The notes beneath the pieces are model-generated. The model did no database searches and was not told the DNA's origin. It saw nothing but the letters and a program-made list of their open reading frames with translations. Positions 1 to 64,000 of a stretch of 64,000 nt of DNA are shown piece by piece (the first letter of the stretch is position 1; each line of letters opens with the position of its first letter). Source of the stretch: Candidatus Kuenenia stuttgartensis (GTDB lineage: Bacteria > Planctomycetota > Planctomycetia > Planctomycetales > Planctomycetaceae); contig CAMDRI010000006.1 in assembly GCA_945906725.1 (NCBI GenBank), positions 1 through 64,000 on the forward strand. Reading direction: 5' to 3'. The translations under genes and the position numbers were made by a program.

Positions 1-77
1 CGAATATCCACCACCGTGATGACGATGTTGTCACCAATGATGATGCTCTCGTCGCGTTGTCTCGACAGGACAAGCAT
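1..77 (-). CDS. csrA: Carbon storage regulator CsrA, N-terminal part (truncated by window edge)
   Basis: Reverse complement of 1-77 reads MLVLSRQRDESIIIGDNIVITVVDIR, the classic CsrA N-terminus; AGGAG Shine-Dalgarno (ctcct) just upstream at ~86-90. Absent from the ORF track because it is short/partial. Confidence 0.93.
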   Translation of the reverse strand, partial: MLVLSRQRDESIIIGDNIVITVVDI

Positions 78-492
78 CACAGAACTCCTTCTCAGTTCGC
101 CGGTGGCTTTCCGCCGGCCACAATCCGCTCGTGTGGTTTGCCTCGATCAAACACAAAAGCGAATCGAGTGGTCGAAGTCGCTTTTGACTGGCTCGTCCGG
201 CAGGTTGGTTTCATTCCGTTCGCCAGTGCGAATCGGTCCTGTCGGCGCAATCGTTGTGAGTGTCGTGCAAGGGTAATCGTCACCCAAACTCAGTCGCCGA
301 AGCCCTGATTCCCAAAAACGACAAGCACTTCCAAACGGTCGTTGGACTGTGCCGTCTATGCCGGGTGTTTCTGATTTGCCGGCATCTCAGTCGCCGTTTA
401 AGCTCTGCCACCCCCCGCCGCGAGCCAGAGATTCTACGCGGCCAACCGGATTTCGTCTCAAGTTTTTCCTCCTGTGACTCAAAGGATTCGCC

Positions 493-1374
493 ATGAATCG
501 TCTGATTGCGATTGCCGCTACGTTGGCCTTCGGCCTGTTTTCCGCGAATACTCAAGCCGCCGAGAAGCTGAAACTCCTGATCATCGACGGCCAAAACAAC
601 CACAATTGGAAGGCGACCACCCCGATCCTTCTGGAATTCCTGACCCGCAGCGGGCGATTCGAGGTTGCCGTCTCGACCACTCCTCCAAGTAAATCGCCGG
701 CCGAGGATTGGAACAAATTCCGTCCGAGATTCGCGGACTTCCAAGTCGTGCTCAGCAATTACAACGGCGAACTCTGGCCAGAGCCGGTGCAGCGAGATCT
801 CGAAAAGTTTGTCAGCAGTGGCGGAGGACTCATCATCGTCCACGCCGCGAATAACGCCTTCGAGCAGTGGTCGGATTTCAACAAGATGATCGGCCTCGGC
901 TGGCGCGGAGCAGGATTCGGCGACCGCATCACCACCAACGGCGCTGGCGAAGTCGTCCGCACTCCGAAAGGCCAAGGCCCCGGAGCGGGACACGGATCGC
1001 AGCATGAATTCACAATCCGTCTTCGAGACACCACTCATCCGGTTGTCAAAGGAATGCCCACCGAATGGCTGCACGCCAAGGACGAGTTGTATCACGGACA
1101 GCGAGGTCCCGCCGCTGACATGCATCTGATCGCGACCGCGTTTGCCGACACGACCAAAGGGGGCACCGGGGCACACGAGCCAATGATTTGGTGGATTCCC
1201 TACGGCAAAGGACGAGTCTTCACGACCGTCATGGGACACGCCGAATACTCGATGAAGTGCGTCGGCTTCCAATCGGTCGTCGCGCGCGGCAGCGAGTGGT
1301 CCGCCACCGGCCAGGTGACCTTGCCGATTCCAGAGAATTTCCCGACGGCTGAGAAAACCACTTCAGCCCCTTGA
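493..1374 (+). CDS. ThuA-like domain protein (trehalose-utilisation/GATase-like), secreted
   Basis: Signal peptide; KLKLLIIDGQNNHNWKATTP, GGGLIIVHAANNAFEQW, HPVVKGMP, ELYHGQRG, PMIWWIPYGKGRVFTTVMGH typical of ThuA domain. Confidence 0.88.
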   Translation: MNRLIAIAATLAFGLFSANTQAAEKLKLLIIDGQNNHNWKATTPILLEFLTRSGRFEVAVSTTPPSKSPAEDWNKFRPRFADFQVVLSNYNGELWPEPVQRDLEKFVSSGGGLIIVHAANNAFEQWSDFNKMIGLGWRGAGFGDRITTNGAGEVVRTPKGQGPGAGHGSQHEFTIRLRDTTHPVVKGMPTEWLHAKDELYHGQRGPAADMHLIATAFADTTKGGTGAHEPMIWWIPYGKGRVFTTVMGHAEYSMKCVGFQSVVARGSEWSATGQVTLPIPENFPTAEKTTSAP

Positions 1375-1416
1375 ACTCGATCAACTGTCGAACTTGTGAA
1401 TCGTGAGATGCCCGTG

Positions 1417-4400
1417 CTATTGCCGCATCAAGTTCAGCAGCACGTCGTCTTTCAAGTCTCGCGCACCTGACGCTGATTGCTTCGCGAGCATCTCTCCCAG
1501 TTCGCGCAACGACTCTTGCCGCGAGCACGCGACCGACAGTAACCAGTCATCCCAGACGCGCGTTCGAGTTGCCGAGTTGTTCTTGCCGGCTTGCACTTCC
1601 CACAGCGTGATCTGCTGCCGTACCAGAGTTTCGGCAACGGCGGGAGCCCTGTTTGCAAAATGAATCAGCGCCAGCAGGACATGAATTCGATCGCTGGGCC
1701 GCTGCTTCATTTGCTCTTCGACGAAGGCGTCCAACTCTGCCAACCGATCCGCCTCGCGAGCGGCCTCAACCAGCAAGAATGCCGAGGATTTCAAATCTGA
1801 GATTTGAGATTTGAGATCGGCGATTTCGGATTTCGGATTTCGGATTTCGGATTTCCCGGCCAACGAGCCGGTGAGCATCCGCATCGACTTCACACCGTCA
1901 TTCGGCAGCGACCACGCCCGCCACAACTCGTACCGTTCCTGAGCTGGACGCGACTTCAGTTTTGCTTCCAGAATCGCCAAAACCGGACCAGGATTTTCGT
2001 CGGAATACCGATCTGGCCAGCGTGCATCCGCGACTTGAGCCAGCAGAGTGATCGCCTCCTGAGTCAGCCCGGCCGAGGCGTAGTCGGTCGCGATCGCAAG
2101 CAGTTCCAGCCGTCGCAGATGTTGGCCGTCCATCGCACCGGTCGCGGACCAGACTTGATCCATGTGCCGAAAATGAGCCGAGACGGTCTCCTTGGCCTTG
2201 TCGATTTGACCGTCGGCCAGTTGTTGCTTCGCGATCCAACGGCGCATGTCGGCCAGTGGATGCTCGCTGCGTGAATAGGCTTTGCTGAGCGGCGCAATCA
2301 GATTCTCGAAGAGCTTGGCTACTTGGACGCGACGTTGCGTCAGCGGCGCGAGAAGCGAGACGATGTGTGTGGCGATGCGGCTGCTTTGAAACACCGGTTG
2401 CGACCAATCGAGGTCTTCGAGTTGCACCAGTTCGGCATCCAGTCGCTGCTCGTTGTTCGTCTGCCGCGCCAGCAGCAATTGAATCAACCGCAGCGGCAAC
2501 TTGTACTTCACGGTCTTCTCCCGCTCCGCCAGTCGCTGAGCGAGTTGGTCATTCCGCTTTTCTGCAATCGCCTGCTCGACGAGTCGCAGAGCGAGGCTCT
2601 GCGGCCGGGCCTCCGTAGGCCGGACGCTCACGTCCGGTCTCTCCACCGCGAACACAAAAACCTTGTCGGGCCGGTTCGTCGGCAGTACGCATTCCAACAA
2701 CGTCGTGAAGATCTCGTCTGCGGAAACTCCACTGGCTCGCCACTCCGGCTCCAGTGTGTCCCAGGTGGCCAGGATGTCCTCGCTGAGATTGACCACCGAC
2801 AAGAACACATCATCAAGCGGTTCAGCTTGAGTCTGCGTCCTGGAAGATATCTTCTTTGAGCCGTTGATCGCATCGCGGAAGATCGCCAACGACAGATCAG
2901 GCATCTCAGCGCTGAGCGTCAATCGGCAAAGGTCTCGTGCGCGATTCAACCGCGTGATTGTCCAATTCACCGACCAGACGAACTGTTTGCCAATCAGCAT
3001 CGGGACCGCATCCTCGGCCGAGCGTGGCCGCAGGACATCTTCGGCCAGCCGAGTCCACAGCGTCCGCGCGAGTTGCTTGTCGCCGGACTTGAGAGCCAAC
3101 TCGCCACGCTCACGCAGGATTGCCCATTGGAAACGCGGGTCGAAGTGCAGCGAGGCGGATTCGGTCGCGAGATCCGCGAGTTCGTGGCCGAGCTTTCGAT
3201 ATTCCTCGCGAGCGAGACATTCGCGTGCGACCAGCCACACGCCAAGTTGCGGATGAAAGCCCGCTGGAGCGTTGCGCGATCGCTCGGTTTTCAGGTACGA
3301 CTTCGCGGTCTCGACGAGTTGCGGAAGAGCAGTGCGTTCGGGCGAAGAATTCGGGGCGAAGAGTTCTGTCAGCGATGCGAGGATCGCGAGCGACAGATCC
3401 GTAGGATGCTCCGCCTTCGGCGGATTGCCCGTCTTGTTTTTTTCATTCGCGCTGTCGGACGGACGGTCAAGAGTGCCCATCCTGCGCAGCGACTCAGTCC
3501 ACTTCGCCCACAAGTCTTTGTCCTTCACGGTTACCTTGAGCAGCGACACGAACGGACTATCAAGCCGCAGGTTCGTCAGCGAATCACCGGTGACGTGCGA
3601 GAGCAGATCGATACCGCCGGGAGGGCGATCGTTCGCCGATGCGAGGATCGTCGGCAGCATCTCTGGTTTGATCGCCGCTCGCGAGTTCGCGAATCGCTGT
3701 TCGAGTTGCTCCAACCACGTCCCGCCATCGCTGTTGTTGGCTCCCGGCAATTGCCAGCGCGTGATCATCGCTTGAGCCAACTTCGCAGCGACGTAGGGCT
3801 GATCGATCTCAGCGGCGATCTTCGCCGCCTCGACGAACAGCGGGCTGCCGGCTTGCCGAGTCAGCTCGGCCGGATCATCCAGCCCCGCCAGCATCCGATT
3901 CACGATCCGCACCGCCAGTTGCTGCATCGACGGTTCTTTGCCGAACCAGCGGCAGTGTTCGAGAACCGTCTCTGTGTCGGATGAAAGTTCGTAGAACGAC
4001 GCGGCCGAATTGAAGTCCTGTGCATGCGCGAGTTCGACGCCGATGCCGCAGGTTAGCAAGTCAAAGCCTTGATAGTCCGATAACTTTGGTCCGAACTGGA
4101 TCGGGAATGCATCGGATTTGGGGATGACGATGGCGAACAACTTCTTGGCCTCGTCGAGCTTTCCTTGTTTGAGCCGAATCATTCCGAGCGTGACGTTCCC
4201 TCCGAGCGTCCAATCGGGATGCGTCTGTCTCGCCGCTTCGACGATCGCGGCGAGTTCATCGAGTCGCTTCAACTGCGCCGCGAGTTCAACCGTTCGCCGA
4301 GTCATCGAATCAATCTGTTTGCCGCTGTGCCGCCGAGACACATCGATGCCGTACCACGGTCCCGGTGATTTGCGGGTCTCGTCCGGCACGGCCAAATCGC

Positions 4401-7400
4401 GTGCGATTGGCCACATCTCTTCCTGTTGCCAGACCGACTCGCTCACGACCAGCAATTGAGCAGCCAGCATCGGACGAAAGTCGGGGGCTTCGCGGAATGC
4501 TTTCTCGAACAGTTGGATGATGAGCTTGGCTCGGATCGGCGGGCCTTCCAGGCGTTGGACAATGCGGCGGAAGAGTTCCACTCGCTGCTGATCGTTCACG
4601 GCGAGCTTCGATTTCAGCACGATGGCCGCCAGCTCATCGACGTGGCCGAGTTCCGACAGAATTTGTTCCGCCTCGAACAACACTTGAGCAGTCGCGTTGG
4701 GCAGGCGCTCGATGGCGAACAAGAAGTGCGGCACCGCGAGCTGCGCCTTGCCGGCCGAGACCAACGCTCGCGCGAGCGTCAGCCGGAACTGCGGATCTGG
4801 AGCGTTACTGTCTGCCAGTCGGACGAGCAGCTTCGCGATCTTCTCCCCCGAACCAGAACGACGCGCCAGCGAGTGGTCTTTGTTGTCCGACGTTCGACCA
4901 CTCGCTGGCGCGTCGTGCTGATGGTCTTCCGCCCCGTACAACTCGGCCAATTGCCCGAACAGTTTCAGCGACTGCGGTGAGCGATCGAATTGTTGCTCCG
5001 CCTGTTCGATGAGCGGCCCCAGGCGTCCTTGCTGACCCAGCAGCGCGAGCGCCCTCGTGCGGGCGGTCGAGGTCGTCGTGATGACGCGTGCCTGCTGACC
5101 GCCGCCGAACGTCGATTGCTGCACGCTGCCAATCAGCGTGTTGGCCGGCGAGGTGCGGCGAATGATCTGCTCCGCAATCTGACACGCCTCGTCGAGCTTC
5201 TTAGCCTCGATCCGTTCCTGCATGGCCTGTTGCAGCACCGCGAGGTTATTCCCCGCTCGCTGAGGCAACCGCTGCCGAATCGCCTCGGCCTGTTCGTGCA
5301 GCCCCAACCCCGACAACGTTGAGGCCAGTTGCTGTTCCTCGGCCGGGTCCAGCTTCATCCCAAACAACCGCTCGGCGGCCACGCGCAGGCGTTCGACGCT
5401 ATTCGTCTTCACTGCCAGTCGCACGGCGCGCTGCTCAATTTCTTTCCGCAGCTTGCCGTCGTTCGTCTCGATCCGATCGAGCAGTTCCAACGCCTCGGCA
5501 AATTGTTCGCGGTGCTGGAAGAAGAAGGCGATGTCGCTTTGCAAATCAGGATTTCGCTCGGTCACATCGAAGAGCCGCCGCATGACCGGCAACGCCGCGT
5601 CGTACTCGTTGCTCCAAACGTGGAGGCACGACAACGCCAGCAACCCGAGGAACTGCTTTCGCGACTTGGGCTCGGCCTGCGCGACCTTCGTTTGCCAACG
5701 CTCGCGCAACGCAGCCGACCATTTGTGCTCAGCGGCGATCGCGTGAGCCTGAAACAGAACTTGCAGCACGGCGGAGTCCAAGTCATCGGTGATCGTCGGG
5801 AAATCGACGGTGATCGGCTTCCAGCGTTCGGGTGTCAGCCAGACAAGCCAGTTTTGCCCCGACTGAGCGGTCGATGCGGCTTGCACCGGAGTCACGGTCG
5901 ATGCCGGCACGCTCGTCGAATGCAGGATGTAAACCAAACGAGTCGCGAACCCATTCGACCGTCGCGGCAACTGCGGATGCGAAAGCGGTTCCCAGACGTC
6001 GTCGAGCAGTTTCAGGATGCGCTCCTGCGACTGCTCAGCTGGGAGGGTTCTCCGAATCATCAACTGCTGTACCCACCACGCGACGAACTCTGGATTGCCC
6101 GGCCGGAATTCGGACTTTGGCAGGGCCGCGAATCCCGGAGTGGCCGCGACCGTTTGAACGTACTTCGACAAAAGTCGCAGCACTTCGTCGTTGTCGTTTC
6201 GCTCCGCCGCACGCCGCACGAGCCAGCCCAAGATGTTCGGATTCGGGCTTGTCTCTTCAGCTTCTTTGAGCAACGCCGCCAGTCGCTCCGACTGCCCAGC
6301 ACGGAGGAATTCGCGCGCGATCAACTCTGGCAACGAGTAATCCGAACCCCAACTCAGCACGTCATCTTGAGGCAGCAACCGTCGCAGCGAAGCCACCAGC
6401 CGATCAATCACCGCGCCTTCGAGCGGCTCGCCCGCGAGTGTTGGCTGCGGTCCGTACGAACTGCCGGTTCTTTCCGCTCGGAGAAATACCAGCGACTGCA
6501 CCGCCAGCCAATCGACGGCCGGATCATCCGGTGCCACCGCCTGTAAATCGAGGCACGCCTTGAAGAGTGGCTCATTGGGACCGGTAAACGACAGCCACCA
6601 GTAAACCTCATCCCACGCGCGGCGGAGTTGCGAGTCGTCACTCGTGTCGTGCGTGACTCGCGGGCGACGCGTCTCGCCAATTCGTCCGTAATCGTGCAGT
6701 CCTTGCACACCCACCATCAGCCGGCCGTCGATGGCGATTCGCCGAGCTTCGCCAAAATCAACGATCGGCATTTCCGGCATTCGCATCCGTCGACGTAGCC
6801 GCTCAACCCGATCGAACAGCGACCCCTTCGCCGTCGAATTGGGAACGAGAATGCTCGGCGCATCATCCGACAACGGCAGCTTGAGCAGTTCATTGCGAAC
6901 GACCAAGGCTTTGTCCGCTTCACCGAGCACCGCCAACGCGAAGGCCTGACGAACCAGGAACTCCCAATTCTGGGGGTCGCGATCGAGCGACGCCTGCGCG
7001 AGCGTCAACGCCAGCCGCAACTGTTGTTTTTCCGTCGGACCATTGGCTGACGTGAGCAATCGGTCGATCTCACGCAACACCTTGACCGGATCGCGTTCGG
7101 TTTCGAGCCATCGCGTCGCCAAGATGTCGGCATCGGCATCGTGACCGGCTCGGCGAAGCAACACAATCAAATGTTCGTCGGCCTCGCGTTTGCGAGTCAC
7201 TTCAGCCAGCCTCTGTTGATGAGCGATCGCAGCCGCCAAGTCTCCCGTCGATTCACACAGCGAGACCATTCGGGCCAGCAGTGCGGGGTCTCGCGGAGCT
7301 TGTGGCAACCAGCGCTCCAACTCACGCCGCGCCTGCTGCGTGTCTCCCGCTTGCTCGTGAACTTGGACCAACGCCAGCGACGCATCCCGCCGCAACTTCG

Positions 7401-10050
7401 GCTCGGTGCGATACCGCTCCAGTCGCTGCGTCAGCTTCGCGAACTCACCAGGGAAGACGGATAGCTCGGCGAGCTTGCGGACGATTTCGATGCGGTCGTC
7501 GGGCTTCGCAGTCTGCTCGAAGACGCGCCAGAGGATTTCGCGGGCCTCGATGAGGGGGCTGAGGGCTGAGGACTGCGAGGCAAGGGCCGCCGCATTCTTT
7601 GTTCTGTCCTCGCCCCTCAGTCCTTGCCCCTCAGCCGGTAATTCCATCAGCCGTTCGACCAGCTTCAGTCCCAGCCGTTTGTCCGCCACGTTCTGCCGTG
7701 ACGCTCGCCGCAGGATTTGCAACGCCTCGGTGCTCTGCCCGAACCGCAGACAGACATCGACGACGAACTCCACGTTTTCCGGATTCCCTGGAGTGGCCGC
7801 GAGCAATTGCCGCCCCGCCTTCAACGCCTTCTCTTTGCGGCCGAGCTTCTGTTCGAGTTCCGCGATCGAGCGGAGCGAATCGATCTTGAATCGTCGATCG
7901 ATCTTCAACAGCCGTTCATAAAGCTCGACCGCCGAAAGCCACTGGCTGTCGAGCGTCAGCATTCTCGCTGCAGCTTGAAGGAAGACGCCGTTACGCGGCG
8001 CGAGATGGATGGCTTTGCGCGCGGCAACGGTTGCTTCACGCAGTTTGTCGGCGGCTTCGAGGTATTTGGCCAAGCGGAAGTACTGTGCTGCGGGAGTCTC
8101 CGCCACATGCTCCAACTTCCCTTGGGTGAGGGTCTCGGTTTCTTTAACATTTTTGCCGGACTTGTCGTCGGTGGGCTTATTCAGTTTGGCTGTGCCGCGA
8201 TCGGGAGTCGCTTGGACCGACGGTCCCTTACCCGGCCTTCGGCCACCCTCTCCCAAGGGGGTAGGGGACGTTGACGATGCCTTTGCGAGTTCGGCTTGTA
8301 ATTCTTCGATGCGGCCGGTCAGCAACTCGGACTCAGACAACACCTTGACCTCGACCTGCACAACGCGGTCGAACGTCTCCGGCGTGTCGGCCAGCGCAGC
8401 GGCTTGGGCGAGCGCGGACATGGTCGAATCAAACTGCTTCCACTTACGACGCAGTTCGGCCTGCTGAAATCGCAGTTCCAGCGACTTGCGATCCAACTCG
8501 CACGCCGCATCGATGGTCGTCAGCGTCTCATCGCGATATCCGAACCGAGAAAACACGTCTGCCAATTGCGCCAGGTTGTTCGCGTTGCGTCGCGGTTCCT
8601 CGGCCATCGACCGCCACGCCGCCAGAGATTCGTCCTTCTTGCCGGCCGAGTCCAACACCTCGCCAAGTTGTTCGCGGTGCGAGAGCGTTTCCGGTTCCAA
8701 CTCGATCGCCCGCCTCAGTAACTCTTCCGAGTCGTGCAGCAGCGACTTGTCGGCCGATGACATCAACCCCGCGACCTGCGCTGCAACGACCGCGTCGTTC
8801 GGCTTCGCCTCGACGAGCTTTCGCCAGATGGAGGCAGCAGCCTTCGCTTGCTCGGACCGATCGATGTCGTCCTGACCTCTAACCTCTGCCCCCTGCCCCC
8901 TCAAAACTGCGAACCCCCAATCGCGGAGGTAATCGGGATTGTTCGGTGCGATTCGATCGAGCTGCGCGAATTGCGCGATCACTTCGGCGAACTGCTGGTC
9001 CGACTGCAACAGCTCGATCAGTTCCAATCGCAGGTCAACGGAGGACGGCGCGAGCATGATGCCCGCTTCCAACCGCGTCCGCGCATCCTTCCGACGGTCT
9101 TGCGAGACTAACGCTCGCGACAGCCGCACCACCGCATCGAGATCCTCCGGTTGCTTCAACAGCCGCTCTTCGTAGTGCTTTATGAGGCCCGCCGCATCGT
9201 CCTTCGTGAGGAACGCCTCCTCGACACGCCGCCGAGTTTCTCGAAACAGCCAGTGGTCCGGCTTCAGCCCACCGAGAAGTTGATCGGCCTCGGCCAGCGC
9301 TCTCTCAAACTGTCCCAGCTTCAGCCGCAGATCAACCGCTTCGAGTTCAAACTCCGACCGCTGATACAAGTCCTTCGTCGCTTTTGCCAACGCCTCGAAT
9401 CGAGGCAACGCTGCCTCCCAATGCCCATCGTCGAGTAATGTCTTCGCAACCAACTGCGGCACGCGCGGATCGTTTGGGACGAGTTTCTCCAACCGCGTCC
9501 AAACCTCGACCACCTTGTCTCCGGGAGCCAGCCGCTGTTGCACGCGGCCGAGCGTTTGGAACACATCGAGCAAATCGGTCGGTGCCGGCCGTCGCTGGAT
9601 CGCTCGTTCGAGAGCCTCGGCCGCATCCGGCCAGCGATTGAGTGTCATCAAGTTCTGGCCGAGCACGAATGATGCCACCGCGCTCTTCGGCAGCAATGCC
9701 TCCGAGCGTTCCAAGGCTGTCTGAGCGGATTCGGCATCACCCTGCGAGGCCTCAATCAGTCCGACCACCAACCAGGCTCGGCCCGCATCTTCGAATTCAG
9801 TCGCCTCGGCTTGCTCTCGCAACCGAGTGATCAACTCATCGAGCGACTCGTGATCGACATGAAACTCAACCACCTTGTCGAGCGCGGTCCCCCGTCTCGG
9901 ATTGCGCTCCAGAACGAGCAGAAACCGGTCAGCCGTTTTACGAGCTTCCGCCTCGGCTACGTCCTCGTCTTGCGAGAAAATCGGTCGTGCGACAAAGACG
10001 CACAAGCTGATCAAGAGGGCGAAGCCAAACACAAACAGGCGGGTATTCAA
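1417..10050 (-). CDS. Giant secreted tetratricopeptide-repeat protein (2877 aa)
   Basis: Signal peptide MNTRLFVFGFALLISLCVFVARPIFSQ followed by many TPR-like helices along the whole length; single uninterrupted ORF. Confidence 0.9.
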   Translation of the reverse strand: MNTRLFVFGFALLISLCVFVARPIFSQDEDVAEAEARKTADRFLLVLERNPRRGTALDKVVEFHVDHESLDELITRLREQAEATEFEDAGRAWLVVGLIEASQGDAESAQTALERSEALLPKSAVASFVLGQNLMTLNRWPDAAEALERAIQRRPAPTDLLDVFQTLGRVQQRLAPGDKVVEVWTRLEKLVPNDPRVPQLVAKTLLDDGHWEAALPRFEALAKATKDLYQRSEFELEAVDLRLKLGQFERALAEADQLLGGLKPDHWLFRETRRRVEEAFLTKDDAAGLIKHYEERLLKQPEDLDAVVRLSRALVSQDRRKDARTRLEAGIMLAPSSVDLRLELIELLQSDQQFAEVIAQFAQLDRIAPNNPDYLRDWGFAVLRGQGAEVRGQDDIDRSEQAKAAASIWRKLVEAKPNDAVVAAQVAGLMSSADKSLLHDSEELLRRAIELEPETLSHREQLGEVLDSAGKKDESLAAWRSMAEEPRRNANNLAQLADVFSRFGYRDETLTTIDAACELDRKSLELRFQQAELRRKWKQFDSTMSALAQAAALADTPETFDRVVQVEVKVLSESELLTGRIEELQAELAKASSTSPTPLGEGGRRPGKGPSVQATPDRGTAKLNKPTDDKSGKNVKETETLTQGKLEHVAETPAAQYFRLAKYLEAADKLREATVAARKAIHLAPRNGVFLQAAARMLTLDSQWLSAVELYERLLKIDRRFKIDSLRSIAELEQKLGRKEKALKAGRQLLAATPGNPENVEFVVDVCLRFGQSTEALQILRRASRQNVADKRLGLKLVERLMELPAEGQGLRGEDRTKNAAALASQSSALSPLIEAREILWRVFEQTAKPDDRIEIVRKLAELSVFPGEFAKLTQRLERYRTEPKLRRDASLALVQVHEQAGDTQQARRELERWLPQAPRDPALLARMVSLCESTGDLAAAIAHQQRLAEVTRKREADEHLIVLLRRAGHDADADILATRWLETERDPVKVLREIDRLLTSANGPTEKQQLRLALTLAQASLDRDPQNWEFLVRQAFALAVLGEADKALVVRNELLKLPLSDDAPSILVPNSTAKGSLFDRVERLRRRMRMPEMPIVDFGEARRIAIDGRLMVGVQGLHDYGRIGETRRPRVTHDTSDDSQLRRAWDEVYWWLSFTGPNEPLFKACLDLQAVAPDDPAVDWLAVQSLVFLRAERTGSSYGPQPTLAGEPLEGAVIDRLVASLRRLLPQDDVLSWGSDYSLPELIAREFLRAGQSERLAALLKEAEETSPNPNILGWLVRRAAERNDNDEVLRLLSKYVQTVAATPGFAALPKSEFRPGNPEFVAWWVQQLMIRRTLPAEQSQERILKLLDDVWEPLSHPQLPRRSNGFATRLVYILHSTSVPASTVTPVQAASTAQSGQNWLVWLTPERWKPITVDFPTITDDLDSAVLQVLFQAHAIAAEHKWSAALRERWQTKVAQAEPKSRKQFLGLLALSCLHVWSNEYDAALPVMRRLFDVTERNPDLQSDIAFFFQHREQFAEALELLDRIETNDGKLRKEIEQRAVRLAVKTNSVERLRVAAERLFGMKLDPAEEQQLASTLSGLGLHEQAEAIRQRLPQRAGNNLAVLQQAMQERIEAKKLDEACQIAEQIIRRTSPANTLIGSVQQSTFGGGQQARVITTTSTARTRALALLGQQGRLGPLIEQAEQQFDRSPQSLKLFGQLAELYGAEDHQHDAPASGRTSDNKDHSLARRSGSGEKIAKLLVRLADSNAPDPQFRLTLARALVSAGKAQLAVPHFLFAIERLPNATAQVLFEAEQILSELGHVDELAAIVLKSKLAVNDQQRVELFRRIVQRLEGPPIRAKLIIQLFEKAFREAPDFRPMLAAQLLVVSESVWQQEEMWPIARDLAVPDETRKSPGPWYGIDVSRRHSGKQIDSMTRRTVELAAQLKRLDELAAIVEAARQTHPDWTLGGNVTLGMIRLKQGKLDEAKKLFAIVIPKSDAFPIQFGPKLSDYQGFDLLTCGIGVELAHAQDFNSAASFYELSSDTETVLEHCRWFGKEPSMQQLAVRIVNRMLAGLDDPAELTRQAGSPLFVEAAKIAAEIDQPYVAAKLAQAMITRWQLPGANNSDGGTWLEQLEQRFANSRAAIKPEMLPTILASANDRPPGGIDLLSHVTGDSLTNLRLDSPFVSLLKVTVKDKDLWAKWTESLRRMGTLDRPSDSANEKNKTGNPPKAEHPTDLSLAILASLTELFAPNSSPERTALPQLVETAKSYLKTERSRNAPAGFHPQLGVWLVARECLAREEYRKLGHELADLATESASLHFDPRFQWAILRERGELALKSGDKQLARTLWTRLAEDVLRPRSAEDAVPMLIGKQFVWSVNWTITRLNRARDLCRLTLSAEMPDLSLAIFRDAINGSKKISSRTQTQAEPLDDVFLSVVNLSEDILATWDTLEPEWRASGVSADEIFTTLLECVLPTNRPDKVFVFAVERPDVSVRPTEARPQSLALRLVEQAIAEKRNDQLAQRLAEREKTVKYKLPLRLIQLLLARQTNNEQRLDAELVQLEDLDWSQPVFQSSRIATHIVSLLAPLTQRRVQVAKLFENLIAPLSKAYSRSEHPLADMRRWIAKQQLADGQIDKAKETVSAHFRHMDQVWSATGAMDGQHLRRLELLAIATDYASAGLTQEAITLLAQVADARWPDRYSDENPGPVLAILEAKLKSRPAQERYELWRAWSLPNDGVKSMRMLTGSLAGKSEIRNPKSEIADLKSQISDLKSSAFLLVEAAREADRLAELDAFVEEQMKQRPSDRIHVLLALIHFANRAPAVAETLVRQQITLWEVQAGKNNSATRTRVWDDWLLSVACSRQESLRELGEMLAKQSASGARDLKDDVLLNLMRQ
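1787..1857. repeat. Heptad word repeat (AAATCTC)n / (AAATCCG)n inside giant TPR CDS
   Basis: gatttcaaatctgagatttgagatttgagatcggcgatttcggatttcggatttcggatttcggatttccc, coding KSEIRNPKSEIADLKSQISDLKS. Confidence 0.9.
3461..3482. repeat. GGACGGTCAAGAGTGCCCrTCC repeat arm inside giant TPR CDS
   Basis: 21 of 22 nt identical to the right arm of the 55897-55963 palindrome. Confidence 0.85.
4858..4916. repeat. 21-bp perfect inverted repeat ACGACGCGCCAGCGAGTGGTC inside giant TPR CDS
   Basis: Arms 4858-4878 and 4896-4916, 17-nt loop. Confidence 0.95.
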
Positions 10051-10401
10051 AGCAGGAATCTCCGGCGCAGACCGATCGTCACGACGAGTCTATCGCGAGC
10101 CAAGATGGCCAGCCAGCAGCGGTTTTGATGCCGTCGTGATCGCTGTCCGCTGGAGTTCAGCACGTGGTTCGAGCCAAAACCAGCACTCGACCAACTCGCC
10201 GGAAACCGCTACCATCCCCTCCCCTCGAATGACACACCGAAATGACTTTCCCCGACCGGGCATGCTCAGGTGAGTTCCAGGCTTCTGCACTACTCGCTGT
10301 CGAGTGGTCGATCGCAAGTAACATGTGATCCCGGAGTCGCGCAAAAGCCGACGAGCCACCGGGGCAAGCTCGGTGGATTGGCTTTGTTGGTTAAAGGTTT
10401 C

Positions 10402-12207
<1,806 letters not shown>

Positions 12208-12214
12208 GTGGCCT

Positions 12215-12272
12215 AGCACGACGCGCCAGCGAGTAGTCGCACATCAGCAGTCACTCGCTTGCGCGTCGTGCT
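12215..12272. repeat. Imperfect palindromic repeat, CACGACGCGCCAGCGAGT family (intergenic copy)
   Basis: agcacgacgcgccagcgagtagtc ... tcactcgcttgcgcgtcgtgct; same core as 4858-4916 and 57342-57367. Confidence 0.85.
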
Positions 12273-12328
12273 CGTTTTGCGGTCACTCGTTAAAACGGTG
12301 TCACTTCAGCGGGCGAAGGAGACATTTC

Positions 12329-12979
12329 ATGCGTCGCACTCGATTTGTTCCGTAGTTCTCCGTGTTGTTGTTGGCCAGCTTCGCCGCGAGGATTGATGCC
12401 GCTGAGGAATGGATTGACCTCCTTCCAGCGACCGATCCCGCGAAGCAACGAGTCGAGGGGGCGTGGACAAAGTCGAGCGAGGGGCTCGTCACGAATGCCG
12501 CCACCGTTTCGCGGTTGGTTCTGCCCATCAAGCCTGCTGGCGAGTACGACTTCAAAGTCGCCTTCACGCGGCGAACCAGCCGGCATTCGGTAGGGTTGTT
12601 CTTCGTCGCGGGAGGCAAGCAGGCGGCGTTTGAAGTCGATGCCTGGGGCTAGCACCTCGCCGGCATTCAGGACATTAAAGGGTAACCGATCACCTCGAAT
12701 CCAACGCGTGTGGCGGATCAAACATTGGAGAACGACCGCAAGTACACTGCCGAGGTCCGTGTCCGCCGTGACAAAGTCCAGGTCTTTCTCGATAAAAAGC
12801 TGTTGACAACGTATCGCGCCGAGACCAATGGCGCACGCATGGTTGCTCCAAATTCCGTCGGCGGTCCCAGCACCCTGACTGACGACGTCGTAATCGACGG
12901 CAAGATCATGACCGGTCAAGACGACCCGACCGCTGGCGAGATGGGCCGGCAACTCGCGATGGCATTGCTGGCCAAGTGA
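12329..12979 (+). pseudogene. Degraded secreted LamG/DUF1080-like protein with three in-frame stops
   Basis: One frame encodes MRRTRFVP*FSVLLLASFAARIDAAEEWIDLL...[55 protein letters not shown]...; stops TAG 12353, TAG 12650, TAA ~12693 within an otherwise coherent protein. Confidence 0.75.
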
Positions 12980-13001
12980 GCCTCAGCGGTCGTGGGGCAC
13001 G

Positions 13002-13610
13002 TCAACGCGATCCGAAGTAGAACAGTGTCAACCCGAGTGCGATTCGGTCCACCAGTGGTGGCAGATTCAAGCCGAAGTCGAACACAGCTGGGACGGCCGC
13101 GACGATGATCGCTCCAAGCATGATCAGGGCTTTGATGTCTCCCCAAACCCCGGTGATAGGTTGAGCGCGGCGTTTACTGAACCAACTCGAAATGCCCCGT
13201 ACGATCGCGCCCAGTAAGTACGCGAACACCATGCTGAGCAGCGCGATCGCTTCAGGCGTCACCAGCTTTGGTTCTCGATACAGGTAGATCCCCAGTCCCA
13301 CAAAGTTCCCGATGATGATCGTGCGGATCGAGTTCTTGGGCAGGTAGAGCGGATGACGTTCCTTTTCGATGACCCCTTCTTGTTCCAGTCGCTGTAGCAC
13401 GGCTGGCGATAGCGACACGAATCTCCTCGATGTGAAGTAGTGCGCCAGCGCGATCAGTAATGTTTCAATCCACAACGGGTCCGGTGATCGACCGAGCGCG
13501 ACTCGCGTGACGACCACCGCCACGACGATCAGCGTCAGTAAAGCTCGCACACTGCCGGTCGGCAGTCCCAAAGGTGGCCACGTCTTCGGTGAACTCTCAA
13601 ACTCGTTCAT
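13002..13610 (-). CDS. Hypothetical multi-pass membrane protein
   Basis: 202-aa ORF with several hydrophobic segments (ALLTLIVVAVVVTRVAL, TIIIGNFVGLGIYLY, LIMLGAIIVAAVPAVF). Confidence 0.75.
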   Translation of the reverse strand: MNEFESSPKTWPPLGLPTGSVRALLTLIVVAVVVTRVALGRSPDPLWIETLLIALAHYFTSRRFVSLSPAVLQRLEQEGVIEKERHPLYLPKNSIRTIIIGNFVGLGIYLYREPKLVTPEAIALLSMVFAYLLGAIVRGISSWFSKRRAQPITGVWGDIKALIMLGAIIVAAVPAVFDFGLNLPPLVDRIALGLTLFYFGSR

Positions 13611-13625
13611 CGCGACCTCCTGAAA

Positions 13626-13655
13626 GCTGCCCTGCCGCAGGGCGACAGGGCTACG
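13626..13655. repeat. Palindromic GTAGCCCTGTCGCxxTGCGxCAG repeat
   Basis: gctgccctgccgcagggcgacagggctac; related copy at 19531-19562. Confidence 0.6.
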
Positions 13656-13657
13656 AA

Positions 13658-14965
13658 CTACTCCAGCGAATTGAACACTAGCCCGGTGAGCAGCTTCGGA
13701 TAGAAGAACGTGCTCTTCGGCGGCATCTTTTCGAGCTTGCTGGCGATCTCTTGGACGTGACCGATCTCAGCCGGCGGGACCAACACCGCGAGTTGACAGC
13801 TCTTCGCGTGTTGAGCTTCGATGACCTCGTCGAGGATGTGCGGGAACTTGAACGTCGGATTCGCCTCGGGATACGCCCGCTTCAGGCAATGCTCGACAAC
13901 CAACTTGTGCAGCAGCGCGACGCCGAGTCCGTGCCAAGCATCGCTCTGATCGGGAGCAATCGTTTTCATTGGCGACGCATCGGTGACTCGGCCAAACAAC
14001 CAGCGGCCATCTTTGATCGTGCCGAAGCCAAAGACGTCCTGGCCACCGTCGGCGGTGACCATCTCCCAGGCTTCCTTCGCGCCGGCAGCTCCAGTCCCGC
14101 AGTCCTCGAATTCAAAGTTGGCAGAAAGAGCGGATTGGAGTTCGTCGGCCGTCAGTTCCGGCAGACCGGAGAACAATCGGTGTGTCGGCAGAATCGCGAG
14201 ACCGGGGTCGTCCATGCCGACCAGCATCATCAGCACGAAGTTGGCCGGATGATTCTCGTCGACATCGTGGCCCTGCTCGATCAGCCAGCGGCGGTAGTTG
14301 CACGAGGTCTCGTAACGGTGATGTCCGTCGGCGATGAAAATCGGCTGCGACTTGAGCGAGTCGCGGACCTGATCGATCACCGCTCGGTCGCTCACCGGCC
14401 AGAAACGATGCTTCACGCCGAGATGATCGGTCGCTTCCAGCGGCGTCAGTCCGACGATCGCCTTCTCCAAAACTGCCTGAGCCTTCGTCTCTAGATCGGG
14501 ATACAGACCGAAGACCGGCGACAGATTCAAATTTGTCGCTTTGGTGAGCAACAGCCGATCCGCCTTCGGACCAGAGAGCGTTTGCTCGTGCGGGTAGACG
14601 CAGCCCCGGCCGAACTCTTCGAGGCGGCAACGGCCAATGAATCCCTTGCGGCAGTAGGTGCGGCCTTCCCAGTCGAACTCCTGGTGATAGACGTAGAGTG
14701 TGTCTTCTTTCTCCCGCAGCCAGACCCCTTCGGCCTGCCACTGCTTGACGAAGCCCGCGGCTCGCGCGTACTTGTCGTCCGGTGACGTATCTCCCGGTTC
14801 CTCGCGATTGAAGTCCACCCGGATGACGTTGCACGGATGCTGCTTGTAAAGCCGCGAGCGAAACGCCTCGTCGATGACGTCGTAGGGAGGCGCGACCACG
14901 TCCGAAAGATCGCCCACCTGAGCCAAGTCGTACCGCCACGCGCGAAAGGGAAGAATGTCAGCCAT
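13658..14965 (-). CDS. DUF1015 family protein
   Basis: MADILPFRAWRYDLAQVGDLSDVVAPPYDVIDE, FIADGHHRYETSCNYRR typical of DUF1015. Confidence 0.93.
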   Translation of the reverse strand: MADILPFRAWRYDLAQVGDLSDVVAPPYDVIDEAFRSRLYKQHPCNVIRVDFNREEPGDTSPDDKYARAAGFVKQWQAEGVWLREKEDTLYVYHQEFDWEGRTYCRKGFIGRCRLEEFGRGCVYPHEQTLSGPKADRLLLTKATNLNLSPVFGLYPDLETKAQAVLEKAIVGLTPLEATDHLGVKHRFWPVSDRAVIDQVRDSLKSQPIFIADGHHRYETSCNYRRWLIEQGHDVDENHPANFVLMMLVGMDDPGLAILPTHRLFSGLPELTADELQSALSANFEFEDCGTGAAGAKEAWEMVTADGGQDVFGFGTIKDGRWLFGRVTDASPMKTIAPDQSDAWHGLGVALLHKLVVEHCLKRAYPEANPTFKFPHILDEVIEAQHAKSCQLAVLVPPAEIGHVQEIASKLEKMPPKSTFFYPKLLTGLVFNSLE

Positions 14966-14974
14966 GAATTCCTC

Positions 14975-15043
14975 GTAGTGTGGGTCGAGCATCGAGACCC
15001 ACCATCAAATTTTTGGAGTCTCTTTGCAGGTGATGGGTCTACG
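14975..15043. repeat. Degenerate copy of GTAGGGTGGGTCGAGTCATCGAGACCCACC palindrome
   Basis: gtagtgtgggtcgagcatcgagacccacca ... gatgggtctacg; related to 21257-21334 and 61050-61127. Confidence 0.65.
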
Positions 15044-15737
15044 TTTTGGCGAATGCCCGCTGGGCCTCTGCCACGAAGCGGGCGAGGAGTTTAGTGTCCT
15101 TCACACCGGGAGACGACTCCACGCCGCTGGCGGTATCGACTCCCATCGGTCGCACGGCTTTGATCGCGGCCGCGACGTTGTCGGGAGTCAGTCCGCCAGC
15201 CAGGATCAGCGGCGGCCAGTTCGTTCGGTCGTAATCGCAGGCGATCAGTTCCCACGGCGCGACTGCCCCAGTGCCGCCGAACGAACCATCCACGCGAGCA
15301 TCCAACAAGCACCCTGCCAATGGCACGTTGAGCCGATTGCACTCAGCAAGGAATCCGGCGACTGGCTGCAAACTGTCACCGACACGAAACGCTTTGAGGA
15401 TCGCCCAGTCGGGATGACGTTGATGAAGGTCGGCGACGAATACCGGAGTCTCGTCCCCGTGAAATTGAATCGTCGTCAATCCGGATTGAGCGGTGATGGA
15501 CTCGATCTCATCCCGCGAGTGATTGACGAAGAGTCCGATTGGTCGGGCTGAAGTCGCAGAGAGTGCCGACACTATCTCTGCCGCGTCAGTCAGCGTGACG
15601 ATTCGCGGCGACTTCGTGAAGAAGTTTATGCCGATGGCAGCGGCTCCGGCATGAACAGCCGCCTTGGCCGATGCGACGTCTCGCAAGCCGCAGACTTTGA
15701 TCCAGCCAGGAGTGATGACCATCGCAAGCGTCCTCAA
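15039..15737 (-). CDS. trpF: Phosphoribosylanthranilate isomerase
   Basis: IKVCGLRDVASAKAAVHAGAAAIGINF, IQFHGDE, LLDARVDGSFGGTG, ILAGGLTPDNV, GVDTASGVESSPGVKD. Confidence 0.97.
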   Translation of the reverse strand: MRTLAMVITPGWIKVCGLRDVASAKAAVHAGAAAIGINFFTKSPRIVTLTDAAEIVSALSATSARPIGLFVNHSRDEIESITAQSGLTTIQFHGDETPVFVADLHQRHPDWAILKAFRVGDSLQPVAGFLAECNRLNVPLAGCLLDARVDGSFGGTGAVAPWELIACDYDRTNWPPLILAGGLTPDNVAAAIKAVRPMGVDTASGVESSPGVKDTKLLARFVAEAQRAFAKT

Positions 15738-15752
15738 AGTAGCCCTGGCGCT

Positions 15753-16709
15753 CTACTTGGTTTCCTGCATCGCCTCGAACTTGGCGATCCACTTTTCCGG
15801 ATCTTCCTCGAATGCCGCTTTGCAGCCGGAGCAGCAGACCCAATACGACTTTCCTTTGTGGCTGACCTGCATCGTCCCCAAGCCTTGCGAGATCACGCAG
15901 GTCTTCTCTTTGAAGTCGCTGTCGTCGAGTGCGAAGGACGTCCCCTCGCGCTGACTGGCCATCGTGTCAAATCGGACAAACCGCGAGCCGCGCAATTGGG
16001 CGAGTTCGAACAAGTAGCGGTTGTTGTCCTGCTGGTTCATCACGATTTGCCAGCGGTCCTTGGCGTCACCGGTCTCGGTGAGCTGCAGCTTGTAGGTCCG
16101 CTGCGGAGTCTGCTTCTTGTCCTCACCGGGCTTGTCAGTCGGCTCGGCGGTGAAGGTGCCTTGCAGCACGCGCTGTTTCCCGTCCTTGTCCGTGAGCGTC
16201 ATCTGGAATTTCTCGTCTTCGACGAGATACGTCAGCCGCGCCGTCTTGAAGTACGCGCCGTCCTCCTTCGTGGCCAGCGCCAGCGCTGGCTGAGCGCGAT
16301 CGGTCTTCCAATCCCAGACCCATTGCAGGTCTTCGTACGATTTCGTCTTGTCGATGATCGCGTGCCACGGGCCGAGCACCACTTGGATCGGCTTGAGCGC
16401 CTTCTTGACGTCGTCGAGTTGCTTTTCCGGCGGCACCTTCTTTTTCGCCGTCGTGTTCGTGCTGGACGTGTCTCCTCCTCCGAGCTTCACCGGAGCGAAC
16501 GACTCCGCGGGCGTGTCCTCTTTCGATGCTGAGGATTTGGATTCACCGCTGGACTCTTCACTTGTACTTGCCACAGGAGTTGATTTCTTCGAGTCGTTCT
16601 TCGGAGCCTTGCTCGTTTGTGGCTCGGTCGAACCACCGCAGCCGAGAATCCAACCGCTGACAACCAGCGAACCCAACAACGCACAGCAGCAACGTGTGAA
16701 AGCAGTCAT
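15753..16709 (-). CDS. Lipoprotein with C-terminal YHS/TRASH-like Cys motif
   Basis: Lipobox-like N-terminus (SGWILGCGG); C-terminal KSYWVCCSGCKAAFEEDPEKW. Confidence 0.8.
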   Translation of the reverse strand: MTAFTRCCCALLGSLVVSGWILGCGGSTEPQTSKAPKNDSKKSTPVASTSEESSGESKSSASKEDTPAESFAPVKLGGGDTSSTNTTAKKKVPPEKQLDDVKKALKPIQVVLGPWHAIIDKTKSYEDLQWVWDWKTDRAQPALALATKEDGAYFKTARLTYLVEDEKFQMTLTDKDGKQRVLQGTFTAEPTDKPGEDKKQTPQRTYKLQLTETGDAKDRWQIVMNQQDNNRYLFELAQLRGSRFVRFDTMASQREGTSFALDDSDFKEKTCVISQGLGTMQVSHKGKSYWVCCSGCKAAFEEDPEKWIAKFEAMQETK

Positions 16710-16750
16710 GACAATTCTCTACGGGTTTCGGATTTCGAGTTTCGGACTTC

Positions 16751-18274
16751 TCAATTCACCCAGCCGCTCTCGCACCAGGTTGCCTCATTCGGCGTCGCGA
16801 TCGAATTGAGTGGCCACAGCGGTCGAGTGATCTTGTCGAATCGCATCTCGCCCCAATGAGGCGACGCACAGCCTGGACAATCAGCCAGGAGCGATCCGGC
16901 GACGAACGGATCATAGTCGGCTCGGAACCCCGACGGCGACTTCGCGACGACAATTCCGCAGGTCCGCGGGTCGAGGCCGACTGACTCGTACAACCGAGGC
17001 GAACTGCCGGGGCCGCCCCGTTCGACGAGCAGGATTTGGACGTCCCCTGCTCTCACGATTGCTCCGCGGCCCATGTTCACCGGCAGGTTCTTGCTGATGT
17101 GGCCGGTCAGAATCCACTCGACGTTTTGCAGTTTTTCGACGACGCCTCGGACACGGACGGGAGACGAGTACTCTGGGGCAAGTCTGCCGCCGACGTCGGC
17201 GTCGAAGACCCCGCCGACTCCGACGCGAGACGCGTCGGCCACGGCGACGGGATCAACCATGAACGTGAGCGCGCCATGCGGAATCGTCGGGACCGCGAGC
17301 AGTTCACGGAGCAGGCACGTCGAATCGCCGGGAGCGCCGCTGTTCGTCGCATCGGCTCCGTCCCCGATCACGATCGGATACTTGCCAAGCGCGAGCGCTT
17401 GTCTTACGACTTCGGCTGGTGGGAAACGATCGACGGCTTCCAGTTCGTGGCGGATGTCCCAGCAGGCCGCGCAAAGCTGATCGACGGTTTGTTCCCAGCG
17501 CGATTCGCGGCGAGCGGTCGTCAGCATGACCGTCCAGCCCAACTGCGGAGCATCGAACCAGGGCATGACCATCGCAACGTTTGCGGCCAGCACTTCCTCT
17601 TCGGATTCAAGTTGTTTCAGCCGCTCGTAAATCGGAGCCGGTATGCCGGTGAACGTGTTGTGATTTTCCGCAGCCGTGAACATCGGCAGCTTGCGCCAGA
17701 TCGTCTGCGGGCGGACGCCATTTTTCAGAATCTTCCACAAACCCCGCACCGCGCGTTCACCCGTTTGCCACGAGTCGAGATGCGGCGCAGTGTGGTAGCC
17801 GCATAGCAGGTCCGCGTTCGTGAGCATCCGCCGCGTCAGATTCGCGTGCAGATCAAACGTCGCGACGATCGGCACGTCGGGACCGACCTTCGCCCGGACT
17901 CGTTCGAGCAACGCGCCGCTCAGGTCCGGCTCGTCCTCGGCCGCCATCGCTCCGTGCAGAACGAGGCACACGGCATCAAGCGGCCCTGCGATGCGAAGCT
18001 GCTCGTCGAACGTCTCGAAGATGCGCTTCGCCGTCGGGGATTCGACCGCGCCCCACGGCCAGCAAGTGAATCGAGCCAAACCGATCAACTCGCTCGGCGG
18101 CTCCGGCCACTGACGAAGACCCGCCAAGACGCCACCGATCTCGCCAGTCTGCCCGTACTTCTCAAAGATGTCTGGTCCGACCGCGACACCCCAATTCTCG
18201 AAGTCCGACCAGCGGGTCAGGTTTCGGTTAAATGTGTTCGACTCTTGCCACATCTGGCCGATGGCGATTCGCAT
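16751..18274 (-). CDS. M81 family metallopeptidase (MlrC/microcystinase C-like)
   Basis: MRIAIGQMWQESNTFNRNLT, LVLHGAMAAEDEPDLSGALLERVRA, FDLHANLTRRM, GYHTAPHLD typical of MlrC; start placed at internal ATG. Confidence 0.92.
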   Translation of the reverse strand: MRIAIGQMWQESNTFNRNLTRWSDFENWGVAVGPDIFEKYGQTGEIGGVLAGLRQWPEPPSELIGLARFTCWPWGAVESPTAKRIFETFDEQLRIAGPLDAVCLVLHGAMAAEDEPDLSGALLERVRAKVGPDVPIVATFDLHANLTRRMLTNADLLCGYHTAPHLDSWQTGERAVRGLWKILKNGVRPQTIWRKLPMFTAAENHNTFTGIPAPIYERLKQLESEEEVLAANVAMVMPWFDAPQLGWTVMLTTARRESRWEQTVDQLCAACWDIRHELEAVDRFPPAEVVRQALALGKYPIVIGDGADATNSGAPGDSTCLLRELLAVPTIPHGALTFMVDPVAVADASRVGVGGVFDADVGGRLAPEYSSPVRVRGVVEKLQNVEWILTGHISKNLPVNMGRGAIVRAGDVQILLVERGGPGSSPRLYESVGLDPRTCGIVVAKSPSGFRADYDPFVAGSLLADCPGCASPHWGEMRFDKITRPLWPLNSIATPNEATWCESGWVN

Positions 18275-18288
18275 GATTGTTCCGATCG

Positions 18289-18371
18289 TGGCGCACGCAG
18301 CTCGCGTGCGTCGATTTCCAATTTGTCGAGAACTGCAACCACAAACAATTGCACGCAAGCCGCGTGCGCTA
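18289..18371. repeat. Inverted repeat GTAGCGCACGCGGCTTGCGTGC family
   Basis: tggcgcacgcagctcgcgtgcg ... gcacgcaagccgcgtgcgcta; right end contains the hemH stop codon. Confidence 0.75.
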
Positions 18372-19403
18372 CAACCGACGTATCGGATACGGACAGCAAT
18401 CCGCCGGGCAGACGTCGTGGTTCGGGGCGAATGATCCGACGGCTTGTCGCTCGCAAGGCTGAGCTGATTCGATTGCGAGTCGCTCGGCGATCAACTCGAC
18501 GATCATCTCCACAAATTTCGGATGCGTGCCGACGGTCCCAGCTCGGACCATCGTCAGGCCGAGTTCCTGCGACATCTTGGCCGCTGCGTCGTCGAGGTCG
18601 TACAGCACTTCGATGTGGTCCGACAGGAAGCCGATCGGTGCGAGGACGACTTGTGAAACCGACTGCTCCTTCAAGGATCGCAGATGGTCGAGAATGTCCG
18701 GTTCGAGCCACGGATCGGTCGGCCGGCCGCTGCGACTTTGGTAGACCACGCGCCAACGATCCGTCGGGATCTCCAGCCTCTCGGCGACCAGCCGAGCGGT
18801 CTCGGTCAGTTGTGCGGCATACTGGCAGTTGTCGGCCATCAGCATCGGGAGACTGTGAGCCGTGAAGGCGATGTGCACCGCATCGCGACCCTCGGTCGGC
18901 AGCCGAGCGATCGCGTTGGCGACTCGATCGGTGGTCGCCTCAATGAAGTCCGGGTGATTGAAGAAAACTCGAACCTTGTCGATCACCGGAGCCGATGGTC
19001 CCACCGCTTGTCGAGCAGCCTCGATGTCCTCGCGATACTGCCGGCAACTGGAATACGAGCTGAACCCCGCCAGCACGAAAGCAAGCACTCGTTGGATTTT
19101 GACGTCGACCATCGCCTCGACCGTCTCGGTCAGCAGTGGGCGCCAGTTGCGATTCCCCCAGAAGATCGGCAGGTCGATGCCGCGACGAATCAGCTCCGGC
19201 CGCAGAACCTGAATCAGGTCGCGCACCTGCTGGTTGATCGGGCTGACGCCGCCGAAACTCTGGTAGTGCTCGGCGACTTCCAGCAGCCGCTCGCGCGGCA
19301 CCGGTTTGCCGCGAGTCACGTTTTCGAGAAACGGCATGACCTCGTCCGGCCCTTCGGGGCCGCCGAAGCCAACAATCAACAAAGCATCGTAAGGAGCAGG
19401 CAT
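18369..19403 (-). CDS. hemH: Ferrochelatase
   Basis: MPAPYDALLIVGFGGPEGPDEVMPFLENVTRG, SPINQQ, YQSRSGRPTDPWLEPD, VVLAPIGFLSDHIEVLYDLD. Confidence 0.95.
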   Translation of the reverse strand: MPAPYDALLIVGFGGPEGPDEVMPFLENVTRGKPVPRERLLEVAEHYQSFGGVSPINQQVRDLIQVLRPELIRRGIDLPIFWGNRNWRPLLTETVEAMVDVKIQRVLAFVLAGFSSYSSCRQYREDIEAARQAVGPSAPVIDKVRVFFNHPDFIEATTDRVANAIARLPTEGRDAVHIAFTAHSLPMLMADNCQYAAQLTETARLVAERLEIPTDRWRVVYQSRSGRPTDPWLEPDILDHLRSLKEQSVSQVVLAPIGFLSDHIEVLYDLDDAAAKMSQELGLTMVRAGTVGTHPKFVEMIVELIAERLAIESAQPCERQAVGSFAPNHDVCPADCCPYPIRRL

Positions 19404-19530
19404 CAGTCGTCTCGTCTCAAAAGGTGCAAGGAGAATGTAGCCCTCTCGCTCCGCGAGAGGAAAGCCGTGCGTCGTTCTGGCTCGGGTTGCGGATGAGACC
19501 TCGATCAAAAACAGCAGCCCAACGCGTGTT

Positions 19531-19562
19531 CGGCTTCGCTGTCGCAGAGCGACAGGGCTACT
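19531..19562. repeat. Palindromic GTAGCCCTGTCGCTCTGCGACAG repeat
   Basis: cggcttcgctgtcgcagagcgacagggctac. Confidence 0.6.
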
Positions 19563-19709
19563 TTGCCTAGCCTGCTTGAACGCCGGGAAAACGGTCTTTT
19601 GCGGATTCGGCCTCGCCGCTACATTCCGCCCCGCTTTGAGGAGCCAAGACGCGGAAACTGCCGGACGATCCGGTTCAATCCGATCTTTGTCGGCGGAAAG
19701 GAGTCTGCC

Positions 19710-21254
19710 ATGCCGTATGAAACCATGCGCTTTATCCATGCGGCGCGTGTGTCGATCGATCAGCCGTTGAGCGACACCGGGGTGATCGTCTCGGACCTGC
19801 GAGGGCTGGCGCGCGATGCGACCACGCAAGCTTTTCGAAATCTCGTCGCCGCGTGCCTGGAGCACGACGTCGACTTTTTGCTGCTCACCGGCGACACGAT
19901 CGAGCAAGCCGATTACAGCATCAAAGCTCGCGTCGAATTGCGGCACGGATTTGAGGAACTCGAAGATGCCGGGGTCCAAGTCTTCTTGGTTCCCGGCGCG
20001 AGCGATCCGGTTTCCGTTTGGGAACAATTCCCCGAACTGCCGAGCAACGTCACCGTCTTCAAGCCGGACTCCGATGACCCGGTGGCCGTGCTACGAGACG
20101 GCTCGGTGATCGCCTCGATCCGTGCGCTGAGTTGGCGGCAATCGTGGTTCGCCTGGGACGACGAAGAGCCACACTCCGATCGCACGCAGCGCCGCAAGAA
20201 AGAAGCGGACGATGCGGAGAACTCGCTCGACAAGGCTGATCCGCAAACGAACTCGCTGATCGACGGTTCCGAACTCGACGACCAATCGCTGGACGATCTC
20301 GAAGCGACCGACGTTGCAACTCCCGCGCGCCACGAAGCTCGTCGAGAGATTCGCCGAGTGCAATCCCCCGCCGATCTGCGGCCGAATCATTTTGCCATCG
20401 CAATCGTGCGCGACGGAGTCGATCAACCCGGCAACGATCCGCAGGCCGATTACCTTGCTGTCGTCGGCGGCTGTGAGCGAACGACCTCCAAAGGCGCGGA
20501 TTGGCTGATGCACTTCCCCGGCAGCACTCAAGGCCGCATGCCCAACGAATCGGGATTGCATGGCTGCTCGCTGGTGGATCTCGACAGCGACGGCGTCATC
20601 CGCTGCCGCTTCCTTCCGACCGCGACAGTGCGCTGGGAGAACTTCGCTCTCGACATCGACCCCGACACGACCTTCCAGCAGTTAGTGCAACTCGCTCAAG
20701 GCACCTGCCGAGGCCTGTGCGGAATCGAATCGAAGCCCGAACAAGGAAGCCTCGTCGCCGAGTACGGCGATGCGGCCGACGAGAATTCCGAGTCCAATGC
20801 GACCGCCAAAGACCAGGCGGCGGTCTCGGAAGCTCTGCACGCCCAAGCCTGTTTCCTGCGTTGGACGATTCGCGGACATGGACCGCTGTTCGAGGCACTC
20901 TTCAAGGAAGAGATGCAAACCGAGTTGATCGAGTGGCTCGACGATGACGTGCATTGGCCGCTGGAGGTGCCTCGTCTGCACCGCATCCGCTTGCTCGCCG
21001 CCGAACCCGCCGTGACGCGCACCGAATCGGACGCCGACGACGAACAACTTGATGTCCCAACCGAATTCTTCTGGCGGATCGATCAAGCTCAACCGCTCGG
21101 CAAGTCGGCTTGGGATGATCTCGGCGGAGACTCGTCTGTCGAACGAGAACGATTCGCACGCATTCAAGCAGCGAACTCCGAAGGAGACGCGGCCGTCGTC
21201 TTCAGCCTCGCACGCCGCCGTGGATGGAAATGGTTTCGAGGGGCAAGCACGTAA
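19710..21254 (+). CDS. SbcD/YhaO-like metallophosphoesterase-fold protein, metal-site motifs apparently degenerate
   Basis: MRFIHAARVSIDQPL...FLLLTGDTIEQADYS...VFLVPGASDP...FPGSTQGRMPNESGLHGCSLVDLD aligns by eye with YhaO/SbcD architecture; sits directly upstream of an SbcC/YhaN-like ATPase. Confidence 0.85.
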   Translation: MPYETMRFIHAARVSIDQPLSDTGVIVSDLRGLARDATTQAFRNLVAACLEHDVDFLLLTGDTIEQADYSIKARVELRHGFEELEDAGVQVFLVPGASDPVSVWEQFPELPSNVTVFKPDSDDPVAVLRDGSVIASIRALSWRQSWFAWDDEEPHSDRTQRRKKEADDAENSLDKADPQTNSLIDGSELDDQSLDDLEATDVATPARHEARREIRRVQSPADLRPNHFAIAIVRDGVDQPGNDPQADYLAVVGGCERTTSKGADWLMHFPGSTQGRMPNESGLHGCSLVDLDSDGVIRCRFLPTATVRWENFALDIDPDTTFQQLVQLAQGTCRGLCGIESKPEQGSLVAEYGDAADENSESNATAKDQAAVSEALHAQACFLRWTIRGHGPLFEALFKEEMQTELIEWLDDDVHWPLEVPRLHRIRLLAAEPAVTRTESDADDEQLDVPTEFFWRIDQAQPLGKSAWDDLGGDSSVERERFARIQAANSEGDAAVVFSLARRRGWKWFRGAST

Positions 21255-21256
21255 TC

Positions 21257-21334
21257 GTAGGGTGGATCGAGTCATCGAGACCCACCACGAATGACGACGG
21301 TTTTGGTGGGTCTCGATGACTCGACCCACCCTAC
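21257..21334. repeat. 31-bp inverted repeat hairpin (GTAGGGTGGrTCGAGTCATCGAGACCCACCA), 16-nt loop
   Basis: Arms 21257-21287 and 21304-21334, one mismatch. Confidence 0.95.
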
Positions 21335-21376
21335 GAATGTCTGACAAAACGCGAGTCGCACAAGGATGAGCACTCG

Positions 21377-24300
21377 ATGAAGATCACTGAAATCGAGATC
21401 GAACAATTTGGTCCGTGGATCGATCTGTCCCTGCCAATCGCCGGCGAAGGGCTGACGGTGGTGTCGGGCGTGAACGAGTCGGGCAAGTCGGCGCTGCGTC
21501 GGTTCATTCGCGGCGTGCTGTTCGGCTTTCAAGCCGAGGACACTCGGAGACACCCCAACGTCGGCTCGTTGCAGATTCGGCATCGCGGCCGGCTGTTCGA
21601 GATTCGCCGAACCGCTCACGACGGCGGCAGCGGATTGGTAACGTCGCGCTGGCTTACGCCTGCGAACGCTTCGAGAGCTCACGGCAGCAGTCTGATCGAG
21701 CACTGTGATTTCGAGATTGAAGACGACGTCGAAGAAGAGACTCGCTTCGAACCCGAATCGACGACTCTGCCGCTGACCGACACGTTGTCCGATGTCGTGG
21801 GTAACCTGTCCGAAAAACTGTTCGATCAAATCTTCTCGCTGGGGTTGAACCAACTTCACGAACTGTCGAACCTCGCGGACGCGGATGTCGCGAAGGCGAT
21901 TCACGGCGAAACGCTCGGTCCGTTCGGGCAAACGCTGCTCGCCGCGCGCGATGAGATGTCGCACAATTCGGAGCGGCTGTGGGACGAGGCTCGACAAAAC
22001 GGGCTGCCGTCGCTGCTCGCCCGCTACGAGCAACTGACCGAACAGGTCGAAGATCAAGAGCAACGGCTGAAACGTTACGGCGACATGATCCGACTGCGGC
22101 GACATCACGAGCGGCGGCTGGCCGCATTGCGATCCCGACGCTCGCAGGTTCAAGAATCGCTGCGCGGCTACACGCACATTGAACGGGTCTGGACTCCATG
22201 GCAGCGGCTGCGCAACTTACAAGCCGAACTGCTGCGGCTGCCGCGCATCGACGACTTTCCGGAAGGTGGCATCGCTCGGTTCGATCACATCGAACAAGAA
22301 TTGCAGACCGCCCTGAAGTGCCGCGAGGCATTGATCGGCGAGGCAAAGCAATTCCATCGGGACGCCAAGAAGATCACCGTCGCTCGCGAACTGCGACGCT
22401 GCTCCGCCTCAATGCGAGCGCTGCTCGATCAGCGTGAGCACATCGGCCGAGTCGAAGAACGTGCGCGAGCCTCGCACGCAGCTGTCAAACAGCAAAAGGA
22501 AAAGCTCGACGCAGCGGTCACGTCACTGGGTGAAGGCTGGACAACGGTGAAGCTCGAAGCCTTGGACACCTCCGTCGCGGCACATTATCGGCTGGTCGAA
22601 AAAGCTCGGCAGTTCCGCCGAGCGGCTTCGAAACGGAATAAGTGGAAGCAGCGACTGACTCGGCTGTCGCAGCTTTGCCAGCAACAGTCGGCCGATCTTG
22701 AAGCGGCGGCCAAGAAGTTGCGCGGCATCAGTCTGGAAGACGCACTGCGCCAAGCAAGACAGCAACGAGCCGGTTCGATGCTCTCGATTCCGATCGCGCG
22801 AGCGGTCTCGACGATCAGCACGAGCGACCCAGAAATCGAACACCTGCATTCACGGATCGTCGAACTTGAACAGCGCCGCGTCAGCATCTCGCGGCAAATC
22901 GAGCGGCTCGAACCGCGATTGATTCTGCCGAAGTGGGTGCTGGGTGTGCTCGGCTTCTTCGCTGTCGGCGGCATCGTGTTGGCACTGCTCGGCTTGGCAA
23001 CCGGCTTCGCGTCGAACGCGCTGGCCGGAGCGGCGTATGCAATTCTCGGCACCGTCTGCGGCGGACTCGCCTTGGCGCTGAAGTTGCACTTCGAGCAACA
23101 AGTCCGCGACAGCCTCGCCGCGATGAACGACGAACTCCGCGACAACGAAGCTCGCCTCCGTGAAGCCCGCGAATCGTGGCAGACGCTGACCGGCATCGAG
23201 TCGAATAGTAGCCGGCACATTCCGTGTGCCGACGATTCCGCACACGGAGTGTGTGGTCTGCAAACTGGGTCTGGCGAGCAACCCGCCGGCTTGAACGCTG
23301 GCGGGCTGTTTTCCAAATCCACGAGTCGCGAAGAGGAATTCACCGTCGAGGAACTCGAACGGCTCATCGAGTCGAAACGGGAGCTTGCTCGCAACCAGCA
23401 AAAGCGAACTCCGTGGCGAACGCGCTTCGATGCGGCGTCTCAAGAACTGACAACGGCGAGGCAATCGTGGTGCGACACACTCAAGCAACTCGGCCTAACG
23501 GAAAGCGTCCGTGTCGCCGAGACATTTGATCTGTGGCAACGACTGGCCGCGACAAATGAACTGCTCAAGGCATTTCAATCGGCCGAGATGGAATTCAAGC
23601 GGCACCTGGAAGGAGTACAGACGACTCGCAGCCGGATTGTCGAACTGCTGCATCGCCTGAACCGCCGTGACCTCGAACAACGCACCACCGCCGAGGTCTT
23701 TCAGATTTGGGAGCAAGACCTTGCGAAACTCACCGCGACACTGCAAGAGCGACTGCGACTCCGCCGAGAAGAGCGTCGCCGCCGCGCGGAAGCCGCCGAG
23801 TACTCCGAAAAGATCGACGATCTGCGATTGCAGCGTTCGGCGTTGTTGCGGCAAGGCTGCGCGACCGACCGCGATGACTACGCCCGCCGAACCATCATCG
23901 TCGAACGACACAGACAACTGCATGACCAGATCGACGAGACAAAGGACGAACTCGCTGCTGCAGGTCGAGCGAATCCCGAATTGGCCATCGTCGAAGACGA
24001 CCTCGTGCGGTTCGACTCCAGCCAGCACGCGACACAGTTGACGAACCTGCGGCGCGAGTCCGCAGACAATGACGAGGAGATCGAACGGCTCCACGAAGAA
24101 CTCGGCCGTGCTCGCCTCGAAATCGAACAAATGGAATCCGATGACGAACCGTCCGACGTGCGGCTCGATCGCGAGATCGTTCGTTCGCAAATCAAAACTC
24201 TCGCCGAAGAATGGCTGGCCGATGAATGGACGGCGCAGGCCATTGATGGCATCTGTGCCCGCTACGAACGAGTCTGTCAGCCCGGAATTCTCGCCGCCGC

Positions 24301-24706
24301 ATCGCGCTACTTGGCGCGGTTGACCTCTGGCAAGTACCGCACGCTGTGGACCCCGCTGCGTCATCGCTCATTGCGAGTCGATGATGCAACTGGGACAACC
24401 TGTCGGTTGGAACAACTCAGCGGCAGCACTCGCGAACTGCTGCTGTTGGCGATTCGGTTGGCTCTCGTCGAGGACTTCAACCGTGGCGGCGTCAATCTGC
24501 CGCTGTTGCTGGACGACGTCCTGCTGACGCTCGACCCGTCACGAGCCGCTGTCGCCGTAAATGAACTGGTCGCCTTCGCGCAGCGCGGACATCAAGTGCT
24601 GTTCTTCACCTGCCACCCGCACCTGACGAGCTTGTTCACGAATGCGGGATGCCCGAATCTACGGCTCAGCCAGTACGCGGCGGCTACTGAGCGACTGGCA
24701 GGGTAG
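21377..24706 (+). CDS. SbcC/YhaN-like SMC-type AAA ATPase with hydrophobic hairpin
   Basis: Walker A GVNESGKSALRRF; coiled coil; signature LEQLSGSTRELLLLAIRLAL; Walker B LPLLLDDVLLTLDPSRA; hydrophobic segments near residues 515-575. Confidence 0.92.
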   Translation: MKITEIEIEQFGPWIDLSLPIAGEGLTVVSGVNESGKSALRRFIRGVLFGFQAEDTRRHPNVGSLQIRHRGRLFEIRRTAHDGGSGLVTSRWLTPANASRAHGSSLIEHCDFEIEDDVEEETRFEPESTTLPLTDTLSDVVGNLSEKLFDQIFSLGLNQLHELSNLADADVAKAIHGETLGPFGQTLLAARDEMSHNSERLWDEARQNGLPSLLARYEQLTEQVEDQEQRLKRYGDMIRLRRHHERRLAALRSRRSQVQESLRGYTHIERVWTPWQRLRNLQAELLRLPRIDDFPEGGIARFDHIEQELQTALKCREALIGEAKQFHRDAKKITVARELRRCSASMRALLDQREHIGRVEERARASHAAVKQQKEKLDAAVTSLGEGWTTVKLEALDTSVAAHYRLVEKARQFRRAASKRNKWKQRLTRLSQLCQQQSADLEAAAKKLRGISLEDALRQARQQRAGSMLSIPIARAVSTISTSDPEIEHLHSRIVELEQRRVSISRQIERLEPRLILPKWVLGVLGFFAVGGIVLALLGLATGFASNALAGAAYAILGTVCGGLALALKLHFEQQVRDSLAAMNDELRDNEARLREARESWQTLTGIESNSSRHIPCADDSAHGVCGLQTGSGEQPAGLNAGGLFSKSTSREEEFTVEELERLIESKRELARNQQKRTPWRTRFDAASQELTTARQSWCDTLKQLGLTESVRVAETFDLWQRLAATNELLKAFQSAEMEFKRHLEGVQTTRSRIVELLHRLNRRDLEQRTTAEVFQIWEQDLAKLTATLQERLRLRREERRRRAEAAEYSEKIDDLRLQRSALLRQGCATDRDDYARRTIIVERHRQLHDQIDETKDELAAAGRANPELAIVEDDLVRFDSSQHATQLTNLRRESADNDEEIERLHEELGRARLEIEQMESDDEPSDVRLDREIVRSQIKTLAEEWLADEWTAQAIDGICARYERVCQPGILAAASRYLARLTSGKYRTLWTPLRHRSLRVDDATGTTCRLEQLSGSTRELLLLAIRLALVEDFNRGGVNLPLLLDDVLLTLDPSRAAVAVNELVAFAQRGHQVLFFTCHPHLTSLFTNAGCPNLRLSQYAAATERLAG
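23205..23310. repeat. Two adjacent repeat-like palindromic segments inside the SbcC-like CDS
   Basis: gtagccggcacattccgtgtgccgacgattccgcacacggagtgtgtgg and acccgccggcttgaacgctggcgggctg, translated as SSRHIPCADDSAHGVCGLQTGSGEQPAGLNAGGLF. Confidence 0.7.
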
Positions 24707-24784
24707 GTCAGGCTTTCCAGCCTTATCCGAACATGAACACGACCTCGATCACCAATCGGGTCAGCCTGGATAGGCTAACCTACT
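24704..24784. repeat. Imperfect inverted repeat GTAGGTCAGGCTTTCCAGCC / GTCAGCCTGGATAGGCTAACCTAC
   Basis: Both arms read from sequence between the SbcC-like stop and the next gene. Confidence 0.65.
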
Positions 24785-24797
24785 ATGGAGACCAACG

Positions 24798-25733
24798 ATG
24801 CTTTCCACTCGTCGCATATTTCTGCAGACCGGCGTCGCCGCAGTTGCCGCCGGCACGTTGCTCGACACGCTCTCGGCGGTAGACCGTCTGCCGATCGTGG
24901 ATTGCCACACGCACTTCTACGATCCGACTCGGCCGGAAGGTGTCCCTTGGCCGGGCAAGGGCGATGCGGTCCTGTATCGAACGATTCTGCCGAAATTTTT
25001 TTTGGAACAGGCGGCTCCGGTCGGCGTCACGAAGACGATTGTGGTTGAGGCCAGTCCACGCGTGGAAGACAACGCTTGGCTGCTCGATCTGGCCGCGAAG
25101 AATCCGTCGATCATCGGCGTGGTCGGCAACCTGACTCCGGGCAAGCCGGAGTTTGCCGGGCACCTGAAACGCTTCACGGCGAACAAGCTCTATCGAGGTA
25201 TTCGCGTCGGTCACGGTGCTGTGAAAGCGGGGCTCGATCAGCCGGAATTTCTGGCGGACATCAAACGATTGGCGGAACTCGGACTGGAACTGGATATCAA
25301 TGGCGGACCCGACATGCCGGCCGACGTCGCGCGGTTGGCGGAGAAACTGCCCGATCTGCGAATCGTCATCAATCACCTCGGTAACGTGGACGTGGACGGT
25401 GCTGAGCCACCGAAATCGTGGCAAGACGGAATGCTTGCCGCCGCGAAACATCCGCGCGTCTTCTGCAAGGTGTCGGCACTCGTCGAGCATGCCAAGCCGA
25501 AGTCAGGTGAGAAAAAAGTTCCCGAAGAGGTCGAGTTCTATCGGCCGATCCTGGACTCGATTTGGAATATTTTTGGCGACGACCGCTTGATCTACGGCAG
25601 CAACTGGCCGGTCAGCGACCACGCCGCTTCGTACAAGACGCTCTTCTCGATCGTGAACCAGTACGTGACCGCTCGCGGTCCAGCGACTGCCGAAAAGTTC
25701 TTTTGGAAGAATTCTCACGCAGCGTATCTGTGA
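24798..25733 (+). CDS. Amidohydrolase-2 family (TIM-barrel metal-dependent hydrolase)
   Basis: DRLPIVDCHTHFYDPTRPEGVPWP, LDINGGPDMPADVARLAEKLPDLRIVINHLG, RLIYGSNWPVSD. Confidence 0.9.
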   Translation: MLSTRRIFLQTGVAAVAAGTLLDTLSAVDRLPIVDCHTHFYDPTRPEGVPWPGKGDAVLYRTILPKFFLEQAAPVGVTKTIVVEASPRVEDNAWLLDLAAKNPSIIGVVGNLTPGKPEFAGHLKRFTANKLYRGIRVGHGAVKAGLDQPEFLADIKRLAELGLELDINGGPDMPADVARLAEKLPDLRIVINHLGNVDVDGAEPPKSWQDGMLAAAKHPRVFCKVSALVEHAKPKSGEKKVPEEVEFYRPILDSIWNIFGDDRLIYGSNWPVSDHAASYKTLFSIVNQYVTARGPATAEKFFWKNSHAAYL

Positions 25734-25738
25734 GAGCC

Positions 25739-25795
25739 GTAGCGGACGAGCCTCGTCCGCCGTGGCGGAATCGACGCGAGACGCGTCGACCACGA
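25739..25795. repeat. Tandem short palindromes gcggacgagcctcgtccgc and tcgacgcgagacgcgtcga
   Basis: Seen directly; GACGCGAGACGCGTC core shared with 40180-40248 and 59067-59121. Confidence 0.7.
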
Positions 25796-25859
25796 AAAAA
25801 GGCGAGTCCGTGTCGGGTGACTCGGACTCGCCTGTTCGATTCAAAACTCGTTCCGCAAA

Positions 25860-28037
25860 TTAACGGATGAAGAGCATTTCGCGGTAGGTTGGCAGCGGCC
25901 AGAGGTCGTCAGCGACGATACCCTCGAGTTCATCGGCCACATTGCGGACCTTCAGCATCGCGGGGCACACTTCGTCGCGGTAGTGCTTGGCGTGAGCCAA
26001 AACATCGCCGCTGGTAGAGTGCTCGACCGCGTGCTCCAGTTGCTTGATTGCTCCTTCGAGTTGGCCGGTTAGTTCGGTCACCCGATCCAGCGAGCTGGTG
26101 TCGGGAGTGCGGCCGCAGCCCTTCATCGCGACGGCGGTTTGAGCCAGCTCACCTTGATAACGGTACGCGGCGGGTAGGATCGACGAGCGAGCCATGCCCA
26201 GGCACAAGCGGCCTTCGGAGTTGATGTCTTTGCAATACCGCTCCATGTAAATCTCGTAGCGGCTTTCGGTCTCACGCGGGCTGAGCACTCCGTACTTGTC
26301 GAACAGAGCGATTGCTTCCGGAGCTTTGATCGAACCGAGAGCGTCGACCGTGTTGCGAAGGTTCGGCAGGCCGCGTTTCTCGGCTTCGCTGTGCCACTCT
26401 TCCGAGTAGTTGTTGCCGTTGAAGACCACCGCCTTGTGTTGCTTGTAGATGCTCTGAACGAGCGACTGCACAGCGGCAGGGAGTTTGCTGGAGTCGCCAC
26501 CGGTGGACTTTTCCAATTCGGTCGCGACGAAGTCCAAGCTCTCGGCGATGATCGTGTTGAGCACGACCAACGGGCCGGAGATGGATTGGTTCGATCCGAC
26601 CGCTCGGAACTCAAACTTGTTGCCGGTGAACGCGAACGGACTGGTGCGGTTGCGGTCGCCAGCGTCCTTCGGAAGCGGAGGCAGCGTGTCGACGCCGATC
26701 GTCAGGTAGCCACCCTTCTTCGAGGACTCGGCCTTGCCCCTTTCGATCTGCTCGAAGACATCGGTCAGCATGTCGCCGAGGAAGATCGAGATGATCGCTG
26801 GCGGAGCTTCGTTCGCACCGAGGCGATGATCGTTGCCCGCGTGAGCAATCGAGGCTCGCAGCAGCTTCGAGTGCTTGTGGACCGCGCGAATTACGGCGGC
26901 GCAGAAGACCAGGAACTGCATGTTCTGGTGCGGGTTGTCGCCTGGTTCGAGCAGGTTCGCCGACTCGGTGCCGAGCGACCAGTTGAGATGCTTGCCGCTG
27001 CCGTTGATGCCAGCGAACGGCTTCTCGTGCAGCAAGCAGGCGAGGCCGTACTTCGGGGCGATCTTTTGCAGCATCAGCATGATCTGCTGCTGATGATCGG
27101 TCGCGACGTTCGCGTTCTCGTAGATTGGAGCCAACTCGTACTGCGACGGAGCGACCTCGTTGTGTCGCGTCTTCACCGGGACACCGAGCTTGTACAGCTC
27201 ACGCTCGGTTTCGAGCATGCAGGCGAGGACTCGATCCGGGATCGCACCGAAGTACTGATCTTCGAATTCTTGCCCCTTCGGCGGCTTGGCTCCGAACAGC
27301 GTCCGGCCGCAGATGTTCAAGTCGGGCCGCGAGAAATAGAAGTTGCGGTCGATCAGGAAGTACTCTTGTTCCGGTCCGCCGGTCGCGAAGACGTAATCGG
27401 GATTGCTGTTGCCCAGCGCCTTCAGCACTCGCTGAGCTTGCTTGTTGAGCGCCTGCATCGAACGCAGCACGGGGGTCTTCTTGTCGAGAGCCTCGCCGGT
27501 CCACGAGCAGAACGCGGTCGGGATGCACAGCGTGGTGCCGTTCGGGTTCTCCATAATGTACGCCGGGGAAGTCACGTCCCACGCCGTGTAGCCACGAGCC
27601 TCAAACGTTGCGCGGATGCCGCCGCTGGGGAAGGACGATGCGTCCGGCTCACCTTGAATCAACTGCTTGCCGGTGAACTCGGAGATCGCACTGCCGTCGC
27701 CGGTCGGAGCGAGGAACGAGTCGTGTTTCTCGGCGGTGATGCCAGTCAACGGCTGAAAGACGTGAGCGTAGTGGGTCGCACCCTTCTCCAAGGCCCAGTC
27801 GCGCATCGCGGTGGCGACGGCGTCGGAGATGCTGGGGTCGATCTTCTCGCCGCGCTTGATTGTCCGCTGCAAAGCCTTGAAGGCCGGCTTCGGCAGGCGT
27901 GCCCGCATTTCCTTTTCGTTGAACGTGTTGACGCCGAACAGCGACGGGCTGGGAACTTCGCGGAAGTTCAACGGCGTGGCGTCCGACTTGTAGTTGATCA
28001 CGGCGGCGATGGCAGATGCACGAGCATTGGAAGACAT
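25860..28037 (-). CDS. glnN: Type III glutamine synthetase
   Basis: [90 protein letters not shown]; start at internal ATG 28037. Confidence 0.95.
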
Positions 28038-28469
28038 TAAGCGCAACTCCTGGGACAAAAATCTGGCTCGAAAACCAAAATGACATGACGACGTTCCACG
28101 AAAAGAGTGTCCTCGAGCAACACACTCTCCCCGCAATCTCTGCTGCTGGAGCACGACTTGTGCCGGCCCCGCGATGCTCGGTCGCAACCCACTGCGCCGC
28201 ACCGCTATTTCGGAAGTCGGCCGAACTCCTGCTGACGCGGATTGCTCCGAGCCTCAGCAATCTTGCCGCTGACTCAGGCAACCCGCCCGACTTCGCAATC
28301 GTTCTTCGCGGCGGCCGCCAAGCTAGGCGATTACCGCGAACGGGGGCATCCTAATAGTGCTTTCGTCCGCCTTCAACGCAGCGCCGCGACAATGTGCTCC
28401 TGACCTCGCCGAGATTCATTTTCGCGGCCTCGCGGGTACAGTCATCGCCCCCAAATTCAGGATGCCCGC

Positions 28470-29261
28470 ATGAGCCATTTCCGCATTTCCGCTGGTCAAA
28501 TTGACCAATTCGAGGAGGACGGATTTTTCATCGTTCCGAACCTGCTCGACTCCGAAGAAGTCATGCTGCTCAGCCAGATCGCTCGCGCGGATCGCGAACT
28601 GACTTTGAAAAAAGCCACCCGCGCCGACGGCGAAGGGGGGGCGATCGAACTCGTCGTCGAGAACGAACTCCCGGACGATTCGATCTACAGCGCGATCGTC
28701 CGCAGCGAACGAATCGTCAACGCGATGGAAACGCTGTTGCTCGACGAGGTCTACCACTACCACCACAAGATGATCCTGAAGGAGCCGCGCGTCGGCGGCG
28801 CGTGGGCTTGGCATCAGGATTACGGCTACTGGTACAACAACGGCTGTCTGTTTCCACACCTGGCAAGCTGCATGATCGCGCTCGACAAGGCGACGCGTGA
28901 GAACGGCTGCTTGCAAGTCCTCCGCGGCTCGCAGCATCTGGGCCGCATCGACCACGGCAAGACCGGCGATCAGACTGGAGCCGACCTCGAACGAGTCACC
29001 GCCGCGCTGGAACGGTTCGAGTTGGTCCACTGCGAACTCGATCCCGGCTCGGCGATTTTCTTCGACTGCAACTTGCTGCACCGCTCCGACCAAAACAAGA
29101 GTGAACAACCGCGTTGGGCCTTCATCTGCTGCTACAACGCCAAGCACAACGACCCGTACAAAGATTCGCGTCACCCGCGTTACTCGTTGCTAGAACGATG
29201 GGACGACGCGCGTGTCTTGGAAGTCGGGCGACGACAATTGGCGGCGTTGTCGCCAAACTAA
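28470..29261 (+). CDS. Phytanoyl-CoA dioxygenase (PhyH) family protein
   Basis: FEEDGFFIVPNLLD, WAWHQDYGYWYNNGCLFPHLASCMIALDKATRENGCLQVLRGSQHLG, HRSDQNKSEQPRWAF. Confidence 0.92.
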   Translation: MSHFRISAGQIDQFEEDGFFIVPNLLDSEEVMLLSQIARADRELTLKKATRADGEGGAIELVVENELPDDSIYSAIVRSERIVNAMETLLLDEVYHYHHKMILKEPRVGGAWAWHQDYGYWYNNGCLFPHLASCMIALDKATRENGCLQVLRGSQHLGRIDHGKTGDQTGADLERVTAALERFELVHCELDPGSAIFFDCNLLHRSDQNKSEQPRWAFICCYNAKHNDPYKDSRHPRYSLLERWDDARVLEVGRRQLAALSPN

Positions 29262-29347
29262 CCCGAAGCGTCAGCGAGGGCGGACGCTTCACCGATTCCC
29301 GGAATCCAAGTCATTTGAAGCGCCGGCCCTCGCTGACGCTTCGGGTT
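29260..29347. repeat. 21-bp perfect inverted repeat AACCCGAAGCGTCAGCGAGGG
   Basis: Arms 29260-29280 and 29327-29347; single-arm copy at ~46755-46775. Confidence 0.92.
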
Positions 29348-29375
29348 GGTTTGCGTACTCGAAAGGGCCGTTCTC

Positions 29376-30542
29376 ATGTCTCCTCAGCTTTTGCGATTCC
29401 TGTTGGGCGTGCTGCTGTTGAGCGTCACAGTCCCCGCGTCACCGGCCGCTGATCTTGTTGCTAGCGACAAGGGGAAACTCAGCGACGACAAGATGACTCG
29501 CTGGTTTAATCTGCGAGTCCTCAACGTCGAAGGTCAGGCGTGGAAGGAAACGAAGTCTCCGTTCGATCGCTTCCCGGCCAAGGCGGAGAAAACCGTCCGC
29601 GCGGGTGTGTGGGGTCTGAGCCAGCATTCTGCCGGTCTGTGTGCTCGCTTCGAGACGAATGCCCCGTCGCTCAAAGCCAAGTGGGTGTTGACCTCGGCGA
29701 AGCTGGAGATGCCGCACATGCCAGCTACAGGAGTCAGCGGCCTCGATTTGTACGTCCGCTCGGAGGACGGTTTTTGGCGCTGGCTGGCGAACGGGCGGCC
29801 GTCTGCTCAGTCGAACGACGCGACGTTGGTCTCAAATCTTCCGCCGCTGCGAAAGCCGACGGAGACGCGAGAGTTTTTGCTGTACTTGCCGCTCTACAAC
29901 GGAGTCAGTGCGGTCGAGATCGGCTTGCCCGCTGACGCGAAGCTGTCAAAGGCAGAACCTTACAAAAACGAAGACGGCTCGCTGCGTAAGCCAATCGTGT
30001 TCTACGGCACGTCGATCACACAGGGAGGCTGTGCGTCTCGGCCGGGGATGGTTCACACGGCGATTCTTCAGCGGCGACTGGATCATCCGGTCGTGAATCT
30101 CGGCTTCAGCGGAAACGGCAAGATGGAAATGGAAGTCGTCGAACTGATGGCCGAGATCGACGCTTCCTGCTACGTCATCGACTGTCTGCCGAACCTTGAA
30201 CCCAAAGAGGTCGCCGAACGGACCGAACCGCTGGTCCGCAAGCTTCGAGAAGTGCGGCCGAAGACACCGATCCTGCTCGTCGAGGACCGCAGCTACAGCG
30301 ACTCATTCCTGGTGACGTCGAAGCGCGAGCGAAACGAATACAACCGGCACGCACTGCACTCGGCACATGCTCGGCTGAGAGGTGATGGGGTTGAGGGCCT
30401 GTTTTATCTCGACGGCGATTTCCTGCTGGGTGCGGACAACGAGGGGACCGTCGATAGTTCGCATCCAACCGACCTCGGCTTCTTCCGCCAAGCGGATGCG
30501 TTCGAGCAAATCCTGCGGCCGATTTTATTCGGTGACAAATGA
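29376..30542 (+). CDS. Secreted SGNH/GDSL-type hydrolase
   Basis: Signal peptide; KPIVFYGTSITQGGCASRPGMVHTAILQRRLDHPVVNLGFSGNGKM, DGDFLLGADNEGTVDSSHPTDLGF. Confidence 0.88.
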   Translation: MSPQLLRFLLGVLLLSVTVPASPAADLVASDKGKLSDDKMTRWFNLRVLNVEGQAWKETKSPFDRFPAKAEKTVRAGVWGLSQHSAGLCARFETNAPSLKAKWVLTSAKLEMPHMPATGVSGLDLYVRSEDGFWRWLANGRPSAQSNDATLVSNLPPLRKPTETREFLLYLPLYNGVSAVEIGLPADAKLSKAEPYKNEDGSLRKPIVFYGTSITQGGCASRPGMVHTAILQRRLDHPVVNLGFSGNGKMEMEVVELMAEIDASCYVIDCLPNLEPKEVAERTEPLVRKLREVRPKTPILLVEDRSYSDSFLVTSKRERNEYNRHALHSAHARLRGDGVEGLFYLDGDFLLGADNEGTVDSSHPTDLGFFRQADAFEQILRPILFGDK

Positions 30543-30719
30543 CCAATGAGCAATTACGAATATCTCACGTTCGTGTTTTGCGATTCGAATTTTGTCATTC
30601 GTCATTCGTAATTCACGTCGCCGCACCGCCTTGACGGTCGAAAGAGGGCACTCGTATCATCGCCCGCCTTTGACCAAAATCCGCCGCAAGAAACCGGAAA
30701 ATCTCGCTGAAAGACCGAT

Positions 30720-31634
30720 ATGAAACCTGAGCCGATGCAACATTCCAACGCCTTGCCGAACTCCCAGTCGCCACTGGTGAAATGGTTCGACCAGTACGGC
30801 AACGGGACGACCATCGTCGCCTGCGTAGCGATGATTGGCGGAGCGATTTGGTACTCGTACACGAAGACGTCGTCCTCTCGCAGCGAGGCCGCTTGGGCGC
30901 AGTACAGCCAGGCACGCTCGGCCGAGGACTTCGGCAACATCGCTGACGTCTACTCGAACACCGAAGTCGGCACCTGGGCACGCTTGGGCGAGGGAGAACG
31001 CCTGGCCGATTCCGGCATCGCGCTGATGTTCACCGATCGCGAGGCGGCGTTGGGAGAACTCAAGAAAGCGGATGAGGCCTTCCGCAAGGTGCTTGACAAT
31101 AAGTCCGCATCCGACGTCGCTCGCGAGCGTGCCGCGTGGGGCTTGGCGAAATTGACGGAAGCTCAATCCGACAGCGACACGATCAAGGCCATCGAAGGCT
31201 ACACCGCGCTGCTCAGCCAATTCCCGAAGTCGATCTACAAAGCGGCTGCCGAAGAACGGATCGAATCGCTGAAGTCGCCGGATGCCAAAGAGTTCTACGC
31301 CTGGTTCCACAAGCAACATCCGAAGCCACCCGATCCCAAGAAGCCGAAGGACGGACTGCCGGACGGACATCCATTGCTCGACTCATTGTTGGATGACAAG
31401 CCAGAAGGAGAAAAGTCCGAGAGCAAAAAATCGGAAGCCAAGGACGACGAAAAGCCGGACGAATCGAAGCCAGATGCCAAGAAGGATGCGAAGGATTCTG
31501 AGACCGAGAAAGCTCCCGACGACAAGTCGAAGAAAGACGAGAAGCCGGCCGAGGAACCGAAATCGGACAAGCCCAAAACGGATGACCCGAAATCGGAGAG
31601 CAAGGACAAGGATGCCCCGGCGGAATCCAAATGA
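30720..31634 (+). CDS. Single-TM TPR-like (YfgM-like) protein with long charged C-terminal tail
   Basis: TM TTIVACVAMIGGAIWYSY; TPR-like region; low-complexity K/E/D/S/P tail from about 31380. Confidence 0.78.
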   Translation: MKPEPMQHSNALPNSQSPLVKWFDQYGNGTTIVACVAMIGGAIWYSYTKTSSSRSEAAWAQYSQARSAEDFGNIADVYSNTEVGTWARLGEGERLADSGIALMFTDREAALGELKKADEAFRKVLDNKSASDVARERAAWGLAKLTEAQSDSDTIKAIEGYTALLSQFPKSIYKAAAEERIESLKSPDAKEFYAWFHKQHPKPPDPKKPKDGLPDGHPLLDSLLDDKPEGEKSESKKSEAKDDEKPDESKPDAKKDAKDSETEKAPDDKSKKDEKPAEEPKSDKPKTDDPKSESKDKDAPAESK

Positions 31635-32803
31635 ACGGTTCTAAAGTGTCCGTGCCGGACGGGGGGGTTGAAAACCTGCCCATTGAGTTGCTCGACAGCG
31701 AGGAAGAATCGGATGCTGGCTCCGCTGACAGTGAATCTTCGGTAGTCACGCTTTCTTCCGAGCCAGTCCGCGTTGTTGTCGAAGCTCGCGCGCACGGCTG
31801 GCGAGTCGATCACTATCTCTCGCGGCTGTTTCCGAACTACAGCCGAGCGTTGTTTCAACGGGCGCTCGAGCAAAAGTCGGTCGTGTTGAACGGTCTCGCC
31901 GTCAAAGCCGCTCGCCGATTGCGAGTCAACGACGTGCTTGACGTGCGGCTGCCCGAACTGCCTGACAGCAGCTTGCCGCCGGAAGACATCCCGATCGACG
32001 TGCTGTTCGAGGACGAGCATCTCGTGGTGCTCAACAAGCCGGCGAACATGATCACGCATCCGGGCAAGGGACACTATCGCGGCACGCTGGCGGGAGCGTT
32101 GCAGTTTCATTTCAACCAACTCAGCAACGTCGCAGGGCAGCTTCGGCCGGGAATCGTGCATCGGCTCGACAAGGACACTAGCGGCGTCATCGTCATTGCT
32201 AAGAACAACCAGGTCCACTGCAAGCTGAGCGAACAGTTCGAGGCTCGCACGACCGTCAAAGAATACCGAGCCATCGTCTGGGGTGAGGTCGCTCAGGACA
32301 GCGGCGTCATCGACACACATCTCCGCATCAACCCAAAAGTCCGCGAAAAAATGCAGGTCTGCGAGGCGGGGGGGAATGCTCGTCAAGCCGTCACGCACTT
32401 CGAGGTCGCCGAACGCTTTCGCGGTTTCACGTTCATGCACCTCAAACCGAAGACCGGTCGTACGCACCAACTCCGTCTGCACATGTCGCATCTCGGCCAC
32501 TCGATCGTCGCCGACGAACTCTACGGTGGCGGCAAATGCCTGCGGGTTGCCGATGTGGATGGCAGTGTCGTTCAAGCCGAACGGGAAACGCTGCTTTCTC
32601 GCAAAGCCGAATCGGCTGCCAAGAAGTCCGGCTTCGACTCGGTGGTCGACACGTTCGACGACGTCCTGATCCGCCGCCAAGCTCTGCACGCCTTTCGATT
32701 GAGCTTTCGGCATCCGGAGAGTGGAATACCGATGACGTTCGAGGCTCCGTGGCCACAGGACTTCGAGGCCACTCTTTCCACGCTGCGTCAGCAGCAGAAA
32801 TAG
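31631..32803 (+). CDS. rluD: RluA/RluD-family 23S rRNA pseudouridine synthase
   Basis: S4 domain RVDHYLSRLFPNYSRA; GIVHRLDKDTSGVIVIAKNN; KPKTGRTHQLRLHMSHLGH; 4-nt ATGA overlap with upstream gene. Confidence 0.93.
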   Translation: MNGSKVSVPDGGVENLPIELLDSEEESDAGSADSESSVVTLSSEPVRVVVEARAHGWRVDHYLSRLFPNYSRALFQRALEQKSVVLNGLAVKAARRLRVNDVLDVRLPELPDSSLPPEDIPIDVLFEDEHLVVLNKPANMITHPGKGHYRGTLAGALQFHFNQLSNVAGQLRPGIVHRLDKDTSGVIVIAKNNQVHCKLSEQFEARTTVKEYRAIVWGEVAQDSGVIDTHLRINPKVREKMQVCEAGGNARQAVTHFEVAERFRGFTFMHLKPKTGRTHQLRLHMSHLGHSIVADELYGGGKCLRVADVDGSVVQAERETLLSRKAESAAKKSGFDSVVDTFDDVLIRRQALHAFRLSFRHPESGIPMTFEAPWPQDFEATLSTLRQQQK

Positions 32804-32827
32804 GTCGGGCAAGAGTGCCCAACCTAC
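32801..32827. repeat. GTAGGTTGGGCACTCTTGCCCGACC family palindrome
   Basis: taggtcgggcaagagtgcccaacctac; inverted relative at ~48573-48598 (gtaggttgggcactcctgcccgaccc). Confidence 0.8.
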
Positions 32828-32851
32828 GATACAGACCAAGGATCAACACCC

Positions 32852-33730
32852 ATGAAACTTGCCAAGGTTCGTCTCGCCGACGGTTCCGTCCGCGTGGCCA
32901 GTGTCGAAGATCACTCCGTGCGACTACTCGATCTGTCGCGGTCGGCGACGATTCATTGCCTCGCCGACATCCTCAATGAAGTAGACCCTCCCGCGCTCGC
33001 TAGATTGCTGATCGACGAAACGAGCGACCCTCTGCCGGCTGGTGCCGTGCGATTTCTCGCACCAATCGACTCGCAGGAAGTCTGGGCCGCCGGAGTCACC
33101 TACAAGCGCAGCCAAGTCGCGCGGATGGAAGAGTCCGAGTCAGGCGCATCGCACTACGACAAGGTCTACACCGCGCCGCGTCCGGAACTGTTTTTCAAAG
33201 GGAACGCCCGCCGTACCTCCGGTCCAGGTGAACCGGTGCGCGTCCGAGCCGACAGCCACTGGACTGTGCCGGAGCCGGAATTCACGCTCGTGGTTTCCCC
33301 GAAGGGCAAACTGGTCGGCTACACAATTGGCAATGACATGTCGGCCCGCGACATCGAGGGGGAAAACCCGCTCTATTTGCCGCAGGCAAAGGTTTACAAC
33401 CAGTGCTGTGCTCTCGGTCCGTGCGTTCTGTTGGCCGATTCCGCCGCAGGTGGACTGGATCGTGACTCAACCAAGGTCATCCTCACGATCCATCGCGCGG
33501 GCCGCGAAGCGTTCCGAGGCGAAACCCATCTGGGAATGATCGTGCGTGGCTGGGATGAATTGATCGGCTGGTTGATACGTGAAAATGACATCCCCGACGG
33601 GGCATTCTTGCTGACGGGAACCGGCGTTGTCCCGCCCGATGAATTCACGCTCGAAGAGGGAGACAGCGTGTCGATCGAGATCACCGGCATCGGAATGTTG
33701 ACGAACCCGGTCGTCAAAGCGAAAGCGTAG
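32852..33730 (+). CDS. Fumarylacetoacetate hydrolase family protein
   Basis: VWAAGVTYKRSQVAR, WTVPEPEFTLVVSPKGKLVGYTIGNDMSARDIEGENPLYLPQAKVYNQCCALGP. Confidence 0.92.
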   Translation: MKLAKVRLADGSVRVASVEDHSVRLLDLSRSATIHCLADILNEVDPPALARLLIDETSDPLPAGAVRFLAPIDSQEVWAAGVTYKRSQVARMEESESGASHYDKVYTAPRPELFFKGNARRTSGPGEPVRVRADSHWTVPEPEFTLVVSPKGKLVGYTIGNDMSARDIEGENPLYLPQAKVYNQCCALGPCVLLADSAAGGLDRDSTKVILTIHRAGREAFRGETHLGMIVRGWDELIGWLIRENDIPDGAFLLTGTGVVPPDEFTLEEGDSVSIEITGIGMLTNPVVKAKA

Positions 33731-34097
33731 GGCACGCCAAAACCACAAACAACATCAGCCCGGCTGATGCTTGTTCCAATCTCTTCCAACCTGTCTTCGT
33801 CGCTAACAACCCACCGAGTTCTCCCCGCCGTGAAGAGCCTGTGATCCTCGGCTGCCCACCGTGAACGAGTCACGAGCTAACAGTCGCAACAACCTGAGTT
33901 TGTCATCCGTGTTGACATAACCCGGCAGTTGTTCGCGAACGACTCCCACTCGATTGCGGCATCCGGTCCGGCAGCTCGTTTGGGGGTCGGAAGTGGCAGT
34001 AGGGTATCGGTCGCGAGTGGAATTGCAACGAACATCTCGTGTCGTTTTTTCGACCGCGATTTTGAACTTGCAATTCAAAGTGCCCGCGCTTAACGGG

Positions 34098-34691
34098 CTA
34101 CTTCGTCAGCGTCCCTTTCGAGGACGGCACACCCGCTTGACGCGGATCAATGACGATCGCTTGTCGCAGCGCGCGAGCGGTGCCCTTGAAGCACGCTTCG
34201 CTGATGTGATGGCTGTTCTGCCCGTGATGCAGCACGAGATGCAAATTCATCAGAGCATTGGCTGCGACCGCTTCCCAGAAGACCGGGACCAGTTGGCAAT
34301 CAAACTCGCCAATCTTCTCCGTCGGAAAATCGACGCGGAACACGAACGCCATGCGCCCGCTCAAATCGACAGCCGAGGTGACCAGCGTCTCTTCCATCGG
34401 CAGCGCGATGCTGCCGTAACGCACGATCCCCTTCTTGTCTCCGAGCGCTTCGGCCAACGCTTTGCCGAGACAAATGCCAGCGTCTTCGACGGTGTGATGA
34501 TGATCGACGTGCAGATCGCCCGTCGCTTTGACCGTCAGGTCCATCAGCGAGTGCTTCGCGAGCAGCGTCAGCATGTGATCGAAGAAACCAACTCCGGTGT
34601 CGATCTGCGCTTGGCCGGAGCCGTCGAGATCGAGCGACAAGTCGATGGTCGTTTCGGCGGTCTGTCGGTGGATTGTGGCGGTGCGTGGCAT
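34098..34691 (-). CDS. hisB: Imidazoleglycerol-phosphate dehydratase
   Basis: [80 protein letters not shown]. Confidence 0.97.
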
Positions 34692-34695
34692 GAGC

Positions 34696-34732
34696 AGATT
34701 TCAAATTTGAGATTTGAGATTTGAGATCTCGG
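34696..34732. repeat. Heptad word repeat (AAATCTC)n, intergenic copy
   Basis: agatttcaaatttgagatttgagatttgagatctcgg; related to 1787-1857 and 40976-41010. Confidence 0.85.
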
Positions 34733-34733
34733 A

Positions 34734-36152
34734 TCAGGCGGCACCGTCTTTATCGGCGGGTTTCGCAGGTTCGGAGCGGGCTTTCGAGGGAGCGGCTGGA
34801 GTCGTCGGTTTTGACGAATTGCTCGGTGAAACTGGCGACTTGCTGGCCTGCGACTGATCGACGACGACAAACAAGACTTGCATGGGGCGTTGATCGGTCA
34901 GAGCCTGCACCGCGTTCTTGTCGTCCGCCGATTTTGAGCGGGGCAAACTTCGGGACATGCTGCGATTGCGTGACTGTTGGCTCACTTGATTCTGGACCAA
35001 CGCGTCGCGTGAAACTTCAAATGCAAACTGCCTTGCCGGCCGATCTTTCGAGTCTTGCGATTCTTTGGCACGCGACGGTTCGGACTTTGCCGCGAGCTTC
35101 GGAGCCGCAATCTCCTTTGCGAGTTTCTTCCCGACGGCGGACGGCGCGGGGACTGCGAATCGGCGAGCCACCAACTGCGAATCGCGTCCGCTTCCGACCT
35201 GGTTCAACTGAGCCAGTTCGATGGGCTGATCGACTTTCAAACTTTGCAGGAAGTTCTCGTCGCGGAGTCGTTGCAACGTCGCGGTGAGTTGCTCGGCATC
35301 CGATTCAATAAAGACCGCATGCAGTTGGCCAGAGGGAGCATTCGGCGTCTTGGCGAGGTCAGATTTCTTGTCGGCAACCGCACGAGTGGCCTCTTTGTTG
35401 CCGAGCAACAACTGCAACCCGGCCTGTCCTTCTTGAAGATCGACGATGGTTAGCCAGACGACGGCGACTTCGGTTCCTTCAGTTCGCATCGCGCGGACAA
35501 CGTCACCAATTCCCGCGCCACGCAACGCGTCGTGATCGAAGAAGAGAACATCCGACTCACGCGAGGCGATGCCAGATAGCGAACTCGCGCCACTGAGCGG
35601 CGCGGTGGCTGAAATCGAATTAGTGCCAGCCGCTCCGCTGTTTCGCAATTCGGCGGCCGGTGCGGTTGCTGTTGGTAACGGAGCGGCTCCACCACCGAAG
35701 GAGGCATCGCTTGATGACTCCACAGCAGCGAACTGCTTTGAATAGGCGAGATCCTCGTTACGGACCTGGGCAATCTTCGTGGTGCTTCGGTCGTCCATCG
35801 CTCGGACCAGCAGCAGCAAGCCAGCTGCAGACGTCAGCACTGCGACCGCGCCGATCCAGCGACGAGACGAACCGGCACCGCTCGCCACCACTCGCATCCG
35901 CGAACTGGCGTCGTCTCGCTGGGAGGGAATCAGCATCTCACGCTCGATCGACTGCAATACCTGCTGTGGAAACTCCGATGGCAGACGCTCTCGCGGCAGT
36001 TCTTGCAAGAGGGCGGAAACTTGTCGGATCTCCAACAGCTCGCGGCGAGCCTCGGCGGAGGTCGCCAGCCGCTGCTCTACGACAGCACGTTCGGCGGAAT
36101 TCACTGCGCCATCGTGGAAGGGAGACAGAAGGTCGTCGGCAGGGAGGGACAT
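34734..36152 (-). CDS. Putative anti-sigma factor-like membrane protein
   Basis: N-terminal LLSPFHDGAVNSAERAVVEQRLATSAEARRELLEIRQVSALLQELPRERLP, central TM (WIGAVAVLTSAAGLLLLVRAM), long periplasmic region. Confidence 0.7.
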   Translation of the reverse strand: MSLPADDLLSPFHDGAVNSAERAVVEQRLATSAEARRELLEIRQVSALLQELPRERLPSEFPQQVLQSIEREMLIPSQRDDASSRMRVVASGAGSSRRWIGAVAVLTSAAGLLLLVRAMDDRSTTKIAQVRNEDLAYSKQFAAVESSSDASFGGGAAPLPTATAPAAELRNSGAAGTNSISATAPLSGASSLSGIASRESDVLFFDHDALRGAGIGDVVRAMRTEGTEVAVVWLTIVDLQEGQAGLQLLLGNKEATRAVADKKSDLAKTPNAPSGQLHAVFIESDAEQLTATLQRLRDENFLQSLKVDQPIELAQLNQVGSGRDSQLVARRFAVPAPSAVGKKLAKEIAAPKLAAKSEPSRAKESQDSKDRPARQFAFEVSRDALVQNQVSQQSRNRSMSRSLPRSKSADDKNAVQALTDQRPMQVLFVVVDQSQASKSPVSPSNSSKPTTPAAPSKARSEPAKPADKDGAA

Positions 36153-36400
36153 CGCAGTCGTCTACTTCGGAAGGTCAAAACGGAAGCTTGAGTGGCAAGC
36201 CAGGATCGGTCATTTCCGGCAGGGCTGCTCAGACAAACGTCCGGGTCGGAAAGTTCCCTCGGGCACGAGCGTTGCGAAAAAACGCCGCCATTTCAATGCC
36301 GAAGTCCCCAAACATCAGCGGCAAAGACTCCAGAAGAGGTAATTTCCGCCTGTTCGCTACAAGCCCCACGGAAAAAAGCTCCCGACCCCTTCACGATGCT

Positions 36401-37663
36401 CTACGCCAGTCGACCGGCTTTGATGACTCCGGCTTGCATCACCGCGAGAAACTTCGAGCGGTCGCGGAGTAATGAGATATTTTTCACGACGTCTCCTTCG
36501 ACGATCAAAAGGTCCGCAAGCTTGCCGACTTCGACAGTGCCGAACTCGTCGCTGCGGCCCATGATTTCCGCACCGGTTTTCGTCGCACAGCTGATGACCG
36601 TCAGCGGATCGAGGCCGACGTAGTTGACGAAGAACTCCAGTTCCTTGGCGTAGTCGCCGTGCGGGTTCCAAGCGAATCCGTAGTCGCCCCCCATACCTAG
36701 CCGGCCGCCGGCTTTGAGGATGCGGCGGGCCGATTCAGCTCCCCCTTCGAGCGTTTCCTGATGACCATCGATCACCTTTTGAGGCAAACCGAATTCGGGA
36801 CCGCGTTCAATACTGGCAAGCTCAAAGTACAGCGCGGGGACACATGGCACGTCTCGTTGCAGCAGCAAGTCTAGCGCTTCGTCATCCATGAAAGTGCCAT
36901 GTTCGATGGCGTCGTAGCCGGCACGCAGAGCGTTCTTAATCCCCTCGGTGGCTCGGCAGTGGCCGGTGACTTTCTTGCCGTGGTTGTGCGCGGTCGTGAC
37001 GACCGCGTGCATCTCCTCGAACGTCATGCAGAGCGTGTGATGATCGTTCGTGTCCGGCGCGGCGGCGTCTCCGGTCGGGTACGTCTTGATCCACTCGACG
37101 CCATCTTTGGCGAGCATTCGGACAGCAGCGCGAGCTTCATCCGCTCCGTTGACCAGCAGGATCAAGCCTTCCATGCCGATCTTGCGGAAGTCGGGATTCC
37201 AATCCATGAGTCCGCCGACGCCGCAGATTTCTCGGCCGCTCGAAGCCAATCGTGGACCGAGCGTGACATCACCTTCGATCGCCTTCTTCAGCCAGACGTC
37301 GATGTTGAACAAGCTGCCGCCGCTGCGCGCCGCCGTGTAGCCGCATTCCAACGCGAGCTTCGCGTTAGCCGCCGCCAGCAGAGTGACGTATTCGACCGGG
37401 TACTTGATATCGAGATCTTCCAGTGCCGCGACGTCAAAATACGTCGGATGAAAGTGCGCCTCAACGAGTCCCGGCATGATCGTCCCGCCGTGAGCGTCGA
37501 TGACCGTCGCGTCGCGAGAGAGCAGCGGTGCGTTTTCCTCCCGTCCGACGAACGTGATCTTGCCGTCCTCAATGACGACCGCGCCGCTCGCGAGCGGCGC
37601 GGCTCCGGTGCCGTCCACGATCTGGCCGTTGCGAATCAGCGTTGTTCCAGTAGCGGTTTGCAT
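36401..37663 (-). CDS. Amidohydrolase (imidazolonepropionase-like)
   Basis: LIRNGQIVDGTGAAPL, VIDAHGGTIMPGLVEAHFHPT, GKKVTGHCRATEGIKNALRAGYDAIEHGTFMDD. Confidence 0.92.
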   Translation of the reverse strand: MQTATGTTLIRNGQIVDGTGAAPLASGAVVIEDGKITFVGREENAPLLSRDATVIDAHGGTIMPGLVEAHFHPTYFDVAALEDLDIKYPVEYVTLLAAANAKLALECGYTAARSGGSLFNIDVWLKKAIEGDVTLGPRLASSGREICGVGGLMDWNPDFRKIGMEGLILLVNGADEARAAVRMLAKDGVEWIKTYPTGDAAAPDTNDHHTLCMTFEEMHAVVTTAHNHGKKVTGHCRATEGIKNALRAGYDAIEHGTFMDDEALDLLLQRDVPCVPALYFELASIERGPEFGLPQKVIDGHQETLEGGAESARRILKAGGRLGMGGDYGFAWNPHGDYAKELEFFVNYVGLDPLTVISCATKTGAEIMGRSDEFGTVEVGKLADLLIVEGDVVKNISLLRDRSKFLAVMQAGVIKAGRLA

Positions 37664-37675
37664 GTGCGACTCACT

Positions 37676-37811
37676 TTGGAGCGCGGTGTGTCAGCACCGC
37701 TTTGGATTGTTCGAACTCTGCGAGCCTTGCGCCTCTGTGTGACAAATGCCCTTTTCACACAGAGGCACGAAGCTCACAGAGGAAAGTGGTGCTGACACAC
37801 CGTACTCCAAA
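37676..37811. repeat. Nested inverted-repeat element (outer ~29 bp, inner ~27 bp arms)
   Basis: Outer arms tttggagcgcggtgtgtcagcaccgcttt / aaagtggtgctgacacaccgtactccaaa; inner arms ctctgcgagccttgcgcctctgtgtga / tcacacagaggcacgaagctcacagag. Confidence 0.88.
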
Positions 37812-37813
37812 GG

Positions 37814-38545
37814 TCACGGTACCAAATCCGGCAGCTTGGCCTTCGCCTCGTTGCCGTGGTCTTTCAACGTCATCTTGATGGTCGCCGTTTGCTTCTGGCC
37901 GCCGAAGTTGATGTTCAATTCTTGCTGCATTCCGGCCAGGCCGAACGGCACGTCCTTGTGACGGAGGATGCGATGCGTCATGCCAAACTTGGTGTTGCCG
38001 AATTCAATCGCGTTGTGGCCGCTGACCACCGAGCATTCCAGATCACCTTGCTGCCAACTGACCTTCTCTTTGGCCTCTTCGGTCTTGAGATTCTGCTTTG
38101 GCCCGGCCAACAGCATCCCGAAGGCGGGATCTTTGAGTGGGATCGATTCCACCACTTCCGGCTCGCCGGAATCGAACTTAACCCAGCATTTCACCATCTT
38201 GCTGATCGGGTCTTTCCCGTCACCGAATTCCTCTTCGGGGACAAGCATTCGCCAGGTCGCGTTCTGCAGTTGCGGGTGATCGCAGGTCTGTTCCATTTCG
38301 ATGAACCGGCACTGCTTGCCACCATGAAACGCCTGGCCGACCGACCGCAGCTTCCACGAAGGGACGATCTCTTGCCCGTTGAGCTTCACGTTCACATTGA
38401 ACTCGGTCCAAGTCCCGTCTTTGGGGAGCATCTGAATCAACGCCCCCGACTTCGGTTCCTCGGCGACGGCAATCTCGAAAACGGACAGAAGCGGACTCAG
38501 CGCCAGACCGCTGACGGCGGCTTGCAAGATTTGACGACGGCGCAT
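37814..38545 (-). CDS. Hypothetical secreted protein (TAT-like leader)
   Basis: MRRRQILQAAVSGLALSPLLSVFEIAVAEEPK; no recognised domain. Confidence 0.7.
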   Translation of the reverse strand: MRRRQILQAAVSGLALSPLLSVFEIAVAEEPKSGALIQMLPKDGTWTEFNVNVKLNGQEIVPSWKLRSVGQAFHGGKQCRFIEMEQTCDHPQLQNATWRMLVPEEEFGDGKDPISKMVKCWVKFDSGEPEVVESIPLKDPAFGMLLAGPKQNLKTEEAKEKVSWQQGDLECSVVSGHNAIEFGNTKFGMTHRILRHKDVPFGLAGMQQELNINFGGQKQTATIKMTLKDHGNEAKAKLPDLVP

Positions 38546-38786
38546 GATGACTTCTCCAGCGTGCGAAAGAAGTGAGATGTGATTCCGCGGCGCAAAACAG
38601 CGTAACGACATCACGACGACAGCCAAAGCAATTGCACCAGTTCTTTGGAAGCGACGAATTCTCCTGGCAACCATTTGTCGTCTCCCTCGATTCGTCGTCT
38701 CCTTCCCCATGCTGCCGTTCGTCGGGTGCAACGATTACAACTTCGTCGATTTCGTTGTTCGTCATCACCCGCTGGAGCGATTCGCC

Positions 38787-40181
38787 ATGAACAACTTCTC
38801 TCGCCGCGACTTTCTCAAAGAGACCGTGCTCACGACCGCCGCCGGTTGGTCGCTCTCGGTCAGCCAAGCACTCAACGCCGCCCAGACAAGCGCCGGTGAT
38901 TTGCACATCGCTCCGTTCAAGTTCGACGTCACGCCGCCGATCGGTCATTCGTGTTGCGGCGGGTGGATCAAGCCGATTGAGGTCGTCGATGACACGCTCG
39001 AAGCCTTAGGAGTCGTGTTGCTCGGAGCGGGCAAGCCGATCGTCTTGTGTGCGGTTGATTGGACGGGACTGCTCAATGAGGCTCACGTCGAATGGCGGAC
39101 GGCGTTGGCTCAGGCGGCAGGGACGACGGCCGATCGAGTCGCCGTGCATTGCGTACATCAGCACAACGCGCCGTTCGCGTGCCTCGAAGCCGAACGACTT
39201 GTGGCCGCCGAGGGGGACTTGCCTCACATCGTCGATCTCGACTTCTTCAAACGCTGCCTCGACGCCGGCCGAACGGCGGTTGAGAAGGCGATCAAGCAAG
39301 CGACGCCGGTGACGCACATCGGTTGGGGACAGGGGAAGATCGAAGGAGTCGCCTCGAACCGCCGCGTTCATCGCGACGAGACCGGAAAAGTGCTGGCGAT
39401 GCGAGGCAGCGCCTGCACTGATCCGAAATTGATCGCGCTGCCCGATGGCCTGATCGACCCGTTCTTGAAAACAGTCGCGTTCTTCAATGCCGATAAGAAG
39501 CTCGCCTCACTGCATTACTACGCGACGCACCCGATGAGCTACTACGCCGACGGCCGAGCCACCAGCGATTTCGCCGGGCTGGCTCGCAAGCAGCGGCAAC
39601 AGGACGAGCCGGATTGCCTGCACGTCTACTTCACCGGCTGCGCGGGCAACGTCTCGGCCGGAAAATACAACGACGGCTCGAAAGCCGTGCGGCCAATCCT
39701 GACAAAACGCGTGTACGACGGCATCGTCGCCTCGGAAGCGAAATTCGACCGAGCCGAGCTCAAAACGCTGTCGTGGAAGACGGCTGAGATTCTGCCGCCG
39801 CCGCTCAAATCACTGCACGCGGAAAAGATCGCTCAACAAGTCTCGACGAAGACCAACGCCGTCGTGAACCGCAACCGCCCGTCGTACCAACTCTCATGGC
39901 TGCGCCGCGTCGAGAAACGGACCCTGATCGTGCTCAGCTCGTTGCACCTGGGAGGTGTGAAGCTGCTGCATCTCCCCGCCGAGTCGTTCATCGAATACCA
40001 ACTCCGCGCCCAGAGCCTCGCGAAGGACAGCTTCGTCTGCACCTCGGCCTACGGCGACGGCGGCCCGTGGTACATCCCGGTCAAAGAGGAATACCCGAAC
40101 GGCGGCTACGAAGTCAGCGTCGCCTTCTGCGAACCAGAGATCGACGACGTGCTGACGGAGGGGATGAAGCGGATTTTGTAG
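38787..40181 (+). CDS. Neutral/alkaline ceramidase-like protein with TAT signal
   Basis: MNNFSRRDFLKETVLTTAAGW; APFKFDVTPPIGHSCCGG; AVHCVHQHNAP; YYATHPMSYYADGRATSDFAGLAR; YFTGCAGNVSAGKYND. Confidence 0.8.
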   Translation: MNNFSRRDFLKETVLTTAAGWSLSVSQALNAAQTSAGDLHIAPFKFDVTPPIGHSCCGGWIKPIEVVDDTLEALGVVLLGAGKPIVLCAVDWTGLLNEAHVEWRTALAQAAGTTADRVAVHCVHQHNAPFACLEAERLVAAEGDLPHIVDLDFFKRCLDAGRTAVEKAIKQATPVTHIGWGQGKIEGVASNRRVHRDETGKVLAMRGSACTDPKLIALPDGLIDPFLKTVAFFNADKKLASLHYYATHPMSYYADGRATSDFAGLARKQRQQDEPDCLHVYFTGCAGNVSAGKYNDGSKAVRPILTKRVYDGIVASEAKFDRAELKTLSWKTAEILPPPLKSLHAEKIAQQVSTKTNAVVNRNRPSYQLSWLRRVEKRTLIVLSSLHLGGVKLLHLPAESFIEYQLRAQSLAKDSFVCTSAYGDGGPWYIPVKEEYPNGGYEVSVAFCEPEIDDVLTEGMKRIL

Positions 40182-40248
40182 GTGTGGTGGATGCGTCTCG
40201 CATCCACGTGTTTTGTTTTTCGACACGGACGCGAGACGCGTCCACCAC
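40180..40248. repeat. Inverted repeat GTGGTGGATGCGTCTCGCATCC / GGACGCGAGACGCGTCCACCAC
   Basis: 22-nt arms with two mismatches. Confidence 0.85.
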
Positions 40249-40256
40249 GGCAAGCA

Positions 40257-43200
40257 TCAATCTTTCGTGACGGCTTCGTCCAAGTTGAGCAACGCTCGTG
40301 CGACGAGCGACCAGGCGGCGCGTTCGTTGGCGTCTCCCTCGCCCGGACCTGCGAGAGTTGGGGCATCGAGTTCCTTCGTGGCGAGGCGTTCGCGCTGAGT
40401 CTTGAGGAAACGACTCAACAGCGCGATCTCTGCATCGGTGGGCGGTCGCGTGAGGCAGCGGCGGAAGAGTTCGGCGAGTCGCGCGTCGTCGCTGTTCGGC
40501 AACGCCGCGAATCGCCGGCCGAGAGCTTGTGACGCTTCGGTGAAGACGACGTCATTGAGCAGCGTCAGCGCTTGCAGCGGCGTGTTCGAGACTTCGCGGC
40601 GAATGACACACGCCTCGCCGCTGGGTGCGTCGAACGTCGTGAACATCGCGAACGGCGAGGTCCGCTTCGCGAACGTGTAGAGGCTGCGGCGATGCCGATC
40701 GAGTCCCTCGCTGACCTTCCAGGCGAGTTGCCCGTAAGTCCCTTCAGTCGTGATGTTCGTTGGCTGCGGCGGAAAGACGCTCGGCCCGCCCAGCTTGCGG
40801 CCGAGCAGTCCGCTGACGCTCAGTATCGAATCGCGGACTGCCTCGGCTTCGACTCGGAAACGCGGGCCACGAGCGAGCAGTTCATTCGGAGCATCGCGAC
40901 GCAACAACTCCGGCGTGACGTGGCTCGACTGCTGGTAGGTCTCACTCGTGACGATGAGGCGGTGCAGACGTTTAAGGGATTTGAGATTTGAGATTTGAGA
41001 TTTCAAATCTCCGAAGAATTCGATCGCCAGCCAGTCGAGCAATTCTGGATGCGTGGGGAGCGCGCCTTGGAAGCCGAAGTCTTCTTGCGTGCGGACGAGA
41101 CCACGGCCGAAGAAGGTGGCCCAGTGGCGGTTGACGGTGACTCGCGAGGTCAGCGGGTTGCTCGGCGAGACCAGCCATTGGGCCAACTCGGCTCGATTGG
41201 GAACGACTGTCTCAGGCAGCGGAGGTAGGAATGATGGAGTCCCCGGCTCGACACGTTCCTTCGGTTGCAGGAATTCGCCGCGATGCTGGCGATGCGTCGG
41301 ACGCGGGTTATTCGCCGGTCGTTCCTGCATCACGAGCGACGTTGGCAGCGCGGGTCGTTGAGCGCGAAGCGACTCGATCACTTGGCGTTCGCTGGCGAGT
41401 TCGGGAGCCGTCGCGCAGAACTGTTTCACGAGCGACTTGACGTTCAACGGATTCTTGATGGCGAATAGATCAAGTTCCGAAATGACCTCATCGGCCAGAA
41501 TAGGCGACTCGACCGCGCGTGGGTCGCTCGTCATGGAGATGCGAAACTTGCCGAGCCCCGGAGCGTAGTACCGCTCGAAGAGCATTCGAAGCTTGATGAG
41601 GCCGGAGTTCTTCAGCGGTTCGGCGAGCTGAAAGACGGCGGTGTGCGGCTTCCCTTGGCCGCCGTTGATCGACCAGCCAGTCTGCTTGTTATCGTCGAGC
41701 GCGGCCATCGCGTTGCTGTTGCCAGCGGCAAACGTCTGCGTCGCGCGGGCGAATCGCTGCCGCGCGTCGCCGACGGCCAGTTCGATGTCGCTCAGAAAGA
41801 AGTCGCCGAACGGGCCTTCGTAGTAGACTCGGCCGGGGCCGTGTTTCGGCAAGCGATCGTCTGGCAGAGCTTCGAGGCGGACGGCGACGATCTCTTTGAG
41901 GCTCGACTTCAGCGTCAGTTCGTAGAGGTCGCTCTTCGACATGTCGCCGCTGACGATCACGATGCCGTTGTCTTCGACGGTCAGCAGCGGCAGGTTGCTG
42001 GTCGCGGAGACGATCTGCGGCGACTCCCAGCGGACGAGCGACTTCTGTGTCGCCTCCCGCCACGACCGAAACTTTTGAGCGAAGTGCTGCTTCCGACGTT
42101 CGGCTTCCGAACCACTCGTGGTGTTGCGGCGACCGAGGCTGAGCCGAAACTTGCCGAGCGTGTGCTTCATGCCGTGCCGCTGTTCGAGCTTGATTGTCCA
42201 GCGAGCGGGCTTGTCCGCGAAGCCGCTCGGCTGCATGAGCACGAATGTCGCGGTGCGGTTGACGTTCCAAGTGCCGGGACCGTGAATCGCCCAACCGCCG
42301 GTCTTGGCGTTGCCGTCGATCGCTTGAGCGACGGCGAATTGATCCTGCGAGAAGTCGGCCGAGGCATGCGTGAATTTGTTCGGCTGTGAATCGTCCGGCT
42401 TGTCGCGCGGCGCGATCGCGGCAGTGATCTCGCTGAGCACGAAGTTACCGTGCGGCGCGCGGCCGGGGCCTTTGCTCGGCAACTTGTCGTCAACCAACGC
42501 TTCGAGCCGAATCGCGGCGACGTCCTTCAGGTCGCTGTCGAGTTGAATCTCATACGAATCGGTTTCCGGATTCGGTCCGCTCAGCAGGACGCTCGCGTCG
42601 GATTGAATTTCCGCTGTCGCCCCGTTCTCGCTCGTCACGGCGATTGGCTTGAACGGCGTCCAAGTGAACTCGTCCGGCAGCGGGAATCGATGCGGCAGGT
42701 CGGCCTCGAGTGCGACGATACGACGGTCGATCTCGACCTGCTGGGCGACAAGCTCCGGGACCCGGATGTCCAGTTCCGGCTCCTCGGCGTTGTTGAGCAG
42801 GCCAAAGAAGCGGTAGTAATCGGTGTGCGTGAGCGGATCGTACTTGTGCGTGTGACACTGAGCACAGCCGATCGTCAGCCCCAGCCAGACCGAACCGGTC
42901 GTCGCGACTCGGTCAGTCATCGCGTGGAAGCGGAACTCCAGCGGGTCGATGCCCCCCTCTTCGTTGAGCATCGTGTTGCGATGAAATCCGGTCGCGATCC
43001 GTTGCTCGACGGTCGCATCGCGTCGCATGTCCCCGGCAAGTTGGTCAATCGTGAATTGATCGAATGGCATGTCGGCGTTGATCGCATTGATGACCCAATC
43101 GCGATACGGCCAGACGCTGCGAGCGCGATCCTTCTCGTACCCGTTCGTGTCAGCGTACCTCGCGAGGTCGAGCCAGCGCCGCGCCCAGCGCTCGCCGTAG

Positions 43201-43862
43201 GCCGGCGAGGCGAGCAGTCGATCGACCAGTTGCCCGTAGGCGTTGGGCGACGAGTCGTTGACGAACTCATCGACCTCGGATGGAGTCGGCGGAATGCCGA
43301 TTAAGTCGAGAAACACGCGCCTCGCGAGCGTGTGCCGATCCGCTGGCGGCGACGGCTTGAGTCCTTCCGCTTCGAGCCGCGCGAGCACGAACTGGTCAAT
43401 GCCGTTGCGCGGCCAACTGGCATCGCGCACTTGCGGAAGTGCCGGACGCTTCGGTGCGACGAACGCCCAATGCGGCTGATATTCCGCGCCGCTGGCAATC
43501 CAGCGTTTGAAGATGCCACGTTGCTCGACGGTGAGTTCAAACTTTGTCGAAGCGGGCGGCATTCGTTCTTCGGAACCGTCTGGCAAGTCAATGCGGCGGA
43601 TCAACTCGCTCGTCTCGGGTTTGTTTGGCACGATCGCCGGTTTGCCGCTGTCGGCCGATTTGATCGCGGATTCACGAACATCGAGTCGCAAGCCGCTTTG
43701 TCGCTGCCCCTCGTCCGGGCCGTGACACTTGAAGCAGTACCGCGACAAGATTGGCCGCACCTCGCGCTCAAACGACGGTGCGTCGGCGGCATCGGCTGTT
43801 CTCAGGGACAGGCTAAGGCACATCACCATCCAGCCAGCAATGTGGTTTCGCTTTGTGGGCAT
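40257..43862 (-). CDS. PSCyt1/DUF1549/DUF1553 planctomycete cytochrome C-like protein
   Basis: FEREVRPILSRYCFKCHGPDEGQRQSGLRLD, RIDLPDGSEERMPP, ASWPRNGIDQFVLARLEAEGL, NPLTSRVTVNRHWATFFGRGLVRTQEDFGFQG. Confidence 0.95.
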   Translation of the reverse strand: MPTKRNHIAGWMVMCLSLSLRTADAADAPSFEREVRPILSRYCFKCHGPDEGQRQSGLRLDVRESAIKSADSGKPAIVPNKPETSELIRRIDLPDGSEERMPPASTKFELTVEQRGIFKRWIASGAEYQPHWAFVAPKRPALPQVRDASWPRNGIDQFVLARLEAEGLKPSPPADRHTLARRVFLDLIGIPPTPSEVDEFVNDSSPNAYGQLVDRLLASPAYGERWARRWLDLARYADTNGYEKDRARSVWPYRDWVINAINADMPFDQFTIDQLAGDMRRDATVEQRIATGFHRNTMLNEEGGIDPLEFRFHAMTDRVATTGSVWLGLTIGCAQCHTHKYDPLTHTDYYRFFGLLNNAEEPELDIRVPELVAQQVEIDRRIVALEADLPHRFPLPDEFTWTPFKPIAVTSENGATAEIQSDASVLLSGPNPETDSYEIQLDSDLKDVAAIRLEALVDDKLPSKGPGRAPHGNFVLSEITAAIAPRDKPDDSQPNKFTHASADFSQDQFAVAQAIDGNAKTGGWAIHGPGTWNVNRTATFVLMQPSGFADKPARWTIKLEQRHGMKHTLGKFRLSLGRRNTTSGSEAERRKQHFAQKFRSWREATQKSLVRWESPQIVSATSNLPLLTVEDNGIVIVSGDMSKSDLYELTLKSSLKEIVAVRLEALPDDRLPKHGPGRVYYEGPFGDFFLSDIELAVGDARQRFARATQTFAAGNSNAMAALDDNKQTGWSINGGQGKPHTAVFQLAEPLKNSGLIKLRMLFERYYAPGLGKFRISMTSDPRAVESPILADEVISELDLFAIKNPLNVKSLVKQFCATAPELASERQVIESLRAQRPALPTSLVMQERPANNPRPTHRQHRGEFLQPKERVEPGTPSFLPPLPETVVPNRAELAQWLVSPSNPLTSRVTVNRHWATFFGRGLVRTQEDFGFQGALPTHPELLDWLAIEFFGDLKSQISNLKSLKRLHRLIVTSETYQQSSHVTPELLRRDAPNELLARGPRFRVEAEAVRDSILSVSGLLGRKLGGPSVFPPQPTNITTEGTYGQLAWKVSEGLDRHRRSLYTFAKRTSPFAMFTTFDAPSGEACVIRREVSNTPLQALTLLNDVVFTEASQALGRRFAALPNSDDARLAELFRRCLTRPPTDAEIALLSRFLKTQRERLATKELDAPTLAGPGEGDANERAAWSLVARALLNLDEAVTKD
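40976..41010. repeat. Heptad word repeat (AAATCTC)n inside PSCyt1 CDS
   Basis: gggatttgagatttgagatttgagatttcaaatct, coding [11 protein letters not shown]. Confidence 0.9.
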
Positions 43863-44001
43863 GAGGATCGTCCTCTCATTTTGGTTTCGGTTGACTCACC
43901 GTATGTTTCTTACCGCTCGCGAGCAACTGGATCGCTATCTGCGTGTCGGGAAGTGTGCGACTGCGAACGACGCCTCCCAAAAAGAAATGGCAGGCTTTAA
44001 G

Positions 44002-44069
44002 AAGAGGGTGCGACGAATTAAAGGAGACGACGAATGGTCACACACCAGTCAATTCGTCGTACCCTTCCC
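44002..44069. repeat. Intergenic inverted repeat gagggtgcgacgaatt / aattcgtcgtacccttcc
   Basis: Arms with about two mismatches flanking ggagacgacgaatgg. Confidence 0.6.
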
Positions 44070-44237
44070 CTTGAAAACACCGTGGTCGCCAACCGGAGGA
44101 GCGAGATTCGTTGCACTGATGCGTGAGATTAATTCCGGGCATGACTCGGCCATGCTTGTTTGCGAGTCCCGATCACCAATGGCTACGCTTCCTCAGTCGT
44201 GTCTGAAATCCGTTCGACGAATTGGGAACTGGGAACC

Positions 44238-45380
44238 ATGCAATTTGAAACGAAGTGCGTTCACGTCGGAGTCGATAAAGACCCGTCGTTTAATAGCTGC
44301 ATCACGCCGATTTATCCGACCTCCACGTTTCGGTGGATCGATTTGGAAACCAATAAGGGGTTCGACTACACGCGGTCGGGGAATCCGACTCGGCAGGCGC
44401 TGGAGCAGAGCATCGCGGCCCTCGAAGGGGGCATCGACTGCCGAGCCACGAGTACGGGCATGTCGGCGATCACCTGCGCGATGTACCTCTTCAAGTCGGG
44501 CGATCACATCATTGCTGGACACGATATTTACGGCGGGACGTTCCGGCTGTTCTCAAAAGTCCTGCCGGACTACGAACTGAAATTCTCATTCGTGAACATG
44601 AGCGATCCGGCCAACGTGCGAGCCGCTCTGACGCCGCAGACCAAGGGAATTTGGATCGAGACACCCAGCAATCCTTTGCTCAATCTGGTGGACTTGTCGG
44701 CGATCGCGGCGATCGCGAAAGAAGCCGGAGCGATCACCATCGCGGACAACACGTTCCTGTCGCCGTACCTGCAACGTCCGTTCGAGTTCGGCGTAGACGT
44801 CGTGGTTCACTCGACGACGAAGTACCTCAACGGGCACTCGGATGTTGTTGGTGGAGCGGTCGTGACTCGGCATCAGGCTCACGCTGAGCGGATCGCGTAC
44901 ATTCACAACGCGCTGGGCTTGGCGTGCTCGCCGTTCGATGCGTGGCTGGTGTTGCGCGGGATCAAGACGCTGGGGCCTCGCATGGAGGCTCATCAGCGCG
45001 GGGCGATGGCCGTCGCGAAGATGCTGGCGGAACATCCGAAGGTTGAGCATGTCTATTATCCGGGATTGCCGACTCACCCGCATCACGAATTGGCGAAGCG
45101 GCAACAGTTCGGGTTCGGAGCGATGCTGAGCTTCGACATCAGAGGGGGACGCGTTCAGGCCGAGAAGATGATGATGCAGACAAAACTGTTTCAAATGGCC
45201 GAATCGCTGGGTGGTGTCGAATCGCTGATCGCTTATCCGGTGACGATGAGCCATGCCTCAATGACGCCGGAAACTCGCCTTGCGGCCGGCATCACCGAGA
45301 AGACGATTCGTCTGTCGGTTGGCATTGAGAGCCCCGAAGACTTGGTCGAGGACTTGCGACAAGCGTTGAATCATGCGTAG
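44238..45380 (+). CDS. Cys/Met metabolism PLP-dependent enzyme (cystathionine gamma-synthase/lyase-like)
   Basis: MQFETKCVHVGVDKDPSFNSCITPIYPTSTF, YTRSGNPTRQALEQSIAALEGG, VVHSTTKYLNGHSDVVGGAVV. Confidence 0.93.
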   Translation: MQFETKCVHVGVDKDPSFNSCITPIYPTSTFRWIDLETNKGFDYTRSGNPTRQALEQSIAALEGGIDCRATSTGMSAITCAMYLFKSGDHIIAGHDIYGGTFRLFSKVLPDYELKFSFVNMSDPANVRAALTPQTKGIWIETPSNPLLNLVDLSAIAAIAKEAGAITIADNTFLSPYLQRPFEFGVDVVVHSTTKYLNGHSDVVGGAVVTRHQAHAERIAYIHNALGLACSPFDAWLVLRGIKTLGPRMEAHQRGAMAVAKMLAEHPKVEHVYYPGLPTHPHHELAKRQQFGFGAMLSFDIRGGRVQAEKMMMQTKLFQMAESLGGVESLIAYPVTMSHASMTPETRLAAGITEKTIRLSVGIESPEDLVEDLRQALNHA

Positions 45381-45459
45381 GGCAAGATCGCATCAAGATG
45401 GCTACTTGTGGCTGCGGACTTAGCCCCGATAGAATCCATGCCAGACATCACAAATCAAC

Positions 45460-45807
45460 ATGCCAGGAGAATGCACCGTGCATGTGGAAATCACTTGCCG
45501 TCACGGGCACGTCAAAGACGACGTGCGGGCCTACATGGCCCAGAAAGTCGAAAAGCTGCTGACCTACTTTGAGCGAATTACCGCGATCAACGTGACGATC
45601 AGCTTTGAAAACACCCACGCCAAAGTCGAAATCCTCGTCGATGCCGAGCACAAGCACGATTTCGTGGCACACGACGAGGACGCCGAGGCACAGGTCGCGT
45701 TCGACCGAGCCTACCACAAGATCGAGCAGCAAATTCACAAGTACAAAGAAAAGGTGCAGAACCACCACCGGCACGAACCGGCCACACAACCGGCCGATGA
45801 TGAGTGA
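45460..45807 (+). CDS. hpf: Ribosome hibernation promoting factor / RaiA-type (short form)
   Basis: VEITCRHGHVKDDVRAYMAQKVEKLLTYFERITAINVTISFENTHAKVEILVDAE. GTG at 45478 behind AGGAG is the more likely true start. Confidence 0.88.
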   Translation: MPGECTVHVEITCRHGHVKDDVRAYMAQKVEKLLTYFERITAINVTISFENTHAKVEILVDAEHKHDFVAHDEDAEAQVAFDRAYHKIEQQIHKYKEKVQNHHRHEPATQPADDE

Positions 45808-45901
45808 TTGGTGTGAATGTTCGATTTTCGATTTGTGATGGAACTGGCTGTTGCGGCGAACGTTTTCAATCAAAAATCAAAACTTGAGAGGAGTTTCTTT
45901 C

Positions 45902-46375
45902 ATGAAGTTGATGGACTTTGTCGTGTCCAATGCGATCGTTCCTGATTTGCAGGTGACGACCAAAGAGGGCGCGATTCGTGGGCTGGTGACGGCGCTCAAA
46001 AGTGCCGGAGTGATTGCCTCAGACAGCGAAGAGGGGATTGTCGCAGCCATCCTGAAGCGTGAAGAATTAGGCTCGACGGGCATCGGCAATGGAGTGGCTG
46101 TGCCGCATACGAAACATGCGTCGGTGGCCAAGTTGGTGGCCGCGATCGCGTTGGTAAAGGACGGAGTGGACTTTCAAAGTCTCGACGGCGGACGGGTTCA
46201 CATCATGTTCTTGTTGGTCTCGCCTCCGGATCGTCCGGGAGATCACCTTCGCGGATTGGAGAACATCTCGCGCCACCTTCGAAATCACAGCTTCTGCAAC
46301 TTTTTGAAACAGGCGAAGACCAAGGACGAAGTGCTCACACTGCTAAATGAAGCAGACAACAATCAACTCAGCTGA
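45902..46375 (+). CDS. ptsN: PTS EIIA (PtsN-like) domain protein
   Basis: [66 protein letters not shown]. Confidence 0.92.
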
Positions 46376-46378
46376 GCT

Positions 46379-46699
46379 GTGGCGGAGATCATTCACGCTT
46401 CGGCACCAGCGCCTTGGGACTTTTCGATGGACGGACAATCCGTCTCACGCACCGTGACTGTCAGGCTGGAACACGGCCTGCATTTGGTGCCGTGCTCGAA
46501 GCTGGTAAAGCTGGTGAACGGCTTCGGTTGTGAGGTACGCGTTCGTAATGGCTCGAAGCTCGCCGATGCCAAGAACATCTTCGATCTGATGGGCATGGCG
46601 GCTTTCGGCGATCAACTCGAAGTGATTGCCTCCGGGGACGACGCCGAGGCGGCACTGGCGAAGATTGTGCAGTTGTTCGAGTCGAACTTCGCCGAGTGA
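46379..46699 (+). CDS. ptsH: HPr-family phosphocarrier protein (non-canonical motif), GTG start
   Basis: VTVRLEHGLHLVPCSKLVKLVNGFGCEVRVRNGSKLADAKNIFDLMGMAAFGDQLEVIASGDDAEAALAKI; located between ptsN and ptsI. Confidence 0.9.
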   Translation: MAEIIHASAPAPWDFSMDGQSVSRTVTVRLEHGLHLVPCSKLVKLVNGFGCEVRVRNGSKLADAKNIFDLMGMAAFGDQLEVIASGDDAEAALAKIVQLFESNFAE

Positions 46700-46795
46700 G
46701 CACGGGCCTGAAGCAGGCTGCTCTTCGCCGTGAATCAAATCGGCTGAACGCTCGCCCTCGCTGACGCTTCGGGTTAGTTTGTAGCAGAGGTTTTT

Positions 46796-48565
46796 GTGAG
46801 CAACATGTTCGTCAAACGCGGAATTGCCGTGTCGCCCGGAGTGGCGATTGGGCCAGCGGTGTTGTTTGGGGCAGAGAGCTTCAAAGTCCAGCGGCATTAC
46901 ACCAGCAAGGGGGAAATCGACGCGGAGATCGGCCGGTTTCACGCGGCGCTCGACGCGATTTGCACCGACATTGAGGAGAATCAGCGAGTCGCGACGGAGC
47001 GGCTCGGCAGCGAACTGGGTGCGATCTTTGGGGCGCACCTCTTGATGGCTCGGTCGCCGGAACTGGTTGGCGAGATCGAACGACTGATCCGCGACGAAAC
47101 CAATACGCCGGAGCGGGCGTGCGACATCGTCCTCAACAAATACGCGAAGCTCTTTTCCGATCTCGGCAGCCGGTATCACGCCGAGCGGGCGCAGGACATC
47201 TACGACCTGAAGAACCGCCTGCTGCGGCAATTGCTCGGCAAGCGTCGGCAGGAGCTGTCCGACCTCACCGAGTCGGCGATCATCCTTGCGCACAACCTGA
47301 CCCCCAGCGAGACGGCGAATCTCAAAAAAGAATTCGTGCTCGGTTTCGCAACGGAAGTGGGCGGGCCGACGAGCCACACAGCGATCCTCGCCGGTGCCCT
47401 CGAACTGCCAGCGGTCGTCGGCGTCGGCGATTTCTTGTCCGAGGTCAACAACGGTGACATCGTCATCATCGACGGCGATCGGGGCGAAGTGATCGTCAAC
47501 CCGGTCGAGTCAGTCATCGCCGAGCGGCGTGAGGCTCAAAAGAAAAGCGACGCGAATTACGCGGCCCTCGAAGTCGATCGCACCGCCGAGCCGATCACCT
47601 CCGACGGCGAACGCATCCAATTGCTCGGCAACATCGAGTTCCCGACCGAGACCGAGCATTGCCTCGAACGCGGCGCGGATGGCATCGGCCTGTACCGCAC
47701 CGAGTTCCTGTATCTTGGCCGCGATGTTGAGCCGACCGAGGAAGACCACTACCAAGCCTATTGCCGAGTCATCGACGATCTCGGCGGCCGCGAGTGTGTC
47801 ATCCGCACGTTGGATCTCGGAGCGGACAAAGTGCCGACGTCCAACGGAATGCTTGCCGAAGTCCCAAATCCGGCACTCGGACTCCGCAGCATCCGCCTGA
47901 GTTTGAAGTACATCGAAGGCTTCAAAACCCAACTGCGGGCGATCCTGCGAGCGGCGGCGAACGCTCCGCCTGGCAGCGTGAAAATCATGTTTCCGCTGAT
48001 TTCCTCGCTGTATGAGTTCCGGCAGGCGAAGATGGTGGTCCGCGATGTGATGGACGACCTCGAAGAGGCCGGCGGGCCGTTTCAGCGAGAGATGCCCCTG
48101 GGAATGATGGTCGAAGTCCCCTCGGCGGCGATCCTCGCCGACCATTTTGCGACTGAGGTTGATTTCTTCTCCATTGGCACGAACGACCTAATCCAATACA
48201 CCCTCGCCGTGGACCGTGGCGATCCGGCTGTCTCCAGCCAGTATCGTGCCGGCGACCCCGCGATCTTGCGCATGATCCGCATGGTCGTGGATGCCGCCGA
48301 AAAGTCCGACCGTAAAATCCCCGTGACGGTTTGTGGTCAGATGAGTTCCGATCCGAAATTTCTCCCGCTGCTGATCGGCTTGGGGATTCGACGAATCAGC
48401 GTCACACCACATTCCATCCCCGAACTGAAGGCCGTCATACGCCGGCTGACCATCCCGAAAGCCAAAGACATCGCGACTCATGCCGAGTGGCTCGGCCTGT
48501 CACACGGAGTCGACAACTATCTGCAAGGCGAACTGACAAAAATCTGTCCGCAACTTGGCCACTAA
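46796..48565 (+). CDS. ptsI: Phosphoenolpyruvate-protein phosphotransferase (EI)
   Basis: KRGIAVSPGVAIGPAVLF, EVGGPTSHTAILAGALELPAVVG, GADGIGLYRTEFLYL, IGTNDLIQYTLAVDRGD. Confidence 0.97.
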   Translation: MSNMFVKRGIAVSPGVAIGPAVLFGAESFKVQRHYTSKGEIDAEIGRFHAALDAICTDIEENQRVATERLGSELGAIFGAHLLMARSPELVGEIERLIRDETNTPERACDIVLNKYAKLFSDLGSRYHAERAQDIYDLKNRLLRQLLGKRRQELSDLTESAIILAHNLTPSETANLKKEFVLGFATEVGGPTSHTAILAGALELPAVVGVGDFLSEVNNGDIVIIDGDRGEVIVNPVESVIAERREAQKKSDANYAALEVDRTAEPITSDGERIQLLGNIEFPTETEHCLERGADGIGLYRTEFLYLGRDVEPTEEDHYQAYCRVIDDLGGRECVIRTLDLGADKVPTSNGMLAEVPNPALGLRSIRLSLKYIEGFKTQLRAILRAAANAPPGSVKIMFPLISSLYEFRQAKMVVRDVMDDLEEAGGPFQREMPLGMMVEVPSAAILADHFATEVDFFSIGTNDLIQYTLAVDRGDPAVSSQYRAGDPAILRMIRMVVDAAEKSDRKIPVTVCGQMSSDPKFLPLLIGLGIRRISVTPHSIPELKAVIRRLTIPKAKDIATHAEWLGLSHGVDNYLQGELTKICPQLGH

Positions 48566-49093
48566 AGTTTCCGTAGGTTGGGCACTCCTGCCCGACCCCA
48601 ACAACATTGAACACTTTTTTTCAAAGAGGGACGGGGAATCCGCCGAGGGCGGACCGTCCGACTGGATCCACTAGGGTGCGTGCTTGTTCTCAAGGCGTCT
48701 GTTTTTCGCCGAGATTGGCCGAAGCTGAAAAGCTTGCTGCCATGACGGCTCCGGGAGTCGAAACTTCCTGTTCCGCGCTACGACGCGGCGGAAGTGGACT
48801 GATCCGCGAGCTGATTTCGTGTCTCGACGAACCGCCGTGCTCAACTTTGCCGACCCTGCTCGCTGGCCCGCCCCGTTCGTGTAACCGACGAACGCCGCAG
48901 CCAAAACGCCGAACACCGCTCGCCGCACTCACTGTCTCACGCGTCACACGCGCGAGCGATCCGCGACGACTCAGCGAACAGACCGACGGACACGCTCGTC
49001 CGTCGCCGGCATCCGAGCAGGTCGCCACACTCCGCACAGCAACAGCTCCGACCAACACAACGAGCCGCACCCGCAGAACTCAAAGGGTGCTCC

Positions 49094-50662
49094 ATGAAGA
49101 AGGAAATGCTCGTCAACGTCCTGCAGCCCGAAGAGAGCCGCATTGCCATCATTGAGGATGGCCTGCTCGAGGAACTCTACGTCGAACGCAACAGCGTCGA
49201 GAGCTTCGCCGGCAATATCTACAAAGGCCGAGTCGTCAACATCGAGCCGAGTATTCAAGCCGCATTCGTCGATTTCGGCGTCGGCCGCAACGGCTTCCTG
49301 CACGTCAGTGACGTCGAATACCAGTACTACAAACACCTCGTCCCCGAACGGGAGGAAGAGGGCCGCGGCCGCCGCCCGTTCAATGAGCGGAGCGTCCGCA
49401 ATAAACCGCCGATTCAAAACATCTTCAAGCGCGGCAGCGAAGTCCTCGTGCAGGTCATCAAGGAAGGGATCGGCACGAAAGGCCCGACTCTTTCGACGTA
49501 CGTCAGCATCCCCGGCCGCTACCTGGTGCTGATGCCCGGCCTCGCACGAGTCGGTGTCAGCCGCAAGATCGAAGACGACGACAGCCGTCGCCGGATGCGG
49601 AAGATCCTCAACACGCTGCAACCGCCTCCGGGCCTCGGCTTCATCATCCGCACCGCCGGCCTCGAACGTGACGCGGCCGATCTGCAACGGGATCTCGACT
49701 ACCTCGTCCGCTTGTGGAAGGTGCTCGTCCGCCGCGTCCAAAAATATCACTCGCCGATCAGCATCTACGAAGACAGCGACCTGATGATCCGCACGATGCG
49801 CGACATCTACCGCGACGACGTCGAGTCCGTCTGGATCGACGAACCCAAAACCTTCGAGCGTGCCCGCGAGTTTATGACGGTCATCTCCCCTGACCACGCC
49901 GACCGCGTGAAGCTCTACACTGGCAAGGATTCGATCTTCCACCACTACCACATCGAAGACGATATCGCTCGCATCCACGAACGGCATGTGCCGCTCAAGG
50001 GAGGCGGATCAATCGTCATCGACCAAACGGAAGCGTTAGTTGCCATCGACGTGAATAGCGGCAACTTCCGGTTCGACGACAACGCCGAGGAATCCGCCTA
50101 CCAGATGAACCTCCGCGCGGCCGAGGAAATCTGCCGGCAGCTTCGTCTGCGCGATCTCGGCGGAGTGATCGTCAACGACTTCATCGACATGCGCGACGAC
50201 CGTCACCGTCGCGGTGTCGAGCGACACTTCCGTGACCTGCTCCGCCGCGACCGAGCCCGGACGAAAGCGCTTCGCATCAGCCCGTTTGGCTTGATCGAGA
50301 TGACTCGGCAGCGCATCCGTCCGTCGCTCCGCCGCAGCGTGTTTGAGAATTGTCCGAGCTGCGCCGCCGTCGGCCTCGTGAAGACCGCCGAAAGCGTCGC
50401 GATCGAGGTCATGCGACTGCTAATGACCGTCGCCCAGCGCGAAGGGGTCCGAAAAATCGGAGTCGATGTTCACGAGCGGGTCGCCAATTACCTCAACAAC
50501 CGCCGCCGCCGCGAAGTCAACCAGCTTGAGGACAACGGCGGCCTGACCATCACGATCACGGCTCGCACGGACGTCAGCCCCAACCACCTCGAATGCCAAA
50601 CCCAGGACGACTCCGGGACCGTTACTCGGATTCCAGTGGGGATTGACTCGAAATCACGCTAA
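49094..50662 (+). CDS. RNase E/G family ribonuclease
   Basis: IAIIEDGLLEELYVERNSVESFAGNIYKGRVVNIEPSIQAAFVDFGVGRNGFLHVSD; SIVIDQTEALVAIDVNSG; GGVIVNDFIDM. Confidence 0.95.
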   Translation: MKKEMLVNVLQPEESRIAIIEDGLLEELYVERNSVESFAGNIYKGRVVNIEPSIQAAFVDFGVGRNGFLHVSDVEYQYYKHLVPEREEEGRGRRPFNERSVRNKPPIQNIFKRGSEVLVQVIKEGIGTKGPTLSTYVSIPGRYLVLMPGLARVGVSRKIEDDDSRRRMRKILNTLQPPPGLGFIIRTAGLERDAADLQRDLDYLVRLWKVLVRRVQKYHSPISIYEDSDLMIRTMRDIYRDDVESVWIDEPKTFERAREFMTVISPDHADRVKLYTGKDSIFHHYHIEDDIARIHERHVPLKGGGSIVIDQTEALVAIDVNSGNFRFDDNAEESAYQMNLRAAEEICRQLRLRDLGGVIVNDFIDMRDDRHRRGVERHFRDLLRRDRARTKALRISPFGLIEMTRQRIRPSLRRSVFENCPSCAAVGLVKTAESVAIEVMRLLMTVAQREGVRKIGVDVHERVANYLNNRRRREVNQLEDNGGLTITITARTDVSPNHLECQTQDDSGTVTRIPVGIDSKSR

Positions 50663-50725
50663 CCCCCGGCTATAGTCCCCGACCCTTGACCCTCCCAAGC
50701 CAGTGTTTTGAGGAATTTCCGAGCC

Positions 50726-51085
50726 ATGTTCGCGTACATCGAAAACGGCAGCCACCAGTACCGAGTTTCCAACGGCGACACTCTGTTGATTGACTTCGTC
50801 GACACGGCAAAAACCGGCGATTCGATCACGTTCGATAAGATTCTGCTCGCCAACGGCGGTGGAGCCAGTGTGATTGGAGCCCCCTCCATTTCGGGCGCAA
50901 GCGTCACTGCGGAAGTCGTTGAGCCGCTGGTCAAAGGCCCGAAGCTCGAAATCCAAAAGATGCGCCGCCGCAAGAACTATCGCCGGCATACCGGCCACCG
51001 CCAGGGCTACACCCAAGTGAAGATCACCGCCATCACCGTTCCTGGCATGCAAGTCGTCGAAACGGTGCCTGCTGCCGGTGCGTAG
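50726..51085 (+). CDS. rplU: 50S ribosomal protein L21
   Basis: MFAYIENGSHQYRVSNGDTLLIDFV...KMRRRKNYRRHTGHRQGYTQVKITAI. Confidence 0.95.
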   Translation: MFAYIENGSHQYRVSNGDTLLIDFVDTAKTGDSITFDKILLANGGGASVIGAPSISGASVTAEVVEPLVKGPKLEIQKMRRRKNYRRHTGHRQGYTQVKITAITVPGMQVVETVPAAGA

Positions 51086-51103
51086 TCGAGCTGAGAAATC
51101 GCG

Positions 51104-51132
51104 AGAAAACCCAGTCTTTGACTGGGTTTTTT
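51104..51132 (+). terminator. Rho-independent terminator after rplU
   Basis: gaaaacccagtctttgactgggtttttt: AAACCCAGTC/GACTGGGTTT stem plus T-run. Confidence 0.9.
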
Positions 51133-51313
51133 CATGCGCAGCAGGCAGTGATTTCACCGCCGCAGCGGCGATCAGGGCAGTCACGAAACCGAACCGTGAC
51201 GAGCCGCTCTTAATGATTCTTTCATTTTTTCTGAACTCGCTAAGCCTGCATTTCATCGACAGGTTACGGCCACTCGGAATTGAATTTTGGACGTTCCGAA
51301 AGAATTCATCACC

Positions 51314-51341
51314 TTGACAATTCGGGCTGCCGATTTATAGT
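51314..51341 (+). promoter_or_regulatory. Candidate sigma70-type promoter upstream of nrdJ
   Basis: TTGACA (51314-51319), 16-nt spacer, TATAGT (51336-51341). Confidence 0.55.
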
Positions 51342-51391
51342 TTCGACCCTGTTCGCACATACTAGATGCGGGGTCAGGAATAACTTTTCCC

Positions 51392-51405
51392 CACAATTAG
51401 TTGTG
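51392..51405. promoter_or_regulatory. Palindromic operator candidate (possible NrdR-type box)
   Basis: CACAATTAGTTGTG dyad downstream of the putative promoter and upstream of a ribonucleotide reductase gene. Confidence 0.4.
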
Positions 51406-51548
51406 TTTCAGTTCTCAGCGGGCGACTGGTTCTTGTTCGCCTAAAGTCGCTTTTTTCACGGCATTTTCCTGGCAAGAGGTCGCTTTTGAGCGGGTCATGA
51501 GGCCCCGGCTCCCCCTTGGTTTTTCTTCCTTTGTTGAAGGAGTGCATG

Positions 51549-54500
51549 ATGCACGACGCCAACACGCTTTTGGATGCAGACTACCTCTCCGCTTCGAGCA
51601 CTCGTTCCCACAACGGGAACGGCAATGGAGGCAACGGACAGATGACTCGCGAAACTGCAGTTCGCAGCACATCCGCGCCAGGGCCGCACTTCACTCCGCA
51701 GACAACCCCGATGAAAATCGCTCCGCACTTTTGCCCAGCGAACGTCGATCCGTTTTCGACCACCGAATGGGACTATCGCACAGCTGCGATTAAAGACGAG
51801 AACGGCAAAGTGCTGTTCGAGCAAACTAACTGCGAAGTCCCGAAGGATTGGTCGCCGCTCGCCACCAACGTTGTCGTCAGCAAATACTTTTACGGTGAGC
51901 CGAGCACTCCGGAGCGTGAGACCAGCGTCCGACAAGTGATTCATCGCGTGTCGCGCACGATCTCCGATTGGGGCATCAAGGACGGCTACTTCGCGACACC
52001 AGCCGATGGCGAGACGTTTTACCGCGAACTGACCTGGCTGCTGCTGCATCAGCACGGCTGCTTCAACTCGCCGGTATGGTTCAACGTCGGGCTGTATCAC
52101 CAGTACGGCGTCAAAGGCTCGCAGGGCAATTATCGTTGGGACGTCGAGACGCAGTCGATCCGCCGGCCGGACACGCCGTATGAGTTCCCGCAAGGCTCGG
52201 CCTGCTTCATTCAGTCGGTCGAGGACAACATGGAGGACATCATGCGTCTCGCTCGCAGCGAGGCGATGTTGTTCAAGTTCGGCTCCGGCACCGGCACGGA
52301 TCTCTCCACGATCCGCTCTTCCAAAGAGAAGCTTTCCGGCGGTGGAGTCCCATCAGGGCCGCTGTCGTTCATGCGGGTCTACGACCAGATCGCAGCCGTC
52401 GTGAAGTCGGGTGGGAAGACTCGCCGCGCGGCCAAGATGCAGAGCCTCAAGGACTGGCATCCGGACATTCTCGAATTCATTCAGTGCAAAACGAAGGAAG
52501 AGAAGAAGGCTCGCTTGCTGATCGACTCGGGCGAGTACGAAGCGAACTTCAACGGCGAAGCGTACAGTTCGATCATGTTCCAGAACGCGAACTTGTCGGT
52601 GCGGTTGAGCGACGAATTCATGCATGCTGCTCTCGACGGCAAGAAGTGGCGGACGCACTGGGTCACCGATCCCAAAAAATCCGGCCCGGAATACGACGCC
52701 AAGTACGTGCTCCGCGAGATGGCGTCCGGCACGTGGTACTGCGGTGATCCCGGCGTGCAATACGACACGACGATTAACCGTTGGCACACTTGCTCGAACA
52801 CGGGCCGCATCAACGCCAGCAATCCGTGCTCCGAGTACATGTTCCTCGACGACACGGCCTGCAATCTGTCGAGCATCAATCTCCGTAAGTTCTCTCGTGA
52901 GGGGAACAAGTTCGACATCGACAGCTTCCGCCGAGCCTGCGCGATCTTCATCACCGCTCAGGAAATCCTCGTCGATCACGCCAGCTATCCGACTCCGGCG
53001 ATCGCCGAGAACAGCCATCTGTTCCGGCCGCTGGGACTCGGCTATGCGAACCTTGGCAGTTTGCTGATGTCATGGGGCATTCCGTATGACAGTGACGCCG
53101 GTCGCGGAGTTTGCGGATCGATCACAGCGCTTCTCAATGGGCAGGCGTATCTCACGTCGAGTCGCATCGCCAGCAGCATCGGGACGTTCGCCGGGTACGC
53201 CGAGAACGAGCAGCCGATGCTTCGCGTGATGTCGATGCACCGCGAGGCGGCGTATCGCATCGACCCATGCTGCCCGGACTATCTGCGTCAAGCGGCTCAG
53301 CAAGTCTGGGACGAGTGTCTCGAATCGGGCCGCAAGTACGGATACCGGAACGCTCAGGCGACGGTGCTCGCGCCGACCGGCACGATTGCCTTCATGATGG
53401 ACTGCGACACGACCGGCATCGAGCCGGACATCGCGCTCATTAAGTACAAGCAGCTCGCGGGCGGCGGCATGTTGAAGATCATCAACCGCACCGTTCCGTT
53501 CGCGCTCAAGTCGCTCGGCTACGATCAACCGCAGATCGAGGGCATTCTCGACTACCTCGAAAAGAACGACACGATCGAAGGTGCTCCGAACCTACGGAAC
53601 GAAGACTTGCCAGTCTTCGACTGTGCGTTCAAGGCTCCCAAGGGATTGCGGACGATCCATTGGCGCGGGCACGTCAAGATGATGGCCGCCGCTCAGCCGT
53701 TCTTGAGCGGAGCGATCTCGAAGACCGTCAACATGCCGACCGATTCGACCGTCGAGGACATCGAGAGCGCGTACATCGAAGGCTGGAAGCTGGGCCTCAA
53801 GGCGTTGGCGATCTACCGCGACGGCTCCAAGCAATCGCAGCCGCTGAACACGTCGAAAGAGGGTGACAAGCAGAAGGTGGACGGCACCATCGAAGCCGTT
53901 CCCGGACGTCCGATTCGCCGCCGTCTGCCTGCGACGCGCAGCTCGATCACTCACAAGTTCAGCGTCGGTAATCACGATGGCTACATCACGGTCGGCCTGT
54001 TCGAGGACAACACGCCCGGCGAGTTATTCATCACGATGGCGAAAGAAGGGAGCACGATCGGCGGCCTGATGGACGTCATCGGCACACTGACGTCAATGGG
54101 CCTGCAATATGGAGTTCCGGTGCAAGTCTTCGTGGACAAATTCTCGCACAGCCGGTTCGAGCCGAGCGGTTGGACGAAGAACCAGGACATCCCGCACGCC
54201 AAATCGGTGGTCGATTACATCTACCGCTGGCTCGGCATGGAGTTCGTCCCCGGTTACCGCGAAGCGAACAGTCCGAGGTTTAATGGCAACAACCACGGCA
54301 ATGGGCACTCCCAAACTGCCGTCGCTCCGACCGCTGAAACGGTTGCGAAAGAGATGACGACGATCATTGAGATGCACGTCAACGGAGTTGGCTTGGCCGA
54401 ATCGACTTCGTCGCGCAGCGGCCTTCCGGTCATCAGCGACGGACCAGGCATCCGCAACGACCAGTTCAAAGGTTTCCAAAGCGACGCGCCGGCTTGCGAC

Positions 54501-54578
54501 AGTTGCGGACAGATCACCGTCCGCAATGGCAACTGCTACCTCTGCCACAACTGCGGAGCCAGCATGGGCTGTTCGTAA
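51549..54578 (+). CDS. nrdJ: Adenosylcobalamin-dependent (class II) ribonucleoside-diphosphate reductase
   Basis: FNSPVWFNVGLYHQYG, GSGTGTDLSTIRSSKEKLSGGGVPSGPLSFMRVYD, APTGTIAFMMDCDTTGIEPDIAL; C-terminal CDSCGQITVRNGNCYLCHNCGASMGCS. Confidence 0.96.
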   Translation: MHDANTLLDADYLSASSTRSHNGNGNGGNGQMTRETAVRSTSAPGPHFTPQTTPMKIAPHFCPANVDPFSTTEWDYRTAAIKDENGKVLFEQTNCEVPKDWSPLATNVVVSKYFYGEPSTPERETSVRQVIHRVSRTISDWGIKDGYFATPADGETFYRELTWLLLHQHGCFNSPVWFNVGLYHQYGVKGSQGNYRWDVETQSIRRPDTPYEFPQGSACFIQSVEDNMEDIMRLARSEAMLFKFGSGTGTDLSTIRSSKEKLSGGGVPSGPLSFMRVYDQIAAVVKSGGKTRRAAKMQSLKDWHPDILEFIQCKTKEEKKARLLIDSGEYEANFNGEAYSSIMFQNANLSVRLSDEFMHAALDGKKWRTHWVTDPKKSGPEYDAKYVLREMASGTWYCGDPGVQYDTTINRWHTCSNTGRINASNPCSEYMFLDDTACNLSSINLRKFSREGNKFDIDSFRRACAIFITAQEILVDHASYPTPAIAENSHLFRPLGLGYANLGSLLMSWGIPYDSDAGRGVCGSITALLNGQAYLTSSRIASSIGTFAGYAENEQPMLRVMSMHREAAYRIDPCCPDYLRQAAQQVWDECLESGRKYGYRNAQATVLAPTGTIAFMMDCDTTGIEPDIALIKYKQLAGGGMLKIINRTVPFALKSLGYDQPQIEGILDYLEKNDTIEGAPNLRNEDLPVFDCAFKAPKGLRTIHWRGHVKMMAAAQPFLSGAISKTVNMPTDSTVEDIESAYIEGWKLGLKALAIYRDGSKQSQPLNTSKEGDKQKVDGTIEAVPGRPIRRRLPATRSSITHKFSVGNHDGYITVGLFEDNTPGELFITMAKEGSTIGGLMDVIGTLTSMGLQYGVPVQVFVDKFSHSRFEPSGWTKNQDIPHAKSVVDYIYRWLGMEFVPGYREANSPRFNGNNHGNGHSQTAVAPTAETVAKEMTTIIEMHVNGVGLAESTSSRSGLPVISDGPGIRNDQFKGFQSDAPACDSCGQITVRNGNCYLCHNCGASMGCS

Positions 54579-54771
54579 CCGACTCGTCCTAGCGTCGAGT
54601 ACCCCGGCCCAAGTTGAGGGAACCGGGGTGCTTTCTTTTTGTGGTCACAGCCACACACCCGCTTGGTTCCCATTCGCGAAGTCGGATCGCATACTGTTCA
54701 CCCGATGTTGCTGGGTGGCTTGGTCGCGTGGCCGCAGACACCGAGCGGAAATTTTACAGCAGGAGTGAATC

Positions 54772-55857
54772 ATGCGAGCGATTCGTTTGGCGCCCTGTGT
54801 CATGGCTGGTCTGTTGGTCTCGATGAGCGCCTCGTTCGGAGCCGAATGGGGCTTGAAGGAAGGAACTCCGGAAATCAAATCCGCCGGGGCGTTGGCGTTT
54901 GGACCAGATGGGATTTTGTTTGTCGGCGATGCCAAGGGAGCCACCGTCTTTGCCATCGGTACTGGCGACACGAAGGGCAATCCAAGCAAGGTGCAGCTCA
55001 ACGTCTCTGGCCTGAATGCGAAAATCGCCGAGACGCTCGGTGTGAATGCCGACAAGATCACGATCAACGATCTGGCCGTGAATCCGCTGACGGGCAATGT
55101 CTTCTTGTCGGTCTCGAAGGCGGGCAGCGCGGCGGTCGTGAAGGTCGCGGCCGATGGCAAGCTCAGCCATGTCAGCTTGGCGAAGGTGGCGTTCCAGAAG
55201 GTCGAGTTGCCGAACGCTCCAGAGGACAAAGAAGTTGCGACGAAGCGAGGCCCGGCCAACCTGCGTGCTCAATCCATCACCGACCTCGCGTATACCGAAG
55301 GAAAAGTTTACGTCTCCGGCGTGGCGGGCGGATCGCCCTCGAACGTGCGTGAGATTCCGTTCCCGTTCACGGACGCGAACGCCGGCACCAGCGTTGAGAT
55401 TTATCACGCGGCTCACGGCAAAGTGGAAGACTACGCCGTTGTCCGCACGTTCCTGCCGATCAACATCGACGGCGAAGCGAGCTTGCTGGCCGGCTTTACC
55501 TGTACGCCGCTTGTGAAGTTCCCCGTAAATACCTTGAAGCCCGGCGAGAAGACTCGCGGCACGACCGTCGCCGAACTGGGCAACAGGAATCAGCCACTCG
55601 ACATGATCGTCTATCAGAAGGAGGGCAAGACCTTCCTGCTGATGTCCAACAACAATCGCGGCGTGATGAAGATCACGACCGAAGGGATCACCAAGAACCC
55701 GGGCCTCACTGAGCCCGTCAAAGTTGGTGGAGTCGCTGGCCAAACCTACGAGACTATCAAGGAACTCGAAGGGGTCGTACAGCTCGACAAACTGAACAGC
55801 ACGCACGCCGTGATCGTCACCAGTTCGTTTGAGCTGCGGACAATCGCGCTGCCGTAA
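54772..55857 (+). CDS. Hypothetical secreted beta-propeller-like protein
   Basis: Signal peptide CVMAGLLVSMSASFGAEWG; ALAFGPDGILFVGDAKGATVFAI. Confidence 0.7.
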   Translation: MRAIRLAPCVMAGLLVSMSASFGAEWGLKEGTPEIKSAGALAFGPDGILFVGDAKGATVFAIGTGDTKGNPSKVQLNVSGLNAKIAETLGVNADKITINDLAVNPLTGNVFLSVSKAGSAAVVKVAADGKLSHVSLAKVAFQKVELPNAPEDKEVATKRGPANLRAQSITDLAYTEGKVYVSGVAGGSPSNVREIPFPFTDANAGTSVEIYHAAHGKVEDYAVVRTFLPINIDGEASLLAGFTCTPLVKFPVNTLKPGEKTRGTTVAELGNRNQPLDMIVYQKEGKTFLLMSNNNRGVMKITTEGITKNPGLTEPVKVGGVAGQTYETIKELEGVVQLDKLNSTHAVIVTSSFELRTIALP

Positions 55858-55896
55858 CGTGGCGTGGGGCAGGTTTCTAGCCTGCCATTGGCTTTT

Positions 55897-55963
55897 GGAG
55901 GACGGGCACTCTTGACCGTCCTTTTTTCGTGATCCGCAGGACGGTCAAGAGTGCCCGTCCTCC
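55897..55963. repeat. 25-bp perfect inverted repeat GGAGGACGGGCACTCTTGACCGTCC, 17-nt loop
   Basis: Arms 55897-55921 and 55939-55963; one arm recurs with one mismatch in 22 nt at 3461-3482 inside the giant TPR gene. Confidence 0.93.
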
Positions 55964-55996
55964 ACTTGGCCTGTGCCTTTCAATTTGGAGGCCTCA

Positions 55997-58900
55997 ATGC
56001 TCAGAACCGCTCGCAGGGTTTGTCTCATTGTTATTGGCCTGTTGTCGCACCTCGAGACAACAGCATTCGGCCAAGGCTACTCGCCCGATGAAGCCATCAA
56101 GCGGATGAAAGTGGCGGACGGGTTCGGGGTCAACGTCGTCGCCAGCGAGCCGCTCGTACGGCAACCGGTCGCCATCGAGTTCGATGACCGCGGCCGGTTG
56201 TGGGTCATTCAGTATTTGCAGTACCCAAACCCGGCGGGGCTGAAGCGAGTGCAGGTCGATCGCTTCTCGCGGACGAAGTACGACCGAGTGCCGGAACCGC
56301 CCCCGAAGGGGCCGCGCGGAGCGGATCGAATCACGATCCTTGAAGACACCGACGGCGACGGCCGCATGGACCGCGGTCGCGATTTCATCGACGGGTTGAA
56401 CCTCACAACCGGGATTGCGTTCGGTCACGGCGGCGTGTTTGTGCTCAATGTGCCGTACTTACTGTTCTATCCCGACAAGAACCGAGATGACGTGCCAGAC
56501 AGCGATCCCGAAGTGCTGCTTAGTGGCTTCGGCATGGAGGACGCTCACAGCGTCGCAAACTCGCTGACATTTGGGCCGGACGGTTGGCTCTACGGCTGCC
56601 AAGGGAGCACTGTGACCGCGAACGTGCGCGGCATCGAGTTTCAACAGGGCGTGTGGCGGTATCACCCGCTGACGCGTGCGTTTGAACTCTTCTGCGAAGG
56701 AGGCGGCAACTCGTGGGGCCTGGACTTCGACCGCACCGGCCAATTGCTCTACAGCACGAACTGGGGCGGGCATGTCCTGCTGCATGGCGTGCAGGGGGGC
56801 TACCTCGTGAAGGCGTTTGCCAAACACGGAGCGTTGCACAACCCGCACGCTTACGGCTTCTTCGATCATGCTCCGCACAAGAATTTTCGGGGCGGGCATG
56901 TGACGGTCGGCGGCATCGTCTATCAAGGGGACTCGTTTCCGGATTCGTTCCGAGGCAAATACATCGCGGGAGACTTACTCGGCCACGGAGTTTATTGGCA
57001 CGACATCGAACCGCGCGGCTCGACGATTCAGACCGCTCATGGCGGCGAGTTGCTGGTGGCGAACGATTCATGGTTCGCACCGACCGACGTGACGATGGGG
57101 CCGGACGGCGCAATCTACGTTTCCGATTGGCACGACTCGCGTACGGCACATCCCGATCCCGACGCCGAATGGGACCGCTCGAACGGCCGGATTTACCGGA
57201 TCGCCGCGAAGGGATCGAAGCCCGCCGCGCTGATCGACTTTGCTAAGTTGCCAAATGACGAATTGTTGAAGCTGCACACACATCGTAATCAGTGGTACGT
57301 GCGGAGCGCACGGCAGGAGTTGGCGCGGCGCACGCCTCACCAGCACGACGCGCCAGCGAGTAGTCGGAACGAGGAAAAGGAAAAGCCGCCAGTCAACCAC
57401 CTGCTGCCGCTTCGGTCTGGTATCGAAACCTTGCGTCAGGTGGCGGTGATAGCAGCCGACGAAACGACGGCACTCGAAGCATTCTGGACGCTCAATGTCT
57501 GTGGTGGTTTCGACGAGGCGTTGGCGTTCAAACTGCTCGACAGCCCGCACGCGGCCGTGCGGATGTGGACGGTGCGTTTGCTCGGAGATCCGAAACAAGT
57601 GGTCTCGACCAAGATGGCTCATCGGCTGGATGACTTCGCGGAGACCGATCCGTCGGTCCATGTGCGAATGCAACTGGCTTGCACCGCCGCACGACTGCCG
57701 GCCCATCTGGCGATGCCGATCATCAACGCGAACATCAATCGAGACATCGACAACGCCGATCCGTTCGTGCCGCTGCTTTGGTGGTGGGCGATCGAACGGC
57801 ACAGTGTCAGTTCGGAGAACGGCGTCAACGGCCGAGACGAAGTGATGAAGCGCTTCGTCCGGTCCTCGCTGTGGAAATCGAAGCTGGGCAGCACGACGTT
57901 GCTACCGCGACTGCTTCGACGATACGGGGCCGAGGGAACATCTGCTGGTCATGCGGCGTGTTTGCAATTGCTCAAAGCCGCGCCGAATGATGCGGAACGA
58001 GACACGTTGCTGGCGTCGTTGCTCTCCGGTTGGCGAGAAACTCCGCGCGACGCGACTGCGCTGTCGCTGGAACTCACCGATTCGATCGTGTCACGCTGGA
58101 ATGCGAAGCCGGACGACAGCACGTTGCTCACGTTCGCGCTGGCGCTGAAGCATCGACCGGCCTACGACCGGACGTTAGCTGAGTGCCGGAACTCGCAGGC
58201 GGACCCCAATCGCAGGATCGCCCGACTCAGCCTGCTCGCCGAGGTGATTCAGCCGGACGCCACCGAACCGCTGTTGGCCATTGTAACCTCGGAGAAAGAG
58301 CCGGAATCGGTTCGATCCGCGGCGCTGGCCACGGTAGGTCGGTTCGGTAGCGATGAGGTCCGGACGCGATTGCTGGCGGAACTTTCGAAGTTGCCGCCGA
58401 AGCTGAAGAGCCAAACGATCGACCAGTTGCTCGGCCGCAAGTCGTCCGCCGCCGCGCTGCTCAATCGAGTCGATCGAGGTGAACTCAAGCCGAGCGATCT
58501 GCCAGCCGACCAAGTCCGCCGCGTCGCGCTGTTCGAGGACACAGAACTCGACGCGCTGGTCACGAAGCATTGGGGCAAGCTCGGTGCGGCGACTCGCGAG
58601 GAGAAACTGGCCGAGGTGCGGCGGCTCAACAACGACCTGCGAGCGGCTGGCGGCAACGCTGAAGCCGGAAAAGCGGTCTACAAAAAGCACTGTGCCGCGT
58701 GCCACCAGATTTTCGGCGAGGGAACGAAGCTCGGCCCGGACCTCACGACTGCAAATCGCAAGGACCGCGACTACTTGCTGATCAGCCTGGTCGATCCCAG
58801 CGTGGTCATTCGCAAAGAATTTCTCAGCCACATCGTGCAGACAGTCGACGGCCGGGTGCTCAACGGACTGATTGTCGAACGGAACGAATCGGGGCTGACG

Positions 58901-59053
58901 CTGGCCAACGCGAAAAACGAACGAGTCACGCTCGCCGTGGCTGACATCGAAGAGCTGCGCGAATCGCCCGTCTCGCAGATGCCGGACGATCTGTATCGGC
59001 AACTCAAGCCTCAGGAACTGCGCGATCTGTTTGCCTATCTCGCCAAGGATTGA
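55997..59053 (+). CDS. PVC-type membrane-bound dehydrogenase/heme-binding protein with C-terminal cytochrome c
   Basis: GYSPDEAIKRMKVADGFGVNVVASEPLVRQPVAIEFDDRGRLWVIQYLQYPNPAG; C-terminal GKAVYKKHCAACHQIFGEGTKLGPDLT. Confidence 0.94.
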   Translation: MLRTARRVCLIVIGLLSHLETTAFGQGYSPDEAIKRMKVADGFGVNVVASEPLVRQPVAIEFDDRGRLWVIQYLQYPNPAGLKRVQVDRFSRTKYDRVPEPPPKGPRGADRITILEDTDGDGRMDRGRDFIDGLNLTTGIAFGHGGVFVLNVPYLLFYPDKNRDDVPDSDPEVLLSGFGMEDAHSVANSLTFGPDGWLYGCQGSTVTANVRGIEFQQGVWRYHPLTRAFELFCEGGGNSWGLDFDRTGQLLYSTNWGGHVLLHGVQGGYLVKAFAKHGALHNPHAYGFFDHAPHKNFRGGHVTVGGIVYQGDSFPDSFRGKYIAGDLLGHGVYWHDIEPRGSTIQTAHGGELLVANDSWFAPTDVTMGPDGAIYVSDWHDSRTAHPDPDAEWDRSNGRIYRIAAKGSKPAALIDFAKLPNDELLKLHTHRNQWYVRSARQELARRTPHQHDAPASSRNEEKEKPPVNHLLPLRSGIETLRQVAVIAADETTALEAFWTLNVCGGFDEALAFKLLDSPHAAVRMWTVRLLGDPKQVVSTKMAHRLDDFAETDPSVHVRMQLACTAARLPAHLAMPIINANINRDIDNADPFVPLLWWWAIERHSVSSENGVNGRDEVMKRFVRSSLWKSKLGSTTLLPRLLRRYGAEGTSAGHAACLQLLKAAPNDAERDTLLASLLSGWRETPRDATALSLELTDSIVSRWNAKPDDSTLLTFALALKHRPAYDRTLAECRNSQADPNRRIARLSLLAEVIQPDATEPLLAIVTSEKEPESVRSAALATVGRFGSDEVRTRLLAELSKLPPKLKSQTIDQLLGRKSSAAALLNRVDRGELKPSDLPADQVRRVALFEDTELDALVTKHWGKLGAATREEKLAEVRRLNNDLRAAGGNAEAGKAVYKKHCAACHQIFGEGTKLGPDLTTANRKDRDYLLISLVDPSVVIRKEFLSHIVQTVDGRVLNGLIVERNESGLTLANAKNERVTLAVADIEELRESPVSQMPDDLYRQLKPQELRDLFAYLAKD
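57342..57367. repeat. Half copy of CACGACGCGCCAGCGAGT repeat inside CDS
   Basis: agcacgacgcgccagcgagtagtcgg translated as QHDAPASSR. Confidence 0.85.
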
Positions 59054-59066
59054 GCGTTGGGCTAAC

Positions 59067-59121
59067 GTGGGCGGCGCGTCTCGCGTCGTAGAGGAGTCGG
59101 ATGCGAGACGCATCCACCACG
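59067..59121. repeat. GTGGTGGATGCGTCTCGCATCC-family inverted repeat
   Basis: gtgggcggcgcgtctcgcgtcgtagaggagtcggatgcgagacgcatccaccac. Confidence 0.75.
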
Positions 59122-59136
59122 CAGAAGGATCGCGGC

Positions 59137-61035
59137 ATGAATTCAGCCACGTTAGAAGACGTCCTACGGATTTACGGGATCGAGAATTGGGGAACCGGGT
59201 ACTTTTCGATCAACCGCGACGGGCATCTCGCAGTGCATCCGGCCAACGGCGATGCACGAGTCGCCGACGTCTACGAACTCGTGCGCGAGCTGATCGACAA
59301 ACGGAAACTCACGCCGCCGTTTGTGCTGCGGTTTCCGCAGATTCTGGCGGCTCAGTTGCAGCGATTATGCTTGGCCTACGAGTCGGCGGCGAAGCAGTTC
59401 GAGTTCACCGGCGGGCACTTTCCGGTCTTTCCGATGAAAGTGAATCCACGGCGTGAGGTCGTCGAGGAATTCTTGCGCGAGGGGCGAAAGCAAAGCGTCG
59501 GCGTTGAATGCGGTTCAAAGGCGGAGTTGTACGCCTCGCTGTCGCTCGAACAGCCGGCCGACAGCCTGCTGGTCTGCAACGGTTTTAAAGACGAGACGTT
59601 CCTGCGGCTGGCGTCGCTCGGCGTGCAGGCAGGCAAGCGCGTGGTCATCGTGGTCGAGAAGCTCAACGAGTTGAAGATGGCGTTAGAGGTCGCCGACGAG
59701 ACCGGTGCGTTGCCGTGGATCGGATTGCGAGCCAAGCTGTACTCGAAAGGATCGGGCAAATGGGCTTCGTCTGGCGGCGAATCGGCGAAGTTCGGACTGA
59801 CGACATCGGAGATTTTGGAGTGCGTCCACCTTCTGCAAGCGGCCGGCAAGATCGATTCGCTGAAGCTGCTGCACTTCCATATCGGCTCGCAAATCACCGA
59901 TGTCAAACGTGTGAAGAACGCGATGAAAGAGGCGGCTCGCGTCTACGCCAAAATTCGGCAGATGCGCGTCGCGGTCGAATACCTCGACATCGGAGGCGGC
60001 CTGGGAGTCGACTACGACGGATCGAAGACGACGTTTGACGGATCGGTGAATTACTCGGTCGAAGAGTTTGCCAACAATGTCGTCTACACGATCAAGACGG
60101 TCTGCGACGACGAGCAGGTGCCGCATCCACATCTCGTCACCGAAAGCGGCCGAGTGATGACCGCGTACCACACACTGTTCGTCACGGAGATTCGGGACGA
60201 GATCGAAACCTTTGCCGAGGACATCCCGACCGTCGCCGTCGATGACGACGATCCGCAGGTCATCTTCGAACTCAAGTCACAGCTCGACGACATCAGCATC
60301 AAGAACTACCGCGAGTACTACCACGACGCGCTCGATCAGAAGGACGAACTCCACACTCAGTTCAATCTCGGACTGGTCAGCCTCGAAGACCGCGCCAAGG
60401 GGGAAGTGCTGTTCTGGGAAATCTGCGCGAAGGCCTCGCAGTTCGCGCATCAGGCCGAGACTGACGAGCCTGAGTTCGACGAGCTGAAACGGATACTCGC
60501 CACGAAATACCTGTGCAACTTCTCGGTCTTTCGGTCGGCTCCGGATTCTTGGGCGATCAATCAACTCTTTCCGATTATGCCGATCCATCGACTCAACGAA
60601 CGCCCGACCGATTTCGCAACGCTGGTCGATGTGACCTGCGATTCGGATGGCTGCATCGACCGCTTCGTCGATCTCAAAGACGTCAAACAAGTTTTGGAGT
60701 TGCACAAGTTCGACGACCAGCCGTACTTCGTCGCGCTGTTTCTGACCGGAGCGTATCAAGAGGTGATGGGGAGCCATCACAACCTCTTCGGACATCCAAC
60801 CGAAGCCCAGGTCGTGATCGACACGGACGGACGGTATCACATCACGAAGCTCATCGCCGGCAGCCGAATCGCCGACATGCTCAGCTTTGCGAAGTACGAC
60901 AAGCAGCAATGCCTGGAGAACTTTCAGCGGCAGATTGCGGTTCAAGTCACGGCTGGCCGAATCGATCAAGCTCGTGCGACCGAGGCGGTCAAGCAGTACG
61001 AACTGTCCGCGAACGGTTCGACGTATTTGGAGTAA
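59137..61035 (+). CDS. speA: Biosynthetic arginine decarboxylase
   Basis: YGIENWGTGYFSINRDGHLAVHP, FPVFPMKVNPRREVVEEFLREG, HFHIGSQITDVKRVK, YLDIGGGLGVDYDGSKT; upstream ORF start lies in a repeat, so 59137 chosen. Confidence 0.95.
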   Translation: MNSATLEDVLRIYGIENWGTGYFSINRDGHLAVHPANGDARVADVYELVRELIDKRKLTPPFVLRFPQILAAQLQRLCLAYESAAKQFEFTGGHFPVFPMKVNPRREVVEEFLREGRKQSVGVECGSKAELYASLSLEQPADSLLVCNGFKDETFLRLASLGVQAGKRVVIVVEKLNELKMALEVADETGALPWIGLRAKLYSKGSGKWASSGGESAKFGLTTSEILECVHLLQAAGKIDSLKLLHFHIGSQITDVKRVKNAMKEAARVYAKIRQMRVAVEYLDIGGGLGVDYDGSKTTFDGSVNYSVEEFANNVVYTIKTVCDDEQVPHPHLVTESGRVMTAYHTLFVTEIRDEIETFAEDIPTVAVDDDDPQVIFELKSQLDDISIKNYREYYHDALDQKDELHTQFNLGLVSLEDRAKGEVLFWEICAKASQFAHQAETDEPEFDELKRILATKYLCNFSVFRSAPDSWAINQLFPIMPIHRLNERPTDFATLVDVTCDSDGCIDRFVDLKDVKQVLELHKFDDQPYFVALFLTGAYQEVMGSHHNLFGHPTEAQVVIDTDGRYHITKLIAGSRIADMLSFAKYDKQQCLENFQRQIAVQVTAGRIDQARATEAVKQYELSANGSTYLE

Positions 61036-61049
61036 ACACGACCGATTTT

Positions 61050-61127
61050 GTAGGGTGGGTCGAGTCATTGAGACCCACCACGATTTGTGATCGTTTTGGT
61101 GGGTCTCAATGACTCGACCCACCCTAC
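61050..61127. repeat. 31-bp perfect inverted repeat GTAGGGTGGGTCGAGTCATTGAGACCCACCA, 16-nt loop
   Basis: Arms 61050-61080 and 61097-61127. Confidence 0.97.
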
Positions 61128-61143
61128 GAGGAATTCTCGATTC

Positions 61144-62091
61144 ATGACCACAACCGACTCACCGTTTTCCGCTCAGCCGTACCAAGGCATCTGTACCTTC
61201 GGCCGACGGCCACACACGCGCGAGTTGTCGGGAGTGGATGTCGCGATTCTCGGCGTGCCGTATGACAGCTCGACGTCGTACCGCAGCGGAGCGCGCTTCG
61301 GGCCACGAGCCATCCGCGAACAATCGTTGTTGCTGTGGGGCTACAACAACGCGCAGCGGGTCGCTCCGTTCGAGGTGCTTAACGTCGTCGATTACGGGGA
61401 CGTCGAGATCATTCCAGTCGACATTCACGCCACTCATCAAGCGATCGAGAAAATCGCCGCAACGATCCAGCAAGCGGGAACGCGGCTGATCTCGTTGGGG
61501 GGCGACCACTCCATCAGCCTGCCGTTGCTGCGAGCACATCACAAACAGCACGGGCCGCTCGCTGTCGTCCACTTCGACGCGCATCCCGACACTTGGGACG
61601 AAGAATATCCGACGTTCAAATACAGCCACGGCACTCCGTTTCGTCGCGCGATCGAAGAGGGCTTGATCGACACCGCCGCGTATTTGCAGATCGGCATTCG
61701 TGGCCCGACAGCGGGACCGCAGGACTATGCCGACGCTCGGCAACTCGGTGCTCGGCTCATTACCTTTGACGAAGCATTGGAACTCGGCACGCAAAACCTC
61801 CTCGCGGAAATTCAACAACGGGTCGCGCAGCGTCCGCTGTACGTCACGCTCGACATTGACGCGATTGACCCGGCGTTCGCCCCCGGCACTGGGACTCCGG
61901 AAGTCGGTGGCTTCTCCAGCTACCAGATGCTGCAACTGCTGCGCGGGCTGGGCGATTTGAATCTGGTCGGAGCCGACCTTGTCGAAGTCGCGCCGCCGTT
62001 CGACTCACAGCACATCACCGCCATCTTGGCCGCGAACCTGGTGTTTGAGCTACTCTCCCTGATGGCTCGCCAATCACCGAAGCGAAATTGA
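61144..62091 (+). CDS. speB: Agmatinase / ureohydrolase
   Basis: AILGVPYDSSTSYRSGARFGPRAIREQS, LGGDHSISLPLLRAH, VVHFDAHPDTWDEEY, YVTLDIDAIDPAFAPGTGTPEVGG. Confidence 0.94.
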   Translation: MTTTDSPFSAQPYQGICTFGRRPHTRELSGVDVAILGVPYDSSTSYRSGARFGPRAIREQSLLLWGYNNAQRVAPFEVLNVVDYGDVEIIPVDIHATHQAIEKIAATIQQAGTRLISLGGDHSISLPLLRAHHKQHGPLAVVHFDAHPDTWDEEYPTFKYSHGTPFRRAIEEGLIDTAAYLQIGIRGPTAGPQDYADARQLGARLITFDEALELGTQNLLAEIQQRVAQRPLYVTLDIDAIDPAFAPGTGTPEVGGFSSYQMLQLLRGLGDLNLVGADLVEVAPPFDSQHITAILAANLVFELLSLMARQSPKRN

Positions 62092-62096
62092 GGACC

Positions 62097-62780
62097 ATGC
62101 ACGTCATTCTTTTTGATATCGATGGAACGCTGCTGCACTCCGGAGGCGCTGGGCAGGGGGGCATTGAGCGTGCGTTGGAATTGGCATTCGGCGTCACCGC
62201 TCCGACAGACGGCATCCCGACGGCGGGGCGAACCGATCGTGGGATTGGGCGCGATCTGATTCGGTTTCACGGGCTGGAAGAATCTGATTCGACGTACGCT
62301 CGGTTGCAGGAGGCGTATTTGAAAGTGCTTCCGGAAGAATTGGCCCGACGACAGGGAACCGTCTATCCCGGCGTGCGTGAGTTGCTCGCGCGGTTGAGCC
62401 TGCGAGATGACGTGCGACTGGGATTGCTCACCGGCAACTATCGCGAGGCGGCGTGGCAGAAGCTGCGTCACTTCGGTTTGGCCGAGCATTTTTCATTCGG
62501 CGGATTCGGCGACGATCACGCCGATCGTGATGACGTCGCGCGGCAAGCACTCATGGCTGCGGCCGAGCAGCATGCTCCGCAGGCGATTGACCGTGCGAAG
62601 CTGTGGGTGGTTGGCGACACGCCCGCCGATGTCCGCTGCGGCCGAGCGATCAGGGCACGCGTCATCGCAGTCGGTACGGGGTTGTACTCCATCGAGGAAC
62701 TCAAACTGTCCGACCCGGATCACCTGTTTACTGACTTCGCCGATGTGGAATCAGTCCTGTCGCTTTGGCCTTCAACGTAA
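62097..62780 (+). CDS. HAD-superfamily hydrolase (phosphoglycolate phosphatase-like)
   Basis: MHVILFDIDGTLLHSGGAG, LGLLTGNYREAAWQKLRHFGL, VVGDTPADVRCGRAI. Confidence 0.92.
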   Translation: MHVILFDIDGTLLHSGGAGQGGIERALELAFGVTAPTDGIPTAGRTDRGIGRDLIRFHGLEESDSTYARLQEAYLKVLPEELARRQGTVYPGVRELLARLSLRDDVRLGLLTGNYREAAWQKLRHFGLAEHFSFGGFGDDHADRDDVARQALMAAAEQHAPQAIDRAKLWVVGDTPADVRCGRAIRARVIAVGTGLYSIEELKLSDPDHLFTDFADVESVLSLWPST

Positions 62781-62783
62781 CCG

Positions 62784-64000
62784 TCATCGCTCGCGGTGAT
62801 AGACATTTCTTGATGACTTAGCCTCTCCATCGGAGCCAGATTCAGATTCGTGCTTGGAGGACTTGCTGTCCTTCGAGCGTCCCTTCTTCAGAGGTTTCGT
62901 CGCCTTGACCGCGGTGGTGGCGGTTGGGCCTGTGTATTTCTTGGTCGGGGGCAAGGCGTCTCCCAATGTGATGACGCCGCTGCTGACCTTGTGCTCGACT
63001 CGTACCTTTTTCTTGATCGGCTGAAATCGGACAAACATTTGCAAATTGAGGATGCGAAAGGCTTGGCCGATGTCAGCCAGATTATGGTCGTCATCGGCAA
63101 GTTCAGGAAGTTGCCGGAGTATGGCCAATGCGGAGTCCATGAGGTCGGTGGCAGAAATCGCTGAATTGGTTCCTTGAATCTTGGAGAGTTCCTGATTCAA
63201 GATGGCTTCGCGATCGCACAGTTCCGTGATGAAGGTCTTCACTCCCTCCGCCAACTGAGGGGTATCCGCGATGGCGAAATTGCGGATCGCTTTTTGGTGC
63301 TGGGACTGCACCGCGCGCAGTTCGGCCTGCAAGCGTTCGAGTTCCTGTTCGACTCGTGGCTGCGCTACGGATTCCGCGACGCGGGCGCGGAGACGTTTTT
63401 CAATCTGCTGAAGCCGATGAGGAGCCAGAATCTGTTGCCAAATCGTTCCCAGAGCCAATTTGGTGGCGGCGAGTCCTCGGACATGATTGTGGCTGCAACG
63501 GGTGGCGTGGCTTTGTTGATACAAGCCACAGGTGTAATTGAACGTGTCACCGTGCGGGATGCGATACATCAGCCAGCCGCAGTTCCAGTCGAAGATGCGT
63601 CCGCCGAGCGGATTCTTGTTGGGATCGCGTGATCGTGGCTTGGACCGCTGAGTGCCAGCCCGTTGCTCATGGATTTTCAGCAACCGGTGGGCGCGGTCCT
63701 CGGTGATGAGTGGTGGAAACTTCGCGGCCGATTTCACGGTGAGCTTGGGATCGTTGCGAACCGTCTTCAGTTTGCCGTCTTCTTGGCGATCGTTGTCTTC
63801 CAACAACCGCGGTCCCTGCGGTGTGAAACGACGTCGGTCGCCAATCGAGCGGCGTCCATATTCCGTCACCGCAACAAGCAACGAGTTGCGCACGATGTTG
63901 TTGATGGTCCACGGACGCCACAGGCCGCTGACCGGTTGTTTGACCCCTCGTATCTTCCGAGTTCGGCCCGCATTCGGTGACGGGATTCCTTCGGCATTGA
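62784..64000 (-). CDS. Serine recombinase with zinc beta-ribbon domain (partial, N-terminus beyond window)
   Basis: Frame stays open to 64000: NAEGIPSPNAGRTRKIRGVKQPVSGLWRPWTINNIVRNSLLVAVTEYGRRS; zinc-ribbon NYTCGLYQQSHATRCSHNHVRG; C-terminal coiled coil. Confidence 0.88.
   Translation of the reverse strand, partial: NAEGIPSPNAGRTRKIRGVKQPVSGLWRPWTINNIVRNSLLVAVTEYGRRSIGDRRRFTPQGPRLLEDNDRQEDGKLKTVRNDPKLTVKSAAKFPPLITEDRAHRLLKIHEQRAGTQRSKPRSRDPNKNPLGGRIFDWNCGWLMYRIPHGDTFNYTCGLYQQSHATRCSHNHVRGLAATKLALGTIWQQILAPHRLQQIEKRLRARVAESVAQPRVEQELERLQAELRAVQSQHQKAIRNFAIADTPQLAEGVKTFITELCDREAILNQELSKIQGTNSAISATDLMDSALAILRQLPELADDDHNLADIGQAFRILNLQMFVRFQPIKKKVRVEHKVSSGVITLGDALPPTKKYTGPTATTAVKATKPLKKGRSKDSKSSKHESESGSDGEAKSSRNVYHRER

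Follow-up and report, generated by a model that had tools for sequence, protein, structure and literature searches.

How does one and the same palindromic repeat come to be read, in the same frame, within the genes of two unrelated proteins? The question is raised by a 64,000-nt stretch of planctomycete DNA (the window, part of a genome of 5.4 Mb), in which an inverted repeat lies inside the gene of a giant TPR-repeat protein, again outside of genes, and a third time inside the gene of a PVC-type heme-binding protein (Table 1). An earlier note on this DNA had described the repeat as a palindromic element that belongs to this lineage and invades its proteins. What that note read from the letters proved accurate: the perfect 21-nt arms in the TPR gene (4858-4878 and 4896-4916, separated by a 17-nt loop), the intergenic copy (12215-12272), and the copy in the heme gene (57342-57367) were all found again, and the translations of the two genic copies, DHQHDAPASGRTSDNKDHSLARRSGSG and PHQHDAPASSRNE, are correct, as is their identity at 23 of 24 positions. 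When a 20-nt core was searched in the window with up to three mismatches, five matches were obtained, compared with 0.01 expected. The heme-gene copy is not a half element by origin, as relatives hold both arms at that site and the second arm has decayed here.

Table 1. Copies of the palindromic element, their host genes, and related arms in the 64-kb window
Feature	Position	Strand	Remarks
Host gene 1, giant TPR-repeat protein, 2871 aa	1417..10032	-	gene caller; Pfam TPR_19, TPR_16
Intact element in giant TPR gene	4852..4922	-	filled and empty orthologs; gene reading HQHDAPASGRTSDNKDHSLARRSG
Parts of the TPR-gene element	arms 4852-4878, 4896-4922; loop 4879-4895	-	
Intergenic element copy	12212..12275	.	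~10 nt beyond stop codon of gene ending 12207
Sister-family element (CCGAAGCGTCAGCGAGGG arms)	29254..29353	.	at 3' end of gene ending 29261
Another sister-family arm	46738..46781	.	between gene ending 46699 and gene starting 46805
Host gene 2, DUF7133 + HEAT + cytochrome-c (PVC-type heme-binding protein)	55997..59053	+	
Heme-gene insertion, first arm, reads HQHDAPASS	57339..57365	+	
Heme-gene insertion, decayed second arm	57396..57421	+	codon alignment; congeners intact, HSLARRA or HSLALRA

When the copies are compared side by side, the element consists of a pair of inverted arms of ~26 nt (ACYAGCACGACGCGCCAGCGAGTGGT) enclosing a loop that varies in length and sequence. Judged from the position frequencies of 280 arms, the arm boundary falls about six bases beyond the core, and the consensus of these arms has no GTAG tetranucleotide at the end of the unit; a CGTC is found in the reverse complement of the arm, where it overlaps the proposed stem. 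A single arm can be folded into a small hairpin (CAC-GA-CGC-GNNA-GCG-A-GTG). Folded as DNA, this intra-arm hairpin is weak (-5.2 kcal/mol), and the whole palindrome reaches -32 kcal/mol. Among 206 arms, the pair at arm positions 1-17 is A-T in 177, C-G in 19, and T-A in one. In four elements, one arm is of the A-T and the other of the C-G type, which keeps the pair within each arm and breaks the one between the arms. These mixed elements, with their within-arm pairing, favor the single arm as the unit of the element, as in REPINs, for which the evidence is modest. The A-T and C-G arms may, however, descend from two subfamilies instead of having arisen by many compensatory changes. A clear direct repeat (target-site duplication) was not seen at the element ends, and clean pairs of filled and empty sites at the DNA level were lacking.

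The repeat is multicopy across the genome, as the earlier note had anticipated: the 17-nt core ACGACGCGCCAGCGAGT occurs, with up to two mismatches, 57 times in forward and 59 times in reverse orientation, compared with 2 and 3 matches of the reversed control. Each of the 12 genus genomes examined contains this core (19-262 matches), which is rare beyond the genus, and the copy number differs strongly between congeners. A wider core, CGAMGCGYMAGCGAGGG, was detected in 105 of 298 Planctomycetia genomes, representing 71 of 155 genera, whereas the control counts were close to zero. The element in the window is thus the genus-level variant of a family that is widespread in the class. A unique element belonging to this lineage is not supported, since the parent family is spread across the class Planctomycetia. 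The genus itself appears to belong to the uncultured Planctomycetaceae and presumably lives in freshwater, and it is in this one genus that the GAGTGG variant is abundant. No published report of the repeat in planctomycetes was found in the titles, abstracts, and selected passages of the open-access literature, and the string "palindrom" does not occur in a freshwater planctomycete genome paper (PMC6461901).

The location of the copies was determined with a hexamer-based gene caller written for the analysis, under which a gene-breaking insertion would count as intergenic. Of 66 elements in the source genome, 48 are intergenic and 14 lie within genes. Among 72 perfect pairs sampled without bias from five congeners, 60 (~83%) are intergenic, 10 are found within open genes, and 2 at gene edges. 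In-frame entry into unrelated genes, first noticed in two hosts, is thus borne out by both sets. Because the coding fraction is ~0.9 (i.e., ~90% of the DNA), genic copies are strongly depleted, and the notion of an element specialized for protein invasion is not upheld. The intergenic copies are enriched in gaps between convergent genes (24 of 58 vs. a baseline of 22 of 163, p = 2e-5), depleted between divergent genes, and often located 10-40 nt downstream of a stop codon, as REPs are.

Within genes, the second arm reads HSLARRA in all 10 perfect pairs (p = 1.7e-5 at 1/3) and the first arm reads HDAPAS in 8 of the 10. All eight of these HDAPAS pairs have a core-to-core length of 59, a length shared by 10 of the 60 intergenic pairs (p = 1.5e-4), although the p-values for frame and length are optimistic, as the 10 genic copies may include orthologs of one another. 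The other phases of a length-59 element read ARRASEW...PLAGASC and STTRQRVV...TTRWRVVL, and none of the 10 genic pairs uses either. The shared reading frame put forward in the earlier note stands as a real bias but not as a rule, given that older copies in the source genome use other frames, namely ARRASEG, STTRQRV, and TPRWRVGLV. The hosts of the last of these, a proton-pumping oxidoreductase subunit and a PMT_2 glycosyltransferase, belong to membrane protein families. Overall, the frame pattern fits a filter acting on the resulting protein.

Ortholog alignment identified the TPR and heme segments as lineage-specific insertions, as the earlier note had supposed, present in some congeners and absent elsewhere. 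The TPR insert is present in genomes G000, G005, and G006, with an empty site in G002, G003, and G011. Eight genus genomes contain the heme insert, which is missing from G004, G009, G010, and every other genus aligned. An ancestral protein motif was rejected, as the segment is absent from other genera and from some congeners. Empty sites were found in orthologs of four hosts (TPR, heme, DUF1365, and DHODH-like). Besides the DUF1365 protein, the hosts extend to an SRP54-type GTPase, a DUF1549/DUF1553 protein, and a proton-pumping oxidoreductase subunit. Seven species have the insert in the activation loop of a Ser/Thr kinase (Pkinase), between its DFG and APE motifs. Two protein kinase genes with the element were recorded (loci L026 and L415), of which L026 is the one with the copy in the activation loop of its kinase domain.

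The same sites are occupied by different palindrome families in different species. In the TPR linker, a pair of the GGACAGGCTTCCAGCCTGTC family is found in G007, a pair of the GGTTGGGACTCCGTCCCGACC family in G004, and a third palindrome in G010; the GGACAGGCTTCCAGCCTGTC family is commonest in G007 (36 + 37 = 73 matches) and the GGTTGGGACTCCGTCCCGACC family in G004 (128 + 132 = 260 matches). In G004 and G010, the kinase loop likewise contains a different palindromic peptide. Such linkers could tentatively be viewed as standing landing pads that receive the dominant palindrome family of each genome in frame, with the genic copies being kept as functional DNA sites, a proposal to which we give somewhat less than even credence.

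In orthologs of the kinase, heme, and TPR genes, differences at fourfold sites amount to 36 of 312 comparisons in the arms (12%) and 2142 of 6023 in the flanks (36%), whereas the amino acids of the heme gene differ in 103 of 392 cases in the arms (26%) and in 1017 of 8930 in the flanks (11%), all of these figures being descriptive because the species pairs are not independent. Across the five kinase species compared, 2 of 360 seven-codon windows are without a variable third position, and these are the first arm and an overlapping window. Moreover, the variable codon in the heme arm coincides with positions that are variable among the intergenic copies. Low fourfold divergence combined with variable heme-arm amino acids means that the peptide is not the explanation of arm conservation: the genic arms are conserved at the DNA level and not at the peptide level.

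The element is thus probably a non-autonomous REPIN-like palindromic repeat, built from two inverted ~26-nt units and a variable loop, of which a minority of copies lies within genes. Its copies would insert around the genome and persist mainly just beyond gene ends, especially between convergent genes. The minority landing in genes would survive only if the frame is kept (~72 nt net, the commonest genic class), and a surviving insert would have to read as a hydrophilic peptide (HDAPASG...HSLARRA) and sit in a tolerant linker. Movement of the copies by transposition is suggested by their multicopy spread and by the presence and absence of inserts at individual sites, and the frame bias would reflect selection on the protein. 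The arms, in turn, may be kept as DNA through recognition by a mobilizing or binding protein or through gene conversion between copies.

Several other explanations can be set against this REPIN-like repeat. The element might be a true REPIN, mobilized in trans by a RAYT or another Y1 (HUH) transposase that recognizes the single-stranded arm hairpin, which would agree with inverted units that each contain a hairpin and show signs of covariation within the arm. Of the 12 genus genomes, 11 have Y1 transposases (G011 is without a Y1 hit, but its assembly is incomplete), and passages of PMC3733652 report many tyrosine transposases with flanking repeats for R. baltica. However, no arm adjoins a Y1 gene in the core scan of 31 Y1 loci or in the relaxed-arm check near the gene in 8 of these, the copies do not track the number of Y1 genes (G011 with 0 Y1 and 101 cores; G004 with 13 Y1 and 19 cores), and the consensus is without the GTAG tag, so that mobilization in trans is a possibility we would not bet on. 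About as plausible is that the identity of the genic arms results from gene conversion among copies or from repeated fresh insertion at the same site rather than from recognition. The arms are indeed alike in genic and intergenic copies and the loops more diverged, but across some species, homology between the loops is still recognizable at both the kinase and the TPR site, and the insert is therefore old at those sites.

A rather unlikely alternative is that the element is an RNA or DNA hairpin of gene 3' ends (a terminator or mRNA stabilizer) that spread for that role, genic copies being rare accidents. The clustering of copies 10-40 nt past stops and between convergent genes, their depletion between divergent genes, and the strong folding of the whole element speak for such a role, yet it leaves unexplained the DNA-level conservation of the genic copies, the copy-number differences between congeners, and the arms differing at variable loop positions. 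Selection on HDAPAS...HSLARRA as a functional protein motif is highly improbable: in-frame conservation is seen in several unrelated proteins and is retained across up to eight species, but the arms are conserved at synonymous sites, the heme-arm amino acids are more variable than their flanks, other genes read the same DNA in other frames, and most copies are intergenic. Finally, the named members of the genus are metagenome assemblies and one contig end is common to G006 and G008; an assembly or binning artifact is nevertheless barely conceivable, as many independent assemblies share insertion sites with homologous but diverged loops.

Among known systems, REPINs and the Rickettsia palindromic elements are the best parallels, in the sense that the element works like them, a likeness rather than an established membership. 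REPINs (paired REP sequences; Bertels and Rainey 2011, PMC3116915) are pairs of short, non-autonomous inverted units around a spacer, with many, mostly intergenic copies, which is comparable with the element here; their units are capable of forming hairpins, to which the weak within-arm hairpin here may correspond. Unlike REPINs, it has no GTAG tag, a very short unit hairpin, widely varying loops, and a measurable in-frame genic share, and a resident RAYT flanked by arms was sought in the scanned Y1 loci and not found. The Rickettsia palindromic elements (PMC10969869) share the in-frame palindromic insert in unrelated genes and the recurring peptide, whereas the element here occurs in a different phylum, is shorter (~71 vs. 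~150 nt), is far commoner between genes, and has a looser peptide frame in older copies. Genic REP dimers are also known from the GTAG/CGTC REPs: according to passages of Di Nocera 2013 (PMC3733652), intragenic REP dimers code for 20-30 residues, including in Opitutus terrae of the PVC superphylum, although no GTAG or CGTC end tag was recognized in the present element, and those passages contain neither a comparison of insertion sites between congeners nor a test of synonymous conservation, in contrast to the analysis described here. Similar to MITEs, the element is short, multicopy, non-coding, and bounded by inverted repeats, but no parent transposon was found for it among the Y1 transposases searched.

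These planctomycetes therefore provide another lineage, beside Rickettsia, where palindromic repeats enter proteins in frame, and the availability of twelve genomes and several element families permits the invasion to be traced at individual sites. Within the inserts, synonymous positions and amino acids contrast in their conservation, which points to a constraint on the DNA inside coding sequence. Whether inserts of this kind serve the protein or the element, an old question, can in this way be tested directly.

Other repeats were observed alongside. A long near-perfect palindrome, GTAGGGTGGGTCGAGTCATTGAGACCCACC, occurs twice in the window (21257-21336 and 61050-61129), with more copies elsewhere in the genome, and ends in GTAG, like GTAG-type REPs. 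Near the C-terminus of the TPR gene, positions 1778-1855 hold an in-frame run of GATTTGAGATTT-type repeats (SEIRNPKSEIADLKSQISDLKS), and similar runs are located at 34695 and 40969. A short palindrome, GACGCGAGACGCGTC, followed by CACCACG or similar, is present in four copies (17215, 25766, 40221, and 59093). Furthermore, one contig end is the same in L378 (G006:C116) and L416 (G008:C138), which belong to two assemblies and suggest cross-binning of one contig. The palindromic family GGACGGTCAAGAGTGCCC occurs in the window at 3461, 32803, and 55939, with a perfect inverted repeat at 55896-55964, and its core gave 11 matches in 340 kb of the genome's own loci, compared with 0 for the reversed control.
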